Below are positions 1-64,000 of a stretch of DNA of 64,000 bases, one piece after another; the stretch's first letter is position 1, and every line of letters begins with the position of its first letter. The stretch is from NCBI GenBank assembly GCA_030646715.1, contig JAUSLJ010000042.1, positions 124,001 to 188,000 of the forward strand. The letters run 5' to 3'. This stretch comes from Agitococcus sp. (lineage in GTDB: Bacteria > Pseudomonadota > Gammaproteobacteria > Pseudomonadales > Moraxellaceae). Under the pieces are notes generated by a model. That model was not told where the DNA came from, did not search any database, and saw only the letters and a program-made list of their open reading frames with translations. The position numbers and the translations under genes were made by a program.

Positions 1-449
1 TTAGCAATCAAGATTTACGCAAGGCGGGTTTAAAAGTCACTTTACCGCGTATCAAAATTCTTGAATTACTCGAAAATTCGCCCGTTCATCACATGAGTGC
101 TGAAGATGTTTATAAGGCACTTTTAGAGCAGGGTGAAGATGTGGGTTTGGCGACGGTGTATCGCGTGTTAACCCAGTTTGAAGCGGCGGGAATCGTTGAG
201 CGTCATCACTTTGAAGGTGGTCATTCGGTGTTTGAAATCAGTCAAGGAGAACACCACGACCATATCGTTTGTGTTGCCTGTGGCAAAGTCTTGGAATTCA
301 ATGATGAGTTGATTGAAGAGCAACAGCATAAAGTTGCTGAGTCACTCGGTTTTACCCTAACGGGGCACGCACTGCATTTGTATGGAATTTGTAGTAATGC
401 CGAATGCCAAGAGCGTACGAGTGGCCGTAAAGTCGGCATGATGAAATAG
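1..449 (+). CDS. fur: Ferric uptake regulator Fur (5' end cut by window edge)
   Basis: Fur is a dimeric, metal-dependent DNA-binding repressor that senses Fe(II) and controls iron uptake genes in the cytoplasm. The reading frame is open from base 3 (SNQDLRKAGLKVTLPRIKIL), which matches the usual Fur N-terminus, so only a few residues are missing; the ATG at 93 in the ORF track is internal. Visible features are the winged-helix segment with LATVYRVLTQFEAAGIV, the metal-site run HHDH, and two cysteine pairs (CVAC and CSNAEC) that form the structural zinc site in this family. The C-terminus ends normally. The order fur followed downstream by recN-grpE-dnaK resembles pseudomonads, although here extra genes lie in between. 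Identification is firm. Confidence 0.96.
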   Translation, partial: SNQDLRKAGLKVTLPRIKILELLENSPVHHMSAEDVYKALLEQGEDVGLATVYRVLTQFEAAGIVERHHFEGGHSVFEISQGEHHDHIVCVACGKVLEFNDELIEEQQHKVAESLGFTLTGHALHLYGICSNAECQERTSGRKVGMMK

Positions 450-550
450 TTGGCAAGACATCAATATACCTAAAGACTACGTACGCCCACAGCTTTTAGG
501 CTCAAAATGGCTCATTCTATCAGCACTTAAAATGGATGCAAAAAAAAGTC

Positions 551-1414
551 ATGGTCAGGCTCAAACTGTCTCTGGAATTGAATTACGAGATACAAGGACA
601 AGGTTCGGACTTTATCTTTAACATACATAATGCCCATACACATCATCAACGGGTGTCTGATGAGCATTTAGAGTTAAGCCAAAATATCGCCACAGACATT
701 TATACCGATCCTGCAACCGCAAATCGTTATCTCCGCATACACGCAGAAGCAGGGCACTTAAAGGTGCGTTATCAATCCACCGTTGATATTGACCATTATT
801 TTGCTGACCCTACACAGATTGCGGAAGTGTCCGTGGCGCAATTGCCTGCCCAAGCCTTGAGTTATATTTACCCGAGTCGTTACTGTCAGTCTGACCGCTT
901 ACATCGGCTGGCTATTCGTGAGTTTGGTCATTTATGGCAGGGTTACAGCCGTGTTAAAGCGATTCAAGATTGGGTGCAAAACCGCATTGTTTATACACCT
1001 AATACCTCGGACAGTAGTACGTCAGCCATTGATACGTTGATTGAGCAAGTCGGTGTTTGTCGAGATTATGCTCATTTAATGATTGCGTTGTGTAGAGCAG
1101 TCAATATTCCCGCGCGTTTTGTTACAGGCACAGATTACGGCGCGTATCCTGTGTGGGGGCCACCGAATTTTCATGCCTATGTTGAAGTCTATTTAGGCAA
1201 TCGGTGGTATATGTTTGACCCCACAGGTTCATCTATTCCGATGGGTTTTGTTCGTTTTGGTGTTGGACGCGATGCGGCAGATGTTCCCTTTGCCACCATT
1301 TTTGGTATGGTCAATGGTTCGCCACCGATGATTGATATTAACGCAGTGGTTGATGCGCAGCAGAATCTAGTATTGCCCTATCATTGCGTAGAAGCGATCT
1401 CGACTTCTGAGTAA
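551..1414 (+). CDS. Transglutaminase-like family protein
   Basis: This 287-residue protein has an N-terminal beta-rich domain typical of bacterial transglutaminase-like proteins followed by a papain-fold core. The predicted catalytic triad is visible as Cys170 (VGVCRDYAH), His208 (NFHAYVEV) and Asp223 (FDPTG). Family members are usually thought to be cysteine proteases or amidases acting on peptide or isopeptide bonds; the substrate cannot be told from sequence. No signal peptide is seen, suggesting a cytoplasmic enzyme. I chose the ATG at 551 because MVRLKLSLELNYEI aligns with the usual domain start; an ATG at 536 is also possible and neither has a clear ribosome binding site. It stands alone between fur and a convergent small gene. 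Confidence 0.85.
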   Translation: MVRLKLSLELNYEIQGQGSDFIFNIHNAHTHHQRVSDEHLELSQNIATDIYTDPATANRYLRIHAEAGHLKVRYQSTVDIDHYFADPTQIAEVSVAQLPAQALSYIYPSRYCQSDRLHRLAIREFGHLWQGYSRVKAIQDWVQNRIVYTPNTSDSSTSAIDTLIEQVGVCRDYAHLMIALCRAVNIPARFVTGTDYGAYPVWGPPNFHAYVEVYLGNRWYMFDPTGSSIPMGFVRFGVGRDAADVPFATIFGMVNGSPPMIDINAVVDAQQNLVLPYHCVEAISTSE

Positions 1415-1447
1415 GCTTTAATTAGATGCTGATGTTTAAGTTTGCCC

Positions 1448-1496
1448 CTCCGACTCCGCTCAGGGAGCGTTTTGCGTTGGCTGAGCGGAGTCGAAG
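1448..1496. repeat. 49-bp palindromic repeat, copy 1 of 2
   Basis: The arms read CTCCGACTCCGCTCAG and CTGAGCGGAGTCGAAG around a short GC-rich middle. The reverse complement of this element is nearly identical, base by base, to the one at 58122-58170 upstream of icmF. It sits just downstream of the transglutaminase-like gene and before a convergent gene, so it could act as a bidirectional terminator or be a REP-type dispersed element. Confidence 0.8.
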
Positions 1497-1516
1497 CCAT
1501 TTGGTAAAAGAGATTC

Positions 1517-1798
1517 CTAATCGCCAAAACGTTCATTAACGGCAGAAAACGTCCATGAAGCCAACGCCACCACCAACATGGTCGAAAACGCGCGCCACAT
1601 TAAATCATCTTGCACAATAAAATCCCAAATCGCCAAAATACTCAGTACCGTACAAATCAACAAGCTGATTGAGACTAAGGTAAAAGAAATGGTCTTTACG
1701 ACGTGCGGATTAATAAAGCCTTTCGCTTTGGCTTTAGGCAGTTCAAACTCTGGCGTAAAGCTGACTTTATGGCTAGAGGACGAATCTTGATGTTCCAT
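1517..1798 (-). CDS. Small membrane protein, two predicted helices
   Basis: The ORF track extends this frame to 2014, but that would run deep into rarA. The ATG at 1798 gives a 93-residue protein (MEHQDSSSSHKVSF...) that leaves room for a divergent promoter before rarA at 1885. ATGs at 1810 and 1834 are alternatives. Two hydrophobic segments are visible, at about residues 35-60 and 70-86, with a polar N-terminus and a charged tail NERFGD. I do not recognise the family; the arrangement is that of a small inner-membrane protein of unknown role. It is transcribed divergently from rarA. Confidence 0.6.
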   Translation of the reverse strand: MEHQDSSSSHKVSFTPEFELPKAKAKGFINPHVVKTISFTLVSISLLICTVLSILAIWDFIVQDDLMWRAFSTMLVVALASWTFSAVNERFGD

Positions 1799-1884
1799 AG
1801 TGACCAGCATAGATAAAAGTGATGAGCCAATCATGCGCTGATTGCGGGTACTTGCCAAGACCCTACCGTGGCCAAGAGAATAGT

Positions 1885-3168
1885 ATGAAAACACAGTATC
1901 AACCCCTTGCCGAACGTATGCGCCCGCAAATAATTGACGAGGTTTTAGGCCAAGATCATTTATTGGGTGCAGGCGCACCGTTGCGGGTGTTGTTGGCGAA
2001 CGGGCAATGTCCATCCTTAGTCTTTTGGGGGCCTCCTGGTGTTGGCAAAACGACCATTGCCCGTTTGATTGCCAAGCAAGTTGATGCCCATTTTATTGCC
2101 CTTTCTGCGGTATTGGCGGGAGTGAAAGAGCTAAGAGAAGCCGTGGCACAGGCTCAGCAGCAGCGACAAGGGTTATTGGCGAGACGTACCATTTTATTTG
2201 TTGATGAAATTCATCGGTTTAATAAGTCGCAACAAGATGCTTTATTGCCCTTTGTCGAAGATGGCACGCTGACCTTAATTGGTGCGACTACCGAAAACCC
2301 TTCATTTGAATTAAATTCGGCATTGCTGTCGCGCTTGCGGGTGATGGTGTTGAAGTCCTTAACGACAGAAATGATTATTTCTTTACTGCAACGGGCGTTA
2401 AGCGATCAAGTGCGTGGTTTAGGCACGGAAGCAACGGCTTTGCCAGCACATTGGTTGCAGCGTTTGGCAGAAACTGCCGATGGTGATGCGCGTAAATCTT
2501 TAGTGTTACTAGAAACAGTATATGAGTTGGCACGAGCCGAAGGCACAACCGATGATGAAGTCTTAGTCCGATTTTTGGGCAAAGGTTTGCGTCGTTTTGA
2601 TAAAGGTGGCGAGCAGTTTTATGACCAAATTTCGGCCTTACATAAATCTGTGCGTGGCTCGAATCCCGATGCGGCCTTGTATTGGTTTGCTCGAATGCTG
2701 GATGGTGGCGCGGACGGCAATTATGTAGCACGACGTATTGTGCGTATGGCGGTGGAAGATGTCGGTGTCGCTGATCCACGAGCCTTACAAGTGAGCATGG
2801 AAGCATGGCAAGCCTATGAGCGTTTAGGTAGTCCTGAAGGCGATTTAGCACTGGCCAATGCCGTGGTGTATTTGGCCTGTTGCTCCAAAAGTAATTCGGT
2901 TTATACGGCGTTGAAAGCGGTGAAACAAACCATTGAGCAAACAGGAAGCTTAGAGGTGCCGATGCACCTACGCAATGCGCCGACCAAACTGATGAAAGAG
3001 ATTGGCTATGGTGAAGGTTATCGTTATGACCACGACGAAATTAACGCCCATGCTCAGGGACAACAATTTTTACCAGATAGATTAAAAGATAAATTGTTTT
3101 ATCAGCCTACGGAACGCGGTTTAGAGGCGAAAATTGCCGAAAGATTGCGCGGCTTGCGAGCAAAATAA
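1885..3168 (+). CDS. rarA: Replication-associated recombination protein A (RarA/MgsA)
   Basis: RarA is an AAA+ ATPase of the clamp-loader/RuvB-like class that acts at stalled replication forks. The 427-residue protein shows Walker A (GPPGVGKTT, residues 49-57), Walker B (LFVDEIHRFNKSQQD), sensor 1 (GATTENPSFELNSALLSR, which includes the arginine finger region) and the C-terminal tetramerisation segment with HLRNAPTKLMKEIGYG. The ATG at 1885 is preferred to the ORF-track start at 1819 because MKTQYQPLAERMRP matches the conserved N-terminus and AAGAGA lies just upstream. Length is normal for the family. In many gammaproteobacteria rarA follows lolA; here that neighbour is absent. Confidence 0.95.
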   Translation: MKTQYQPLAERMRPQIIDEVLGQDHLLGAGAPLRVLLANGQCPSLVFWGPPGVGKTTIARLIAKQVDAHFIALSAVLAGVKELREAVAQAQQQRQGLLARRTILFVDEIHRFNKSQQDALLPFVEDGTLTLIGATTENPSFELNSALLSRLRVMVLKSLTTEMIISLLQRALSDQVRGLGTEATALPAHWLQRLAETADGDARKSLVLLETVYELARAEGTTDDEVLVRFLGKGLRRFDKGGEQFYDQISALHKSVRGSNPDAALYWFARMLDGGADGNYVARRIVRMAVEDVGVADPRALQVSMEAWQAYERLGSPEGDLALANAVVYLACCSKSNSVYTALKAVKQTIEQTGSLEVPMHLRNAPTKLMKEIGYGEGYRYDHDEINAHAQGQQFLPDRLKDKLFYQPTERGLEAKIAERLRGLRAK

Positions 3169-3265
3169 GCGATGACAGCGGAAGCTTGAATTAAAGTTTT
3201 AGTGTTACATTGATTTTATACGCTTTTTATTACACTCTCGGCGTAGAGTTATTGAGACTGACGGC

Positions 3266-4012
3266 ATGATTACAACAACTACTTTGGATTTGCCCCATTG
3301 CCAGCAGCAAACATTTCTACCTGCTTTTTGGCGTTTAGGCCAATTAAATAATGGCTTGCCGTTGTTGTGGCCAATGACCTATCAGCAAGCGATGATTGTT
3401 GAATGTAATGCTAAGTCCCATCTCGAAGCCTATCGCCTTGTTGAAAATTGTGTTTTGGCGCTATTGTTACAGTCACCCGCGCATTTATTGCAGGTGACGG
3501 TTTATGAACACTCTTTGCGTTCTTCTTTTCCTGCCTTAAAACAGACGGACAAAATCACCCGCATTACTTATAAAAAACAACTAAAAGACTATGTAGGCGA
3601 GTTGCAACAAATAGCTCATCAACGTCAGGCTTTACTCGCTGAATTAAAACTCGCGTCATGGTATGAATATCTTGCCATTAATCGGGATGCAGAACCCTTT
3701 AACGTTTTAGTATTAAGTCAGGTATGGCCAGATATTGAGCTGTTAGTTGAGTTGGCGGATCTATGTCAATATGGTGTGCGGCTGGGAATCTTGCCGATAT
3801 TGATTCTGTCCTCTCGTTACTTTCCCAAAATACCGCATGACGAATGGCAAATAAATATAAGCGGTGCGGTCGAAGAAATGATCGAAAATAGTTTGCGCGT
3901 AGTGGTACATAGAGATGCCCGTTTAGAAGTCAAACATCAACAATTACAAGACATGGCGGCGTTGTATCAGTTTTTTAACCCGAGCGTCGATCTTTACTCA
4001 CCAGTCAATTAA
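3266..4012 (+). CDS. Unknown protein, possibly a degenerate FtsK-like domain
   Basis: This 248-residue protein is not recognised with confidence. The stretch LPLLWPMTYQQAMIVEC followed by ENCVLALLLQSPAHLLQVTV resembles the part of FtsK/SpoIIIE-type ATPases where a helix bundle leads into a strand read as 'P..L.V.v.D', and NVLVLSQVWPDIELLVELA is placed like a Walker B strand, but no Walker A loop is present. This is inference from pattern only. It probably forms an operon with the DUF1566 gene 24 bases downstream, and a promoter may lie in the AT-rich stretch 3180-3260. No signal peptide or membrane helix is evident. Its role is unknown. Confidence 0.6.
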   Translation: MITTTTLDLPHCQQQTFLPAFWRLGQLNNGLPLLWPMTYQQAMIVECNAKSHLEAYRLVENCVLALLLQSPAHLLQVTVYEHSLRSSFPALKQTDKITRITYKKQLKDYVGELQQIAHQRQALLAELKLASWYEYLAINRDAEPFNVLVLSQVWPDIELLVELADLCQYGVRLGILPILILSSRYFPKIPHDEWQINISGAVEEMIENSLRVVVHRDARLEVKHQQLQDMAALYQFFNPSVDLYSPVN

Positions 4013-4036
4013 TACGTTTTTAAATTGAGTCACAAT

Positions 4037-5095
4037 ATGCCTAACACCATTACGACCCATGATTTTACGTTGTATTTACACGATTTATTAGTCGCTAAAG
4101 CACAACAACAATTAGAACCTGTGCGTTTGTTATTTGCAGAATATCAAGGGGTGTTGACCAATTTTCCTCATCTGCAATCGGAAGTAGATAAATTGCTTCA
4201 GCCCTATACAGGGCGCGATTATTTACAGTTGGAACAAGCGCTGAGACAGGGCTTACAAGCACTAGAAAAATTAATGACCGCTTTGGTGAAGGCTCATGAT
4301 GAACAGGGTTTTAGCGTCATTGAAGTGGATGATATTACTTCTTTGGCAGAATTGCTGAATACGCGCTTAGCGAATCAAGTTTTACAAAAAACCATTACCG
4401 CCAAACGTAGAGAGCAGATGCGTACGGCTAAACAGCCAACAGCCACGCCATTTAGCCAAGAGCTGCCCATTGAGCAGGAAAATCATCAGGAGTTAATTGC
4501 TGCCAAAAAACGCAAGTCATTAGAACAACTCAGTATTGCAACAACGGCATCAGACATTGAAGCAAAACGTTTATCCAGTGCTGAGGGGCGGTTTGTTGGT
4601 TGGCAAAAAATAGGTAAAAAAGGTGAGGTATTAGCACCGACGAGTAGCCATTGGGCGGCGGTAATTGAAAAGCAAGCTCAATTGATGTGGGCAATTAATT
4701 GGCAACTCAGTGATCACTTTCCGAATTGTGGTGAGTTGACTTGGTTTAACCCCAATTCTGAAACGAATGGTGGCGATGCAGGTCATAAAAATGAAGGTAA
4801 AAACACCGATGCGTGGTTAGCGCACGTCAATAAAAAGGGTTGGTGTGGTTTTCACGATTGGCGTTTGCCGACGTTGGTGGAGTTGAAAAACCTGCTCACC
4901 AATGAGATTTCACAGTATTACCATATTCGTGAAGATATTTTTTCGGACATGCAAAGTTTGGGTAGTCGTTTTTGGACATCGACGGTGGATACAGCGAGTA
5001 AAGACTATGCGTGGGCGATGTATTTTGGTTATGGCCATGATGGTTTAGCGCATAAAAGTTATACCTTGAATGTGCGTTTAGTGCGTTCGGTTTGA
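4037..5095 (+). CDS. Coiled-coil protein with C-terminal DUF1566 (Lcl-like) domain
   Basis: The C-terminal part, from about residue 190, carries the DUF1566 signature: WAAVIEKQAQLMWA, a Trp/Gly-rich centre, GFHDWRLPTLVELKNLL, FWTST and a final YTLNVRLVRSV. DUF1566 has a C-type-lectin-like fold and occurs in secreted or surface proteins and in modular proteins of unknown function. The first 170 residues are helical with heptad-like stretches and many Gln/Leu. No signal peptide is seen, which is unusual for a surface role. The ORF track begins at a TTG (4025); I prefer the ATG at 4037. It lies right after the FtsK-like gene and is probably co-transcribed with it. Function unknown. Confidence 0.75.
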   Translation: MPNTITTHDFTLYLHDLLVAKAQQQLEPVRLLFAEYQGVLTNFPHLQSEVDKLLQPYTGRDYLQLEQALRQGLQALEKLMTALVKAHDEQGFSVIEVDDITSLAELLNTRLANQVLQKTITAKRREQMRTAKQPTATPFSQELPIEQENHQELIAAKKRKSLEQLSIATTASDIEAKRLSSAEGRFVGWQKIGKKGEVLAPTSSHWAAVIEKQAQLMWAINWQLSDHFPNCGELTWFNPNSETNGGDAGHKNEGKNTDAWLAHVNKKGWCGFHDWRLPTLVELKNLLTNEISQYYHIREDIFSDMQSLGSRFWTSTVDTASKDYAWAMYFGYGHDGLAHKSYTLNVRLVRSV

Positions 5096-5099
5096 GATA

Positions 5100-6749
5100 T
5101 TAAACCAACATACTCGCCGCGTGCATCAACGTCTCTTGAGTAATGGTCACTCCACCTGACATGCGCGCGATTTCTTGAATCCGTTGTTCGTGGCTTAAAC
5201 TCACTACGCGACTCAAAGTTTTATCACCACTGTTATATTTTTCGACTTGCCAATGTTGATGGCCTTTAGCGGCTACTTGAGGTTGATGGGTAATACATAA
5301 AATCTGCGCTCTTTCGCCCAATTTGCGTAGTAAATTACCCACCACTTCGGCTGTTCCGCCGCTAATACCGACATCCACCTCATCAAATACCAACACGGGT
5401 ACATCGCTGTGTTGCGCTTGAATCACTTGAACCGCCAAAGAAAAGCGCGACAACTCACCACCTGAAGCAATTTTAGCCAGTGGTTGCGGTGTTTGGCCTA
5501 AGTTGGCACTGAACAATAGCTCCATATCATCTAGGCCGTAGCTACTGGGTTTGGCTAAAGGCGTAAAAACATATTCGGTTTGCGTGTCTGGCATACTCAA
5601 ATCACGCAGATGCTGAGCAATGGCGGCGGCTAGTGTAGGAGCAATTTGTTGCCGTTGTTGGCGTAGGGTTGCGGCACTGCTCATGTAATCAGTTTTACTT
5701 TCGACAACGGCTTGTTGTAATGCCTCGGTGTCTTGCGAGTGTTGGCATTGGGCGAGTTCTTGTTTTAATTGCGTCTGTAAATGGGGTAGTTCTGCGGCTA
5801 AGACTTTATGTTTACGCGCCAAACGTTGTGCTTCACCAATTTTATGTTCTAAATCGGCCAAGCGGGCTGGGTCTAATTCTTGGTTATCCAAAAAATGACT
5901 CAATTCGCGGCTACTTTCTTTAATCTCAATGAGTGCCGAGTTTAAGCTGCCACAAATATCGCGCAAGCTATCAGACCGAGAAGCATGGGCTTCTAAGCTG
6001 CGTAAGGCTTGCTGTAATTGCCGACTCATCGGGCTGTCGCCTTCGTTTAATAAACCCAAGGCGTGTTGGCTGTCGTGCATTAGCGCTTCAAAGTTGGCGA
6101 GGCGGTCGTATTCTTGTTCGAGCGTTTCATACTCGCCTGTTTTTAAAGCGAGTTTTTCGAGTTCTTCTAATTGACTGCTTAGTAATTCCAAACGTGCTTG
6201 TTGTGTTGCTTGATTAGCAAGGCTGTCGCGTAAGGCTTGTTGGCATTGTTGCCAAGTATGATAGTGAGCCGCGACTTCAAGGGCTAAAGGCTGTAATGCG
6301 CCGACATTATCAATCAATTGACGGTGACTGTCTTTTTTTAGCAGACTTTGATGGGCGTGTTGGCTATGAATACTAATCAATAATTCGCCTAATGAGCGTA
6401 ACTCTCCCAAAGAAACGGGACTGCCGTTAATCCATGCTTTGGAGCGACCTTCTTTGTGAATCACTCGTCTTAAGCTGCAATCTTGGCTGTCATCTAAATC
6501 GCGCTCGTCTAACCATTCTTTGGCGGCTTGATGGCGACTAATATCAAACATCGCTACTAATTCGGCTTTGTCTGCGCCATGACGGACGACTTGCGCATCG
6601 GCTTTATCTCCCAAGCATAAGCCCAAAGCGTCCAAGATGATGGATTTCCCCGCACCTGTTTCGCCTGTAATGACGGTAAAGCCACGAGCAATATCCAATT
6701 CCATCGTTTCGACTAAGGTAAATTGGCTGATTTTAAGCAGGGTAAGCAT
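5100..6749 (-). CDS. recN: DNA repair protein RecN
   Basis: RecN is an SMC-like ATPase that helps repair double-strand breaks. The 549-residue protein has Walker A near the N-terminus (GETGAGKS, residues 29-36), long coiled-coil arms in the middle, the ABC signature ASGGELSR, Walker B VLVFDEVDVGISG and the switch histidine in LCITHQPQVAA. Length is typical. The ATG at 6749 begins MLTLLKISQF, matching the family. It converges on the DUF1566 gene with a 4-base gap and is divergent from grpE. No canonical LexA box (CTGT-N8-ACAG) is visible upstream, so SOS control is not supported by sequence. Confidence 0.96.
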   Translation of the reverse strand: MLTLLKISQFTLVETMELDIARGFTVITGETGAGKSIILDALGLCLGDKADAQVVRHGADKAELVAMFDISRHQAAKEWLDERDLDDSQDCSLRRVIHKEGRSKAWINGSPVSLGELRSLGELLISIHSQHAHQSLLKKDSHRQLIDNVGALQPLALEVAAHYHTWQQCQQALRDSLANQATQQARLELLSSQLEELEKLALKTGEYETLEQEYDRLANFEALMHDSQHALGLLNEGDSPMSRQLQQALRSLEAHASRSDSLRDICGSLNSALIEIKESSRELSHFLDNQELDPARLADLEHKIGEAQRLARKHKVLAAELPHLQTQLKQELAQCQHSQDTEALQQAVVESKTDYMSSAATLRQQRQQIAPTLAAAIAQHLRDLSMPDTQTEYVFTPLAKPSSYGLDDMELLFSANLGQTPQPLAKIASGGELSRFSLAVQVIQAQHSDVPVLVFDEVDVGISGGTAEVVGNLLRKLGERAQILCITHQPQVAAKGHQHWQVEKYNSGDKTLSRVVSLSHEQRIQEIARMSGGVTITQETLMHAASMLV

Positions 6750-6830
6750 AGTAAAAGTTCATCTGTGAATCAGTGATAAGAGCCTGCGCGATAATAACCT
6801 GACTTTTTGTTGTGGTAATAGCGTAAATGT

Positions 6831-6859
6831 CTTGAATATCGTTACTTTAACCCCATAAA
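6831..6859 (+). promoter_or_regulatory. Sigma-32 (heat-shock) promoter for grpE-dnaK
   Basis: CTTGAA at 6831-6836 is followed after 14 bases by CCCCATAAA at 6851-6859. Both boxes match the sigma-32 consensus (CTTGAA / CCCCAT-T) and the spacing is in the accepted range. Transcription would begin near 6866, about 65 bases before the grpE ATG. Confidence 0.85.
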
Positions 6860-6930
6860 TCCCCCATCTTTTGACGGGTGGCACGTATTTTCAGGTCACC
6901 CATTTTGATGCCTCAGGGGAGAATCACATC

Positions 6931-7479
6931 ATGTCCGAACAGAAAACCGCAGAAAGCGCGCAAATTGACGCAGAAACTGAACAAGAACTGCAAGAATTTT
7001 TAGAAGTCACGGAAACGGAAGTGGAAGTGTTGAACGCGCGTGTTGCCGAATTAGAAGCGCAACTCAAAGATACCCAATTACGTAGCCAAGCCGAAGTCCG
7101 CAATATTCAAATGCGTGCTGACCGTGAAGTCAGTAACGCGCATAAATTTGCCTTAGAAAAGTTCGCAGGCGGTTTGTTAGAAGTCGTTGATAATTTAGAG
7201 CGTGCGATGTCAGTCGCTAACCCGCAAGACGAAACGCTAAAAAGTTTGATTGAAGGTCTGCAACTGACACATAAAGTGTTTGCAGACACCTTGAAAAAAT
7301 TTGGCGTTGAAGCTGTTGACCCCACAGGCCAGCCGTTTAACGCGGAACTTCATCAAGCGGTTGCCACCCAGCCCGCCAGTGAAGCCAATCCTGCGAACAC
7401 GGTGATTACTGCCTTCCAAAAAGGCTACACCTTGTCAGGCCGTTTGTTACGTCCTGCAATGGTCGTTGTGGCTCAGTAA
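6931..7479 (+). CDS. grpE: Nucleotide exchange factor GrpE
   Basis: GrpE is the DnaK co-chaperone that releases ADP from DnaK. The 182-residue protein has the long N-terminal coiled coil (many Glu/Gln/Leu) and the C-terminal beta-wing with FNAELHQAVATQPA and PAMVVVAQ. The ORF track starts at 6871, but the ATG at 6931 has a strong ribosome binding site (AGGGGA) and gives the normal acidic N-terminus MSEQKTAES. It is the first gene of the heat-shock block and sits behind the sigma-32 promoter. Confidence 0.96.
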   Translation: MSEQKTAESAQIDAETEQELQEFLEVTETEVEVLNARVAELEAQLKDTQLRSQAEVRNIQMRADREVSNAHKFALEKFAGGLLEVVDNLERAMSVANPQDETLKSLIEGLQLTHKVFADTLKKFGVEAVDPTGQPFNAELHQAVATQPASEANPANTVITAFQKGYTLSGRLLRPAMVVVAQ

Positions 7480-7488
7480 TGATTATGT

Positions 7489-7510
7489 CCTCTCTTGTCT
7501 AAAGGAGAGG
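7489..7510. repeat. Short GC-rich hairpin between grpE and dnaK
   Basis: CCTCTC pairs with GAGAGG around a short loop. There is no T-run after it, so it is more likely a processing or attenuation hairpin, or a degenerate member of the dispersed GGGAGAGGG-type repeat, than a terminator. Confidence 0.55.
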
Positions 7511-7611
7511 GTAGAGAAATATGACGATATTGCGCGAAAAAAGACCTTGAAAAAACTACGGTCATCGCCATATCAGTGACATACAAAGTTAACCCAATTT
7601 GGAGCAATATC

Positions 7612-9519
7612 ATGGGTAGAATTATCGGAATCGATTTAGGCACAACTAACTCTTGCGTAGCTGTGATGGAAGGCGACAAAGTTAAAGTCATCGACAACGC
7701 TGAAGGCGCACGTACCACGCCATCTATCGTTGCGTATGCCGAAAACAATGAAATTTTAGTGGGCGCAGGCGCAAAACGCCAAGCAGTAACCAATCCTAAA
7801 AACACCTTATTTGCTGTGAAGCGTTTGATTGGTCGTAAGTTTAAAGATGATGTCGTGCAAAAAGACATCAGCATGGTGCCTTACGAAATCGTTGGTGCAG
7901 ATAATGGCGACGCATGGGTATCGGTACGTGGCAACCGTATGGCGCCTCCGCAAATTTCGGCGGAAGTGTTAAAGAAAATGAAAAAGACCGCCGAAGATTA
8001 CTTAGGCGAGCCAGTGACAGAAGCGGTTATTACTGTTCCTGCGTACTTCAATGACTCACAACGTCAAGCGACTAAAGACGCGGGTCGTATTGCGGGCTTA
8101 GACGTTAAACGTATCATTAACGAACCCACCGCAGCGGCGTTGGCGTTTGGTATGGACAAAAAAGAAGGCGACCGCAAAATCGCAGTTTATGACTTGGGTG
8201 GTGGTACTTTCGATATCTCCATCATCGACATCGCCGATGTTGATGGCGAACAATCCTTTGAAGTATTAGCCACTAACGGCGACACTTTCTTAGGTGGTGA
8301 AGATTTCGATATGTTGTTAATCGACTATCTTGCCGATGAGTTCAAAAAAGAGCAAAGCATCAACTTGAAGGGTGATCCTTTAGCGATGCAACGTCTGAAA
8401 GAAGCGGCTGAAAAAGCAAAAATCGAGTTGTCCTCTGCTCAACAAACAGACGTGAACTTACCGTACATCACGGCTGACAACACTGGCCCTAAACACTTAA
8501 ACATCAAAGTGACTCGCGCCAAGTTAGAGTCCTTGGTAGAAGATTTAGTGGCTCGCACGATTGCACCATGCAAAATTGCGTTGAAAGATGCAGGCTTGAG
8601 TGTTGACCAAATTGGCGACGTGATTTTGGTCGGTGGCCAAACTCGTATGCCGTTAGTGCAACAAAAAGTGAAAGAATTCTTCGGTAAAGAGCCACGTAAA
8701 GACGTGAATCCTGATGAAGCCGTTGCTGCGGGTGCTGCGATTCAAGGTTCTGTATTATCGGGCGACCGTACCGACGTCTTGTTGTTAGACGTTACGCCGT
8801 TAACACTCGGTATTGAAACCATGGGCGGAGTGATGACCGCGTTGATCGAGAAAAACTCGACGATTCCGACGAAGAAATCGCAAGTATTCTCGACTGCCGA
8901 TGACAACCAAACAGCGGTAACGATTCAGGTATTCCAAGGTGAGCGCAAAATCGCTCAGCAAAACAAAATGTTAGGTCGTTTTGATTTGGCAGATATTCCA
9001 CCAGCACCACGTGGAATGCCACAAATTGAAGTGACTTTCGACATCAATGCGGATGGTATTTTGAATGTCTCGGCGAAAGACAAAGGCACAGGTAAAGCGC
9101 AAAGCATCGTCATTAAAGCCAACTCTGGTTTAAGTGAAGATGAAATCCAACAAATGGTGCGTGATGCTGAAGCGAATGCCGAAGAAGACAAAAAATTCGG
9201 TGAATTAGTCGATGCACGTAATCAAGCCGATAACTTGGTTCATGCCACACGTAAAACCTTGAAAGACTTAGGCGACAAAGCAACGGATGCCGAAAAAGCG
9301 TCTATCGAAGCGGCATTGTCTGAGTTAGAAGAAGCGATGAAAGGTAACGACAAAGATGCCATCACCGCTAAAACCGAAGCCTTGAGTGCGGCCTCTTTAC
9401 CGTTGATGCAAAAGCTATACGCTGACCAACAAGGTGCAGAAGGCGCAGCGCAACAAGCTGGCGGCAACAACAAAGCCGATGATGGCGTTGTTGATGCAGA
9501 GTTTGAAGAAGTTAAATAA
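7612..9519 (+). CDS. dnaK: Molecular chaperone DnaK (Hsp70)
   Basis: DnaK is the cytoplasmic Hsp70 that binds unfolded polypeptides in an ATP-dependent cycle with DnaJ and GrpE. The 635-residue protein begins [15 protein letters not shown] and shows the phosphate loops IDLGTTNS and YDLGGGTFD, the third actin-fold motif [11 protein letters not shown], the linker [14 protein letters not shown], and the C-terminal lid ending EFEEVK. The ORF-track start (7576) is upstream of the true ATG at 7612, which has a GGAGC ribosome binding site. It is probably co-transcribed with grpE, 132 bases upstream. Confidence 0.98.
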
Positions 9520-9538
9520 GCGAAAATGAGCACTGTTG

Positions 9539-9629
9539 CTCCTCCCCCTGATTGAGGGGGAGGTTGGGAGGGGGTTAATCGCAATAGCGAAGAACCCCAC
9601 CCTAGCCCTCCCCTAAATTAGGGGAGGGA
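9539..9629. repeat. Paired GC-rich hairpin repeats between dnaK and dnaJ
   Basis: Two members of the same element face each other: CTCCCCCTGATTGAGGGGGAG with a GTTGGGAGGGGGTT tail, then the reverse-oriented CCCTCCCCTAAATTAGGGGA with its own tail on the other side. The same hairpin-plus-tail design recurs at 26378, 39609, 55746 and 59805. Its position could partly terminate or protect the dnaK transcript. Confidence 0.8.
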
Positions 9630-9687
9630 ACTAATTTCCTAACGCCAATCTTACATTGGCGTTTGTTGTTTCAGTGGAGAAGCCAAC

Positions 9688-10806
9688 ATGGCGAAGCGCG
9701 ATTATTATGAAGTCTTGGGCGTGGCCAAAGATGTCAACGAAGAAGATCTCAAAAAAGCTTATCGCCGTTTAGCGATGAAGTTTCACCCCGACCGTAATCC
9801 TGATAACAAGGAAGCGGAAGAAAAGTTCAAAGAAGGCAATGAAGCCTACGAAATCCTCTCAAATCCTGATAAACGTGCAGCCTATGATCGACATGGTCAT
9901 GCAGGTGTTGACCCAAGTATGGGCGCAGGTGCGGGTGGTTTTGGTGGCGGCGGTGGTTTTTCGGATATTTTTGAAGCCTTTGGCGATATTTTTGGCGGTC
10001 AACGTGGTGGCGGTGGTAGTCGTCAACGCGGCGGCGCAGACTTGCAATACACCTTAGAGTTAACGCTAGAAGAAGCGATCAAAGGGGTGAAAAAGCAAGT
10101 ACGCTTTACCACCGCAGCGGCTTGTGAAGTGTGTGATGGCTCGGGCGCGAAAAAAGGCTCAGGCATGACCACTTGTCGTACTTGTGGTGGCGCGGGTCAA
10201 GTCCGTATGCAACAAGGTTTCTTTACCGTTCAACAAACGTGTCCAACGTGTCGTGGTCGTGGCCAAATCATTAAAGATCCTTGTGGTTCTTGTAATGGTG
10301 AAGGCCGTACCAACAAACAAAAAACCTTAGAAGTAACGATTCCTGCGGGTGTTGATACGGGTGATAAAGTCCGTTTAGCAGGCGAAGGTGAAGCTGGTGC
10401 TAATGGCGCGCCCGCAGGTAATTTATTTGTTCAAGTTGTGGTGAAAGAGCACGCAATTTTCAAACGTGATGGCGGCGACTTGTATTGTGAAGTACCCATT
10501 AGTTTCCCAGATGCTGCGTTAGGTTGCGAGCTTGAAGTTCCGACTCTCGAAGGTAAAGTGAAGTTAAAAGTACCTGAAGGCACACAAACAGGCAAAGTTT
10601 TCCGTTTGCGGGGCAAAGGTGTTAAGCCCGTACGTGCTTATGATGTCGGCGATATGCTCTGTCGGGTGATTGTTGAAACGCCTGTGCACCTCAATAGCAA
10701 GCAAAAAGAGTTGTTGCGCGATTTTCAAGCCAGCTTAGATGGCAATGACAAGCAGTCACCAAACAAAAAATCGTTTTTTGATGGTTTGAAAGACTTATTC
10801 TCTTAA
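9688..10806 (+). CDS. dnaJ: Chaperone protein DnaJ (Hsp40)
   Basis: DnaJ delivers substrates to DnaK and stimulates its ATPase. The 372-residue protein shows the full type-I architecture: a J domain with HPD (MKFHPDRNP) at the N-terminus, a Gly/Phe-rich stretch ([15 protein letters not shown]), four CxxCxGxG zinc motifs ([32 protein letters not shown]) and the C-terminal substrate-binding domains. GTGGAGAAG just upstream of the ATG serves as ribosome binding site. It follows dnaK after a repeat-filled gap and is followed by a hairpin terminator. Confidence 0.98.
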
Positions 10807-11682
<876 letters not shown>

Positions 11683-11703
11683 GCGATTATTTGACGATTA
11701 AAA

Positions 11704-11731
11704 GAAAAAGGGGCAATAGCCCCTTTTTTTA
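11704..11731 (+). terminator. Rho-independent terminator after dapB
   Basis: AAAAAGGGGC and GCCCCTTTTT form a compact stem around an AATA loop, followed by a T-run. It separates dapB from the flavoprotein gene. Confidence 0.9.
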
Positions 11732-11743
11732 TGGAGATGAACG

Positions 11744-12322
11744 ATGAGTAAACGTGTACTAGTGATTTTAGGCCATCCTGCCAACGATAGTTTTTGTGCT
11801 GCCTTAGTCGATAATTATGTTGAAGGCGCGCGTGAAGCCAAAGCAGAGGTCAAGGTATTGCGACTCGGTGAGCTTGATTTCAATCCGATTCTCCAAGGTT
11901 ATAAAACCTCAGCCCCTTTAGAGCCGGATTTAGTCGCTGCCCAACAAGCAATTACTTGGTCAGAGCATATTGTTTTTGTCTATCCCATTTGGTGGGGAGC
12001 AATGCCTGCGTTGCTGAAAGGTTTTATTGACCGTACCTTTTTACCGAGTTTTGCCTTCAAGTATCGTGACAAATCAGCCTTGTGGGATAAATTACTGACG
12101 GGACGTAGTGCGCGATTATTGGTGACGATGGATTCACCGCCGTGGTATTTCAAATGGGTTAACCATATGCCCAATCATTATCAAATGAAAAAAACAATTT
12201 TAGAGTTTTGTGGCATTAAGCCCGTCCGTATCTCTAGTTTTGGTGCAGTGAAAGGTTCAAGCGCACAACAAAAAGCACAATGGTTAGCACAAGCGAAACA
12301 ATTAGGACGAAAGTTGAGTTAA
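11744..12322 (+). CDS. NAD(P)H-dependent flavodoxin-fold oxidoreductase
   Basis: The 192-residue protein belongs to the NQO1/KefF/MdaB-like flavodoxin-fold family, which uses FMN or FAD to reduce quinones or related electrophiles. Visible signatures are the N-terminal strand-loop VLVILGHPANDSF and the conserved VYPIWWGAMPALLKGFIDR, followed by the FAFKY segment. A ribosome binding site (ATGGAGATGA) precedes the ATG. It may be co-regulated with the AraC-type regulator immediately downstream in the same direction. The physiological substrate is unknown. Confidence 0.9.
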   Translation: MSKRVLVILGHPANDSFCAALVDNYVEGAREAKAEVKVLRLGELDFNPILQGYKTSAPLEPDLVAAQQAITWSEHIVFVYPIWWGAMPALLKGFIDRTFLPSFAFKYRDKSALWDKLLTGRSARLLVTMDSPPWYFKWVNHMPNHYQMKKTILEFCGIKPVRISSFGAVKGSSAQQKAQWLAQAKQLGRKLS

Positions 12323-12398
12323 TGTTTGCTCTTTTCAGCGTTGTCAGATTGTAGTATTTTAACATTTCGCGCCATAACAATAATGAGAGGAGCGCATC

Positions 12399-13403
12399 AT
12401 GTTTAAAGGTCTGTTTATTACAGGTTCTATGCTTGGAATGCTCGGCGATTTTGTGCACGAGCAAGGTATTAATATCCCCGAAGTCGATGAAGCGATTGTG
12501 CAATATGGCTCGCAAAGCCGTGTTTCTTTTCAGTTGTGGTCGGGTTTATTAGAAAAAATCTCGGTAGCTGTAGCAGACCCCGCTGTCGGTTTGGCGATAG
12601 GCAGTCGAGTGGTGCCGCGTCATGTTGGAGTTTTAGGCTATTTGGTATTGTCTTGCCAAAATCTAGGGGAGGCCTTAGCGCGTTTTGCCCGTTATCAGCG
12701 TTTAGTGTATGACGTAAACCCATTTAATGTTCGCGTTGATGAAAAAGGCATGGAGTTAAGCTGGGGCATTGAGTATGGTAAAACGGGTGCATTAGCCGAT
12801 GAAAGCTCTATTTCTGCCTTGTTTAGTTTCGTGCGAATTTTAACCAATCAACCTTTGTATCCTTCCTATGTCAGCTTCGTCAATCCCACACCGAGCAATC
12901 TGCAACATTACGAAGATTTTTTCCATTGTCCTGTTAAGTTTGAAGATGATGCGACGCGTGTTTGTTTTCCTTTTGAGTATTTAGGCGCACCGCTATTACA
13001 CAGTGATCCGACTTTATTGGATTTGTTGTCACAACAAGCAGAAACATTGTTGTTGGTATTACCTAAAGCGGATGCCTTTGAAGAAAAACTCCAACAAATG
13101 ATTGTTCAATGTTTACACGAAGGAGAGCCGACCTTACCTGCGGTGTCTGCTCATTTAGCATTATCAACCCGAACCTTACAACGGCGTTTGCAAGAGCGCG
13201 GTTTAGTATTTCAAGACATTTTAGAGCATACGCGTCGTGAATTAGCGTTACGTTATTTAGAAGATAAGAGTTTATCGTTGACGGACATCGCCTTGTTATT
13301 AGGCTATTCGGAGCAGAGTGCTTTTAATCGGGCGTTTAAACGCTGGTATGAGCAACCACCAAAATCGTACCGTAAACAGTTGTTATTAAAAAAGAAAAGT
13401 TAG
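12399..13403 (+). CDS. AraC-family transcriptional regulator
   Basis: The 334-residue protein has the layout of the OruR/ArgR-like AraC group: an N-terminal ligand-sensing domain of about 230 residues (PF12625-type, with PRHVGVLGYLVLSCQNLGEA) and a C-terminal pair of helix-turn-helix motifs (LALSTRTLQRRLQERGL and LTDIALLLGYSEQSAFNRAF). GAGAGGAGCG just before the ATG is a good ribosome binding site. The effector is unknown; the adjacent quinone reductase-like gene is one plausible target. Confidence 0.93.
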   Translation: MFKGLFITGSMLGMLGDFVHEQGINIPEVDEAIVQYGSQSRVSFQLWSGLLEKISVAVADPAVGLAIGSRVVPRHVGVLGYLVLSCQNLGEALARFARYQRLVYDVNPFNVRVDEKGMELSWGIEYGKTGALADESSISALFSFVRILTNQPLYPSYVSFVNPTPSNLQHYEDFFHCPVKFEDDATRVCFPFEYLGAPLLHSDPTLLDLLSQQAETLLLVLPKADAFEEKLQQMIVQCLHEGEPTLPAVSAHLALSTRTLQRRLQERGLVFQDILEHTRRELALRYLEDKSLSLTDIALLLGYSEQSAFNRAFKRWYEQPPKSYRKQLLLKKKS

Positions 13404-13451
13404 TACAGGTAGCCGAGGGCAATAGAAACATCCATGTCTCGGATTATTCGT

Positions 13452-13679
13452 TTAGCTATTGTCTGCTTTGACTGTGAAGCTATAACCACCGTCTTTAGTT
13501 TGGGTGAAAATAAACTGTTTTTTCTTCTTTTTGCCAGAGCGACCTAAAATCACTTGCTGTTTACCGTCTTCTTTTTCTTCTGAGGCCACCACATCGTCTT
13601 TTTCGGCGAGCATAATCACTAAATCAAATAAATCAGGGTGTTTGCATAACACTTCACGTAAGGTTTTTTTGGCACTCAT
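13452..13679 (-). CDS. Small conserved-looking protein of unknown function
   Basis: This 75-residue protein (MSAKKTLREVLCKHPDLFDL...) has an N-terminal amphipathic helix, an acidic stretch (EEKEDGK), a very basic run (GKKKKKQF) and a C-terminal beta-like segment (FIFTQTKDGGYSFTVKAD). AAAGAGAGA lies just before the ATG, supporting translation. The antisense ORF at 13504-13695 is a shadow. I do not recognise the family. The charge pattern could suit nucleic acid binding, but that is speculation. Confidence 0.65.
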   Translation of the reverse strand: MSAKKTLREVLCKHPDLFDLVIMLAEKDDVVASEEKEDGKQQVILGRSGKKKKKQFIFTQTKDGGYSFTVKADNS

Positions 13680-13804
13680 GACATTCTCTCTTTAAAAGTC
13701 TTTGATAGTTTATACCTATCTACATCACCTAATTGTGACAAAAAAATGAAATTCACTGATATCACTGTTGCCACTGTTAACTTTAATAGTCTATTCACGC
13801 TTTA

Positions 13805-14869
13805 TTAGTTTGAGGGAGGATAGTTTTCGATAAGTTCTCGTTGTCGAAAGTGTAGTGCCGCCAGTTGACGAAGACTAATTGGGCGATAACCCTTGGCGCG
13901 ATTGGCCGAACCAATAGCAAATAACAACCGTTGTTTAGCAAAAATAATGCGAAATGCTGTCCATAAAGACGTATTTGGATCCCATGCTTGTATGGCTTCC
14001 GAACCTGCACCGTTGATTTCCATGATTTTAAAGTGCTGACCTTGACGCAATGCGAATAAATCAGCAAAGCGCACATCAAAACGACCAAAGTAAAAATGCG
14101 GCATATCACGCGCAATAGTATCAATGGCAGCCGTCAAAGCGGGACTGATATGTTGGCTGCCATCCCGATACAAACCACCCACGCGTGTGGAGCCGATGGT
14201 TGCCAAACGCACAACCTGTCCTTGGGCAGGAATGTCATCAATAGGATAGTTGCATTGGTGTTTTTGGGCGCGAAACAGCCGTTGCGCTCTCGGATTCCGT
14301 TGAATCAATTCGCCAACGTTGAGTTGACCATCGCCAACCACTTGCGGATAGTGACGTAAGGTTAAGCCAATAATTTGCCCGTGAGCTTCTTCGGGGTGAC
14401 GCGCATAAAAAATACCTGCTTCACCGTCATCAGATAAATACTCTTGCACAACAACCACTTCGTCCACAGGAAATACGCGTAAATAATCACTTAACTCTTG
14501 GATATTGGCGACTAAACGCACACCATAACCACATAAGCCTAAATCGGGCTTGGCAATCACTGGAAACACTAAACCTGCGGCTGCTATCTGTTGTTGTAGT
14601 TCGGCGATGGTATAGGCGATGTTGTTGCGGATGGCACAGTGTTTTGCTGTTGCCGCCTGTGCTACCAAGCCCATAGCCCGAAAATACTCCAACTTACCTT
14701 CACCCACTAAACCACCTGCCGTAATGTCGGGATTGGCGACCGAAGGCAGTGTCGCGCTACGATAACGTAATGCTAAGCCAAGCCATTGTAGCGTCAGTGG
14801 CACACAAATAAGCCACGTGGGTAAACGTTCTAAGACACTACGCGGGTGATGGGCAAGCTCATGGGACAT
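13805..14869 (-). CDS. ATP-grasp ligase (D-Ala-D-Ala ligase-like), third gene of cassette
   Basis: The 354-residue protein is an ATP-grasp enzyme, a class that joins a carboxylate to an amine or thiol through an acyl-phosphate. Visible elements are FPVIAKPDLGLCGYGVRLV (ATP-grasp lysine and Gly-rich loop), VVVVQEYL (hinge) and the metal-site end FKIMEINGAGSEA. The N-terminus carries an odd hydrophobic stretch, LPTWLICVPLTLQWLGLALR, that could associate with the membrane. The ATG at 14869 is used; the ORF-track start overlaps the upstream gene. It lies 20 bases after the methyltransferase gene, so the three genes 16728-13805 form one operon. The substrate is unknown. Confidence 0.8.
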   Translation of the reverse strand: MSHELAHHPRSVLERLPTWLICVPLTLQWLGLALRYRSATLPSVANPDITAGGLVGEGKLEYFRAMGLVAQAATAKHCAIRNNIAYTIAELQQQIAAAGLVFPVIAKPDLGLCGYGVRLVANIQELSDYLRVFPVDEVVVVQEYLSDDGEAGIFYARHPEEAHGQIIGLTLRHYPQVVGDGQLNVGELIQRNPRAQRLFRAQKHQCNYPIDDIPAQGQVVRLATIGSTRVGGLYRDGSQHISPALTAAIDTIARDMPHFYFGRFDVRFADLFALRQGQHFKIMEINGAGSEAIQAWDPNTSLWTAFRIIFAKQRLLFAIGSANRAKGYRPISLRQLAALHFRQRELIENYPPSN

Positions 14870-14889
14870 AGACGACTCGTGACGGTTTT

Positions 14890-15846
14890 TTAATAATAAG
14901 GGCGGCATTTACGGACACTCAAACCCACGACAGCAATACGTTCGGCTTGATGATAAACAGGGCGTGCCAACTCCTCGCTAAAAACATCGGGATCAATTTC
15001 TTCATAGTGCCAGTCAAAGTCCTCACTTTCGAGTAACGCCGACATTTCAGCCAGAAAACCATCATCCCCATCGACAATCGCTACACCCGTATAAAGCAAT
15101 AAACGACCATCAACGGCTAAATGCTCTAAGGCTTCGCTGGCGATACGAACGCTAAGCGCGCGCCCTAAGTTGTCACCACCGTGCCGATAAAGTCGGGAAA
15201 AATCATCATGTAAATACGGAGGATTGGCAATAATAAGGTCAAAAAGTGTGGACGTTTCAGTCATGACATCACTCAATACCAGTGTTGCCGCTTGTGCGTT
15301 ACTGTGAGAGTTGATGGCACTATAGCGCAGAGCAATAGGGCTAATATCGCTGAGTGTTAAAATAGATTGTGGGCAGTATTGAGCGGCCATCAAGCCACCC
15401 GCGCCACTACCGCAGCCAATATCCAAGATTCTAAGTGCATTTTTTGCGTCGTCATTCGCTAATTGCTGACGGACAAAATTGACAAAACGATAGGTGTCTG
15501 GGCCAAAAAAAACGGCATTTTCACCATCAGTCGGAAAAGCCGAGTGCAGAAATAAGCGATTGCCGATACTGGATACTCTCACCGTACTACGATGCAGCCT
15601 ATCGGTGGTTGTCAATATGTCGGCCTGTGTTAATAGCGACATGATATTGGTGGGTAATAGCGCGTCGGTAAACGGTAAATTCCAGCCAAAAATATCGCTC
15701 AAGGTTTTGGCTTCTTCACCTTGCCGTTTAGACCAAAGACGTTGATGCGTGACAGGTGTCGGCGTGATAAAACGATAGTTTTCATTGCTAAGCCATTCCA
15801 ATAAAGCCACCAAAGCTTGTTCTGATGCGGAGAGTTCGGCGAGCAT
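14890..15846 (-). CDS. SAM-dependent methyltransferase with NPPY motif
   Basis: The 318-residue protein has a class I methyltransferase core: motif I LDIGCGSGAGGLMAAQ, motif II region LTLSDISPIALRYSAINS and motif IV IIANPPYLHDD. NPPY is typical of enzymes methylating amide, amine or base nitrogens (HemK/PrmC, RsmC and N6-adenine families). The N-terminal 110 residues form a separate helical domain. Its ATG directly follows the stop of the diiron gene (TAAATG), indicating translational coupling. Its place in this cassette suggests action on a small molecule or protein made by its neighbours, which is inference. Confidence 0.85.
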   Translation of the reverse strand: MLAELSASEQALVALLEWLSNENYRFITPTPVTHQRLWSKRQGEEAKTLSDIFGWNLPFTDALLPTNIMSLLTQADILTTTDRLHRSTVRVSSIGNRLFLHSAFPTDGENAVFFGPDTYRFVNFVRQQLANDDAKNALRILDIGCGSGAGGLMAAQYCPQSILTLSDISPIALRYSAINSHSNAQAATLVLSDVMTETSTLFDLIIANPPYLHDDFSRLYRHGGDNLGRALSVRIASEALEHLAVDGRLLLYTGVAIVDGDDGFLAEMSALLESEDFDWHYEEIDPDVFSEELARPVYHQAERIAVVGLSVRKCRPYY

Positions 15847-16728
15847 TTAGTCGGTTTCCGTAGTGAAATGGGCGGATAATTCGTGAGCATAACGATCAAA
15901 ACAGTCTAGGCCGCAGCGCAAGCGCATTAATGCACCTTCGGCAATTAACGGTGCACAGCTGGGATTATCTTCAACCATCGGTTTAATCACTTCATCAAGC
16001 CAAGCGCGAGCATGAATAACATCCAGTGCCGCGTGTAAATCAAAATAGGCGTAAGTATGAGGATCAAAACCCAAACGCGTCATCCCTGCGGCTACTTTTG
16101 CGGCTCTAGTTGGTGCGGTCAGTTCTATCACACCAAGCGCGCCAATAGATTGATAAGCATAACGCCGATTCAACGCCAAACCGACCATGGTATTGTTGAG
16201 TGCCAATGCTTGCCAAACGGTGCTATTGATATCGGGCTTTAAATCCAATAGTTGCACCATGCGCTCCAGCAACAATCCGTGCATTGCGCCTTTTTTGCCA
16301 CGCCCCATTTCATCCCAATAATTACGCGCACATTCGAGTTTGGCGCGAACGGGAAGTTTGACTTGGGTGTAGGCGACTAAGTCATCAAAGCCTGCTTCAC
16401 CTGCGACTTCTTGGGTCAAAAACCAGCACATTTGTTCGTGCGTCGCTGTTGTCGCCAGCCAGTCAAATAACGGGTGATGTTGACCAAAGCCATTAACTTG
16501 TAAGGATTCAAACCAAGCGATAAAGGCCGTAGCATCGGTAATAGTTTGGACGATGTGTGGCGCAATATCTTGGCGTAATTGTTCTAAAAACTGCCCTTCG
16601 AGCAACTTAAATTCATATTCGCGCGCTAAGTCATTTTGCCAATTTGTTGTGAGCATAGCGGGTAAAAGACGCTGACTGTTAAAGTGAGCGAGAGTGAGAT
16701 GTAATTGCTCTGGCTTCATAGTGGTCAT
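15847..16728 (-). CDS. Haem-oxygenase-like diiron (HDO-type) protein
   Basis: The 293-residue helical protein looks like an iron-containing redox enzyme of the haem-oxygenase-like diiron oxidase/oxygenase superfamily (UndA, BesC, SznF and CADD are known members). Candidate iron ligands sit in the expected pattern: HEQMCWFLTQEVAGEAGFDD, then NYWDEMGRGKKGAMH, then YFDLHAALDVIHARAW. Such enzymes use O2 for desaturation, C-C cleavage or N-oxygenation. The ORF-track start is a TTG; the ATG at 16728 (MTTMKPEQ) is preferred. It is the first gene of a three-gene operon with a methyltransferase and an ATP-grasp ligase. The exact reaction cannot be assigned. Confidence 0.75.
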   Translation of the reverse strand: MTTMKPEQLHLTLAHFNSQRLLPAMLTTNWQNDLAREYEFKLLEGQFLEQLRQDIAPHIVQTITDATAFIAWFESLQVNGFGQHHPLFDWLATTATHEQMCWFLTQEVAGEAGFDDLVAYTQVKLPVRAKLECARNYWDEMGRGKKGAMHGLLLERMVQLLDLKPDINSTVWQALALNNTMVGLALNRRYAYQSIGALGVIELTAPTRAAKVAAGMTRLGFDPHTYAYFDLHAALDVIHARAWLDEVIKPMVEDNPSCAPLIAEGALMRLRCGLDCFDRYAHELSAHFTTETD

Positions 16729-16816
16729 GCGTTTGATGTCCAAAAAACAATATTGGGATGAAAGAGCGAGCTTGTCTGTGCGCCAACGAACACGGATGAA
16801 TTATGCGCGGTATTGA

Positions 16817-17740
16817 TTATTGTCGTGTTGTCGCTTCGTACAAACCAACAAACTGCTCGCGTAACCAACGATTGGCAGGATCGTTATCGACATTATGATG
16901 CCAATATAAATGCACATCTAACGGTTGTGTTGGCATTGGAAAAGCAAAAATACGGTTCTGAAATTGAGCATTGGCAACACGGGCATATTGTTCGGGCATG
17001 GTGAGCAATAAATCCGACTGACTTACCACCCGACAGGCGGCAAAATAATGTTGGCAGCGTAAGGCAATGTGACGATGTTGGCCTGCACGATGTAATTCAA
17101 AGTCCTCTAGTCCTAAGCCTTTACGTCGTGACGACACCAATACATGGCGTTGACTCAGATAGTTTTTCATATCCAATTCATTTTGAATATGAGGATGATT
17201 GTCACGCACCAGCACAATTAAACGGTCTTGAAAAATACGTTGTTGGCGAATGTTATTACTGACGGCCAAGGGTACATCTAAGGCTAAATCGAGCGTACCT
17301 GCGGTCAGTTCGGCTTCAATATCACGGCGGTCAGTACGAATGCTGGCAATGTCTAGCGACGGCGCGGCATCTTGCAATCGTTGAATAAGGGCGGGCAGGG
17401 CAATGGCCTCAAAGACATCACGCAAACCAATGGCAAAACTGCGTTCGGTCAGGCGTGGGTCAAATTGCTGATGTTCAGAGACACTTAATTCCAGTGTTTG
17501 TAAAGCTTGGCGAATGGGTGTGATGATATTACGCGTCAACGGCGTGGCAACCATGTTCGCGCCTTGACGGACAAATAACGGGTCTTTTAATAAATCGCGT
17601 AAACGACCGAGTGCGTGGCTGACGGCAGGTTGCGTTAAGTTGAGTTTTTGACTGGCGCGAGTAATATTGCCTTCGCTGTAAATGGTTTCTAGTACCACGA
17701 ACAGATTTAAGTCCATACGGCTAATATGCATAATATTCAT
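16817..17740 (-). CDS. LysR-family transcriptional regulator
   Basis: The 307-residue protein has the N-terminal winged helix-turn-helix of LysR regulators (NITRASQKLNLTQPAVSHAL) and a C-terminal periplasmic-binding-protein-like sensor domain. ATGs at 17740, 17731 and 17716 are all possible; MDLNLF is the usual motif start. It is transcribed divergently from the acyl-CoA dehydrogenase gene 88 bases away, the standard arrangement for a LysR activator and its target, so it probably controls the catabolic cluster that follows. The inducer is unknown but is likely a pathway acid or acyl-CoA (inference). Confidence 0.93.
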   Translation of the reverse strand: MNIMHISRMDLNLFVVLETIYSEGNITRASQKLNLTQPAVSHALGRLRDLLKDPLFVRQGANMVATPLTRNIITPIRQALQTLELSVSEHQQFDPRLTERSFAIGLRDVFEAIALPALIQRLQDAAPSLDIASIRTDRRDIEAELTAGTLDLALDVPLAVSNNIRQQRIFQDRLIVLVRDNHPHIQNELDMKNYLSQRHVLVSSRRKGLGLEDFELHRAGQHRHIALRCQHYFAACRVVSQSDLLLTMPEQYARVANAQFQNRIFAFPMPTQPLDVHLYWHHNVDNDPANRWLREQFVGLYEATTRQ

Positions 17741-17750
17741 AATCCACGAT

Positions 17751-17767
17751 GCAAACTATTCATTTGC
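17751..17767. promoter_or_regulatory. Candidate LysR operator
   Basis: GCAAACTATTCATTTGC is an interrupted dyad (GCAAA-N7-TTTGC) containing the T-N11-A pattern. It lies between the divergent LysR gene and the acyl-CoA dehydrogenase gene. Confidence 0.5.
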
Positions 17768-17828
17768 TGGATTGTATGGCGAGGATTAAGCTCCATGCAA
17801 CTTCTTCATACGCACCGAGTACCTGCTC

Positions 17829-19049
17829 ATGGAATTCGCCTACTCCGCCAAAGCGCAAGACTACATCACCCGTTTACAAGCTTTTATGGCACAGGAAGTC
17901 TATCCTGCCGAAAAAGCCTATTACGGCGGTTTTAGCCATAGCCCTGACCATACGAAATGGCAACAACCTGAAATCATGGAATCGCTAAAAGCGAAAGCGA
18001 AAGCGGCAGGTTTATGGAATTTGTTTTCGCCTCATGCCGAACACGGATTAAACAACGCTGACTATGCGCCCTTAGCGGAGATTACGGGTCGTTCTTTTAT
18101 TGCCCCAGAAGTCTTTAATTGCAACGCGCCTGATACGGGCAATATGGAAGTGCTGATTAAATACGGCTCTCCCGAACAACAAAAACAGTGGTTAGAGCCA
18201 TTATTAGCAGGTGAAGTTCGCTCAGCATTTTGTATGACTGAACCCGATGTGGCCTCCAGCGATGCCACGAATATGCAAGCCACCGCCATTGTTGAAGGTG
18301 ATGAAGTGGTGCTGAATGGCCGTAAATGGTGGAGTTCAGGCATTGGCCATCCGCACTGTAAAGTGGTTATTTTTATGGGTTTAACCGACCCAACAGCAGA
18401 AAAGCATCGTCAACATTCGATGGTCTTAGTGCCGATGGATGCTGTCGGGGTAAAAATCGAACGGATGTTACCTGTGTTTGGCGTTTATGATGAACCCTTT
18501 GGTCATGGTGAAGTGACGTTTACTAATGTCCGTTTGCCTGTGAGTAGCATTATTGCAGGGGCAGGGCGTGGTTTTGAAATTGCCCAAGGCCGTTTAGGGC
18601 CGGGTCGGATTCATCACTGTATGCGTGCCATTGGTGCGTCTGAACGGGCGTTAGAGTTATTGTGCCAACGTGCCATGACACGGGTGGCATTTGGCAAACC
18701 CTTAGCTAAACTAGGTGGCAATGCCGATATTGTTGCCAATTGTCGGATGGCGATTGAACAGGCGCGGTTGTTGACCTTAAAAGCAGCGTGGATGATGGAT
18801 ACTGTTGGTGTGAAAGGGGCAATGAGCGAAATTTCACAGATTAAAGTGATTGCCCCGAATGTTGCCCAGCAAGTCATTGATGCTGCGATCCAAATTCATG
18901 GTGCGGCAGGTTTGTCGGATGATTTCCCATTAACGGCATTATTTGCCTATGCGCGGGTGTTACGTTTGGCTGATGGGCCTGATGAAGTACATCGTGGGTT
19001 GATTGCGAAGTTGGAATATAAAAAGCAGTTGGCGAAGTTAACCACTTAA
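17829..19049 (+). CDS. Acyl-CoA dehydrogenase, ACAD10/11-like
   Basis: This 406-residue FAD enzyme shows acyl-CoA dehydrogenase landmarks: [16 protein letters not shown] (flavin/substrate loop), [43 protein letters not shown] and the C-terminal [14 protein letters not shown] ... [17 protein letters not shown]. The [12 protein letters not shown] and [10 protein letters not shown] motifs place it with the ACAD10/11 and LvaC group rather than with classical beta-oxidation FadE. Those enzymes act on 4-hydroxyacyl-CoA derivatives together with a kinase-fold partner, and a matching phosphotransferase gene follows. It is probably the first gene of the LysR-controlled cluster. Confidence 0.9.
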
Positions 19050-19087
19050 CTATTAATGATATAGCGAGTGTGGTTCGCTTTGCCGTT

Positions 19088-19190
19088 GCCTGCCGCAGGC
19101 CTTACTTTTGTTTCGACAAAAGTAAGCAAAACCATTTGTGACGCAAAACTCGGCATCCATGCCTCAAACAGTTGCGTCACAGCATCCCTG
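19088..19190 (+). repeat. 103-bp structured repeat, copy A
   Basis: The order is palindrome GCCTGCCGCAGGC, hairpin CTTACTTTTG/CAAAAGTAAG, then a 10-bp stem TGTGACGCAA/TTGCGTCACA that encloses a small GGCAT/ATGCC hairpin. Copies B, C and D at 20368, 22028 and 43417 share the layout, with paired base changes in the stems. Confidence 0.92.
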
Positions 19191-19280
19191 CAAAGGCAAA
19201 AAACAAAAGCATAAAATCGTTATAAATATCTACTCTCAGCGTGTACAAGTGTTGAGGGGAAGGCTAACAATAAAAGGATA

Positions 19281-20354
19281 ATGATGGAAAACTTTCTCGA
19301 TAAAGCAGGTTCAGTCCGCAATGGCGAAGAATTAGATCTTGCCCGCATTGATGCTTTTTTGAAAACGCATATTCCCCATTTAGACGGTGAGCCAAGCCTT
19401 GAGCAATTTGCAGGTGGCGCGTCGAATCTGACCTATTTACTGCGTTATCCAGAACGTGATGTTATTTTGCGGCGGCCACCGTTTGGTCATAAAGCCAAAT
19501 CTGCCCATGATATGTTGCGCGAAGCCCATATCATGACCGCTTTGAAACCTGTTTATCATTATGTGCCAACGGTGTTAGCGACTTGCCATGATTCTGAGGT
19601 AATGGATGCCGATTTTTATGTGATGGAACGCATTAACGGCATTATTCCTCGTCAAAACTTACCTAAAGGCCTACAACTTTCGCCCGAAGATACCCGTCAA
19701 TTGTGTTTGAATGTCATTGATAAAATGATTGATTTACATCAAGTCGATTATCAGGCCGCAGGTTTAGCTAATATGGGTAAAGGTGAAGGTTACGTTAAAC
19801 GGCAAATCGAAGGTTGGAGTGACCGTTTTCGTAAATCCCATACACCCGATGTCAGTAGTTTTGAAGCGGTGATGACATGGCTACACGCCAAAATGCCTGC
19901 TCACGATGTCGCGACTTGTTTTATTCATAATGATTTTAGGTTTGATAATGTCGTGCTGAATGCCAACAATCCCTTAGAAGTTATTGGAGTCTTAGATTGG
20001 GAAATGGCGACGTTGGGCGATCCGTTAATGGATTTAGGCAATACCTTAGCCTATTGGGTGCAAGCGGATGATGATGCCACCTTTCAAATGATGCGCCGTC
20101 AACCAACACATTTAGCAGGTATGTTAACGCGTCAAGAAGTGATTGCCTATTATGGTGAAAAAACGGGTTATAAAGTCGATAACTTTGATTTTTATACCAT
20201 TTATGGCTTGTTTCGCTTAGCCGTGATTATTCAGCAGATTTATTACCGTTTTTATCATGGTCAAAGCAAAAATCCCCAATTTGCGGTCTTTGGCAACATG
20301 GCTAATTATTTAGAACAGCGTTGTTTGGGATTAATTGCCCAATCCAGTTTGTGA
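19281..20354 (+). CDS. Phosphotransferase-family protein, ACAD10/11 N-terminal-like (LvaA-type)
   Basis: The 357-residue protein has an aminoglycoside-phosphotransferase/choline-kinase fold: nucleotide loop FAGGASNLTYLLRYP, lysine-strand region DVILRRPPFG, catalytic loop CFIHNDFRFDNVVLN and metal motif GVLDWEMATLGDPLMDLG. In ACAD10/11 this kinase domain is fused to an acyl-CoA dehydrogenase, and in the bacterial Lva pathway it is a separate protein that phosphorylates the 4-hydroxyl of 4-hydroxyacyl-CoA. Its placement next to an ACAD10/11-like dehydrogenase supports the same role here. AAAAGGA precedes the paired ATGs at 19281/19284. Confidence 0.9.
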   Translation: MMENFLDKAGSVRNGEELDLARIDAFLKTHIPHLDGEPSLEQFAGGASNLTYLLRYPERDVILRRPPFGHKAKSAHDMLREAHIMTALKPVYHYVPTVLATCHDSEVMDADFYVMERINGIIPRQNLPKGLQLSPEDTRQLCLNVIDKMIDLHQVDYQAAGLANMGKGEGYVKRQIEGWSDRFRKSHTPDVSSFEAVMTWLHAKMPAHDVATCFIHNDFRFDNVVLNANNPLEVIGVLDWEMATLGDPLMDLGNTLAYWVQADDDATFQMMRRQPTHLAGMLTRQEVIAYYGEKTGYKVDNFDFYTIYGLFRLAVIIQQIYYRFYHGQSKNPQFAVFGNMANYLEQRCLGLIAQSSL

Positions 20355-20367
20355 GTTTTGGTATTTT

Positions 20368-20469
20368 AGGGATGATGTGATGTAACTGTTTGAGGCAGGA
20401 TGCCGAGTTTTGCATCACAAAATGGTTTTGCTTACTTTTGTCGTAACAAAAGTAAGGCCTGCGGCCGGC
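20368..20469 (-). repeat. 103-bp structured repeat, copy B (reverse orientation)
   Basis: This is the inverse of copy A. The long stem reads TGTGATGTAA/TTGCATCACA with one G-T pair, and the second hairpin reads CTTACTTTTG/CAAAAGTAAG. It lies between the phosphotransferase and histidine phosphatase genes. Confidence 0.9.
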
Positions 20470-20519
20470 ACAGAAATCGTTCTTAAATATGGCATTAGCC
20501 ATTATTGAGTTGAGTAAAT

Positions 20520-21221
20520 ATGGCTTCAATTTATCTTGTTCGTCATGGTCAAGCGAGTTTTGGTGCAGACGATTATGACCAATTATCGTCACGCGGCGAA
20601 GAACAAGCAGCATTACTAGGACAGTGGATAAAACACTGTCATCTACCGATCAATAAAGTCTATATGGGCGAAGCCAAACGCCATTTACAAACGGCACAAC
20701 ATTGCTTAGCCGTTGCCGATGATTTATCCGCGACGGTATGGCAGTCGTTAAGTGGTTTTAATGAATTTGACCATGAAGAAATTCTCGCTCGTTATCGCCC
20801 CGATTTAACCGACAAAGCCTCAATGGCGCAATTATTAGCCGCCAGCCCTAATCCGCGTAAAGCCTTTCAGCAATTTTTTAGTGAAGCGATTCAGCGTTGG
20901 TTAAGCGGTCAATATGACGAGGAATACACGGAAACATGGTCGCAATTCTGTCAACGTAGCCGCGATGCCTTAGCACAAGTGATGCGTGAGGCAGGCACAG
21001 CGCGTGATATTTGGGTATTTACCTCGGGCGGCACGATTAGCGCGATTTTGCAGACTATTTTAGGTATTTGTAATGACAAAATTTTTGACCTTAATTGGAC
21101 GCTAGTGAATAGCGGCGTGACCAAAATTTTGTATAGCGGCGAACGTATCAGTACCAGTTACATCAACAGTCAGGCGCATTTAGAACAGTATCAACGCGCT
21201 GAACTGATTACCTATCGTTAA
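20520..21221 (+). CDS. Histidine phosphatase family protein
   Basis: The 233-residue protein carries the phosphoglycerate-mutase-like signature LVRHGQASFGADDYDQLSSR with the catalytic His, plus a second-half TSGGTISAIL where the family normally has a second catalytic His (often GH or SHG). The replacement by TSGG is noteworthy, though several members of this branch share it. The product is likely a cytoplasmic phosphatase. Its place after the kinase-like and ACAD genes suggests service in the same pathway. It ends 13 bases before the next SDR gene, so the two are probably co-translated. Confidence 0.85.
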   Translation: MASIYLVRHGQASFGADDYDQLSSRGEEQAALLGQWIKHCHLPINKVYMGEAKRHLQTAQHCLAVADDLSATVWQSLSGFNEFDHEEILARYRPDLTDKASMAQLLAASPNPRKAFQQFFSEAIQRWLSGQYDEEYTETWSQFCQRSRDALAQVMREAGTARDIWVFTSGGTISAILQTILGICNDKIFDLNWTLVNSGVTKILYSGERISTSYINSQAHLEQYQRAELITYR

Positions 21222-21234
21222 CAGGATGTCTATT

Positions 21235-22005
21235 ATGAAAAAACCAAGCACCTTTGATTTAACAGGAAAAATCGCTTTAGTGACAGGCGCAAGCCGAGGC
21301 ATAGGCGAAGCGATTGCCCAACTACTCGCAGAACATGGCGCACACGTTATTGTTTCTAGTCGCAAAATAGAAGGTTGTCAGTTAGTGGTCGATGGTATTT
21401 TGGCCGAAGGCGGTTCAGCCGAAGCGATGCCCTGTCATATTGGTGAAATGGCGCAAATTGAAGGCATTTTTGCCGCAATTGAAGCGAAGCATGGTCGTTT
21501 AGATATTCTCGTCAACAATGCCGCCACCAATCCGCATTTCGGTTCCATTGTCGATACCGATATTGGTGCATTCCAAAAGACAGTGGATGTGAATATTCGC
21601 GGTTACTTCTTTATGTCGTCGTTGGGTGCAAAGCTGATGGCGAAACACGGTGGTGGCGCGATTGTGAATGTCGCTTCGGTTAACGGTGTGATACCGGGGT
21701 TATTTCAAGGGATTTACTCCATTACTAAAGCCTCCGTCATGTCGATGACCCAAGCGTTTGCCAAAGAATGTGCTCCGATGAATGTACGTGTAAACGCGTT
21801 ACTGCCGGGTTTTACCGACACTAAATTTGCCTCCGCCTTAACCAAAAACGTGCAGATTATGGAGCAAGTACTGAGTCATGTACCGATGCGCCGTATTGCT
21901 CAACCCGAGGAAATGGCGGGGGCGGTGTTGTATTTGGTGTCACCTGCGGCGAGCTATACGACGGGTGTGTGTTTGAATGTGGATGGTGGTTATTTGATAG
22001 GTTAA
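21235..22005 (+). CDS. Short-chain dehydrogenase/reductase (SDR)
   Basis: The 256-residue protein is a classical SDR with TGASRGIGEA (NAD(P)-binding), NNAATNPHF, catalytic Ser in IVNVASVNG and the YSITKAS catalytic Tyr-Lys pair, ending in GVCLNVDGGYLIG. ACAGGA before the ATG at 21235 decides for this start over the ORF-track ATG at 21226. The sequence resembles beta-ketoacyl/3-hydroxyacyl oxidoreductases of the FabG type. In this cluster it is a candidate for the LvaD-like step that reduces a 4-oxoacyl-CoA or oxidises a hydroxyacyl-CoA. Confidence 0.92.
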   Translation: MKKPSTFDLTGKIALVTGASRGIGEAIAQLLAEHGAHVIVSSRKIEGCQLVVDGILAEGGSAEAMPCHIGEMAQIEGIFAAIEAKHGRLDILVNNAATNPHFGSIVDTDIGAFQKTVDVNIRGYFFMSSLGAKLMAKHGGGAIVNVASVNGVIPGLFQGIYSITKASVMSMTQAFAKECAPMNVRVNALLPGFTDTKFASALTKNVQIMEQVLSHVPMRRIAQPEEMAGAVLYLVSPAASYTTGVCLNVDGGYLIG

Positions 22006-22027
22006 TGAGCAAGATTCTTTTTTCATT

Positions 22028-22129
22028 GCCTGCCGCAGGCCTTACTTTTGTTTCGACAAAAGTAAGCAAAACCATGTGTGGCGCAGAACTCGGCATCCTG
22101 CCTCAAACAGCTGCGCCACGTCGTCCCTG
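22028..22129 (+). repeat. 103-bp structured repeat, copy C
   Basis: Same orientation as copy A. The long stem is GTGGCGCAG/CTGCGCCAC, which differs from copy A at two positions in each arm while keeping all pairs intact. It separates two SDR genes. Confidence 0.92.
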
Positions 22130-22175
22130 AATTAGCCGTTGTTCATCGCATCTAGTCTTATTTAAAGGTAAAGAA

Positions 22176-23018
22176 GTGCAAAACCTAAAAAACAAAGTCG
22201 CAGTTATTACAGGTGCAGCCGAAGGTATCGGTAAAGCAATTGCCATTCGTGCCGCCTCCGAAGGTATGAAATTAGTCTTAGCCGATATTAATGCCGAAAA
22301 ATTACAAGCAACCGTCGCTGAATTTGAAGCGCAAGGGGTTGAGGTTATCGGCCAACGTATTGATGTCGCCGATGCAACGCAAATGGATGCCTTTGCCGAT
22401 GCCGCGTTTGCGCGTTTTGGCAATGTACATTTACTGGTGAATAATGCAGGTGTTGCCATTTCGCGGCCTGTTTGGGAAACGACGCTTGAAGATTGGCAAT
22501 GGGTGATGGGCGTTAATTTTTACGGTGTTACTAACGGGTTACGCGCCTTTATTCCGCGTATGTTAGCTAACGGTGATGAAGGTCATATAGTTAATACCGC
22601 ATCGGTGGCGGGCTTATTATCGCAACCGAGTACCGCTGCTTACAACGCCAGTAAACATGCGGTGGTTACTGTTTCTGAAGGTTTATATTTTGATTTGCAA
22701 TTACGACAAGCTAAGTTAAAAGTGTCGGTATTGTGTCCTGCATGGGTAAAAACAGGCATTGCTGATGCCGAACGTAATCGCACGGTCGGAGAGCATATTG
22801 ATTTCAGCAAAGCCGATGCGGTTAATCAATTTACCGCAGGGATGATGCACAAAGCCGTCGCCAAAGGGATTAGTGTCGATAAAGTTGCTGACGATGTTTT
22901 TAATGCGATTGCTACCGAACAGTTTTATATTCTCACTCATCCTAAGATCAAACCCTTAATTCAAACGCGGATGGAAGACATTCTCCAACAGCGTAATCCC
23001 ACTTTAGCAGGGCTCTAG
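22176..23018 (+). CDS. SDR family oxidoreductase
   Basis: This 280-residue SDR begins with GTG (MQNLKNKVAVITG) preceded by AAAGGTAAAGAA. It shows TGAAEGIGKAIA, NNAGVAIS, VNTASVAGLLS and the catalytic YNASKHA. The long C-terminal extension with PAWVKTGIADAERN matches the SDR group often found beside lipid-modifying genes. The next gene starts 2 bases after its stop, so it is co-translated with the alpha/beta hydrolase. The substrate is probably a fatty alcohol, hydroxy acid or ketone (inference). Confidence 0.92.
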   Translation: MQNLKNKVAVITGAAEGIGKAIAIRAASEGMKLVLADINAEKLQATVAEFEAQGVEVIGQRIDVADATQMDAFADAAFARFGNVHLLVNNAGVAISRPVWETTLEDWQWVMGVNFYGVTNGLRAFIPRMLANGDEGHIVNTASVAGLLSQPSTAAYNASKHAVVTVSEGLYFDLQLRQAKLKVSVLCPAWVKTGIADAERNRTVGEHIDFSKADAVNQFTAGMMHKAVAKGISVDKVADDVFNAIATEQFYILTHPKIKPLIQTRMEDILQQRNPTLAGL

Positions 23019-23020
23019 TT

Positions 23021-23827
23021 ATGCCACGTATTATGCTCAACGGTGCGGCCATTTATTACGAAGAACACGGTAGCGGTGACGAAACCATTGTCTTTGCTCA
23101 TGGTTTATTATGGAGTGGGCAAATGTACGAAGCGCAAGTCGCCGCGCTCAAAGACCGTTATCGCTGTATTACCTTTGATTTTCGCGGGCAAGGCCAATCC
23201 GAAGCGACGGCAACGGGCTACGATATGGATACCCTCGCACAAGATGCGTTGGCGTTAATTAAAGAGCGAGTCGGCAAGCCTGTCCATTTTGTCGGTCTGT
23301 CGATGGGTGGTTTTGTCGGGATGCGCTTGGCGATTCATTATCCCGAATGGTTATTGTCTTTAAGTTTGCTCGAAACCTCTGCCGACCCTGAACCGAAAGA
23401 AAACCTGCTGAAATATAAACTTCTGCCTAAAGTTGCCCGTATGTTTGGTATGTGGATTGTTGCTCCTCAAGCCATGAACATTATGTTTGGCAAAACCTTT
23501 CTTAACGATCCTGCACGCAAAAGCCAACGTGCTGAGATGCGTCGTCGTTTATTGCAGAATGACAAAATCAATATTGCCAAAGCGATAGATGGCGTATTTT
23601 CACGGCAAGGCGTTTATGAATATTTACCTTCGATTAAGACACCGACCTTAATTGTTGTCGGTGATGAAGATATTGCGACTATTCCAGCCAAATCTCGGCG
23701 CATGAATACCGCGATTAAGGACAGTCAATTGGTGGTGATTCCTCATGCAGGACATACCTCAACGATAGAAACGCCTGATGCAGTCACCATCGCGATTCGT
23801 GAGTTTTTACACAGTCTCGCTTTATAA
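23021..23827 (+). CDS. Alpha/beta hydrolase
   Basis: This 268-residue alpha/beta-hydrolase has an oxyanion region AHGLLWSG, nucleophile elbow GLSMGGFVG with catalytic Ser, acid in VVGDEDIATIP and a C-terminal catalytic His in IPHAGHTSTIE. The size and the lack of a signal peptide suggest a cytoplasmic esterase, lactonase or C-C hydrolase. Its tight linkage to the preceding SDR gene suggests hydrolysis of an ester or lactone feeding or draining the hydroxyacyl pathway. A palindromic MITE-like element begins 3 bases after its stop. Confidence 0.9.
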   Translation: MPRIMLNGAAIYYEEHGSGDETIVFAHGLLWSGQMYEAQVAALKDRYRCITFDFRGQGQSEATATGYDMDTLAQDALALIKERVGKPVHFVGLSMGGFVGMRLAIHYPEWLLSLSLLETSADPEPKENLLKYKLLPKVARMFGMWIVAPQAMNIMFGKTFLNDPARKSQRAEMRRRLLQNDKINIAKAIDGVFSRQGVYEYLPSIKTPTLIVVGDEDIATIPAKSRRMNTAIKDSQLVVIPHAGHTSTIETPDAVTIAIREFLHSLAL

Positions 23828-23830
23828 AGC

Positions 23831-23929
23831 AGGACTTACGCATTTCACCGAAATTAGCGCGTTTTGTGAGCATGAAACCGTTAAAAACAGTTGAAATGAG
23901 AGCAAATAAGCGATAACCGCGTAAGTCCT
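23831..23929. mobile_element. 99-bp MITE-like element with 11-bp terminal inverted repeats
   Basis: AGGACTTACGC at 23831-23841 is repeated in inverse as GCGTAAGTCCT at 23919-23929, enclosing AT-rich sequence without an open frame. No transposase is near. The form fits a non-autonomous MITE. Confidence 0.6.
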
Positions 23930-23951
23930 ATATAAGGTTAAGGATATTTTG

Positions 23952-24338
23952 ATGAAATACATTGTCCCCAGTACAAAAAGCGTTGAACAAGCAGCAATTG
24001 ACTTAGAAAGTGCCGTTAAAAAACATAAATTTGGTGTTTTACACACCTTAAATCTTCGTCAAACCTTACAGGGTAAAGGGTTTGAGTTGGCCAATGACTG
24101 TTTGGTGTTTGATGTCTGTAATCCGCAAAAAGCCAAAGACGTACTCGATATGGATATGAGTATGAACCTAGCCTTGCCTTGCCGTATTTCGGTCTATAGC
24201 GAAAATCAGCAAACCTATATTGGTATGATTAGCCCAAAAGCGATGTTAGCGATGTTGTCGGATTCGGCTGAACTCGCAACGGCAGCCAGCGAAGTCGAAA
24301 GCACACTACAAACCATTATTAACGAAGCCGCGCATTAA
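23952..24338 (+). CDS. DUF302 domain-containing protein
   Basis: The 128-residue protein matches the DUF302 pattern: an N-terminal SVEQAAIDLESAVKKHKFGVLHTLNLRQTL, a strand FDVCNPQKAKDVLDMDM and CRISVYSENQQTYIGMI. DUF302 proteins are small alpha/beta proteins whose biochemical role is not established; some occur beside redox or detoxification genes. The ATG at 23952 follows AAGGATA at a good distance and is chosen over the TTG at 23949. It ends 12 bases before the quinone oxidoreductase gene, so the two likely form an operon. Confidence 0.85.
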   Translation: MKYIVPSTKSVEQAAIDLESAVKKHKFGVLHTLNLRQTLQGKGFELANDCLVFDVCNPQKAKDVLDMDMSMNLALPCRISVYSENQQTYIGMISPKAMLAMLSDSAELATAASEVESTLQTIINEAAH

Positions 24339-24350
24339 CGAGGACAACCC

Positions 24351-25328
24351 ATGAAAGCTGTTTTATGCAAACAACATGGCCTGCCTGACACTTTAGTGGT
24401 TGAAGAGATTCCTTCACCCAAAGCAGGCGCAAAACAAGTCGTGATTACGGTGAAAGCCTGTGGTGTTAACTTTCCCGATACCTTAATTATTCAAAATAAA
24501 TACCAGTTTAAGCCTGACTTACCATTCTCACCGGGTGGCGAAGTGGCGGGTATTATTAAAGAAGTGGGTGAAGGCGTTAGTCATTTGAATGTCGGTGACA
24601 CCGTGATTGCGATGACGGGTTGGGGCGGCTTTGCCGAAGAAGTGTTAACCGATGCCTCGCGGGTATTTCCTGTGCCTCCTGTGTTTGATTTTAAAACGGC
24701 AGCCACGTTTGCCTATGTGTTTGGCACGTCCTATCACGCCTTAAAAGACCGCGCACAACTCAAAGAAGGCGAAACGGTATTGGTGTTGGGTGCGTCGGGT
24801 GGGGTGGGTTTAGCTGCCGTACAATTAGCGAAAGTGATGGGCGCGAAAGTGATTGCTGCGGCCTCGACTGAAGCCAAACTCGCGGTCTGTAGTCAATATG
24901 GCGCAGATGCGATTGTTAACTACAGTGACGACAACTGGCGCGAACAAGTCAAAACACTCACCGAAGGCAAAGGTGTTGATGTTGTTTACGATGCCGTTGG
25001 CGGCCATTATGCCGAACCTGCCTTACGGTCAATGGCATGGAATGGCCGTTATTTAGTGGTCGGTTTTGCCGCAGGCGATATTCCAAAAATCCCGTTAAAT
25101 TTGCCGTTGTTAAAAGGCTGTGCGGTGGTTGGCGTGTTTTGGGGGGAGTTTGCCACACGGCAGAAAAAAGACAATCAAGCCAATATGATGCAACTCTTTG
25201 GCTGGTTAATGCAGGGAAAAATCAAACCGCATATTTCCGCAGAATATCCACTGGAGCAAGCGGCACAAGCGTTAAATGATTTATTAGAACGTAAAGCGAC
25301 GGGGAAAGTGGTGCTGGTTGTTGATTGA
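24351..25328 (+). CDS. NADPH:quinone oxidoreductase-like zinc-independent MDR protein
   Basis: The 325-residue protein is a medium-chain dehydrogenase/reductase of the quinone-oxidoreductase group. It has the GroES-like N-terminal domain (VKACGVNFPDTLIIQNKYQ, SPGGEVAGIIKEVG) and a Rossmann domain with VLVLGASGGVGLAAVQLAK. Zinc-ligand cysteines of alcohol dehydrogenases are absent, as expected for this group. It probably reduces quinones or alpha,beta-unsaturated carbonyls with NADPH. It is coupled to the DUF302 gene and is followed by a perfect 42-bp palindrome that likely ends the transcript. Confidence 0.93.
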   Translation: MKAVLCKQHGLPDTLVVEEIPSPKAGAKQVVITVKACGVNFPDTLIIQNKYQFKPDLPFSPGGEVAGIIKEVGEGVSHLNVGDTVIAMTGWGGFAEEVLTDASRVFPVPPVFDFKTAATFAYVFGTSYHALKDRAQLKEGETVLVLGASGGVGLAAVQLAKVMGAKVIAAASTEAKLAVCSQYGADAIVNYSDDNWREQVKTLTEGKGVDVVYDAVGGHYAEPALRSMAWNGRYLVVGFAAGDIPKIPLNLPLLKGCAVVGVFWGEFATRQKKDNQANMMQLFGWLMQGKIKPHISAEYPLEQAAQALNDLLERKATGKVVLVVD

Positions 25329-25346
25329 TGCCTAGAGGCAGTTTTT

Positions 25347-25388
25347 TTAAGCCGCTATTGGCGAATTAATTCGCCAATAGCGGCTTAA
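25347..25388. terminator. Perfect 42-bp palindrome, probable bidirectional terminator
   Basis: The arm TTAAGCCGCTATTGGCGAAT is mirrored exactly with the centre at AATT|AATT. A T-run precedes it and TAAAGCTTTTT follows. The symmetry suits termination on both strands, although the convergent strand has no nearby gene. Confidence 0.7.
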
Positions 25389-25539
25389 AGCTTTTTATAC
25401 AAACAATGCCTTGCTCAAAAAAATAATCCCAGCGCAAACTTGCACTATCGTACCAATTTCGGCATGATAAGCCCATTAAATAGGATATGTTGTCTCATTA
25501 ACATAGCCATAGAGTTTTACTTTTAGGGGGTAAGTAGTC

Positions 25540-26367
25540 ATGTCCAAATCATCCACATTGACGCAAAAATTAGCGTTAGTCACAGGCGCAGGCTCAGGCA
25601 TTGGTCGGGCAACGGCTATTTTGTTAGGCCAGTTAGGCGCACGAGTGATTATTTGTGACCGCAACCCAACCTCACTCCAAGAAACAGCGACCTTGTTGCA
25701 AAACAATGGGGTGGAAGTTTATAGCGAAACCGCCGATGTCGCTGATTGGCAAGCCATGCAAGCCTTGGCAACACGTGTGCATAATAAACACGGTGCTTTA
25801 GATATTTTGATTAACAATGCAGGCGTAGCTACGTCTGGTGATTTTTTAAGTACGCCCATTGAAGATTGGAATTGGGTTTTTAGTATTAATGTCATGGGCG
25901 TGGTGCATGGTTGCAAAGCTTTTGGTGCAGCGATGGCCGAACGTGGTAGTGGTCATATTGTTAATATCGCGTCGGCTGCTGGTTATTATGCTGCACCTGA
26001 TATGTCAGCTTATTCCGCCAGTAAGCACGCAGTGATGGGTTTAACGGAGTCTTTGCGTATCGAAATGGCAGAGTTTAATGTTGGCGTGAGTGCGATTTGC
26101 CCTGGTGTGATTAATACTAATATTGTGGCAGCGATGCGTACTAATGGTCAGTTAGTCGAAGCACAAAGCAAAATTGTTGATATTTATAAGAAGCGTAATT
26201 ATGGCCCAGAAGGGGTTGCGGCAGCGGTGGTGAGCGCGATTGTTCATAATCGTAGTGTTGTGCCTGTCAGTCCTGAAGCATGGGTGTTATATGCAGGAAA
26301 ACGCTTAGTGCCAGAAATGATGGATATGGTGCAAAGAACGTCATTGTTTAGAAAGTTAAAGCCGTAG
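25540..26367 (+). CDS. SDR family oxidoreductase
   Basis: This 275-residue classical SDR shows TGAGSGIGRATAI, NNAGVATSGDF, IVNIASAAGYYAAPDMSAYS with the catalytic YSASKHA, and CPGVINTNI. It is closely related in layout to the SDR at 22176. GGGGGTAAGTAGTC lies upstream of the ATG. It stands alone, separated by the 42-bp palindrome from the preceding operon and by a hairpin repeat from the convergent XRE regulator. Its substrate is unknown; proximity to the fatty acid hydroxylase operon and the acyl-CoA cluster hints at lipid or alcohol metabolism. Confidence 0.92.
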   Translation: MSKSSTLTQKLALVTGAGSGIGRATAILLGQLGARVIICDRNPTSLQETATLLQNNGVEVYSETADVADWQAMQALATRVHNKHGALDILINNAGVATSGDFLSTPIEDWNWVFSINVMGVVHGCKAFGAAMAERGSGHIVNIASAAGYYAAPDMSAYSASKHAVMGLTESLRIEMAEFNVGVSAICPGVINTNIVAAMRTNGQLVEAQSKIVDIYKKRNYGPEGVAAAVVSAIVHNRSVVPVSPEAWVLYAGKRLVPEMMDMVQRTSLFRKLKP

Positions 26368-26377
26368 TTTGTTGGGG

Positions 26378-26414
26378 AAACTCCCTCTAACTCCCCTTTT
26401 ATAAAGGGGAGAAC
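26378..26414. repeat. GC-rich hairpin repeat (CTCCCC...GGGGAG family)
   Basis: CTCCCCTTTT and AAAGGGGAG form the stem, with a CTCCCTCTAA tail on the left. It lies between convergent SDR and XRE genes and belongs to the same dispersed family as 9539, 39609, 55746 and 59805. Confidence 0.75.
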
Positions 26415-26427
26415 CGACTGACCGTCT

Positions 26428-27186
26428 TTACGAATGGAAAATTTTTGTATTTGGCTTGCGTCGTAGCTCTTCAAAAACCTTTAGTTCCCATGGCCGCATC
26501 GCCAATACTAAACTTGTACCAAAGCGTTGTTCCAATGCCATTTGTTCATCTTCCCGATGGAGCATATTAAATTCCATGGCAAGTTTTTCCATGCGTTTGA
26601 TGATTTCGTTATTGGCATGGTGTGACAGCATTCCCGTCATAAAAATCCGCATTTCACCAGGCGCGTCAAAATGGCAACGGAAAAAGTCGTTTTGCACGTG
26701 TTTCTCAAAAAAAACCTGAATCGGCCCTTGTTTACGCCAATGAAAATGTCGAGAAATCAGGAGTTTGACGCGGTTGCTTGGCAGCATTTGAATTAAGCCC
26801 ATCCGATCAAGCCGCGCCAGTAGCCGAATACCTTCGATTTCGGATATATGATAAGTTTCGATAATTTCCGTAAACGTCCAGCGATTAAACAGGGAGTGCG
26901 CCGTAATCAATAACTTGAGATCACTGACTAATTCTTGTTCTTGCTCCTCGCTCATTTGACTCACTTGTTGTTGTTTATACTCCATTTGCTGCACTAATTC
27001 GGCAATGTCCATACCCAACCATTGACACAAAATGTCCAACCGCTCTAGGGAAAAACTTTTTTCCGAAAACAATCGTTTAACGCTCGCTTCTGATAGTCCC
27101 AACGCCAATGCCGCGTCAGCATAGGTTTTACCTTGGCGACGAATTTCTTGCTTCAAGGTTTCTAATAATAATGTGGTTTGGCTCAT
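26428..27186 (-). CDS. XRE-type helix-turn-helix regulator
   Basis: The 252-residue protein has an N-terminal Cro/C1-type HTH (KTYADAALALGLSEASVKRLF) and a long helical C-terminal domain of unknown ligand with HWRKQGPIQVFFEKHVQNDFF. The ORF-track start at 27201 is a TTG; the ATG at 27186 (MSQTTLLLETL) is preferred. It diverges from the sterol-desaturase-type operon 118 bases away and probably regulates it. The C-terminal domain resembles that of regulators found beside lipid genes, but no ligand can be named. Confidence 0.88.
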   Translation of the reverse strand: MSQTTLLLETLKQEIRRQGKTYADAALALGLSEASVKRLFSEKSFSLERLDILCQWLGMDIAELVQQMEYKQQQVSQMSEEQEQELVSDLKLLITAHSLFNRWTFTEIIETYHISEIEGIRLLARLDRMGLIQMLPSNRVKLLISRHFHWRKQGPIQVFFEKHVQNDFFRCHFDAPGEMRIFMTGMLSHHANNEIIKRMEKLAMEFNMLHREDEQMALEQRFGTSLVLAMRPWELKVFEELRRKPNTKIFHS

Positions 27187-27304
27187 GGTATCACCATTCA
27201 ATACTAATATTGGTCAAATATGACACTTTGTACGTATTTGTTGCCTATGGCAATACCTAAGTGTCCAATAGCGGCATCAAAACAAAAAATTAAAGGAGTA
27301 CGCT

Positions 27305-28078
27305 ATGAGTACGGTGTTGATTGTTCTGATGATAGCGTTATTGATGATGATTCTGGAGCGATGGTTTTCAGGTCGTCAATTCCAAACGGTAACGGGTTGG
27401 TGGCCGCGAGCATTATTTTTTAATGGTGTTCAGGCAGCCAGCGTGTTTGTTAGCGCACAAACGTGGGATATCTGGTTGCCGCAACTGCCGTTGTTGTCTG
27501 GCCAAAGCTGGCCATTATCGGTGCAAATTGTCGCTGGTTATCTGTTAATTACCTTTGTTTATTATTGGTGGCATCGTGCGCGTCACGAAATTCCCTTGCT
27601 GTGGCGTGGTTTGCATCAGTTACATCATAGTCCTGTCCGTATCGAAATTCTCACCACGTTTTACAAGCATCCAGTGGAAATTCTTATCAACGGTTTTCTG
27701 TCGGCTTTTATCCTTTATGTGTTGTTGGGGCTGTCCCCGCAAGCAGTGACAATTACCGTGTTAATTACTGGCATTGCCGAATTGTTTTATCACTGGAATG
27801 TTCGTACACCGTATTGGTTGGGATTCTTGTTTCAACGTCCAGAAAGCCATTGTGTGCATCATCGTCAAGGTCATCATCGCAACAATTTCAGTGATTTACC
27901 GTTGTGGGATATGTTTTTTGGCACCTTTGAAAACCCGCGTGTTGCACCAGAACGCTGTGGTTTCGCCGATGAGTTGGAGAGGCAGATAGTACCCATGCTT
28001 TCTGGTAAAGATGTGTTGGCAGGAAATGGAACGCCACAAATCAGCCAAACCTTAAACGCTAAGGGGAAGCTGCTATGA
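27305..28078 (+). CDS. Sterol desaturase/fatty acid hydroxylase family membrane protein
   Basis: The 257-residue protein has four or so hydrophobic segments and the histidine clusters of the fatty acid hydroxylase superfamily: WWHRARHEIPLLWRGLHQLH, HHSPVR and HCVHHRQGHHRNNFSD. These bind a non-haem diiron centre that hydroxylates or desaturates lipids at the cytoplasmic membrane. AAAGGAGTACGCT is a strong ribosome binding site. It is the first of four overlapping genes (ATGA junction with the next), implying a coordinated lipid-modifying operon under the divergent XRE regulator. Confidence 0.92.
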   Translation: MSTVLIVLMIALLMMILERWFSGRQFQTVTGWWPRALFFNGVQAASVFVSAQTWDIWLPQLPLLSGQSWPLSVQIVAGYLLITFVYYWWHRARHEIPLLWRGLHQLHHSPVRIEILTTFYKHPVEILINGFLSAFILYVLLGLSPQAVTITVLITGIAELFYHWNVRTPYWLGFLFQRPESHCVHHRQGHHRNNFSDLPLWDMFFGTFENPRVAPERCGFADELERQIVPMLSGKDVLAGNGTPQISQTLNAKGKLL

Positions 28079-28593
28079 ATCAGTTATCAACAACAGTTGC
28101 AGCGGTGATGTTGATGGGCTTAGGCTGTGTACAAATGGTTGGTGATTTGACGCATTCCAAGATGCTTAAAGCCTTTGGAGCGGCCAGTCAAGCGTCACCT
28201 GCACCCAAAGTATTTACTGCTCACGAGGGGTTTGAAACCTTTTCTTCTCGATTTTATTTGCAATGGCGAAGCCGTGATGGTGTTGCCCATTCTTTGCAAC
28301 TGACACCTGAAATTTATCGCCAATTGCATGGCCCGTATAACCGCCGTAATGCCTACGGCGCGGCCTTGTCTTATGGACCCGTGTTATCGGCCAATCCGCT
28401 CACTCAACCGATGTTTGCCAGTGTCAGTCGTTATGCCTTGTGCGGGCGTGCGCCTTTATTGCGTGAGTTAGGGATGAATCCTGCCTCTATTCACGGTGCG
28501 GTCACCGTAAAACTTGTGCCGCGAGACTCCGCAAGTGCAGATGGCCATTGGCAGTTATCTTTTGTCGCGCCGTGCCAGTTGGAGAAAAAATAA
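28075..28593 (+). CDS. Unknown exported or membrane-anchored protein
   Basis: The 172-residue protein begins with a hydrophobic stretch (LSTTVAAVMLMGLGCVQMVG) that could be a signal anchor or a signal peptide. The rest is soluble, with FYLQWRSRDGVAHSLQLTPEIY and two Cys residues (YALCGRA, FVAPCQLE) that may form a disulfide in the periplasm. I do not recognise the family. Its ATG overlaps the stop of the hydroxylase gene (ATGA) and its stop overlaps the start of the next gene (TAATG), so it is translated together with both. Confidence 0.75.
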   Translation: MNQLSTTVAAVMLMGLGCVQMVGDLTHSKMLKAFGAASQASPAPKVFTAHEGFETFSSRFYLQWRSRDGVAHSLQLTPEIYRQLHGPYNRRNAYGAALSYGPVLSANPLTQPMFASVSRYALCGRAPLLRELGMNPASIHGAVTVKLVPRDSASADGHWQLSFVAPCQLEKK

Positions 28594-29852
28594 TGAGCAA
28601 TAACATCGCTAAAACAGGCTGGACGGGTGGCCAATACAGTCTGTTTCGTATCATTTTTGGCTTATATTTGATGGTGCATTTTGTCCATTTATTGCCTTGG
28701 GCGGCGGAAGTATTTTCTAGTGCTGGCATGTTGGCAGAAGGCGAACTTAGTCCATTATTTTCTTTAGTGCCGAACATTTTACGTCTAAACGATAGCCCGT
28801 TTGCCGTAACAGCTTTGGTGTTATCCGCCGTGATTGCTGCGTTAGCATTTACGATGGGTTGGCGTGACCGATTTGCTGCCTTTTGGTTGTGGTATGTATT
28901 GCTTTGTCTTTACACCCGTAACCCATTAATTGCTAATCCCGCCTTACCTTATGTCGGGTGGATGTTGCTAACGCATTTGTGTATTCCTTCTAGCCCGTAT
29001 GGCTCATTTGTAGCGCGTAGCCGAATCCATCCTAGTGGCGATTGGGTGATGCCTGCAGCCATTTTTAGTGCCGCTTCGTTAGTGTTGGCATTGTCTTATA
29101 GCTACAGCGGTTATACCAAATTGCTGAGTCCGTCATGGGTTAGCGGCGATACTGTGGCTTATGTGTTGCAAAATCCCTTGGCGCGTGATTGGTGGCTGCG
29201 TGACTTATTTTTGAATTTGCCTACTGAGATTTTAACGGGCATTACTTGGTTTATTTTAGTCATCGAGTTGTTGTATGCGCCATTGGCATTGATCGCAAAA
29301 TTACGGCCTTGGCTGTGGAGCAGTATGTTACTGGTGCAATTTGGTTTTCTAATGCTGTTAGATTTTCCTGACTTGACTTTTGGCATGTTGGTATTCCATT
29401 TGCTGACCTTTGATCCAACATGGCTGTCTCGCAAAACGAATGCAGGCAGCTGGATCTATTACGATGGCGATTGTGGTTTGTGCCATCGTGTGATTCGTTT
29501 TGTGCTGGCGGAAGATAGTCAGCAGGTTTTTCGTTTTGCCCCGTTAACGAGCGATTTTTTTACCTCTCAAGTGAGTCAGGATGTTCGCTCTCGTTTACCC
29601 GATAGCTTAGTCGTACAAGTGGATAGTGGTGATGTTTATATTCGCAGTGAAGCTGTGATTCAGATTTTGACGCAGTTGGGGGGTATATGGCGAGGCGTTG
29701 CCTTGCTGTTGCAAGTCATACCTAAACGTGTTCGTGATTGGGGTTATGACTGGGTCGGCGCGCATCGTCACACTTTTTTCGCTCGCCCGCAGCAGCTTTG
29801 TCCCTTAGTACCTACCGAGTTGAAATCTCGTTTTGCGAGGGATGCAGCATGA
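28593..29852 (+). CDS. HTTM-like membrane protein fused to a DCC (DUF393) thiol domain
   Basis: The 419-residue protein has about eight predicted helices in its first 280 residues, with the style of HTTM (vitamin-K-carboxylase-like) membrane proteins, followed by a DUF393/DCC domain with the motif YYDGDCGLCHRVIRF near residues 289-303 and the usual RFAPLTS and IRSEAVIQIL. DCC proteins are predicted thiol-disulfide oxidoreductases. The fusion suggests a membrane-embedded redox enzyme. The ATG at 28593 is chosen; the ORF-track start is inside the upstream gene. The substrate is unknown. Confidence 0.85.
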   Translation: MSNNIAKTGWTGGQYSLFRIIFGLYLMVHFVHLLPWAAEVFSSAGMLAEGELSPLFSLVPNILRLNDSPFAVTALVLSAVIAALAFTMGWRDRFAAFWLWYVLLCLYTRNPLIANPALPYVGWMLLTHLCIPSSPYGSFVARSRIHPSGDWVMPAAIFSAASLVLALSYSYSGYTKLLSPSWVSGDTVAYVLQNPLARDWWLRDLFLNLPTEILTGITWFILVIELLYAPLALIAKLRPWLWSSMLLVQFGFLMLLDFPDLTFGMLVFHLLTFDPTWLSRKTNAGSWIYYDGDCGLCHRVIRFVLAEDSQQVFRFAPLTSDFFTSQVSQDVRSRLPDSLVVQVDSGDVYIRSEAVIQILTQLGGIWRGVALLLQVIPKRVRDWGYDWVGAHRHTFFARPQQLCPLVPTELKSRFARDAA

Positions 29853-30415
29853 ATAAGCTCAGTTTGTGGTTATTACTGTCTTTAAGCTCTCCTATTTTTG
29901 CCGATACTATTTGGGTAGAGCGCGAGAGTTATCATACTGCTCTGTTATTACCCACAGCCGTTGTTGTTGCCCATACGCCTGCTTTGCAGACGGTTATCGG
30001 GGAGCAACGGTATGTTCGTTTTGGTTGGGGTAATCAGGATTATTATGGAGCGAGCCAAAAAAGTATCGCTAAAGCGATGAAAGCGTTATTTATTCCTAGT
30101 GCTTCGGTAGTAGAAATAGCAGGCTTTGCTGAGCCCGCAGAGGCGGGTGCTAAGGTAGTGGCGGTGGAGGTAAACAAAGAGGAAGTTCAACAGTTGTTAG
30201 GTTTTATTAGCACAACGTTCAAGTTTGATAGTGAGCACAAGCCAATACTGGTACGAACCGAGCCAACAGGGTTTCGTTATTACGCGGCGTTGGGACGTTA
30301 CCATCTGTTCCGTAATTGTAATAACTGGACCGCCGAAGGTTTGAAGCATAGCGGGAAAGATGTCTATTTTCGCTGGTCTTTTTTAGCGGGGCAGGTGATG
30401 GGGCAGTTGCCATAG
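29849..30415 (+). CDS. DUF2459/TIGR02117-type exported protein
   Basis: The 188-residue protein has a clear signal peptide (MNKLSLWLLLSLSSPIFA) and the family landmarks ESYHTALLLPTA, YVRFGWGNQDYYG and YHLFRNCNNWTAEGLKHSG. The conserved His and Cys in YHTALL and RNCNNW suggest a papain-like hydrolase fold (inference). TIGR02117 was defined on proteins encoded near urease genes, and here the urea-use island begins 370 bases downstream. Its ATG overlaps the stop of the DCC gene by 4 bases. Confidence 0.8.
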   Translation: MNKLSLWLLLSLSSPIFADTIWVERESYHTALLLPTAVVVAHTPALQTVIGEQRYVRFGWGNQDYYGASQKSIAKAMKALFIPSASVVEIAGFAEPAEAGAKVVAVEVNKEEVQQLLGFISTTFKFDSEHKPILVRTEPTGFRYYAALGRYHLFRNCNNWTAEGLKHSGKDVYFRWSFLAGQVMGQLP

Positions 30416-30440
30416 AGCCTTTCGAATGGTGGAATGACGT

Positions 30441-30510
30441 AGTAGTGGGGCGATTCATGAATCGCCCCTACAGATTTAAACAATTAAGGGCAAATGATTA
30501 TTTGCCACTA
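30441..30510. repeat. Palindrome doublet, family 'GGGGCGATTCATG'
   Basis: GGGGCGATTCATGAATCGCCCC is followed after about 20 bases by GGGCAAATGATTATTTGCC. The same two-palindrome layout recurs at 44278-44342. It occupies the gap after the DUF2459 gene. The following 215 bases up to the sigma-54-type promoter are AT-rich without a gene. Confidence 0.8.
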
Positions 30511-30726
30511 CAGCACTTACAACTTATTTTTGTCACCGCGCACCACCAAAACGCATTTCCCCCTCTATTGATGAAATATTAGTGCAACAAAAACATACCT
30601 TGAGGTGTGTTCGTTGTGCGTTTTATTTTCACTTCATTACCTTTTCAAAAGTCGCAATTTAATTTCTGTTTCTAACTTATTGAATTTTATTATATTTATA
30701 TTGTTTTTGTTGTCGAATGGTAAAAC

Positions 30727-30743
30727 TTGGCATGACTCCTGCT
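30727..30743 (+). promoter_or_regulatory. Candidate sigma-54 promoter for the urea amidolyase genes
   Basis: TTGGCATGACTCCTGCT has the invariant GG-N10-GC spacing and matches TTGGCAYG-N4-YTGCW at nearly all conserved positions. The start would fall near 30754, about 33 bases before the allophanate hydrolase ATG. Sigma-54 plus NtrC is the common control for nitrogen scavenging. No convincing NtrC dyad was seen upstream. Confidence 0.7.
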
Positions 30744-30786
30744 TTGCAACTTGTATACAAGTGGGAATACATACGAGTTCAATCAC

Positions 30787-32601
30787 ATGTTACAGAGCAC
30801 AGCGTGGACTTTAGGAGAGTGGCAGCAAGCCTACCGTCAAGGAGCAACACCTGAGGTGTTGTTATCGACCTTATTAGATAACGTCAGCACTCACGATAAT
30901 GCATGGATTTCTTTATTATCTCAATCTCAATTAACTGTTATTTTGGCGGAGTTAGATGCACGTTTACAGCAAGTTAACGGAGATTTAACGCAATTACCAT
31001 TATACGGCATTCCCTTTGCCGTTAAAGACAATATCGACGTGAAGGGTTTCGCTACAACTTGTGCTTGCCCCGAATTTGCCTATCAACCCGAACAATCAGC
31101 CACGGTTGTTGCCAAACTGGTGGCCGCAGGTGCAGTTGTTATCGGTAAAACTAATCTTGATCAATTTGCCACAGGTTTAGTCGGTACACGTTCGCCCTAT
31201 GGTGCAGTCGCTAATAGTTTTAATGCCGATTTCATTAGCGGTGGTTCAAGCTCAGGTTCGGCAGTGGTGGTAGCGCGTGGTTTAGTACCTTTTTCTTTAG
31301 GCACAGATACCGCAGGTTCAGGTCGCGTGCCCGCAGGTTTAAATAATATTGTTGGCTTAAAGCCCACGTGCGGCTGGTTAAGCACGACAGGAGTTGTACC
31401 TGCCTGTCGCAGTTTGGATTGTGTCTCGGTGTTTGCCTTAACGGTGGATGATGCTGAATACATTGCTCGTATTGCCAGTGGTTTTGATGAGCAAGACCCG
31501 TATTCACGCACGATACCTGTTGCTCAAGGCGCATTGCCCAAGCAACCCATTTTTGCCATTCCTGAACAATTACATTGGTTTGGTGATGACTTAGCCGCGC
31601 AAGCCTTTGAAGCCAGTTTAGAAAAATTATCAGCAACAGGTGCGGTCTTTAAAAAGATTGATTTCACCCCGTTTTATCAGGTCGCCGCCCTGTTATATGA
31701 AGGGGCGTGGGTCGCCGAACGCTTTATTGCCTTAGAAGAATTGTTATTAACGAATCCTAATGTTGTCCATCCTGTCGTCCGTAGCATTATTGAACGCGCT
31801 AAGACGATGAGCGCAGCAGATGCGTTTAAAGGTCAATATCAATTAGCCGAATTAAAACGTGTCGTTGAAAGTATTTATCAAGGCATTGATGGCTTATTAG
31901 TGCCCACTGCGCCCAGTATTTATCGCACCGAAGACGTGCTAGCAGACCCCATCACGCTCAATACCCAACTCGGGACTTATACCAATTTTGTCAATTTATT
32001 AGATGGTTGTGCCTTGGCCTTGCCTGCGGGTTTACGCGCCGATGGTTTGCCGTTTGGTATTACCGTGATTGCGCCTGCGTGGTGTGATGGTCAGTTAGCA
32101 GAGTTCGGTCGTCGTTGGCAGTCGATGGCAGCAGTCACGTTGGGGGCAACAGGCAGTGCTTTAGTCAGATGCCCACCGACCCCGACGATTCCTTTAGCAA
32201 TTGAAACCATTCCTCTAGCCGTTGTTGGCGCTCATCTCACGGGTATGCCGCTGAATTATCAATTACAAGAACGTGGCGCGGTATTGCTAGAAACAACCTA
32301 CACCGCAGATTGTTATCGCCTATTTGCCTTAGCGGGCACAGTCCCACCTAAGCCAGGTTTGCTACGTGTTAAAGCAGGCGAGGGTGCAGCCATTATTGTT
32401 GAAGTTTGGGCGATGCCTGTCGCGCATTTCGGTTCATTTGTTAGTTTGATTCCTGCGCCTTTAGGCATTGGTACGCTGACCTTAGAAGATGGCCGCGAAG
32501 TCAAAGGTTTTATTTGTGAAGCATGGGCAATTGCTGAGGCACAAGACATTACCGCATTAGGCGGATGGCGCGCGTATATCGCCTCAAGGAATAAGGGTTA
32601 A
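30787..32601 (+). CDS. atzF: Allophanate hydrolase (AtzF/DUR2-type)
   Basis: This enzyme hydrolyses allophanate to ammonia and CO2, the second half of the urea amidolyase route. The 604-residue protein has an amidase-signature domain (catalytic Lys in VKDNIDVKG, Ser-cisSer-Lys region with GGSSSGSAVVVARG and DTAGSGRVPAG) followed from about residue 450 by the AtzF C-terminal domain (ALAGTVPPKPGLLRV, LEDGREVKGFICE). The ORF-track start is a TTG at 30751 inside the presumed promoter; the ATG at 30787 fits better. It lies 4 bases before the urea carboxylase gene, so the two form an operon. Confidence 0.95.
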   Translation: MLQSTAWTLGEWQQAYRQGATPEVLLSTLLDNVSTHDNAWISLLSQSQLTVILAELDARLQQVNGDLTQLPLYGIPFAVKDNIDVKGFATTCACPEFAYQPEQSATVVAKLVAAGAVVIGKTNLDQFATGLVGTRSPYGAVANSFNADFISGGSSSGSAVVVARGLVPFSLGTDTAGSGRVPAGLNNIVGLKPTCGWLSTTGVVPACRSLDCVSVFALTVDDAEYIARIASGFDEQDPYSRTIPVAQGALPKQPIFAIPEQLHWFGDDLAAQAFEASLEKLSATGAVFKKIDFTPFYQVAALLYEGAWVAERFIALEELLLTNPNVVHPVVRSIIERAKTMSAADAFKGQYQLAELKRVVESIYQGIDGLLVPTAPSIYRTEDVLADPITLNTQLGTYTNFVNLLDGCALALPAGLRADGLPFGITVIAPAWCDGQLAEFGRRWQSMAAVTLGATGSALVRCPPTPTIPLAIETIPLAVVGAHLTGMPLNYQLQERGAVLLETTYTADCYRLFALAGTVPPKPGLLRVKAGEGAAIIVEVWAMPVAHFGSFVSLIPAPLGIGTLTLEDGREVKGFICEAWAIAEAQDITALGGWRAYIASRNKG

Positions 32602-32605
32602 TCAT

Positions 32606-35600
32606 ATGTTTAGCACGGTATTAATTGCCAATCGTGGCGAAATAGCAGTTCGGATTGCCAAAACCTTAAAGAAAATGGGCATTCGTAGCGTTGCAGTTTA
32701 TAGCGAAGCGGATAAACACAGTTTACACGTCACGGCTGCCGATGAAGCAGTGTGTATTGGCGGTAGCAATCCCAGCGAAAGTTATTTGTGTGGCGATAAA
32801 ATCATTGAAGTCGCCAAACACGTTGGCGCACAAGCGATTATTCCCGGTTATGGCTTTTTGTCCGAAAATGCCGATTTTTCTGAAGCGTGTGCCGCCGCAG
32901 GTTTGATTTTCGTTGGCCCAACGCCGACACAAATGCGTCAGTTTGGTTTAAAACACGCCTCGCGCGAAATTGCTGAACAAGCAGGTGTACCACTGACCAA
33001 AGGCACGCCGTTATTAGCTTCTTTAGAAGAAGCGGTGACTTCTGCGGCAGCGTTAGGCTACCCCGTCATGCTAAAAAGCACCGCTGGTGGCGGTGGTATT
33101 GGTTTGTCGCGTTGTAATAATGAGCCCGAATTAGCGGCAGCTTTTGACTCGGTACAGCGTTTAGGCAAAAACTTTTTTAACGATGGTGGCGTGTTTTTAG
33201 AGCGTTTTATTGATGAAGCGCGTCATGTCGAAGTGCAAATTTTTGGTAATGGTTTGGGTGATGTTGTTGCCTTAGGTGAACGTGATTGTTCAGTGCAACG
33301 TCGTAATCAAAAAGTGATTGAAGAAACGCCAGCACCAAATTTACCTGCGGCCACACGCACCGCGTTATTAGCGGCAGCGGTGAGTTTAGGTAAAGCGGTT
33401 GGCTATCAATCCGCAGGCACGGTGGAGTTTATTTACGACGGTAAACGCGACGAATTCTACTTTTTAGAAGTGAATACTCGTTTGCAAGTCGAGCACCCGA
33501 TTACCGAATCGGTGACAGGGATTGATCTAGTTGAATGGATGATTTTGACCGCCGAAGGTCAACCGCCGTCATTTGAGAATCTGCCTGAGCCTAAAGGTGC
33601 AGCGATTGAAGTTCGGATATACGCCGAAGACCCTGTGAAAAACTTTCAACCTTCACCGGGTATTTTGACTGATGTCGCCTTTCCTGACGATGTGCGTTTG
33701 GATGGTTGGGTTGAAACAGGCACGGAAGTATCGCCTTACTACGACCCGATGTTAGCCAAGCTCATCGTCACTGGTGCAGACCGTGCCGAAGCCTTAGCCA
33801 AATTACAAACTGCTTTAGCTAATACCCGTTTATACGGTATTGCCACTAATTTAGATTATTTACGGCAAATTATCGCCAGTTCAGCCTTTAGCGAAGCGCA
33901 ATTATCCACCCAATTTTTAGCGCACTTTGATTATTTACCACGTCAAATTGAAGTCATCGAAGCAGGAACGTATACCAGTATTCAAGATACAGGACGTTTT
34001 GGTTATTGGGATATTGGTGTGCCACCCTCAGGGGCAATGGATGATTATGCCTTTAGATTAGCCAATCGTATTGTCGGTAATCATGCCTCTGCCGCAGGCA
34101 TTGAATGCACGATTCAAGGGCCAATGTTACGTTTTCATGGCGATGCTGTTATCGCTTTAACTGGCGCGCAAACCCCTGCGACTTTAGATGGCGAAGCGGT
34201 TGAGTTTTGGTCGCCGATTAGCGTTAAAACAGGTCAAGTATTAAAAATCGGTCGGGCGACCTCGGGTTGCCGTACCTATATTGCTGTACGTAATGGTTTT
34301 GATGTGCCTGATTATTTAGGCAGTAAATCGACCTTTGCCTTGGGGCAATTTGGGGGGCATGCAGGGCGCATCTTACGCACAGGAGATATGTTAGCGGTCA
34401 GTTCGCCAGACATGGCAGCCTGTAATGCGCCTGCACCGATTGCCGAGCCAGCCGCCGCACCACAAGCATTAGTGCCTAATTATGTCAGTGAGTGGGATAT
34501 TGGCGTGTTGTATGGCCCACATGGTGCGCCTGACTTCTTCACTCAACAATATATTGATGAATTTTTTGCCGAGCCGTGGCAAGTCCATTACAACTCCAAT
34601 CGTTTAGGTGTGCGTTTAGTGGGTCCTAAACCTTCTTGGGCACGCTCGGATGGTGGCGAAGCAGGTTTGCATCCCTCCAATATCCACGACTGCGAATATG
34701 CTATTGGCAGTATTAACTTTACGGGCGATATGCCTGTGATTTTAGCTTGTGATGGCCCAAGCCTAGGCGGTTTTGTGTGTGTCGCAACGATTGCCAAAGC
34801 CGAATTATGGAAAGTCGGGCAAGTCAAACCGGGCGATAAAATCAATTTCCGTCGTTTGAGTTTTGATGAGGCGCTGGCTCTTGAGTTAGCGCAAGACCAA
34901 GCCATCGAACAACTTGCGCCAGTTGTTAGCAGCACCGAGCATCACAGTACATGGCATAGCATTAGCACCTATTTGAAGGGTTTATTTAGCCGCAAAGAAG
35001 TACAACCCGAAACGTCTTCTGCTTGTATCGTCGCCAGTTTAGAAGCCACTGAACAACGTCCTATTGTTACTTATCGTCAAGCAGGCGATAAATACATTCT
35101 GCTCGAATATGGTCAAAACGTCCTTGATTTGCGGTTGCGTTTCCGTATTCACGCCTTAATGGAAGCGCTAAAACAAAGCCCGATTGTTGGTATTCACGAA
35201 TTGTCACCGGGTGTGCGTTCTCTACAAATTCGTTATGACAGTCGCGTTTTACATCAACAAGAATTGATTAAGCAGTTATTGGTACTCGAAGAAAGTTTAC
35301 CACTGGTAGATAGCATGACCGTGCCAACCCGTGTCGTTTATTTACCTTTAGCCTTTGAAGATTCTGCTACTTTAGATGCCGTCACGCGTTACCGCGAAAC
35401 CGTCAAAGCGCAAGCCCCGTGGTTACCCAATAACGTCGATTTTATTCAACGTATCAATGGCTTAGACAGCCGTGAGCAAGTCAAAGAAATTGTCTATCAA
35501 GCCAGTTATATGGTTCTAGGTTTGGGCGATGTCTATTTAGGCGCGCCTTGCGCCGTGCCTGTAGACCCGCGCCACCGTTTAATGACCTCTAAATACAACC

Positions 35601-36265
35601 CCGCACGGACATTTACTGCCGAAGGCACAGTCGGTATTGGCGGTGTGTATATGTGTGTCTATGGCATGGACTCACCGGGCGGTTATCAATTAGTCGGTCG
35701 TACCTTGCCGATTTGGAATAAGTTTTTAAAGAACAAACAGTTTGCTTCTGGCTCGCCTTGGTTGTTGCGGTTTTTCGACCAAGTGCGTTTTTATCCCGTT
35801 AGCGAAGCCGAATTAACCGTGCTTCGTGAAGACTTCCGCGAAGGTAAAGCGAGCGTTCGTATTGAAGAAGAGCGTTTTGCCTTAGCCGATTACGAACAGT
35901 TCTTAGTCGATAACAACGACAGTATTCAAACTTTCCGTGACCAACAAAAAATTGCTTATGACCAAGAAGTCGCATTATGGCAAGCCGATAACGTTGGCGC
36001 ACAGGAAGAAGAAACCAAGCAAGTTGCAGCAGATTTAGACGACGACAGCATCCAACGGGTATGTGCCGATATTTCGGGCAACGTATGGAAGGTGCTCGTC
36101 GAAGCAGGTCAGCAGGTGGAAGTCGGTCAACCCTTGGTGATTTTAGAGGCGATGAAGATGGAGTTCCCCATTCATGCCTCAGTCAGTGGCATAGTACGCG
36201 ACTTGCATTGTCGCCCTAGTAAAGCCGTTGTTGCAGGGGAGGCATTGCTTGATATCGAACTGTAG
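32606..36265 (+). CDS. uca: Urea carboxylase (biotin-dependent)
   Basis: Urea carboxylase makes allophanate from urea, bicarbonate and ATP. The 1219-residue protein contains, in order, a biotin carboxylase (ATP-grasp with KSTAGGGGIGLSRC and FLEVNTRLQVEHPITE), a KipA/KipI-like carboxyltransferase pair (PSGAMDDYAFRLANRIVGN and later VYLGAPCAVPVDPRHR, GVYMCVYGMDSPGGYQ) and a C-terminal biotinyl domain with biotin-accepting Lys1184 (LEAMKMEFP). Length and order match known urea carboxylases. With AtzF and UrtABCDE it completes a urease-independent urea pathway. The KipI-type part needs the whole protein; no frameshift is seen. Confidence 0.97.
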   Translation: MFSTVLIANRGEIAVRIAKTLKKMGIRSVAVYSEADKHSLHVTAADEAVCIGGSNPSESYLCGDKIIEVAKHVGAQAIIPGYGFLSENADFSEACAAAGLIFVGPTPTQMRQFGLKHASREIAEQAGVPLTKGTPLLASLEEAVTSAAALGYPVMLKSTAGGGGIGLSRCNNEPELAAAFDSVQRLGKNFFNDGGVFLERFIDEARHVEVQIFGNGLGDVVALGERDCSVQRRNQKVIEETPAPNLPAATRTALLAAAVSLGKAVGYQSAGTVEFIYDGKRDEFYFLEVNTRLQVEHPITESVTGIDLVEWMILTAEGQPPSFENLPEPKGAAIEVRIYAEDPVKNFQPSPGILTDVAFPDDVRLDGWVETGTEVSPYYDPMLAKLIVTGADRAEALAKLQTALANTRLYGIATNLDYLRQIIASSAFSEAQLSTQFLAHFDYLPRQIEVIEAGTYTSIQDTGRFGYWDIGVPPSGAMDDYAFRLANRIVGNHASAAGIECTIQGPMLRFHGDAVIALTGAQTPATLDGEAVEFWSPISVKTGQVLKIGRATSGCRTYIAVRNGFDVPDYLGSKSTFALGQFGGHAGRILRTGDMLAVSSPDMAACNAPAPIAEPAAAPQALVPNYVSEWDIGVLYGPHGAPDFFTQQYIDEFFAEPWQVHYNSNRLGVRLVGPKPSWARSDGGEAGLHPSNIHDCEYAIGSINFTGDMPVILACDGPSLGGFVCVATIAKAELWKVGQVKPGDKINFRRLSFDEALALELAQDQAIEQLAPVVSSTEHHSTWHSISTYLKGLFSRKEVQPETSSACIVASLEATEQRPIVTYRQAGDKYILLEYGQNVLDLRLRFRIHALMEALKQSPIVGIHELSPGVRSLQIRYDSRVLHQQELIKQLLVLEESLPLVDSMTVPTRVVYLPLAFEDSATLDAVTRYRETVKAQAPWLPNNVDFIQRINGLDSREQVKEIVYQASYMVLGLGDVYLGAPCAVPVDPRHRLMTSKYNPARTFTAEGTVGIGGVYMCVYGMDSPGGYQLVGRTLPIWNKFLKNKQFASGSPWLLRFFDQVRFYPVSEAELTVLREDFREGKASVRIEEERFALADYEQFLVDNNDSIQTFRDQQKIAYDQEVALWQADNVGAQEEETKQVAADLDDDSIQRVCADISGNVWKVLVEAGQQVEVGQPLVILEAMKMEFPIHASVSGIVRDLHCRPSKAVVAGEALLDIEL

Positions 36266-36303
36266 AGCGTGATGCTAATCATGCTCACTTTGAGGATTAA
36301 GCC

Positions 36304-37038
36304 ATGAACGAAAACGCCATCACTGTTACGCCCTTACGCAGCCTTAAACGTAAGGAAACGCCCGAGAATTTAGCGGAGCGTATTTATCACCGACTGAAAC
36401 AAGAGATTTTTGATTTTCAGTTATTGCCCAGCGACCGTTTTAGTGAAAACGAAGTGGCTGAGCGTATGGAAGCAAGCCGAACGCCCGTGCGTGAAGCCTT
36501 ATTTCGCTTACAACGTGAAGGCTATGTCGAGGTGTTGTATCGCAGTGGTTGGCAAGTGAAAGCCTTTGATTTTCGTTTTTTTGAGGAAATTTACGATGTC
36601 CGCATCATCCTCGAATTAGCAGCGGTAAAAAAACTGTGTGAGCAAGAAGTGCGCTCCAGTTTGTTGGATGACTTGAAACGTATTTGGTTAGTAGAGCCTG
36701 AGCAACGGATTCAGGACTCACAAACCGTCGCGGGTTTGGATGAGCGTTTTCATCAGATGTTGGTGGAAGCCACTGGTAATCAGGAGATGGCAAAAATCCA
36801 TCAAGGTATTACCGAACGTATTCGCATTATTCGTCGTTTGGACTTCAACAAAACGGCGCGAATTGAAGCGACGTATATCGAACATGGTCAGATTTTAGGA
36901 GCGATTTTGACGCGCCGTGTTGAGCAAGCCCAGCGTTTGCTGAAAACTCATATTGAAGCGAGCAAAGCCGAAGTCCGAAAAATCACCATTCATATGTTAC
37001 ATAGCGCGCGCAATCCATTAGCGGGCGAAACGGAATAG
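36304..37038 (+). CDS. GntR-family (FCD domain) transcriptional regulator
   Basis: The 244-residue protein has a winged HTH (ENEVAERMEASRTPVREALFRLQREGYVEV) and a C-terminal FCD helical sensor domain with the metal-ligand-style residues DERFHQML and HGQILGAI. It sits between urea carboxylase and the porin/Urt genes in the same direction, so it is likely to regulate urea or amide use. GAGGATTAAGCC precedes the ATG. The effector is unknown. Confidence 0.93.
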   Translation: MNENAITVTPLRSLKRKETPENLAERIYHRLKQEIFDFQLLPSDRFSENEVAERMEASRTPVREALFRLQREGYVEVLYRSGWQVKAFDFRFFEEIYDVRIILELAAVKKLCEQEVRSSLLDDLKRIWLVEPEQRIQDSQTVAGLDERFHQMLVEATGNQEMAKIHQGITERIRIIRRLDFNKTARIEATYIEHGQILGAILTRRVEQAQRLLKTHIEASKAEVRKITIHMLHSARNPLAGETE

Positions 37039-37074
37039 GACTGACACGATACCAGCAACTAAGCGTGTGAGTCC
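37038..37074. promoter_or_regulatory. Inverted repeat after the GntR gene
   Basis: GGACTGACACG and CGTGTGAGTCC are inverse with one mismatch, enclosing about 15 bases. There is no T-run, so it is either a weak terminator or an operator ahead of the porin gene. Confidence 0.4.
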
Positions 37075-37156
37075 GTAATGAAAATGGCTTAGGCCGTATT
37101 TGCGGGGAGAACTGACCGACTCCTCGTGTTCTGATGGTCGTCAACGGAGATAGATC

Positions 37157-38269
37157 ATGCTTAGTACGTTTGTATTAAATCGCGGTAAAACCTTGCTGAT
37201 GGCCTCTATTGCATTGGCCACCTTGAGCAGCGTTGCTCAAGCAGCAGAACTTAAATTGCCAGAAACGACACTCACGGCGAGTTTACGCGCCAGTATGGTG
37301 TCTGCGTCAACAGATGTTCCCCCAGCTCCTGGTGCGTCGGCGGATACCGTTGATTTTAATTTGGAAAGCTTAAGTTTTTATGTCAACGGCAAAATTACTG
37401 ACAAAGTAAAGTTCAGTTTTTCTTCTGAAATCAATGGTACGGAGTCCGTTACTATTCAGGATGCTATTGCTCAGTTCGAGTTTTCTCCCACTGCCAATGT
37501 TTGGGTCGGTCGCTTTTTGCCACCAACTGATCGTGCCAATAGTTATGGTGCTTACTTCTCCAATAACTGGAACTTCGCCAATGATGGCACGCAAGACGGT
37601 TATCCTTTCATCACCTTTGGTCGTGCTGACGGTATCGCTTACTGGGGCGATTTTGCCGAAACTAAGTTAAAAGTTTCCGCAGGTTTCTTTGATTTGTCAC
37701 CCGCAAAAGCGTCAACGCCTTCTGAGAAAATCATGAGTGCTGCACGTGTGCAATACGACTTCTGGGATGCCGAGCCAGGGTATTACGTCAATGGTACGTA
37801 TTTGGGTGAAAAAGACATTCTCGCTACCGCCGTAGCCGTGAACTCTGTCGATGGCAAAAGTACCACTAGCTTTGATTTTCTGATGGAGAAAAAAGTTGCG
37901 GGTGGCGGAGCGGTCACTGTCGAAGCCGAGTACATCAAATATGACGGCTTAGGTGGCTACGGGCCTGGTTTTACCAAAGGAACAGGAAGTGCTGGTGATG
38001 GCGATAGCTGGTATCTCATGGGTTCTTATCTATTCCCCGAACCTGTGGGCATGGGCAAAGTCCAGCTCTTAGGTAAATTCGGTACTTCTAGCTTGGATGG
38101 TGTTGCGGGTGCCGCTGGCTCAGATATTGACACCACTGAACTGAACGTTAATTACATCATCAAATCCTTCAATGCCCGTGTCAGCTTGTTCTATCTAGAC
38201 CACAGCTATTCCAAAACAGGTTTGGATGATTCTGCCATCGGCCTCGGCGTTCAACTCATGACTTTGTAA
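37157..38269 (+). CDS. Porin-like outer membrane protein
   Basis: The 370-residue protein has a signal peptide ending near VAQAAEL and the alternating pattern of beta-barrel porins: LKLPETTLTASLRASMV, SFSSEINGTE, VWVGRFLPPTDRANSYG and a C-terminal strand SAIGLGVQLMTL, although the last residue is Leu rather than the usual Phe. Its place just upstream of UrtA and downstream of the urea enzymes suggests it admits urea or short amides through the outer membrane. That is inference from context; no urea-specific porin motif is known to me in this family. ACGGAGATAGATC precedes the ATG. Confidence 0.8.
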   Translation: MLSTFVLNRGKTLLMASIALATLSSVAQAAELKLPETTLTASLRASMVSASTDVPPAPGASADTVDFNLESLSFYVNGKITDKVKFSFSSEINGTESVTIQDAIAQFEFSPTANVWVGRFLPPTDRANSYGAYFSNNWNFANDGTQDGYPFITFGRADGIAYWGDFAETKLKVSAGFFDLSPAKASTPSEKIMSAARVQYDFWDAEPGYYVNGTYLGEKDILATAVAVNSVDGKSTTSFDFLMEKKVAGGGAVTVEAEYIKYDGLGGYGPGFTKGTGSAGDGDSWYLMGSYLFPEPVGMGKVQLLGKFGTSSLDGVAGAAGSDIDTTELNVNYIIKSFNARVSLFYLDHSYSKTGLDDSAIGLGVQLMTL

Positions 38270-38303
38270 GTCAATACGGTTATTTCAACGGAGAGAGAAA
38301 AAC

Positions 38304-39587
38304 ATGAAGACCCTGCTAAAAACATTATCATCAGGCGTAATAGCCGCCACCTTAGCCATGAGCAGTATTACTGTTCAAGCGGCAGATACCATCAAAGTTG
38401 GTATCTTGCATTCGTTGTCAGGCACGATGGCGATTTCTGAAACTACCTTAAAAGACACTATGCTCATGCTCATTGAAGAGCAAAACAAAAAGGGTGGCTT
38501 ATTAGGTAAAAAGTTAGAGCCAGTTGTCGTTGACCCTGCCTCTAATTGGCCATTGTTTGCCGAAAAAACCCGTCAGTTAATTCAAAAAGACAAAGTCTCG
38601 GCCATTTTTGGTTGCTGGACATCGGTATCGCGTAAATCGGTATTGCCTGTTGTTGAAGAGTTGAATGGCTTGCTGTTTTACCCAGTTCAATACGAAGGCG
38701 AAGAGTCTTCTAAAAACGTCTTTTACACAGGCGCAGCGCCAAACCAACAAGCGATTCCTGCGGTTGATTACCTAATGAAGTTAGGCACAAAACGTTGGGT
38801 ATTAGCGGGTACAGATTACGTTTACCCACGTACCACTAACAAAATTTTGGAATCTTACTTAAAAGCGAAAGGTGTTAAGCAAGAAGACATCATGATTAAC
38901 TACACACCATTTGGTCATTCTGATTGGCAAGGTATTGTTTCTGATATCAAAAAGTTTGGTTCCGCAGGTAAAAAGACTGCCGTTGTTTCGACCATTAACG
39001 GTGATGCTAACGTACCTTTCTACAAAGAGTTAGGTAATCAAGGTGTTACAGCAGGGAAAATTCCTGTCGTTGCCTTCTCGGTCGGTGAAGAAGAATTGTC
39101 TGGTATTGATACCAAGCCATTGGTCGGTCATTTAGCGGCATGGAACTACTTCATGAGCGAAAAAAGCCCAGCTAATGCCGCTTTTATCAAAAAATGGCAG
39201 GCTTTTACCAAGAATCCTAAGCGTGTCACCAATGATCCAATGGAAGCACACGTGATTGGTTTCAATATGTGGGTTCAAGCAGTTGAAAAAGCAAAATCGA
39301 CTGATACCGACAAAGTGTCTGCCGCCATCATCGGTATTAAAACACCAAACTTAACAGGTGGCGTATCTGAGATGTTGCCTAACCATCACATTACTAAACC
39401 AGTGTTAATTGGTGAAATTCAAGCTAATGGCCAAATCTCTACTGTTTGGAAAACCAAAGGCTTAGTGGCAGGTGATGCATGGTCTGACTTCTTACCCGAC
39501 AGCAAAATCATCACCGCTGATTGGGTGAAATTGAAGTGCGGTAACTACAACACGGTCACTAAAAAGTGTTCTGGTCAGGTTTATTAA
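38304..39587 (+). CDS. urtA: Urea ABC transporter substrate-binding protein UrtA
   Basis: UrtA binds urea in the periplasm. The 427-residue protein has a signal peptide (MKTLLKTLSSGVIAATLAMS ... VQA) and the family core DTIKVGILHSLSGTMAISET, FGCWTSVSRKSVLPVVE, PVQYEGEESSKNVFYTGAAP and GHLAAWNYFMSE. These are diagnostic for urea/short-chain amide binding proteins of the branched-chain amino acid type. ACGGAGAGAG supplies a strong ribosome binding site. It is the first gene of urtABCDE. Confidence 0.97.
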   Translation: MKTLLKTLSSGVIAATLAMSSITVQAADTIKVGILHSLSGTMAISETTLKDTMLMLIEEQNKKGGLLGKKLEPVVVDPASNWPLFAEKTRQLIQKDKVSAIFGCWTSVSRKSVLPVVEELNGLLFYPVQYEGEESSKNVFYTGAAPNQQAIPAVDYLMKLGTKRWVLAGTDYVYPRTTNKILESYLKAKGVKQEDIMINYTPFGHSDWQGIVSDIKKFGSAGKKTAVVSTINGDANVPFYKELGNQGVTAGKIPVVAFSVGEEELSGIDTKPLVGHLAAWNYFMSEKSPANAAFIKKWQAFTKNPKRVTNDPMEAHVIGFNMWVQAVEKAKSTDTDKVSAAIIGIKTPNLTGGVSEMLPNHHITKPVLIGEIQANGQISTVWKTKGLVAGDAWSDFLPDSKIITADWVKLKCGNYNTVTKKCSGQVY

Positions 39588-39608
39588 TCAAACCATCACT
39601 CTAATTCA

Positions 39609-39646
39609 GCCCCCTCTCCCCGAGGGAGAGGGTTGGGGTGAGGGCT
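39609..39646. repeat. GC-rich hairpin repeat between urtA and urtB
   Basis: GCCCCCTCTCCCCGAGGGAG continues into AGGGTTGGGGTGAGGGC. This is almost identical to the copy inside icmF at 59805. Placed after urtA it could stabilise or attenuate the abundant binding-protein message. Confidence 0.85.
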
Positions 39647-39725
39647 AACAGGATTTGCACCATCAATACATCATTCGCGCAGGGATTGCTGCGGATGATG
39701 CCACCTGCTTCGAGGAGAAAAGTCT

Positions 39726-41423
39726 GTGAATGTCTTATTACGTGCGATGATGACTTTACTCTGTCTGTTAAGTTTACAAAGCACTCTTGTTTTTGCCGAA
39801 GAGGTGACAGCTACAGAACCCGTCATCACTGAATCTGCTACGGAAACATCCAGTACAGAAGTCGTAGCAGCACCAACACCTGCTGCCGATTTACCTTCTT
39901 TATTAAGTCAATTAGTACAAGCCGAAGACTTTGAACTTCGTGCAGCACTCATTCAACAATTAGCCAGTCGTACAGAACCGCAAGTATTAGGAATTTTAAA
40001 TGCACTCGTTGAAGGCCAATTAAACAGTAATTCAGCAAATCCTACACAAGTATTAATTGTCGCTGCCGAAGGTGAAGACCCTGACGTGGTGGATGCCCTG
40101 ACAGGCAAAAGCATCGGTAAATCCTCACAGTTTACGCTCGATACCATTCCTTTAAATAATGCCTTACGCGGTGAATTACGCGCCATTATTGCCCGTTTGC
40201 AATTATCGTCGGCGGATAAAAGTTTACGTTTAGCGGCCGCTAAACAATTAATTAGTAATGAGCCTGATATCGCCATGTTGCCAATCATCAATGAGCAACT
40301 GAAAAAAGAAAGCGACAGTAAAGTCAAAGCAGCATTACAAACGGTCAGTAGTTTATTGCAATTACAAAGCGAAGATGTCGCCACACGTACCGAAGCGGTA
40401 CATCAACTGAGCGAGTCTTTATATCCCGAAGTACGCGCCCGTTTACAGGATATTGCCGATAACGATAGTGCTAATGAAGTAAAAAATGCGGCTAAAGCCT
40501 CGCTAACTGCTTTAGAAAACCAATTAAAAGTCTATCAAGTGGCTGAAAATATCTTTTTTGGTTTGAGTTTGGGTTCAGTGTTGTTGTTATCGGCCGTCGG
40601 TTTAGCCATTACCTTTGGTGTCATGGGTGTGATTAACATGGCACATGGTGAGTTAATGATGCTTGGCGCTTATACCACTTATGTCATTCAACAAGTGTTT
40701 CCACAGCAATTGGGGATGAGTTTGTTGCTGTCGATTCCTGCTGCTTTTGTCGTTGCGGGCTTAGTGGGTATTGCGATTGAACGCGGTGTTATTCGTCATT
40801 TATATGGCCGTCCTTTAGAAACTTTATTGGCGACTTTTGGTATTAGTTTGATTTTGCAACAAGCAGTACGGTCGATTTTCTCCCCGTTAAATCGTGCGGT
40901 TGCCTCCCCAGAATGGATGAGCGGTTCTTTAGAAATTAACCCCGTGTTATCGCTCACCTATAACCGTTTATATATTTTGATTTTTGCCTTAGTCGTCTTT
41001 GCTGTGTTGTTAGTCGTACTTAAACGTACCAGTTTAGGCTTGAAGTTACGCGCGGTGGCACAAAACCGTTCCATGGCGCGAGCAGTGGGTGTGCGTGCCG
41101 ACTGGATTGATGCCATGACTTTTGGTTTAGGCGCAGGCATTGCAGGCATTGCAGGCGTGGCGTTATCGCAATTAACCAATGTCGGGCCCAATCTTGGCCA
41201 AGCTTACATTATTGATTCTTTCTTAGTTGTGGTGTTTGGCGGTGTCGGTAATTTGTGGGGAACATTGGTTGGGGCGTTTGGTTTGGGTATTGCCAATAAG
41301 TTTCTTGAACCCTATGCGGGTGCGGTGTTAGCTAAAATTCTGGTGTTGGTGTTTATCATCCTCTTTATTCAAAAGCGTCCACGCGGTTTATTTCCGCAAA
41401 AAGGCCGTGCGGTGGAGTCTTAA
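39726..41423 (+). CDS. urtB: Urea ABC transporter permease UrtB
   Basis: The 565-residue protein begins with GTG after GAGGAG and has a signal-like N-terminus (MNVLLRAMMTLLCLLSLQS). About 240 residues of helical, HEAT-like periplasmic extension follow, then a LivH-type permease (NIFFGLSLGSVLLLSAVGL, INMAHGELMMLGAYTTYVIQ, GRPLETLLATFGISLILQQ). The long N-terminal extension is normal for proteobacterial UrtB. It starts 138 bases after urtA and ends 2 bases before urtC, indicating coupled expression. Confidence 0.96.
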   Translation: MNVLLRAMMTLLCLLSLQSTLVFAEEVTATEPVITESATETSSTEVVAAPTPAADLPSLLSQLVQAEDFELRAALIQQLASRTEPQVLGILNALVEGQLNSNSANPTQVLIVAAEGEDPDVVDALTGKSIGKSSQFTLDTIPLNNALRGELRAIIARLQLSSADKSLRLAAAKQLISNEPDIAMLPIINEQLKKESDSKVKAALQTVSSLLQLQSEDVATRTEAVHQLSESLYPEVRARLQDIADNDSANEVKNAAKASLTALENQLKVYQVAENIFFGLSLGSVLLLSAVGLAITFGVMGVINMAHGELMMLGAYTTYVIQQVFPQQLGMSLLLSIPAAFVVAGLVGIAIERGVIRHLYGRPLETLLATFGISLILQQAVRSIFSPLNRAVASPEWMSGSLEINPVLSLTYNRLYILIFALVVFAVLLVVLKRTSLGLKLRAVAQNRSMARAVGVRADWIDAMTFGLGAGIAGIAGVALSQLTNVGPNLGQAYIIDSFLVVVFGGVGNLWGTLVGAFGLGIANKFLEPYAGAVLAKILVLVFIILFIQKRPRGLFPQKGRAVES

Positions 41424-41425
41424 TC

Positions 41426-42562
41426 ATGCTGATACAACGTTTATTAACGAGTGATAAAGGCGGCATGGTGATGTTGGCGCTGTTAGCTTTGTTGGCGATC
41501 GTCGTGCCAACGCTGAATTTGGTCGTGCCTGTTGAGTCGGCATGGCATTTATCGAGTTATACCGTCACTTTATTGGGCAAGTTTTTGTGTTATGCCTTAT
41601 TGGCCTTGTCTTTAGATTTGATTTGGGGCTATTGCGGCATTTTATCACTCGGACACGGCGCATTTTTTACCCTTGGCGGTTATTGCATGGGCATGTATCT
41701 CATGCGTCAAATTGGTACACGTGGGACGTATGGCAATGCCGAACTGCCCGATTTTATGGTGTTTTTAAACTGGCAAGAGTTGCCTTGGTATTGGTACGGA
41801 TTTAGTAGTTTTCCTTTTGCCATGTTAATGGTTGTCGTTGTGCCTGCGTTATTAGCTTTTGTCTTTGGTTGGTTGGCGTTTCGCTCTCGGGTGACGGGGG
41901 TATATCTATCCATAATCACTCAAGCCTTAACCTTTGCTTTGTTATTAGCGTTTTTTAGAAACGAAATGGGCTTTGGTGGCAACAACGGCCTCACCGATTT
42001 TAAAGAAATTTTAGGCTTTCCTTTAGCGCATGATGGCGTGCGTATAGTGCTGTTTTTAACCTCTATTTTTGCTTTGGCGAGTGCTTACATTGCCTGTCGC
42101 TTTATCGTTACCTCGCGTTTTGGCCGTGTCATTACCGCCATTCGTGATGCCGAAAGTCGCACGCGGTTTTGTGGTTATGCGGTTGAATCTTATAAATTAT
42201 GGTTGTTTGTGTTTTCGGCGATGTTGGCAGGTATTGCAGGAGCGTTGTTTGTGCCGCAAGTGGGCATTATCAATCCTAGTGAGTTTTCACCGTTAAACTC
42301 CATTGAGCAAGTTGTGTGGGTGGCGGTCGGTGGTCGCGGTACGTTATTTGGTGCAGTAACTGGCGCGTTTGCTGTCAATTACAGCAAAACATGGTTGACC
42401 TCAGTTTACCCTGAAGCGTGGTTATTTGCCCTCGGTGCCTTGTTCGTGTTGGTGACTTTATTCTTACCCCAAGGCATCGTTGGTTTAGCTAAAAAACTGA
42501 TGACTAAAGTTAAAACACCAAAAGCTGAAAGTGAAGCGGCTGCAAAAGGAGTCAAAGCATGA
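41426..42562 (+). CDS. urtC: Urea ABC transporter permease UrtC
   Basis: The 378-residue LivM-type permease has many hydrophobic helices and the motifs LDLIWGYCGILSLGHGAFFT, FVFGWLAFRSRVTGVYLSII and NPSEFSPLNSIEQVVWVAVG. It pairs with UrtB to form the inner-membrane channel. Its stop overlaps the urtD start (ATGA), so the two are translationally coupled. Confidence 0.96.
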   Translation: MLIQRLLTSDKGGMVMLALLALLAIVVPTLNLVVPVESAWHLSSYTVTLLGKFLCYALLALSLDLIWGYCGILSLGHGAFFTLGGYCMGMYLMRQIGTRGTYGNAELPDFMVFLNWQELPWYWYGFSSFPFAMLMVVVVPALLAFVFGWLAFRSRVTGVYLSIITQALTFALLLAFFRNEMGFGGNNGLTDFKEILGFPLAHDGVRIVLFLTSIFALASAYIACRFIVTSRFGRVITAIRDAESRTRFCGYAVESYKLWLFVFSAMLAGIAGALFVPQVGIINPSEFSPLNSIEQVVWVAVGGRGTLFGAVTGAFAVNYSKTWLTSVYPEAWLFALGALFVLVTLFLPQGIVGLAKKLMTKVKTPKAESEAAAKGVKA

Positions 42563-43389
42563 GTATTTTTTCCATGCCTAAAGTGACGACACGCCGCAAA
42601 GCGGTGAATATGGCCTCTGGCTTGGTTAGCCCCTTAGTCTTAGATACTACGCATGGATCGGTATTGTATTTAGAAGATGTCTCGGTCAGTTTTGATGGTT
42701 TTAAAGCCTTAAATAACTTGTCTTTAGATATTAGCGAAGGCGAACTACGCTGCATCATCGGGCCAAACGGTGCTGGAAAAACGACGATGATGGATGTGAT
42801 AACAGGCAAAACGCGTCCTGATAGTGGAACGGTTTTTTTTGGTCAACACATTGATTTATTAGGCTTAAACGAACAACAAATTGCCAACGCAGGCATAGGC
42901 CGAAAATTTCAAAAGCCCACCGTGTTTGAAGCATTAACAGTATTTGAAAATTTAGAATTAGCGATGTCGTCGAATAAAAGCGTATGGGCGAGTTTGTTTT
43001 ATAAATTATCGGGCGAGCAACAAGATCAAATTGATGAAGTGTTAGCGTTAATTCGTTTGGGCGAGTTGCGTCATCAATTAGCAGGCATTTTGTCACATGG
43101 GCAAAAACAATGGTTAGAAATCGGTATGTTGCTGATGCAAAACCCGCGCGTGTTATTGGTAGATGAGCCCGTTGCAGGCATGACCAGCGAAGAAACCGAA
43201 CGCACGGCAGAATTATTAGTGTCCTTAGCGGGCGCGCATTCGGTGATTGTTGTTGAGCATGACATGGCATTTGTCCGCTCGATTGCCAAAAAAGTCACTG
43301 TTTTGCATCAAGGCTCGGTATTGGCCGAAGGCACAATGGACGAAATACAGGCCAATCCTAAAGTCATTGAAGTCTATTTGGGCGAGTAA
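42559..43389 (+). CDS. urtD: Urea ABC transporter ATPase UrtD
   Basis: The 276-residue ATPase shows Walker A (GPNGAGKTTMMDV), signature LSHGQKQWLEIGMLLMQ and Walker B VLLVDEPVAGMT. The LSHGQ form of the signature and YLEDVSVSFDGFKALNNL are typical of UrtD. The N-terminal 40 residues are an extra tail. It overlaps urtC by 4 bases. A structured 103-bp repeat separates it from urtE. Confidence 0.97.
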   Translation: MSIFSMPKVTTRRKAVNMASGLVSPLVLDTTHGSVLYLEDVSVSFDGFKALNNLSLDISEGELRCIIGPNGAGKTTMMDVITGKTRPDSGTVFFGQHIDLLGLNEQQIANAGIGRKFQKPTVFEALTVFENLELAMSSNKSVWASLFYKLSGEQQDQIDEVLALIRLGELRHQLAGILSHGQKQWLEIGMLLMQNPRVLLVDEPVAGMTSEETERTAELLVSLAGAHSVIVVEHDMAFVRSIAKKVTVLHQGSVLAEGTMDEIQANPKVIEVYLGE

Positions 43390-43416
43390 TTATTGCGATT
43401 TAGTAAACTGGAAGTG

Positions 43417-43520
43417 CAGGGATGATGTGATGCAACTGTTTGAGGCATGGATGCCGAGTTTTGCATCACAAGATGGTTTTGCTGACTTTTGCCGAAACAA
43501 AAGTCAGGCCTGCGGCAGGC
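43417..43520 (-). repeat. 103-bp structured repeat, copy D, inside the urt operon
   Basis: Reverse orientation relative to copy A. Read in the A orientation, the long stem is TGTGATGCAA/TTGCATCACA and the second hairpin CTGACTTTTG/CAAAAGTCAG. Both stems carry paired changes against copy A. It fills most of the 190-base gap between urtD and urtE. The ORF 43247-43573 in the track is a shadow over it. Confidence 0.92.
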
Positions 43521-43579
43521 AATCGTCAGTAGATTTGGCCAGATTATTTGATTTAATCGTTTATCAAAGGTAAACAACC

Positions 43580-44275
43580 ATGTTGCGTGTCGAAAAACTC
43601 AACCAATTTTATGGCCAAAGTCATATCTTGTGGGACTTAGAATTCAACATTAAAGAAGGTTCGTGCGCCTGTTTAATGGGACGTAACGGCGTCGGCAAAA
43701 CCACCTTTTTAAAATGTTTAATGGGTTTATTACCGAGCAAAACTGGCGATATTTTTTTCAATGGTCAATCTTTAACAGGCATATCTACCGAGCAACGTGC
43801 GCGTCAAGGTTTAGGATATGTGCCCCAAGGCCGCGAGATTTTTCCGCTACTGACCGTCGAAGAAAACCTAAAAATTTCTTTAGGGGTACGTAAAGACAAA
43901 GCCAAACAAGTACCGAGCCATATTTACGAGTTATTTCCTGTGTTAAAAGAAATGCGTCAACGGCGTGGCGGCGATTTATCGGGTGGTCAGCAACAACAAC
44001 TTGCCATTGGTCGCGCTTTGGTATTAGAGCCTAAGTTATTGATTTTAGATGAACCCACCGAAGGGATTCAGCCAAATATTGTGCGGGATATTGGTGGCGT
44101 GATTCGTAAGTTAAACAGCGAACACGGTATTACCGTATTGTTGGTTGAACAAAAGTTACCTTTTGCGCGTGCTTATGCCACTGATTTTCATATTTTGAAT
44201 AAAGGTCGTTTGGTCGCGGAAGGTGAGATTAGTGAATTGAGTGATGAGATTGTCAAAGAGTATTTGAGTGTGTGA
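43580..44275 (+). CDS. urtE: Urea ABC transporter ATPase UrtE
   Basis: The 231-residue LivF-type ATPase has Walker A (GRNGVGKTTFLKCL), signature LSGGQQQQLAIGRALV and Walker B LLILDEPTEGIQP. MLRVEKLNQFYGQSHILWDL is the usual UrtE N-terminus. AAAGGTAAACAACC precedes the ATG. It is the last urt gene, followed directly by a palindrome doublet repeat. It may depend on read-through of the repeat in front of it or on its own promoter. Confidence 0.97.
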   Translation: MLRVEKLNQFYGQSHILWDLEFNIKEGSCACLMGRNGVGKTTFLKCLMGLLPSKTGDIFFNGQSLTGISTEQRARQGLGYVPQGREIFPLLTVEENLKISLGVRKDKAKQVPSHIYELFPVLKEMRQRRGGDLSGGQQQQLAIGRALVLEPKLLILDEPTEGIQPNIVRDIGGVIRKLNSEHGITVLLVEQKLPFARAYATDFHILNKGRLVAEGEISELSDEIVKEYLSV

Positions 44276-44277
44276 CG

Positions 44278-44342
44278 TAGGGGCAAATAATCATTTGCCC
44301 TATGGATTCAAACAACAAGGGCGAATGATTATTCGCCCCTAC
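44278..44342. repeat. Palindrome doublet overlapping the end of the PA2778-type gene
   Basis: GGGCAAATAATCATTTGCCC and GGGCGAATGATTATTCGCCC lie in tandem with a 20-base spacer, as at 30441. The right end covers the last codons and stop of the minus-strand gene ending at 44329. Confidence 0.82.
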
Positions 44343-45276
44343 GGGTGTTGATTGCCGCTTTAACCGCCATCAATGTCTCTTGCGTCGTTGGAGTATTTAA
44401 CACCTTCACCGCTTGCTCGGCAAAAGGCAGTGCTTCGCGAGCACGCCCTTGATGCAGCAACAAATCTGCCAAATTATTCCACCCCGACACTTCATCAGGA
44501 AAGCGACGAATTAACTCTCTCAAAGCAATTTCACCCTTGGCAGCATCACCCAAGGTCACCGAGCTATTGGCTAATCCCAACCATGCTATTTTTTCATTTG
44601 GCCAATACTGACTAGCATGTTCATAACCTGCTTGTGCGCCACGAATTGAACCCTGTTTCTCTAAAATACTGAGCTGTTGTAAGGTTTTATCCGCTTCTAA
44701 CCAAGATGGTAGTTTTTCAGGGTCAATAATCAAACTTGCCCAATAATTGCCACGCGCCCACGTATATTCAAAAGTGGAAAAAGACAACACCAAACGTTTA
44801 TCAACGCCTGAACGTAAGATTAATTGTTGGCGCGCATAATCAACACCCACCACCACTGCAAAATGCCAAACGGGATACAGCTTTAAGCCATTATTTTGTA
44901 AAACTAAAATGGGATAGCCATTGTCTAAAGCAGTAAAAATGGCATTTAAATTAGGAGCAAGTCGATAGGCAAAACGGCCATGTTGACGGGCGCTGGCAAG
45001 CATCTCAAGGCTAAAGCTGCCTTTACGTTTGGGGACATATACTTCGGCTACGAGCTGTTCAGGCAATATATTAACGCCTGTGTGTTGCAACATCGTTGCT
45101 AAGGCAGCAGGGCCACATTGATGGAGATTTTGCGCAAAGAATGGCACCGTTTGCAGTTCAACAGCGAGACGTTGTTTGAGCGTGGCTTGCTGTTGATACA
45201 GTGCGCGTGTTTGTGGTGCCGTACAAGCCACCATCAACACAGACATCAATACACAAAGTAGATGACGAATAGACAT
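44329..45276 (-). CDS. PA2778-type C39-like cysteine peptidase with TPR repeats (lipoprotein)
   Basis: The 315-residue protein starts with a lipoprotein signal (CVLMSVLMVACTAP, lipobox Cys near residue 18). A peptidase C39-like domain follows, with catalytic Cys in HQCGPAALATMLQHTG and His in YPVWHFAVVVGVD. TPR-like helices complete the C-terminus (GEIALRELIRRFPDEVSGWN, LLHQGRAREALPFAEQ). It pairs with the PA2779-type gene upstream, as in pseudomonads. The role of the pair is not established; the fold suggests processing or binding of a peptide in the envelope. The final RRGE and stop are encoded by an inserted repeat. Confidence 0.88.
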   Translation of the reverse strand: MSIRHLLCVLMSVLMVACTAPQTRALYQQQATLKQRLAVELQTVPFFAQNLHQCGPAALATMLQHTGVNILPEQLVAEVYVPKRKGSFSLEMLASARQHGRFAYRLAPNLNAIFTALDNGYPILVLQNNGLKLYPVWHFAVVVGVDYARQQLILRSGVDKRLVLSFSTFEYTWARGNYWASLIIDPEKLPSWLEADKTLQQLSILEKQGSIRGAQAGYEHASQYWPNEKIAWLGLANSSVTLGDAAKGEIALRELIRRFPDEVSGWNNLADLLLHQGRAREALPFAEQAVKVLNTPTTQETLMAVKAAINTRRGE

Positions 45277-45330
45277 AGAATTATTTTATCAATCAAAACA
45301 GGGGGAGGATGGGCTCCCTCCCCTCGTTCT

Positions 45331-45729
45331 TTAACGATGATGCGTAAACGGATACACGCTAGTTAAACCTAAAAGGTCAGTGACTAATAATACGAGAAAA
45401 ATAAAGACTAACGTCCCTAAAATATCACCACCTGCTGGCAGTGTTTGCATTTTACCGTACAGTTGTTGTACTTCAGCGTCAGAAAGTGCAGCAATACGCG
45501 CAGCGGCTTGGTCATGGTCAACACCCAAGCTCACTAACTGAGTTTGCACATCAGAGCGTGTTAAAAATGTCGTTAATTCACTACGTTGACGCGATAAATC
45601 CATCGCGCTTGCTTGGGCAATCACGGTATCCGTAGGAATAACGGCGGCAGAGGCTTGCATGGGAATACTGAGGCTGGTGCAACTAACAATCAGCATCGCG
45701 GCTGTGCTTTTCATCCATTTGGATTTCAT
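45331..45729 (-). CDS. PA2779-family small exported protein
   Basis: The 132-residue protein has a signal peptide (MKSKWMKSTAAMLIVSCTSL ... ASA), a central helical region (RSELTTFLTRSDVQTQLVSL with GVDHDQAAARIAALSDAEVQ) and one C-terminal membrane helix (GTLVFIFLVLLVTDLLGL) before YPFTHHR. This is the PA2779 family pattern. PA2779 and PA2778 genes travel together; here they are 54 bases apart and in the same order. PA2779 could be the substrate or partner of the peptidase (inference). A GC-rich hairpin lies between the two genes near 45300. Confidence 0.88.
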   Translation of the reverse strand: MKSKWMKSTAAMLIVSCTSLSIPMQASAAVIPTDTVIAQASAMDLSRQRSELTTFLTRSDVQTQLVSLGVDHDQAAARIAALSDAEVQQLYGKMQTLPAGGDILGTLVFIFLVLLVTDLLGLTSVYPFTHHR

Positions 45730-46024
45730 GGTGATGTTTCCTGTTAAGCTAAAATATAGAGATAAGCAGCGTTAGTTTTTTGCTGCTTTAGTCACTAAAA
45801 TTAACATCATCATTGCCATTGTTCTGTTCGCTAGAGTACATAGGTACGCTTTCTTGACTGATATTTTTCGTTGATTAGCAATTATCCAAAATTTCCCTAA
45901 CTGTAACTGGAGTACACGTTTTATAATGAGCGGTTAAATTAAGACTTATGCAGCTAACAGTGCGTAGGTCGAATATGTTTTTTCTTGGGCAATTACAGCC
46001 CTGTTTTATTTGTGGTGTGGTGTT
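45730..46024. other. Intergenic region upstream of mnmG
   Basis: This 295-base AT-rich gap holds the divergent promoters for the PA2779-type gene and mnmG. It contains one near-consensus DnaA box (TTATCCAAA at 45882-45890). A single box without a cluster or AT-rich unwinding element is not enough to call an origin. Confidence 0.4.
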
Positions 46025-47911
46025 ATGCGTTATCCTAAAGTTTATGATGTGATTGTGATTGGTGGCGGTCATGCGGGGACAGAAGCGGCTTTAGCTTCGG
46101 CGCGTATGGGCTGCCAAACGCTATTGTTGACGCACAATATCGAAACTTTAGGACAAATGAGCTGTAATCCAGCCATTGGCGGTATTGGTAAAAGTCATTT
46201 AGTTAAAGAAATTGACGCGATGGGCGGGGCAATGGCCTTAGCCACTGACAAAGGTGGTATTCAATTTCGCGTTTTAAACGGCAGTAAAGGCCCTGCGGTA
46301 CGTGCCACGCGCGCCCAAGCCGACCGTGTGCTTTACAAAGCGGCGATTCGTAGCATCCTCGAAAATCAAGCCAATTTAGACATCTTCCAACAAGCCGCAG
46401 ATGATTTAATAGTTGAAGGCGATACCGTGAAAGGTGTCATTACGCAAACAGGTATTCATTTTAGTGCCAAATGTGTGGTGTTAACGACAGGTACCTTCTT
46501 AGGCGGCACGATTCATATTGGTTTAGAAAACTATCGTGGTGGTCGTGCAGGTGATCCTCCGTCTATTGCTTTAGCGAATCGTTTACGGGAGTTACCGTTG
46601 CGCGTTGGCCGTCTAAAAACAGGTACGCCTCCGCGTATTGATGCTAAATCGGTCGATTTTAGCCAATTGATTGAACAAGCAGGCGATACACCCACGCCAG
46701 TGATGTCGTTTATGGGCAACCAAGCGATGCATCCGCAACAAATCAGTTGTTGGATTACTCATACTAACGAAAAAACGCATGACATTATTCGCAGTGGTTT
46801 AGACCGTTCGCCGATGTACACGGGCGTGATTGAAGGCGTAGGCCCGCGTTATTGCCCGTCGATTGAAGATAAAATTCATCGTTTTGCCGATAAAAACTCG
46901 CACCAAATTTTTATTGAACCTGAAGGCTTAACCACTCATGAGTTATATCCCAACGGTATTTCAACAAGCTTGCCGTTTGATATTCAAATTCAATTAGTAC
47001 GGTCGATGAAAGGGCTAGAAAATGCTCATATCGTTAGACCGGGTTATGCTATTGAGTACGACTATTTTAATCCGCAAGATTTACAACACACGCTCGAAAC
47101 GAAAGTCATCAATAATCTGTATTTTGCTGGCCAAATAAACGGCACGACAGGTTATGAAGAAGCAGGTGCACAAGGATTATTGGCAGGAATTAACGCAGGG
47201 TTACGCGCTCAAGATAAAGAGCCGTGGTATCCCTTGCGTGACCAAGCCTATTTAGGCGTGTTGGTCGATGATTTAATTACCCATGGCACCAAAGAACCGT
47301 ATCGAATGTTTACTTCGCGTGCTGAATATCGTTTGTTATTGCGTGAAGACAATGCCGATGCCCGTTTGACCGAAGTTGGTCGTCGTTTAGGTTTGGTCGA
47401 TGATGCCCGTTGGCAAACGTATTGTGAAAAGCAAGAAGCCATCATTCAAGAAACACAGCGTATGAAACAGATTTTTCTCTTTCCTAATTCGGAGTTGGCG
47501 GCACGTTTTACTGCCGCGACAGGCCAAGAATTAGCGCGTGAAAATAGCTTGTTAGATTTATTGCGTCGTCCTCAAGTCAGTTATAGCCAATTGGCTTCGT
47601 TAACAGACACTGTGGTTGCGCCTGAAGTAGGCGAGCAAATTGAAATTAACGCTAAATATTCTGGTTATATCGACCGTCAACACGACGAAGTGGCGCGTTT
47701 GCGTAAGTCTGAAGAAATGATCTTGCCTGAGGATTTTGATTATGACCGCGTGCAGGGCTTATCGAATGAAGTGCGGTTAAAACTCAAAACCATCAAACCT
47801 GAAACCTTAGCGCAAGCAGGACGGATTTCGGGTGTCACTCCTGCGGCAGTGTCGTTGTTGCTGATTTATTTGAAAAAGCATGGCATGGCTAATATGAAAT
47901 TGGCGGGTTGA
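46025..47911 (+). CDS. mnmG: tRNA uridine-5-carboxymethylaminomethyl modification enzyme MnmG (GidA)
   Basis: MnmG with MnmE modifies the wobble uridine of several tRNAs and uses FAD. The 628-residue protein has the FAD-binding motif [19 protein letters not shown], the first signature [16 protein letters not shown]-type segment ([19 protein letters not shown]), [12 protein letters not shown], and [20 protein letters not shown]. The ATG at 46025 is chosen over the ORF-track start at 46010. Length matches E. coli MnmG. In related genomes rsmG follows directly; here a toxin-antitoxin pair is inserted between. Confidence 0.98.
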
Positions 47912-47923
47912 GTGGAGTAAAAA

Positions 47924-48124
47924 ATGACTTTTCATCCTCAATATATTGTTAATGAACACAAGCAAACAACGGCAGTGATTTTGCCTGTGGCAGAGTGGGA
48001 CTCGTTGTTAGAAGAGATAGAAGAGTTGGAGGCGATTCGAGCTTATGATGCGGCGAAAGCAGAGCAGAGCGAAGTGATTTCTTTTGACCAAGCTTTATCT
48101 GAAATAGATGGACATATTTCTTGA
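47924..48124 (+). CDS. Antitoxin of a type II toxin-antitoxin pair
   Basis: The 66-residue acidic protein (MTFHPQYIVNEHKQTTAVIL...) has the profile of Phd/RelB-like antitoxins: a short N-terminal beta/DNA-binding part (YIVNEHKQTTAVILPVAEWD) and a helical acidic tail. GAGTGGAGTAAAA precedes the ATG. It overlaps the toxin gene by 4 bases (TTGA). It probably binds and neutralises the toxin and represses the pair. Confidence 0.8.
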   Translation: MTFHPQYIVNEHKQTTAVILPVAEWDSLLEEIEELEAIRAYDAAKAEQSEVISFDQALSEIDGHIS

Positions 48125-48375
48125 CCTATAGCATTCAAATTACACGAAAAGCGCAAAAGTCGTTGGCGGATATAGCATCGGATTATCAGCAAAGTATTCG
48201 TGTGGCGATTCGAGAATTAGCTGAAAATCCTTTTCCGCAGGGTTGTAAAAAATTGGTGGGAAGACCTGCGTGGCGTTTACGTGTCGGCGTTTATCGGGTG
48301 ATTTATGAAATAGATCAAGGTCAGGTATCGATATTAGTCGTTGATATTGGTCATCGACGTGATATTTATCGTTAA
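48121..48375 (+). CDS. RelE/ParE-family toxin
   Basis: The 84-residue basic protein starts with TTG and shows the RelE-fold pattern: YSIQITRKAQKSLADI, IRELAENPFPQGCKKLVGRP, WRLRVGVYRVIYEI and VDIGHRRDIYR. The conserved Arg residues and RVIYEI, plus the C-terminal HRRDIY, match mRNA-interferase RelE members. TTG start and overlap with the antitoxin stop suggest translational coupling that limits toxin yield. The pair is wedged between mnmG and rsmG. Confidence 0.88.
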   Translation: MTYSIQITRKAQKSLADIASDYQQSIRVAIRELAENPFPQGCKKLVGRPAWRLRVGVYRVIYEIDQGQVSILVVDIGHRRDIYR

Positions 48376-48413
48376 TCACTCCCTATTTATATCTTCGGTA
48401 TTAGTTTTCCATT

Positions 48414-49037
48414 ATGTCTGATTTATCGCAATTATTAACCCAAGGCATCGCTCAACTTGGCCTCACCATCCCCGATACCGCCATTGAGCAACTCGAATAC
48501 TATGTTGCTGCCTTGCAAAAGTGGAATGCGGCTTATAATCTCACCGCTATTCGTGAGCCGCGTGAGATTGTCATCAAACATTTGTTAGACTCACTCTCCG
48601 TGTTGCCGCATTTACGCGCTAATACCTTATTAGATGTGGGCACAGGCGCAGGTTTACCAGGTTTAGTACTCGCTATTGTTAAACCCGAATTGCAAGTTGA
48701 TTTACTCGATAGTAATAGCAAAAAAACGCGATTCTTACGGCAAATAGTCGCTGTGTTGGGGCTAAAAAACGTCAAAGTGCATCATGCGCGGGTAGAGCAA
48801 GCAGATTTGCCGCCGCAAATGCAGGTGATTAGTCGCGCATTTTCGAGTTTGAGTGATTTTAATCTGGGCTGTCGCCATTTTTTAGCCAACGAAGGCGTGT
48901 TGTTGGCAATGAAAGGACAGTTTCCGCAAGCAGAAATAGACGCATTGCCTACGGACATACGCGTATTGGAAAGTATTCCTTTGACCGTCCCTTTTTTGGA
49001 TGAGGCACGACATTTGCTAGTGCTAGGTAACGCTTAA
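48414..49037 (+). CDS. rsmG: 16S rRNA (guanine-N7) methyltransferase RsmG (GidB)
   Basis: RsmG methylates G527 of 16S rRNA. The 207-residue protein has YNLTAIREPREIVIKHLLDS, the SAM-binding motif LLDVGTGAGLPGLVLAI and VISRAFSSLSDF, all characteristic. The ATG is 38 bases after the toxin stop. It is followed 20 bases later by parA, as in most gammaproteobacteria. Confidence 0.97.
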   Translation: MSDLSQLLTQGIAQLGLTIPDTAIEQLEYYVAALQKWNAAYNLTAIREPREIVIKHLLDSLSVLPHLRANTLLDVGTGAGLPGLVLAIVKPELQVDLLDSNSKKTRFLRQIVAVLGLKNVKVHHARVEQADLPPQMQVISRAFSSLSDFNLGCRHFLANEGVLLAMKGQFPQAEIDALPTDIRVLESIPLTVPFLDEARHLLVLGNA

Positions 49038-49057
49038 TTTAGAGTAGGAATGTGAAC

Positions 49058-49837
49058 ATGACCCAAATTCTCGCCATCGCCAACCAAAAAGGCGGTGTCG
49101 GTAAAACGACAACTACCGTCAATTTAGCTGCCTCGTTAGCAGCGGTAAAACGTCGCGTCTTGTTAATCGACCTAGACCCCCAAGGCAATGCCACCATGGG
49201 TTCAGGTGTGGATAAAAATGCCTTACCGTATTCCGTTTATGACGTGTTATTAGGTGATACACCGATAAAAGTCGCCATTCAAAAGACACCGAAAGCAGGT
49301 TATGACGTACTCGGCGCGAATCGAGAGTTAAGTGGTGCAGAAATTAGCTTATTTGATTTAGAACGACGTGAATTAAGACTGAAAGAAGCGATTGAAGAAA
49401 TTAGAAAGAGTTATGATTTTATTTTGATTGATTGCGCGCCGTCATTAAGCATGTTGACCTTAAACGCCTTAGTAGCCGCTGATGGTGTCATTATCCCCAT
49501 GCAATGCGAATATTACGCTTTAGAAGGCTTGGCAGATTTAACCAATACCATTGAGCGCATGACTGCCAAGCTTAATCCCCAATTACAAATTCGTGGCATT
49601 TTACGTACCATGTACGACCCGCGAATCACCTTAGCCAGTGATGTTTCCAACGAATTAACTCGGCATTTTGGCGATAAAGTTTTTACTACCGTCATCCCGC
49701 GTAATATTCGTTTAGCCGAAGCGCCCGCGCATGGTGTGCCAGTGATGTATTACGACAAAGGCTCGCGTGGTGCTTATGCCTATTTGAGTTTGGCTGCTGA
49801 ACTGATTAAAAAAGATAAAAAGAGAAAAAGCGTATGA
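49058..49837 (+). CDS. parA: Chromosome-partitioning ATPase ParA (Soj)
   Basis: ParA drives origin segregation together with ParB-parS. The 259-residue protein has the deviant Walker A motif QKGGVGKTTTTVN, RVLLIDLDPQGNAT and ILIDCAPSLSMLTLNAL. GTAGGAA sits 8 bases ahead of the ATG at 49058, which decides against the GTG at 49052. The stop overlaps the parB ATG (ATGA). Confidence 0.97.
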   Translation: MTQILAIANQKGGVGKTTTTVNLAASLAAVKRRVLLIDLDPQGNATMGSGVDKNALPYSVYDVLLGDTPIKVAIQKTPKAGYDVLGANRELSGAEISLFDLERRELRLKEAIEEIRKSYDFILIDCAPSLSMLTLNALVAADGVIIPMQCEYYALEGLADLTNTIERMTAKLNPQLQIRGILRTMYDPRITLASDVSNELTRHFGDKVFTTVIPRNIRLAEAPAHGVPVMYYDKGSRGAYAYLSLAAELIKKDKKRKSV

Positions 49838-50730
49838 GTACCAAAAAGCGTGGATTAGGCACAGGTCGCGGTTTAGATGCGCTGTTAGGTGCAGTGCGTC
49901 AAGTACGCGAAGAAGTCGCCGCAGTGGAATCAGACACAATTTCGCCCGCCATTCTCAATAGCTTACAGCACCTGCCTTTAGTGCATTTACAGCGTGGCCG
50001 TTATCAACCGCGTCGCGACATGAATCCGACCGCTTTACAAGAATTGGCGGAGTCGATTAAAGCGCAAGGCATTATGCAACCGATTGTGGTGCGCGTGCTG
50101 AGTGATGATCGTTACGAGATTATTGCGGGTGAGCGGCGTTGGCGCGCGGCACAAATGGCGGGTTTAGATACCATCCCTGCCATTATTCGTGAGATTAACG
50201 ACGACACGGCCATTGCCATGGCACTCATCGAAAACATTCAACGTGAAGACTTGAACCCAATGGAACAAGCCACAGCGATGCACAGTTTTGTCGAGCAATT
50301 TGCCTTTACCCATCAACAAATTGCCGAAGCGGTCGGTAAAGCACGCGCGACGGTGACTAATTTATTGCGCTTAATGTCCTTACCGCGTGAAGTTAAGACT
50401 TTATTAGAACATGGCGATTTAGAAATGGGTCATGCCCGCGCTTTGTTGTCGTTGCCTGAGGCACAACAAATTGATAGTGCTCGTTTAATTGTCGCCAAAG
50501 GTTTGTCGGTAAGACAAGCAGAAGCGCTTGTTCGGAGCTTATTGGCCGCGAATGATAAACCTGTAGATGACAAAAAAGTTGATCCGAATGTCGCCCAACT
50601 ACAACAGCGTTTAGCAGATACCTTAGGCGCGGCAGTGCAGATTGACTACAACAAAAAAGGCCAAGGTCGCTTAGTGATTCGTTACAATTCCTTTGAGGAA
50701 TTAGACGGCATCTTGGCGCATATTCAGTAA
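49834..50730 (+). CDS. parB: Chromosome-partitioning protein ParB
   Basis: ParB is the CTPase that loads at parS and partners ParA. The 298-residue protein begins MSTKKRGLGTGRGLDALLG, the usual ParB N-terminus, and has the GERRWRAAQMAGL CTP-binding motif, ENIQREDLNPMEQA, and the HTH FTHQQIAEAVGKARATVTNLL. No parS site (TGTTTCACGTGAAACA) was noticed in the window. A terminator hairpin follows. Confidence 0.97.
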   Translation: MSTKKRGLGTGRGLDALLGAVRQVREEVAAVESDTISPAILNSLQHLPLVHLQRGRYQPRRDMNPTALQELAESIKAQGIMQPIVVRVLSDDRYEIIAGERRWRAAQMAGLDTIPAIIREINDDTAIAMALIENIQREDLNPMEQATAMHSFVEQFAFTHQQIAEAVGKARATVTNLLRLMSLPREVKTLLEHGDLEMGHARALLSLPEAQQIDSARLIVAKGLSVRQAEALVRSLLAANDKPVDDKKVDPNVAQLQQRLADTLGAAVQIDYNKKGQGRLVIRYNSFEELDGILAHIQ

Positions 50731-50752
50731 GTTAGAGCGATAGTGTCTATAT

Positions 50753-50780
50753 CAAGGGCAGTGTTAGCTGCCCTTGTTAG
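50753..50780 (+). terminator. Hairpin terminator after parB
   Basis: AAGGGCAG and CTGCCCTT form the stem around TGTTAG, followed by GTTAGTTTT. It lies 22 bases past the parB stop. Confidence 0.8.
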
Positions 50781-50793
50781 TTTTAGGACGGCC

Positions 50794-51111
50794 ATGTTTC
50801 ATTCCTACGCTCATCAAAGCCTAAGCTTTGAACAACTCGCGCACTACGCCAAACAGTATCAAGATATTGATATGTGGCAGTTATTGGGGCAAGACGAAAA
50901 TAATTTTCCGTTTTTACTCGGCAGCGATGAGCGTGATTTTTGTATTGTTTATTGGTCAAAACGGCAGGGTATTATCAAGTATCACGATGATGACCCTGTG
51001 CGCTATTATGCCTTTGCCGCTTGGCTAAATAACAACGCTCACCCTGTGTTTGCCACGCTTGAGGAGGCCGAGAAATATGCGGCAGACCGAGAGTGGCCGC
51101 GTTTGGATTAA
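50794..51111 (+). CDS. Small protein of unknown function
   Basis: The 105-residue protein (MFHSYAHQSLSFEQLAHYAK...) is rich in Trp, Tyr and Asp and has no signal peptide or membrane helix. Segments DERDFCIVYWSKRQGIIKYH and YYAFAAWLNNNAHPVFATLE suggest a compact alpha/beta fold. The ORF-track start at 50743 lies in the terminator; the ATG at 50794 follows AGGACGGCC. I do not recognise the family. It is 3 bases upstream of the START-domain gene. Confidence 0.65.
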   Translation: MFHSYAHQSLSFEQLAHYAKQYQDIDMWQLLGQDENNFPFLLGSDERDFCIVYWSKRQGIIKYHDDDPVRYYAFAAWLNNNAHPVFATLEEAEKYAADREWPRLD

Positions 51112-51114
51112 ATT

Positions 51115-51777
51115 ATGTCGTATGTCGTTTTTATTCTCTGTTTGTTGCTGAGCGTAGTCTCCTACGCCGACAATGAATGGGAGTTAGCGAAAGAGGATAC
51201 ACAGCGTAATATCCAAGTTTACCTACGCCCGCAACTAACTAATCCCTACGATGAGTTTTACGCACAGACGAAAGTTCCTCAACCTATAGAGACAGTACTG
51301 GCTGTATTGGCTGATATTGGTGCATGGCCACAGTGGATCGCGCGCATCAAAAAAGTTCAAGTTTTAAAAAAACAAGAAAACCAAAGCTGGGTCTATGTGA
51401 TTTATAAATTACCGTATCCCTTCGTGGAACGTGACACAGTGTTATATGCGCGCTTAAGTAAAAATCCAAAAACGTCGATTGTTACTATTCAAAGTAATGC
51501 TCAAGCCAATTATCCTATCCCACAAGATGTCAGTGTTAAACGTGTGCGCCTCAATGAATTAAGTAGTACATGGCAACTAACGCCATTGCCAACGGGTGGC
51601 ACAAAAATAGAATTAACAGGCCGAGGCGAACCGGGTGGTTATATGCCGTCTTTAATTTTTAACTATAACTTAGCCGATGAGGCACAACAGACAGTGCGGT
51701 TATTACGGCAGATGTTAATTCGGCCACAATACGCGCTAAAACAGATCGAGAAAAAAGCCAATAATCATAAAAAATAA
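51115..51777 (+). CDS. START/SRPBCC-fold exported protein
   Basis: The 220-residue protein has a signal peptide (SYVVFILCLLLSVVSYADN) and a START-type lipid-transfer fold: TKVPQPIETVLAVLADIGAW, RIKKVQVLKKQENQSWVYVI, KLPYPFVERDTVLYARL and WQLTPLPTGGTKIELTGRGE. Bacterial START proteins of this sort are exported and are thought to bind hydrophobic ligands in the periplasm. It is probably co-transcribed with the flanking small genes. The ligand is unknown. Confidence 0.83.
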   Translation: MSYVVFILCLLLSVVSYADNEWELAKEDTQRNIQVYLRPQLTNPYDEFYAQTKVPQPIETVLAVLADIGAWPQWIARIKKVQVLKKQENQSWVYVIYKLPYPFVERDTVLYARLSKNPKTSIVTIQSNAQANYPIPQDVSVKRVRLNELSSTWQLTPLPTGGTKIELTGRGEPGGYMPSLIFNYNLADEAQQTVRLLRQMLIRPQYALKQIEKKANNHKK

Positions 51778-51789
51778 TAGGTTAAGTTT

Positions 51790-52101
51790 ATGTCAGTAGC
51801 GCGTTTATTGTTAAATGGTCGTGCAGCTAAAGCTTACGGTGTTGCCTCCATGATGTTGGTGTTATGGCTGGGTGGTTTTTTTGATAAACAAGCTAAGTTA
51901 GTTAAGATTTATCCCGCCCAAGGTGTGGTTGAAACGGTGTACCCAAAGGCATATTTGATTCGTTTAAATGATGGTCGCAAAGCACGGGTTAAACGGGAAA
52001 TAGAAGTCACTAAAGGCACAGCAGTGGAGTTAAAAGTTAGTTTATATGCCGATAACAGTGAAAAAGCGGTGTTAGTGGGAAAAGCTAAAATAATAAAATG
52101 A
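51790..52101 (+). CDS. Small membrane-anchored protein of unknown function
   Basis: The 103-residue protein has one hydrophobic segment (AYGVASMMLVLWLGGFF) followed by a beta-rich soluble part (QGVVETVYPKAYLIRLNDGR, KARVKREIEVTKGTAVELKV). The architecture suggests a single-pass inner-membrane protein with a small OB- or SH3-like periplasmic domain, but this is only inferred. It lies 12 bases after the START-domain gene. I do not recognise it. Confidence 0.65.
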   Translation: MSVARLLLNGRAAKAYGVASMMLVLWLGGFFDKQAKLVKIYPAQGVVETVYPKAYLIRLNDGRKARVKREIEVTKGTAVELKVSLYADNSEKAVLVGKAKIIK

Positions 52102-52247
52102 CTTAGAGCGACTCAAGTGGCACTAATTTTGCCTTAATAATCAGTTCAGTGTCGTTATTAGAGCGGCACGAGAATGTAGTGGGCAAGGAAGTTTCTCTCT
52201 TCAATAGACTATAACTGTCCCCGCTCAGATGATTTCATAGGTGGGTT

Positions 52248-53639
52248 ATGTCAAATACATACGAATCGGTCATCAACACTAAACCTTTAATGCTGGCGAT
52301 GGACACGGCAATGACCATCGTCATTGCAACAATGGCGCAAACTCGCAGTAGTTGTGTATTGGTGTTGAATGGGCAACGATTAGTCGGCATTTTTACCGAA
52401 CGTGATTTAGTGCGTGCGATTGCACGCCAGCAAGCCATTGCTGATCTCACACTATTGGATGTGATGACCATAGAGGTCATTCGTATTACCGAAGCAGAAG
52501 CACAAGATATCTTTGCCGTCTCGCGGCTATTTTCCCAGCATGGCATTCGTCATTTGCCTGTGGTCAATGACGAGCAAGTTGTCGGCGTAATTACCCCTCT
52601 CAGTTTACGAAACTTATTTAAGCCAGAGCATTTATTGCGGTATATCCGTGTTGCCGAAGTCATGCAGCGGCAAGTGGTGATGGTGAGTCCCTATGATTGT
52701 GTGCAAGATGTCGTCAAACGCATGACTGCCGCGCAAGTCAGTTGTGTGGTAGTGGTAGAACCACACAGTCAACAGCCACAAGGTGTCGTTACCGAGCATG
52801 ATATTGTGCGCTTGCAGTCGCTAGGCACTGATTTTGTGCAAACCTTGGCCAAGACTATTATGAGCGCACCCGTACGTAGTATGCGACCGAATGAGTCGTT
52901 GTGGCAGGTACATCAGTATATGTTACAGTCGGGGATTCGACGGTTATTGATTACTGATGATCGTAATCGCTTGTTGGGCATTGTCACGCAAACACAAATG
53001 TTACGGTTGGTTGACCCTGCCGAAATGTATCATGTCATGCAACAAATGCAGAATGTCATTGAAGAGCAAACGCAAGAATTACAACGTCTGAATGATAATT
53101 TGCAAATTGCTAATGAAGAATTACGCCAATTAGCCGCGCTGGATGAGTTAACGCAAATCGCTAATCGTCGTCGGTTTAATGAGTGTTTGGAGCATGAGTG
53201 GCGGCGTATGGCAGAGCATCAGCAGCCGTTGTCGTTGATTTTGGGGGATATTGATGATTTTAAAGCCTATAACGATTTATATGGCCATCCTGCGGGTGAT
53301 GAATGCCTAAAATCGGTGGCAGATATTTTTCATTTCTCCACGCATTCAGTGTCAGACGTTGTTGCGCGTTATGGTGGCGAAGAGTTTGTGATGATTTTGC
53401 CGTATACCGACCAACAGGCCGCCGAACGCATTGCGCAAAAAATATTAGCGACTATTGAGCATTTGCGGATGCCGCATGAGGGCAGTAGTACAGGCTTTTT
53501 AACGGTCAGTTTGGGGGTGGCGACGTGTATTCCCCAAATGACGGTTGAGTCAGTCACCTTAATTCAACACGCAGACCAACAGTTATATCGTTCTAAGGGA
53601 CAAGGGTGTAATCATTATCATGCGTCGATTATGGCCTGA
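52248..53639 (+). CDS. Diguanylate cyclase with four N-terminal CBS domains
   Basis: The 463-residue protein has four CBS motifs in the first 265 residues (SSCVLVLNGQRLVGIFTERD, GIRHLPVVNDEQVVGVI, SCVVVVEPHSQQPQGVVTEH, GIRRLLITDDRNRLLGIVTQ), a short coiled coil (QNVIEEQTQELQRLNDNLQI) and a GGDEF domain with active-site RYGGEEFVMILP and DDFKAYNDLYGHPAGDE. CBS pairs usually bind adenine nucleotides, so c-di-GMP output may follow energy state. It is preceded by an AT-rich gap and appears monocistronic. Confidence 0.93.
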   Translation: MSNTYESVINTKPLMLAMDTAMTIVIATMAQTRSSCVLVLNGQRLVGIFTERDLVRAIARQQAIADLTLLDVMTIEVIRITEAEAQDIFAVSRLFSQHGIRHLPVVNDEQVVGVITPLSLRNLFKPEHLLRYIRVAEVMQRQVVMVSPYDCVQDVVKRMTAAQVSCVVVVEPHSQQPQGVVTEHDIVRLQSLGTDFVQTLAKTIMSAPVRSMRPNESLWQVHQYMLQSGIRRLLITDDRNRLLGIVTQTQMLRLVDPAEMYHVMQQMQNVIEEQTQELQRLNDNLQIANEELRQLAALDELTQIANRRRFNECLEHEWRRMAEHQQPLSLILGDIDDFKAYNDLYGHPAGDECLKSVADIFHFSTHSVSDVVARYGGEEFVMILPYTDQQAAERIAQKILATIEHLRMPHEGSSTGFLTVSLGVATCIPQMTVESVTLIQHADQQLYRSKGQGCNHYHASIMA

Positions 53640-53733
53640 GGTTAAATATGGGGCAGCCATCTGACAAATGAACAAGTTTTGCCGTAACTACGCCATAAAA
53701 CCCGTGTGGTGTGCTGTGCGCACCCAAAACTAT

Positions 53734-54192
53734 TTAGGTTCTCACCTTTGATAATTTGATAATTGATTGCACCACATTTTTCACTTTATCACTATTAAAA
53801 ACTTTAGAAACGAAATCATTAAAAATATCATTACTCTCAATAATTAGATGGTTATTCTCAACGGTATAAATCTCACCAGCATTAATCTCATTAAATATAC
53901 CCTCATCTAGCTTTATAATCATTGGGTATATTAATATGCTATGCCCAAAAGAAAAAACTTTAAATTTATAATCTAAAAGTTTTCCAATGATGCAATAGTC
54001 ATAACTAAATGACTTGGTATAAATCGGACTTGCTAGCGATAATAAATTACTATTGCTCTTAACAAAAACTATTGCATCGGCATAAACCTTTCCTTTGGTT
54101 ATTTTGAATAGTTCCTGCCCTTGCTCTTGCAAAAAATCTTTTGGTGCAGGGGTTGTATCTTCTTCAAAATCACTTGGCCACAAGCTAGTCAT
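53734..54192 (-). CDS. Unknown partner of the EEP nuclease, AT-rich island
   Basis: The 152-residue protein (MTSLWPSDFEEDTTPAPKDF...) is rich in Lys, Ile, Asn and Phe and has AT-rich codons unlike its neighbours. It shows FKITKGKVYADAIVFVKSNS and YPMIIKLDEGIFNEINAGEI, with no signal peptide. I do not recognise the family. Its ATG overlaps the stop of the upstream EEP gene by 4 bases, so it is translated with it and could be an immunity or accessory protein (inference). Confidence 0.7.
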   Translation of the reverse strand: MTSLWPSDFEEDTTPAPKDFLQEQGQELFKITKGKVYADAIVFVKSNSNLLSLASPIYTKSFSYDYCIIGKLLDYKFKVFSFGHSILIYPMIIKLDEGIFNEINAGEIYTVENNHLIIESNDIFNDFVSKVFNSDKVKNVVQSIIKLSKVRT

Positions 54193-55004
54193 GTTATGAT
54201 ACCTTCTGTTAGATTAAGTTTAAAAAAAATCGGCAGATGGTCAGACAAACTTGGCCGACCATTCGCATTAATAAGTTGTGTATTATTAATTACAGTCATA
54301 ATGCATAAAGAGCTTTTATCTAATCTATTTGCAATACTAGGGCGGAGAATAACTTGGTCAAGCATATTCCAAAATGTAACATAATAAGAACTATCCCTAT
54401 AAAAATGGCTTCCTGCAGCCCCATTAAAATCACCTAACAAATTCCACATCGGGTTATAGAAAAATGAGTGTTCTCGGCCTTTAATAACCCTTGTATCAGT
54501 TTGAGCTGTGCGCAAACAAGAGATAGAGTGCATTTGTTGTGCTCCAATCATACCCTTGTCGTAAGGGTTCATATTGAAATCGCCAACAACAATAGTACCA
54601 TCAACTCTATAAGTGTTTTCTAGCTCTTCAATAGCACTTCTAAGATATATAACCTCTGCAGCTTGATCATCTTCACTTTGATGTAACTTACTTGGCAAGT
54701 GTACAAAAGCTAAAAGGACGGGTAAATATCCATCTTTACGAAACTCTCTAATAGAGTAATAACTTGTTTCATTTCTAATATGGAAATCAGTATCATTAAA
54801 TTTCGAAAATATATTTATTCTTTGACATCCGATATTTTGCAAGAAAAATATATTAATACCTCTTACAGAAGCATTGAGTACGATTTCGTGTGGATCACCT
54901 ATATATTCGGCAAGCGCAAGAATATCCAAACATTTACTTTCAATAAGATCAACTAATTGTGTTTGCACGTCTTTTTTTTCTGTATTCCAGAACACGCAAT
55001 TCAA
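54189..55004 (-). CDS. Endonuclease/exonuclease/phosphatase-fold protein
   Basis: The 271-residue protein has EEP-superfamily landmarks: N-terminal MNCVFWNTEKKD, central TIVVGDFNMNP (Asp-Asn catalytic pair) and C-terminal RPSLSDHLPIFFKL (Asp-His). The fold covers DNases, inositol phosphatases and sphingomyelinases; no signal peptide is seen, so a cytoplasmic nucleic acid or nucleotide target is likely. It is AT-rich with ATA, AAA and TTA codons. The gene pair stands alone between a cyclase gene and dsbB, in a context suggesting horizontal gain. Defence or toxin roles are possible but unproven. Confidence 0.82.
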   Translation of the reverse strand: MNCVFWNTEKKDVQTQLVDLIESKCLDILALAEYIGDPHEIVLNASVRGINIFFLQNIGCQRINIFSKFNDTDFHIRNETSYYSIREFRKDGYLPVLLAFVHLPSKLHQSEDDQAAEVIYLRSAIEELENTYRVDGTIVVGDFNMNPYDKGMIGAQQMHSISCLRTAQTDTRVIKGREHSFFYNPMWNLLGDFNGAAGSHFYRDSSYYVTFWNMLDQVILRPSIANRLDKSSLCIMTVINNTQLINANGRPSLSDHLPIFFKLNLTEGIIT

Positions 55005-55236
55005 AAGAAGACTCCTTTAATCTTTACTTTTATGACGACCGAAGCCTTTTCTTAAACCAACATATAAAGTAAAAACTATCCTAACATATTAAATTGCTAT
55101 TGAACTGTCGGATTTATATTTGTTGTCAGTATGCCAGTATGGAATATAGTAAAGCCGTAGCCCAAATGCAATACGGCCAACCCAACAACTTCCGCCACCG
55201 TAAAAATCGTGTCTCACACGAGCTTCAACATAATAC
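55005..55236. other. Intergenic edge of the AT-rich island
   Basis: The first 130 bases are AT-rich and hold the presumed promoter of the nuclease pair. From 55139 a 33-codon open frame (MEYSKAVAQMQYGQPNNFRH...) runs to 55240 on the plus strand and could be a gene remnant. Nothing else is evident. Confidence 0.35.
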
Positions 55237-55728
55237 TTAACCCTTACGTAAAATCTGCCAAACAACTACACCTGTCAAACCCAAAAACATCCCTAACGTC
55301 CATTCAGGCAAACTTAAACCCAGCATCACCCAATCGACTTTCGCGCATTCACCTGAGCCACGTAATACTTTTTGCACCACTTCTTGAAAGGGGAAAGTAT
55401 CCATCCAATAATCTAAACCCGGCCCACAAGAAGGCACTTCATCCGCTGGTAAATGCTGTAACCAAACATGACGGCCTGCGACACCCACGCCAGCCAAAGC
55501 GGCCAATAAGGTTAGCCCTGCATATAAACGACGACCCAAAGCTGCAGGATTATGCAAGGCCGCCACTAACGCGCTAATACCAACACCCATCAATGCCACA
55601 CGTTGAAAAATACACAGTGGACAAGGTTCTAAATGGTCGTGATGTTGTAAAAACAACGCCACACCCATGCCTGCTAACATAAACAAAAATAAGCCAAAAT
55701 TGGTGAGGCGTGGTGAAGGTAAAGTCAT
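55237..55728 (-). CDS. dsbB: Disulfide bond formation protein DsbB
   Basis: DsbB is an inner-membrane protein that reoxidises periplasmic DsbA by passing electrons to quinone. The 163-residue protein has four hydrophobic helices, the first redox pair CPLC (HLEPCPLCIFQRVALM) and the second pair around VPSCGPGLDY and GSGECAKVDW. GAGATG before the ATG at 55728 supports this start; the ORF-track start at 55818 includes the repeat. DsbA is not in the window. Confidence 0.95.
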   Translation of the reverse strand: MTLPSPRLTNFGLFLFMLAGMGVALFLQHHDHLEPCPLCIFQRVALMGVGISALVAALHNPAALGRRLYAGLTLLAALAGVGVAGRHVWLQHLPADEVPSCGPGLDYWMDTFPFQEVVQKVLRGSGECAKVDWVMLGLSLPEWTLGMFLGLTGVVVWQILRKG

Positions 55729-55745
55729 ATCGTCATCTCTGTAAG

Positions 55746-55787
55746 CTCCTCTCCCTTTCATAAAAGGGGGAGGTTGGGAAGGGTGAT
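55746..55787. repeat. GC-rich hairpin repeat upstream of dsbB
   Basis: CTCCTCTCCCTTTCATAAAA is followed by GGGGGAGGTTGGGAAGGGTG. Same family as 9539, 26378, 39609 and 59805. It lies between gshA and dsbB, both minus strand. Confidence 0.8.
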
Positions 55788-55833
55788 TGTTTAACCCTAA
55801 GAAAAATTGACTCAACAAACAACAGTAAATTAG

Positions 55834-57393
55834 TTACGCAATATAGGCTGCTAAAAAGTCATCAAAGCTCAAAGTGTCACTGTCTTCAATCGCTTTTTGT
55901 GCCGCATGAGACGCTTGTGCCTCTTGGTTGAAAAAATCCTGACGCTCTGCCGATAACGGACGACTCAAGAAATAATCGCGATGCTGTTCGGCAATACTAT
56001 GGCCAAAAGCAAAGAAGTTATTCTGATGCTTCTCCATTTCAACCAACACTTGAGCGGCATAAGTTTGTTCAGGATGTTCTATTTTTGCAATTTGTGCATC
56101 TATAGAGGCACTGTAACGTGTGGTGTTATGTGCTTCATCCAACACTAAAGCGACACGCTGCATTTCGGCCATTAAGCTTAAGGCAGAGTTTTTAAAGTCA
56201 GCGTCGGCACCGTTCATATCAATATGTAAATCTGGCTTGCGGCCTTGTTCGACCATTTGTTCTTGGCGCACGGCTAATTCGGCATATTCCGCTGCTTCAA
56301 AGTGAGGGCTGTCACTTAACAAACTATGCAGGGCAAAAACTTCTAAAAAGTGTGCGGTGGGGCTGTCAATGCCAGTCGGCGTGAATGGGTTTAAATCGAC
56401 ACAACGCATTTCGATATATTCAATGCCGCGCGACTTTAGCGCTTGAGTCGGTTTTTCGCCACGTTGAATGGTTTGTTTGGGGCGAATCAATCCGTAATAT
56501 TCATTTTCAATTTGCAAGACATTGGTATTCATTTGTTGATAAACACCGTCTTTTTTCACCCCTAATTCCGCGAAAGGGGGATACGGGGTATGAATCGCAT
56601 GGCTTAAATCACGAATATAATCAGGGAGATGATTATAAGAAACCTGTAAATCACGCTGAACGGTGTTTTGATAGCCTAAGCGACTCATCCGTAACGACGT
56701 GGCATACGGTTGATATAACGTGCCTGTTCCTAAACTCGCTAAATTATGGTCGCGACCCAATAAAAAGCAGGCGCAAACGGCAGGGCTAGCACCCAATAAA
56801 TACAATAATAAATAGCTATGACGCTGAAAATTACGAATCAATCCAAAGTACTGTTCGTTAATAAAATCTTGTAGCTCACCCGATGTTTCGCTGGCGGTTT
56901 GCCACGCTTGCCAAAACTCAGGAGGAAAGGACAAGTTATAATGAATGCCAGCAATGGTCTGCATTTTACGGCCATAACGAATCCCTAAACCATGACGGTA
57001 CAAGGTTTTGAGTTTGCCGATATTAGACTCGCCATAATAAGCAAGTGGAATACTTTCGTCTTCTAAACCAATCATACAGGGCATGGAGTTAAGCCATAAA
57101 CGCTCATCGCCAAGATGTTGATAGGTATAGCTGTGCAAGTCTTCTAAAAAAGTCAGTGTTTCATCAATGCTTTTAGTGGCAGGGGTAATCAGTTCAATTA
57201 ACGCTTCTGAATAGTCAGTAGTGATGTAGGGATGCGTGAGCGCAGCGCCTAAGCCGTCAGGATGGCGACTTTGGGTTAAATGGCCAGTCGGTGTCATGCG
57301 CAGTGATTCTTTTTCTAAACCACGACGCATATTTTTTAATACCGACGCTTGAGGACTTAACCAAGCCAGTTGTTGGGCGAGTTGGGCATTCAT
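55834..57393 (-). CDS. gshA: Glutamate-cysteine ligase GshA
   Basis: GshA catalyses the first step of glutathione synthesis. The 519-residue protein has the proteobacterial-type sequence with GLEKESLRMTPTGHLTQSRH, GIHYNLSFPPEFW, GRDHNLASLGTGTLYQPYAT, SYNHLPDYIRDL and YIEMRCVDLNPFTPTGID. GAGGATTGCCT just before the ATG at 57393 decides this start; the track begins at a TTG (57399). Length matches E. coli GshA. gshB is not in the window. Confidence 0.97.
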   Translation of the reverse strand: MNAQLAQQLAWLSPQASVLKNMRRGLEKESLRMTPTGHLTQSRHPDGLGAALTHPYITTDYSEALIELITPATKSIDETLTFLEDLHSYTYQHLGDERLWLNSMPCMIGLEDESIPLAYYGESNIGKLKTLYRHGLGIRYGRKMQTIAGIHYNLSFPPEFWQAWQTASETSGELQDFINEQYFGLIRNFQRHSYLLLYLLGASPAVCACFLLGRDHNLASLGTGTLYQPYATSLRMSRLGYQNTVQRDLQVSYNHLPDYIRDLSHAIHTPYPPFAELGVKKDGVYQQMNTNVLQIENEYYGLIRPKQTIQRGEKPTQALKSRGIEYIEMRCVDLNPFTPTGIDSPTAHFLEVFALHSLLSDSPHFEAAEYAELAVRQEQMVEQGRKPDLHIDMNGADADFKNSALSLMAEMQRVALVLDEAHNTTRYSASIDAQIAKIEHPEQTYAAQVLVEMEKHQNNFFAFGHSIAEQHRDYFLSRPLSAERQDFFNQEAQASHAAQKAIEDSDTLSFDDFLAAYIA

Positions 57394-57592
57394 AGGCAAT
57401 CCTCAAGACAAAATATATCATTAGTACAATGATTATAGAGCGTAAAACTGAGCAATTTACTCGGTTTATATGACATTCCAAACTTAATGGGGATGGTTTA
57501 GGCAATTTGCAAATTTTTAGCCGTAAAGTGGGTGGTGAGATGAGATTTTAGCCGCCATAATGAGTTGATGACTTTTTTTACGAGATACCACC

Positions 57593-58066
57593 ATGCACGC
57601 CAATGCTCATTTACTCGAAACCTTTTATCAAGCCTTTCAACAACGCGATGCCGAAACAATGGCGGCTTGTTATGCGCCTGACGCGCAATTTAGTGATGCC
57701 GTTTTTATCGGTTTGCAGGGTAGTGAAGTGGGCGATATGTGGCGGATGTTGACGGCAAAAGCAAAAAATTTTTCTTTAGTGTTTGATGGGATTAAAGCGG
57801 ATGAACAGAGTGGTGAGGCGCACTGGGTTGCCACCTATACCTTCTCACAAACGGGTAATACAGTCGTTAATGATATTCGTGCCCGTTTTACTTTTCGTGA
57901 CGGTAAAATTGTCAGTCATACCGATACCTTTGATTTGTGGCGTTGGTCGTCACAAGCATTAGGCATGAAAGGCTTATTATTGGGCTGGACACCGTTAGTA
58001 CAAAACGCGATTCGTAAACAAGCGCGCAAAGGTTTAGCGGATTATCGTCGGGAGTTGGGGCGTTAA
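57593..58066 (+). CDS. SnoaL/NTF2-like protein
   Basis: The 157-residue protein has the NTF2-like cone fold: LETFYQAFQQRDAETMAACY, APDAQFSDAVFIGLQG, AHWVATYTFSQTGNTVVNDI and ARFTFRDGKIVSHTDTFDLW. The C-terminal extension (ALGMKGLLLGWTPLVQNAIR) is basic. Members include isomerases, hydrolases and dehydratases as well as non-enzymatic binders; no specific one can be named. It diverges from gshA and is followed by a palindromic repeat. Confidence 0.83.
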   Translation: MHANAHLLETFYQAFQQRDAETMAACYAPDAQFSDAVFIGLQGSEVGDMWRMLTAKAKNFSLVFDGIKADEQSGEAHWVATYTFSQTGNTVVNDIRARFTFRDGKIVSHTDTFDLWRWSSQALGMKGLLLGWTPLVQNAIRKQARKGLADYRRELGR

Positions 58067-58121
58067 ACGTCGGCTTTAACAAAAAAAATTAGAAAAAATA
58101 AATAGTCTTTCAAAGGCTTAG

Positions 58122-58170
58122 CTTCGACTCCGCTCAGCAGACGTAAAACGCTCCCTAAGCGGAGTCGAAG
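58122..58170. repeat. 49-bp palindromic repeat, copy 2 of 2
   Basis: CTTCGACTCCGCTCAG and CTAAGCGGAGTCGAAG flank GCAAACG-like middle sequence AGACGTAAAACGCTC. This is the inverse of the copy at 1448. The 304-base gap that contains it also has an AT-rich stretch after the NTF2-like gene and a separate palindrome at 58270. Confidence 0.8.
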
Positions 58171-58269
58171 GGTGATGACGATACTCAACTCAGAACCTTT
58201 TTAAAATTTCCATCAAATACAATCCTATTGCAGATAATTTCATACTCGTCCTAAAAACACATTGCCACC

Positions 58270-58285
58270 AAGCAAGTGCTTGCTT
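58270..58285. promoter_or_regulatory. Candidate operator upstream of icmF
   Basis: AAGCAAGTGCTTGCTT is a perfect dyad around TG, 86 bases before the icmF ATG. TetR-type acyl-CoA regulators use sites of this size and symmetry, but the regulator is not in the window. Confidence 0.45.
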
Positions 58286-58370
58286 TAATCTCGCGCCATC
58301 TGATAACGGATAGACCTTTGTGTGTATCCTACTATGCTTATTTAAACGCCTAATAATCGAGAAGTACGCG

Positions 58371-61300
58371 ATGACCACTTATCACAAGCCCGAACTCTAT
58401 CAACCTGCCAACAAAGTCCGTTTTGTCACGGCGGCGAGTCTGTTTGATGGCCACGACGCCGCCATTAACATTATGCGTCGGATGTTGCAGGCAACGGGCT
58501 GTGAGGTGATTCATTTAGGCCATAACCGTTCGGTCGATGAAATTGTCACCTGCGCCTTACAAGAAGACGCACACGGCATTGCCATTAGCTCGTATCAAGG
58601 TGGTCATAACGAGTTTTTTGCTTATATGATTGACCTGCTGAACGAGCGCGGCTTAGGTCATGTCAAAGTGTTTGGCGGTGGTGGTGGCGTGATTGTGCCG
58701 AGCGAAATTAAAGCCTTACAAGCCTATGGCGTAACGCGGATTTTCTCCCCCGAAGACGGTGCAAAAATTGGCTTACAAGGCATGATTAACCAATGTGCCG
58801 AAGGCGCAGATCAAGATTTAGCACATCAATATCCTGCTGATTTCAGTGATTTAGCGTCGGATGACACTATTGTCCGTCATCGTACTTTAGCGAGGATTAT
58901 TTCAGCCTTAGAAGCAGGCGTATTGCCGTATAAAGATGAGTTATTAAGGGCTTCCATTCCAAAAACAACGCCCGTCATTGGTATTACAGGCACGGGTGGC
59001 GCAGGTAAATCGAGTTTGACCGATGAAGTGTTACGTCGCTTCCGTTTGGATTTTAATGACCAAGTCAATATCGCGATTATTTCCATTGACCCATCACGCC
59101 GTAAATCAGGCGGCGCGTTATTGGGCGATAGAATCCGTATGAACGCCATTCATCATCCCAATATTTATATGCGTTCGTTGGCGACGCGCAGTACAGGCGG
59201 TGAGATTTCTCAAGCCTTACCCGATGTGATTGCTGCCTGCAAAGTCGCTGGTTTTGATTTAATCATTGTCGAAACATCAGGTATAGGGCAGGGTGATGCC
59301 GCAATTGTACCGTTTGTCGATTTGTCCTTATATGTGATGACTCCCGAATTTGGTGCCGCCTCGCAACTGGAAAAAATCGATATGCTCGATTTTGCCGATA
59401 TTGTCGCCATTAACAAATTCGATCGTAAAGGCGCAAAAGATGCGCAACGTGATGTCTGTAAACAAGTGCAACGCAACCGCGAAGCCTTTATGCAAATGCC
59501 CGACACCATGCCTGTCTTTGGCACCATTGCCGCCCGTTTTAATGATGACGGCGTCACCGCGCTCTATCAGCAATTAAAAACCGACTTAATCGCTAAAGGT
59601 TGGCAAGCCCCGAGCGCAAGTCAATTACCCGTAGTGACAGTGCGCGCTTCGAGCCAGCAACATACCATTGTCCCAGCCCAACGCGTCCGTTACTTGGCAG
59701 AGATTGCCGATGGTGTGCGTGGTTATCATGCGTGGGTTGAAGCACAGGCGCAATTAGCCCGTGAACGTCAGCAGTTACGCGCTACTCAACGGATGTTAAG
59801 TGAGGCTCCCTCTCCTGTGGGAGAGGGTTGGGGTGAGGGCTTAACGCAACTCATTACCCAAAAAGATGGGCAATTAACCCTAGAATCCAAACAACTCTTA
59901 AACCGTTGGCCTGAGCTAAAACAACGTTACGCACAAGATGAATTAGTGGTCAAAATTCGTGATAAAGAACTGCGGACGCAATTAACGTACACCAGTTTAT
60001 CAGGCTCTAAAATTCCAAAAGTGTCGTTGCCAAAATTCCACGATGACGGCGATATTTTAGCGTGGCAACTACGCGAAAACATTGCAGGTGAGTTTCCCTT
60101 TACCGCAGGCGTATTCCCCTTTAAACGTGAAGGCGAAGACCCCACGCGGATGTTTGCAGGCGAGGGTGATGCTTTTAGAACCAATGCTCGTTTTAAACGT
60201 GTTTCCGAAGGCATGCCTGCCAAACGTCTATCAACAGCTTTCGATTCCGTGACTTTATACGGCAATGACCCGCACGAACGACCTGATATTTATGGCAAAG
60301 TCGGTAATTCGGGCGTGTCGATTGCCACCTTAGAAGACATGAAAGTATTGTATAGCGGCTTTGATTTAACCAACCCCATGACTTCGGTATCCATGACCAT
60401 CAATGGCCCTGCACCGACAATTTTGGCGATGTTTTTGAATACGGCAATCCAGCAAAATGTGGATAAGTATGTGGATAAAAATAAAAAACAGCCTTCAGAT
60501 AGTGAATTGGCGCAAATAACAACATGGACGCTAGAGAACGTACGCGGCACGGTGCAAGCGGATATTCTGAAAGAAGACCAGGGGCAAAATACCTGCATTT
60601 TCTCCACTGAATTTAGCTTAAAAGTGATGGGTGATATTCAACAATATTTTGTCGAAAATCGAGTGCGGAACTTTTATTCGGTGTCGATTTCGGGTTATCA
60701 CATTGCTGAAGCAGGCGCGAACCCGATTTCGCAATTGGCCTTTACACTGGCGAATGGCTTTACCTTTGTTGAAGCTTATTTAGCGCGTGGTATGAGCATT
60801 GACGATTTTGCCCCGAATTTATCATTCTTCTTTAGTAATGGTATGGATCCTGAATATACCGTGTTAGGCCGTGTCGCGCGTCGTATTTGGGCAATTACCA
60901 TGCGGCAAAAATACGGTGCAAACGAGCGTAGCCAAAAACTGAAATATCATATTCAAACCAGTGGCCGTAGTCTTCATGCCCAAGAGATTGATTTTAATGA
61001 TATTCGTACCACTTTACAGGCGTTAATTGCTATTTACGATAACTGTAACAGCTTACACACCAACGCCTTTGACGAAGCGATTACCACCCCGACCGAAGAC
61101 AGCGTGCGTAGGGCAATGGCGATTCAGTTGATTATCAACCGTGAATGGGGCTTGGCGAAAAACGAAAACCCGAATCAAGGCAGTTTTATCATTGATGAAT
61201 TAACAGACTTGGTGGAAGAAGCAGTATTAAAAGAATTTGAAGCGATTAGCGAGCGTGGTGGTGTGTTGGGAGCAATGGAAACAGGCTATCAACGCGGCAA

Positions 61301-61643
61301 AATTCAAGAAGAGTCGATGTACTACGAACACTTAAAACACAGCGGCGAATACCCGATTATTGGCGTGAATACCTTCCGTAACCCTAAAGGTGAAACGGTG
61401 ATGGAAACGCTCGAATTGGCGCGTTCGACTGATGAGGAAAAACAATCGCAATTACAACGTTTACGCGGATTTCAGCATCAAAATGCTGACCATGCGGCGA
61501 CGGCTTTAGCGCGGTTGCAAGAAGTGTGCATTAACAATGGCAATATTTTTGCCGAGTTGATGACGACGGTGCGTTATTGTTCGTTGGGGCAAATTACCGA
61601 GGCGTTGTTTTCGGTGGGTGGGCAGTATCGAAGGAATATGTGA
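58371..61643 (+). CDS. icmF: Fused isobutyryl-CoA mutase IcmF
   Basis: IcmF interconverts isobutyryl-CoA and butyryl-CoA using adenosylcobalamin. The 1090-residue protein has an N-terminal B12-binding domain ([25 protein letters not shown]), a MeaB/MeaI-type GTPase (P-loop [15 protein letters not shown] at about 207; [30 protein letters not shown]) and a C-terminal mutase barrel ([50 protein letters not shown]). The ATG at 58371 is chosen over the track start at 58320. A 13-residue segment near 479-491 is encoded by an inserted repeat (see 59805). Confidence 0.96.
59805..59841. repeat. GC-rich hairpin repeat inside the icmF coding sequence
   Basis: GCTCCCTCTCCTGTGGGAGA continues into GGGTTGGGGTGAGGGCT and matches the urtA-urtB repeat at 39609. 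It is in frame and encodes [13 protein letters not shown] between the GTPase and mutase domains. Confidence 0.88.
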
Positions 61644-61722
61644 GGTGGTCTTTGTTAGGTCATTGACAATGGCTTATGCTGTATTTATATTCCCTCTATG
61701 GAATGTATTTGGGTTTTCTTAA

Positions 61723-62082
61723 ATGTCTTGGGAAGTGGAATATACCAACGAGTTTGAAGTATGGTGGCATGGCCTCACCGTTGAAGAGCAGGAGTCTGTT
61801 GCCGCTTCAGTGACGCTGCTTGAAAACTTGGGTACAAACTTAAAGTTTCCGCATAGTAGTGCTATTAATGGCTCGCGGCACGGACATATGCGTGAGTTGA
61901 GAACTCAGCACCAAGGTAGGCCATTTAGAACACTTTATGCGTTTGATCCTAGACGCTCGGCAATATTGCTGATTGCGGGGGATAAAACGGGTGATGGCCG
62001 TTGGTACGATACCCACATTCCGATCGCCGACCAGTTATATGACCAACATCTTGAACAGCTCAAACAAGAGGGGCTACTGTAA
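61723..62082 (+). CDS. HigB-like toxin (RelE superfamily)
   Basis: The 119-residue protein has the Gp49/HigB-type pattern: WEVEYTNEFEVWWHGLTVEE, LKFPHSSAINGSRHGHMREL, RTQHQGRPFRTLYAFDPRRS and LLIAGDKTGDGRWYDTHIPI. Basic residues are expected to cut mRNA on the ribosome. The toxin gene precedes the antitoxin gene, as in higBA systems. Its stop overlaps the antitoxin ATG (TAATG). Confidence 0.87.
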   Translation: MSWEVEYTNEFEVWWHGLTVEEQESVAASVTLLENLGTNLKFPHSSAINGSRHGHMRELRTQHQGRPFRTLYAFDPRRSAILLIAGDKTGDGRWYDTHIPIADQLYDQHLEQLKQEGLL

Positions 62083-62429
62083 TGGCTAAAAAATTCGCTG
62101 AACTTCGTGCTCGTCTGCCTGCGGATTCGCAACAACGCGCCCATGAGCTTGCTCATACTATGATGCAAGAAATGCCGTTGCAAGAGTTGCGACAAGCGCG
62201 TGGTTTATCTCAGAAAGTCATGGCCGAACTATTGCACGTTCAACAGCCTGCTATTGCCAAACTGGAAAAGCGCACTGATATGTATTTATCGACCTTGCGC
62301 AGTCATATTGAGGCAATGGGCGGACAACTTGATGTGATTGCACGTTTTGCTGATGGTTCGGTACGCATTACTCATTTTGCTGATATTGATGGCTTAGGTG
62401 ATGTTCATGCATCGTCAAGTATTGCATAG
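62082..62429 (+). CDS. HigA-like XRE antitoxin
   Basis: The 115-residue protein has a long N-terminal helix (PADSQQRAHELAHTMMQEMP), a Cro/C1 HTH (LRQARGLSQKVMAELLHVQQPAIAKLEKR) and a C-terminal beta part (GGQLDVIARFADGSVRITHF). It is expected to neutralise the HigB-like toxin and repress the pair. AGAGGGGCTACTGTA precedes the ATG. Linkage and order support a functional higBA operon. Confidence 0.88.
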   Translation: MAKKFAELRARLPADSQQRAHELAHTMMQEMPLQELRQARGLSQKVMAELLHVQQPAIAKLEKRTDMYLSTLRSHIEAMGGQLDVIARFADGSVRITHFADIDGLGDVHASSSIA

Positions 62430-62461
62430 GTGCGTGGTACGCACCCTACGTGATTGAGTGC

Positions 62462-62757
62462 TTACTTTCTCTTTTTTGACGAGCTTGGATAAGTTTTTGT
62501 GACAGTGGGTAATGGTTGACCTTTTACCCATTTGCTGGCTAATTCTTGCGCTTCATTTAATTGTGCGGTTGTAAGTTTTTTACTTAAATGGTCTCGATTA
62601 TTCACAGATCTTTTATAACCATCTATGGCTGATTAGTTATAAAGCATATGGGCTAAGACTAAGTTTTTTGTAATACCTTCTCCATTTTCATACATTACGC
62701 CAAGATTGTTGAGAGCGTTAGAATCCCCTTGAGTAGCGGCTTTACGAAACCAGTCTC
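62462..62757 (-). pseudogene. Sel1-repeat protein remnant, interrupted by a stop codon
   Basis: The frame reads RDWFRKAATQGDSNALNNLG then VMYENGEGITKNLVLAHMLYN, then a TAA at 62633-62635, and continues in frame through SAIDGYKRSVNNRDHLSKKL and TTAQLNEAQELASKWVKGQP to PSSSKKRK and a stop at 62462. Both halves fit one Sel1-like C-terminal region, in which the stop occupies the place of a Leu codon. The 5' part is lost and replaced by an inverted-repeat element at 62758. The gene is therefore decayed. The sequence should be checked for a read error at the stop. Confidence 0.78.
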
Positions 62758-62845
62758 GTAGCCCGCATGGAATGCGGGATAAACTTACGCCAAAATAACG
62801 ACTTAGTGTTTGATGCAACCTGTACCCGTGTTGCACACGGGCTAC
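62758..62845. repeat. 88-bp element with GTAGCCCG/CGGGCTAC ends
   Basis: GTAGCCCGCATGGAATGCGGG at the left and CCCGTGTTGCACACGGGCTAC at the right are themselves short hairpins, and their outer ends are inverse repeats. The element directly abuts the broken Sel1 gene. It looks like a REP doublet (BIME) or small MITE. Confidence 0.7.
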
Positions 62846-62871
62846 AACTGATTTGATATAAGGCATTGATA

Positions 62872-63024
62872 ATGCAAAATTTCCCAGTCGAAAATGCCAC
62901 AAAACTGCCTAACTTAAAAGCTTTGTTACTTGAGCCGCCAGCAAAAGAGCTAACTATCCCTAAGCGAGGTAAACAAACTCGCCGCCTTACCCCACAACCT
63001 CATCTCCACCCAACTTACGACTAA
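62872..63024 (+). CDS. Possible small ORF or gene fragment
   Basis: A 50-codon frame (MQNFPVENATKLPNLKALLL...) runs on the plus strand with no good ribosome binding site. It is Pro- and Lys-rich and has no recognisable motif. It follows the Sel1 remnant and may be a leftover from the same rearrangement or spurious. Confidence 0.25.
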   Translation: MQNFPVENATKLPNLKALLLEPPAKELTIPKRGKQTRRLTPQPHLHPTYD

Positions 63025-63051
63025 ATGTCCGTTAAGCACATATTAGACAAT

Positions 63052-63079
63052 AAAAAAGCAGCCATTAGGCTGCTTTTTT
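63052..63079. terminator. Bidirectional hairpin terminator
   Basis: AAAAAAGCAGCC and GGCTGCTTTTTT form a stem around ATTA, with A- and T-runs on the two sides. It would end the OmpA-type gene on the minus strand. Confidence 0.9.
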
Positions 63080-63120
63080 ATGTTCAGTCTTTGGTAACAA
63101 TACCAAAGACTACTAGGCCG

Positions 63121-64000
63121 TTATTTAGCGTAGTTAATGATAATGTTCACTCGGCGGTTTTCTTGCTGACCTGCTGAACTACTATTATACGCAAAACGAC
63201 GCGACTGACCGAAGCCTTCTGCTGTTAAGCGTGAACGGGCAATGCCAAAATTATTGACTAAATAGTCAACCACATTTTGGGCGCGACGCTGAGACATTTC
63301 CATAGCCAATGCAGGTGTCGCTTGCAAATTGCCTGTGTGTCCTTCCACTGTTGCAGTAGTGGTTGGATTTGCTTTAAGAAACTTCGCCACTTTGCGTAGC
63401 TCACTATCGTACTGAGGTTTAACGTCAGCTTTGTCTTGGTCAAACTCCATATCCATCGCCATCGTCACTCTCGCTGGAACAACCGTCAGGCCTTCAACAT
63501 CCGTCGCACAAGCAATGACTGTGTCAATGCGTCTATTCTGACGTTTGCCTTCTTCAGTATTATTGTCCGCAATAGGGCGCGTATCACCATAACCTACTGC
63601 TGACAATCGGGATGGAGCAATCTTGAAGCTATTTTGGAGGTAACTAACGACACTCTCGGCACGATGTTGCGATAAGGCGATATTGTGTTCTGGCGCGCCG
63701 ACATTATCGGAGTGACCTTCGATAATCGCAGTAGTTTCAGGGTATTTCTGCAAGAAAGTACCGATGACAGCCAGTTTCTCACTTTCTTCACGCTGAATGT
63801 CGTCTTGGTTAATCTCAAACTGAATATCGAGAATGCTACAGTATTGTTGGCTCTGTGTAGTAGTGGCCGTGGGGCCAACGGTATTTGGCTCAGAGCTTGT
63901 TGATGAGTTCGTTGTTTTACCAAAACGATAAACTAAACCCAGTGAAAAAAGATCAACATCACCCAGATTACCGACAGCATCATCCAGTCGATACCTTTCA
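63121..64000 (-). CDS. OmpA-type protein with two OmpA_C domains (5' end beyond window)
   Basis: The frame is open from the window end to the stop at 63121. The ORF-track start (63753) is an internal TTG. The upstream part reads DVDLFSLGLVYRFGKTT, the last strand of an outer-membrane barrel, then a short linker. Two OmpA-like peptidoglycan-binding domains follow: the first has EGHSDNVGAPEHNIALSQHR and GYGDTRPIADNN, the second has EGHTGNLQATPALAMEMSQR and GFGQSRRFAYNS. The tandem is unusual because most OmpA proteins carry one. The second copy has a changed HSDN motif (HTGN) and may bind differently. Confidence 0.9.
   Translation of the reverse strand, partial: ERYRLDDAVGNLGDVDLFSLGLVYRFGKTTNSSTSSEPNTVGPTATTTQSQQYCSILDIQFEINQDDIQREESEKLAVIGTFLQKYPETTAIIEGHSDNVGAPEHNIALSQHRAESVVSYLQNSFKIAPSRLSAVGYGDTRPIADNNTEEGKRQNRRIDTVIACATDVEGLTVVPARVTMAMDMEFDQDKADVKPQYDSELRKVAKFLKANPTTTATVEGHTGNLQATPALAMEMSQRRAQNVVDYLVNNFGIARSRLTAEGFGQSRRFAYNSSSAGQQENRRVNIIINYAK

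What the first reader, a model, noticed from the sequence alone, without database searches (positions are those of the whole stretch)
13805..16728. Three-gene cassette: haem-oxygenase-like diiron enzyme, NPPY methyltransferase, ATP-grasp ligase
The genes are tightly coupled (TAAATG junction, then a 20-base gap). The mix of an O2-using diiron protein, a methyltransferase and an amide-forming ATP-grasp enzyme is the toolkit of a small natural-product or modified-amino-acid pathway. No known pathway with this set comes to mind.
Basis: inference. Interest (0 to 1): 0.72.

Follow-up and report, generated by a model that had tools for sequence, protein, structure and literature searches.

The report
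Diiron oxygenase–methyltransferase module plus ATP-grasp ligase
Three adjacent genes encode an oxygen-using two-iron enzyme, a methyltransferase and a peptide-bond-type ligase; the first two are a widely conserved pair whose cousin protects dried Acinetobacter cells from oxidative damage, so the cassette probably makes an unidentified small molecule, possibly a stress protectant.

Summary
On the minus strand lie an HDO (haem-oxygenase-like diiron protein, PF14518), an NPPY methyltransferase (MT) and an ATP-grasp ligase, in TAAATG-tight order. All six HDO metal ligands are invariant, and the AlphaFold model matches the lysine N-oxygenase HrmI (TM 0.83–0.86). The same trio occurs in a congener with different flanks, in Variovorax and in Komagataeibacter (gamma-, beta- and alphaproteobacteria). 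The real core is the HDO–MT pair: in a draw of 399 proteobacterial genomes, 14 of 17 other MT genes sit beside an HDO. Thirteen of those are a longer HDO type. Its members in the window's family share numbering E143/H153/H232 and a katE neighbour with Acinetobacter baumannii DtpC, a desiccation/oxidative-stress factor of unknown chemistry (PLoS One 2026). The DtpC paper does not mention a methyltransferase. The ATP-grasp gene is separable: elsewhere it is alone, fused or next to a VTT membrane domain, or beside ornithine-lipid-type acyltransferases.

Most likely the HDO N-oxygenates and the MT N-methylates an amino-acid-derived small molecule, which the ligase joins to another amine or acid, possibly as a stress or membrane metabolite. 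Substrate and product are unknown. Novelty: new variant of a known kind.

The parts
15847..16728 (-). HDO: haem-oxygenase-like diiron oxidase/oxygenase, 293 aa; ligands E107, E140, H150, H232, D236, H239
   Evidence: PF14518 E=1.2e-43; HrmI best PDB match, phmmer 1.7e-32, profile 2.5e-79; AlphaFold pLDDT 86, Foldseek top hits are the N-oxygenases HrmI and RohS; invariant ligands
14890..15846 (-). SAM-dependent methyltransferase with NPPY motif (HemK/RsmC-like catalytic domain plus own N-terminal domain), 318 aa
   Evidence: MTS PF05175 E=3.5e-15; below the curated cut-offs of PrmC and RsmC; adjacent to an HDO gene in 14 of 17 other MT loci of a 399-genome draw
13805..14869 (-). ATP-grasp ligase (alternative start 14908), with hydrophobic N-terminal helix; conserved K, R, D, E, N of the ATP/Mg site
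   Evidence: RimK/CphA-like; AlphaFold pLDDT 86 and Foldseek best hits to CphA ATP-grasp, bifunctional glutathione synthetase and Ddl; invariant K120, R276, D278, E297, N299 in the 367-aa numbering
16817..17740 (-). LysR-type regulator (BsrA/LeuO-like) immediately upstream on the same strand, 88-bp gap; not conserved with the cassette, so only a possible local regulator
   Evidence: PF00126/PF03466, BsrA 219 bits below cut-off 480; in the congener the gene upstream of the HDO is an M48-type peptidase by eye

Best explanation
The cassette is a small biosynthetic operon with a conserved two-enzyme core. Step 1 (inferred): the diiron HDO, bound to Fe(II)2 and O2, oxidises a nitrogen, or less likely a C-H, of a small amino-acid-like substrate, as its structural neighbour HrmI does on the lysine side-chain amine. 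Step 2 (inferred, order uncertain): the NPPY methyltransferase methylates a planar or hydroxylated nitrogen of the same molecule. Step 3 (inferred; only in lineages with the trio): the ATP-grasp enzyme activates a carboxylate as acyl phosphate and joins it to an amine, giving a dipeptide-like or amino-lipid-like end product, probably at the membrane. Because the same MT family pairs elsewhere with DtpC-type HDOs in catalase/Ku-LigD/hemerythrin neighbourhoods, and DtpC limits H2O2 in dried Acinetobacter, the most likely role of the core product is protection against oxidative or desiccation stress. Shown: gene order, recurrence, ligand conservation, predicted fold. Not shown: substrate, product, regulation.
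For: Pair conservation: MT E<=1e-30 in 18 of 399 Pseudomonadota genomes, and 14 of the 17 other loci carry an HDO within about 200 bp of the MT match. It also holds in Komagataeibacter, Variovorax, Sphingobium, Sphingomonas and Legionella plasmids and in a further gamma genome. MT phylogeny: partner type (short HDO or DtpC type) needs one change on the tree, so the MT tracks its HDO. HDO: invariant 3H/3C set and HrmI as nearest structure, TM 0.83-0.86. Trio: window, congener with other flanks (70% HDO identity), Variovorax, Komagataeibacter. Stress link: three genomes of the window's family carry a DtpC-type HDO with E143/H153/H232 numbering just upstream of a catalase gene, matching the published dtpC-katE operon whose E143A, H153A and H232A mutants lose protection (PMC13232832). 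Pseudomonadales HDO-MT loci lie among catalase, hemerythrin, SDR, GalU, YbdK-like and alcohol-dehydrogenase genes (mostly named by eye). ATP-grasp: peptide-ligase fold nearest CphA, glutathione synthetase and Ddl, with an intact catalytic set.
Against: The window HDO is not a DtpC orthologue (BLASTP 28% over 109 aa, E=0.001), so the stress role is borrowed across subfamilies. The window cassette has no stress genes directly beside it; dnaK/dnaJ lie 3-6 kb away. In three DtpC-KatE genomes no MT was found, so DtpC can act without it. The ATP-grasp gene is usually elsewhere, and cassette membership is scattered on its tree (4 changes, no better than shuffled). No substrate-pocket test was possible.
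Confidence: 0.5

Rival explanations
1. Specialised antimetabolite or signal pathway: the HDO and MT make an unusual amino acid and the ATP-grasp enzyme builds a short peptide, as in mangotoxin (HDO MboA with ATP-grasp ligases MboC/D). The product would be exported and act on other organisms.
For: HDO next to ATP-grasp is a known natural-product signature (at least 25 cluster types, PMC13185094). The trio is patchy and sits on plasmids in Komagataeibacter and Variovorax.
Against: No exporter, carrier protein, second ligase or resistance gene beside the window cassette. The commoner HDO-MT pair sits in stress-gene neighbourhoods, not in biosynthetic clusters. This ATP-grasp family is mostly outside HDO clusters.
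Confidence: 0.2
2. Two unrelated functions share a transcript: the HDO-MT pair makes a stress metabolite, while the ATP-grasp gene is a membrane/aminolipid tailoring ligase that was captured next to it.
For: The ATP-grasp family is fused or adjacent to VTT domains (Azospirillum L009, Salinivibrio L012, L080), follows an OlsBA-like acyltransferase fusion (PF13444 + PF01553, L076), lies beside PF13444 (own-genome paralogue L084; Variovorax L008) or beside DUF1989 (L006). Cassette state is scattered on its tree.
Against: Immediate adjacency with HDO-MT in three distant lineages, in co-directional (window, congener, Variovorax) and divergent (Komagataeibacter) arrangement, is hard to explain without a shared product.
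Confidence: 0.2
3. The HDO is not a biosynthetic enzyme but an iron-sequestering or ROS-consuming protein, and the MT modifies it or another protein.
For: Iron sequestration and ROS scavenging are two of the options left open for DtpC (PMC13232832). The MT catalytic domain resembles protein/RNA methylases PrmC and RsmC.
Against: The nearest structures are catalytic N-oxygenases. The MT scores far below the curated cut-offs of PrmC and RsmC. A carboxylate-amine ligase in the trio fits a metabolite better.
Confidence: 0.1

Closest known systems
HrmI / BelK lysine N-oxygenases (hormaomycin, belactosin)
   Same: HDO fold, same positions of the six ligand residues, nearest PDB entry by sequence, profile and structure
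   Different: About 30% identity; HrmI-type plasmid clusters pair with a 2OG-Fe dioxygenase, DapF and a molybdopterin enzyme, not with an MT or this ATP-grasp
DtpC of Acinetobacter baumannii (desiccation tolerance HDO, co-transcribed with katE)
   Same: Same superfamily; DtpC-type HDOs are adjacent to the same MT family in Pseudomonadales
   Different: DtpC type is about 470-480 aa with an extra C-terminal part; only 28% local identity to the window HDO; no MT in three dtpC-katE genomes
Mangotoxin cluster mboABCDEF (HDO MboA plus ATP-grasp ligases)
   Same: Logic of HDO plus ATP-grasp amino-acid ligase (PMC13185094)
   Different: The word methyltransferase does not occur in that paper's main text; two ligases and a dedicated reductase MboB; MboA and the window HDO were not compared directly
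SznE/SznF (streptozotocin; N-methylation and N-oxygenation of arginine)
   Same: MT plus HDO logic (SznE from general knowledge; SznF in PMC13108848)
   Different: SznF has a cupin domain and a 3H/4C site; the window HDO is closer to HrmI
Cyanophycin synthetase CphA
   Same: Closest fold of the ATP-grasp domain; two sphingomonad HDO-MT loci lie beside cphA and cyanophycinase genes
   Different: The window ligase is a lone ATP-grasp without Mur domain, 21.6 bits against cut-off 850; no CphA match in the own genome

Membership tests
HDO superfamily (PF14518 type) | Pfam gathering score and 3H/3C ligand pattern | tested here: met
   149 bits against 28.9; E107, E140, H150, H232, D236, H239 invariant
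HDO superfamily (PF14518 type) | Haem-oxygenase helical-bundle fold | tested here: met
   All-helical AlphaFold model, TM 0.83-0.86 to HrmI
HDO superfamily (PF14518 type) | Diiron loading and O2 activation | not testable with these tools
   Needs purified protein
HrmI/BelK lysine N-oxygenase | Oxidises the lysine side-chain amine to nitro | not testable with these tools
   No assay; about 30% identity only
HrmI/BelK lysine N-oxygenase | Gene context with a 2OG-Fe dioxygenase (HrmJ-like) | tested here: not met
   Context present in L107 and L110, not seen in window, congener, Variovorax and Komagataeibacter
BesC (4-chloro-allylglycine synthase) | NCBIfam NF042919 cut-off | tested here: not met
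   13.7 bits against 500
DtpC | Orthology to the 470-480 aa HDO next to katE | tested here: not met
   28% over 109 aa, E=0.001, and window HDO is 293 aa; catalase is not adjacent in the window
PrmC / RsmC methyltransferases | Curated NCBIfam cut-offs | tested here: not met
   70 of 199 bits for PrmC; 49.5 of 295 for RsmC
RimK-type ATP-grasp ligases | Pfam RimK gathering score; NCBIfam rimK_fam cut-off | tested here: inconclusive
   21.7 against 21 but 19.3 against 143.4
Cyanophycin synthetase | TIGR02068 cut-off and Mur-ligase domain | tested here: not met
   21.6 of 850 bits; protein ends after the ATP-grasp domain
Anti-phage defence system | PADLOC model match to the set | tested here: not met
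   Only partial MT-domain matches (mads_2, generic methyltransferases); HDO and ATP-grasp none

The most novel reading that the evidence does not exclude
The HDO-MT pair, in both its DtpC-type and HrmI-like versions, is a conserved two-enzyme pathway for an undescribed N-oxygenated, N-methylated small molecule that protects bacteria from oxidative and desiccation damage; in some lineages an ATP-grasp ligase attaches it to an amino acid or membrane aminolipid. DtpC's unknown activity would then be one step of this pathway.
Probability: 0.27. Interest if true: 0.85.

Novelty: new variant of a known kind. Interest (0 to 1): 0.58.

Why it matters
DtpC was reported in 2026 as the first HDO tied to desiccation and oxidative stress, and its authors could not tell whether it sequesters iron, scavenges ROS or makes a protective molecule. 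The conserved methyltransferase partner found here favours the last option and gives a direct test: delete the partner and look for the missing metabolite. For the window cassette, it adds an HDO–MT–ATP-grasp set in three classes of Proteobacteria for which no product was found in the literature I could search.

Tried and rejected
Literature searches combining HDO, ATP-grasp and methyltransferase found no matching pathway. A link of the ligase to ornithine lipids was suggested by gene context, but no paper in the library supports it. Defence-system reading rejected. Cyanophycin helper reading rejected for the window because its genome gave no CphA match. An apparent cphA link of the Variovorax locus in a clustering step was not supported by direct tblastn. 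My simple ORF callers were unreliable in high-GC loci, so adjacency was taken from tblastn coordinates instead. The HrmI structure paper was not in the library, so lysine-pocket residues could not be compared.

Full report
Observation. The three minus-strand ORFs are real and placed as described. The HDO stop and MT start abut as TAAATG; the ligase starts either 20 bases after the MT (ATG 14869) or 19 bases inside it (ATG 14908). Base composition across the cassette is close to that of its surroundings. The scan shows no promoter- or terminator-like excess.

HDO. The 293-aa protein is PF14518. By sequence, profile and predicted structure, the closest solved protein is HrmI, a diiron lysine N-oxygenase; next by structure come RohS, CADD and SznF. 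Twelve homologues share E107, E140, H150, H232, D236 and H239. In the profile alignment these sit on HrmI E161, E194, H204, H288, D292 and H295 (read; that these are HrmI's ligands is inferred from the published 3H/3C pattern, PMC13108848). No seventh glutamate ligand was tested.

Methyltransferase. The catalytic part is of the MTS/HemK/RsmC type with an NPPY motif, which in known enzymes goes with methylation of planar nitrogens (general knowledge). It is far below the curated cut-offs of PrmC and RsmC and has its own N-terminal domain.

ATP-grasp ligase. Weak by sequence, but its profile and model place it with the CphA, glutathione synthetase and Ddl ATP-grasp enzymes, with K120, R276, D278, E297 and N299 invariant in nine homologues. 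Fold matches have modest TM-scores (0.4-0.56), so this is a class assignment only. A hydrophobic helix near the N-terminus agrees with the VTT-domain fusions seen elsewhere.

Conservation of the trio. A congener carries HDO–MT–ATP-grasp with about 68-72% identity and a different upstream gene. Variovorax has HDO–MT–ATP-grasp–PF13444 acyltransferase–MFS in one direction. Komagataeibacter plasmids have HDO–MT with the ATP-grasp divergent. In the 399-genome draw, only the window genome had both the short-type HDO and the ATP-grasp, so the trio is rare.

The real core is HDO–MT. Of 18 genomes with the MT at E<=1e-30, 17 besides the own genome were examined. Fourteen have an HDO gene beside the MT: 13 a longer type of about 480 aa, confirmed as PF14518 in two of them, and one the short type. 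Eleven of the 14 are from one family, so these are not 14 independent events. The pair also occurs in other families and plasmids and in another gamma genome. On the MT tree, short-HDO and long-HDO partners need one change (several deep branches are weak).

Link to DtpC. The long HDO type was found in 14 of 119 genomes of the window's family. In three of them it lies just upstream of a catalase gene, and its E143, H153 and H232 fall exactly at the numbering published for DtpC. A. baumannii DtpC needs those residues to protect dried cells, limits H2O2, and is co-transcribed with katE; its chemistry is unknown (PMC13232832). Those three lack a detectable MT; other members of the genus have one 15-22 kb or farther away. 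So DtpC can act without this MT, which weakens but does not remove the pathway reading. The window HDO is a different subfamily from DtpC.

Other partners. Two sphingomonad loci put HDO–MT beside cphA and cyanophycinase genes. In Legionella the MT is fused to an arginine-deiminase/DDAH-like domain. These hint at basic amino acids or beta-Asp-Arg dipeptides as substrates, but could also be shared stress islands. The own genome gave no CphA match but has a PF13444-type acyltransferase elsewhere and a second ATP-grasp gene next to a PF13444 gene.

Interpretation. Best reading: a small-molecule pathway whose core is HDO oxidation plus methylation, extended by a ligase in some lineages. The stress role is inherited by association. 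I put 0.5 on the overall statement: high on the module being real, moderate on a metabolite, low on any specific substrate.

Prior art. HDO/ATP-grasp clusters have been listed by others (1447 HDO sequences near ATP-grasp, at least 25 cluster types, PMC13185094); this trio may be among them, since the supplement was not readable here. The DtpC–MT connection does not appear in the DtpC paper's main text (0 occurrences of methyltransferase).

Noticed in passing
L084:8920-9834 and 7954-8904 (own genome, C43:224925-225986 and C43:224031-224729): Second ATP-grasp paralogue (39% identity) directly beside a PF13444 acyltransferase, suggesting an aminolipid-type role for this ligase family.
   Followed up: partly
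L014:5103-6932: Legionella sainthelensi conjugative plasmid: arginine-deiminase/DDAH-like domain fused to the MT, followed by the HDO; Ku and LigD genes nearby.
   Followed up: partly
L013:1365-9104 and L049:2623-8394: Cyanophycin synthetase and cyanophycinase genes next to HDO-MT in two sphingomonads.
   Followed up: partly
L009:6254-8026; L076:6777-10343; L012:6387-8083: ATP-grasp fused to or next to VTT (DedA-like) membrane domains, once right after an OlsBA-like acyltransferase fusion: a possible uncharacterised membrane-lipid ligase family.
   Followed up: partly
L006:5704-7357 and L007:7349-9038: DUF1989 protein directly upstream of the ATP-grasp gene (Pfam-confirmed in L006; similar sequence in L007).
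   Followed up: no
L107:5704-11640 and L110:5854-11552: HrmI-like HDO with 2OG-Fe dioxygenase, DapF, molybdopterin oxidoreductase and aldo/keto reductase on Agrobacterium vitis and Streptomyces plasmids: a hormaomycin/belactosin-like amino-acid cluster.
   Followed up: no
L108:5851-9520: Vibrio plasmid with HDO, hypothetical protein and ATP-grasp gene between an MFS transporter and GNAT genes: another HDO/ATP-grasp cluster.
   Followed up: no
L034:8467-9918 (residues about 260-483): The DtpC-type HDO has a conserved C-terminal part of about 200 aa with no Pfam match.
   Followed up: no
L048:6517-8430: The same MT family without HDO, next to an EgtD-type histidine methyltransferase gene (PF10017), with a manganese-catalase-like gene (by eye) about 3 kb away.
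   Followed up: no
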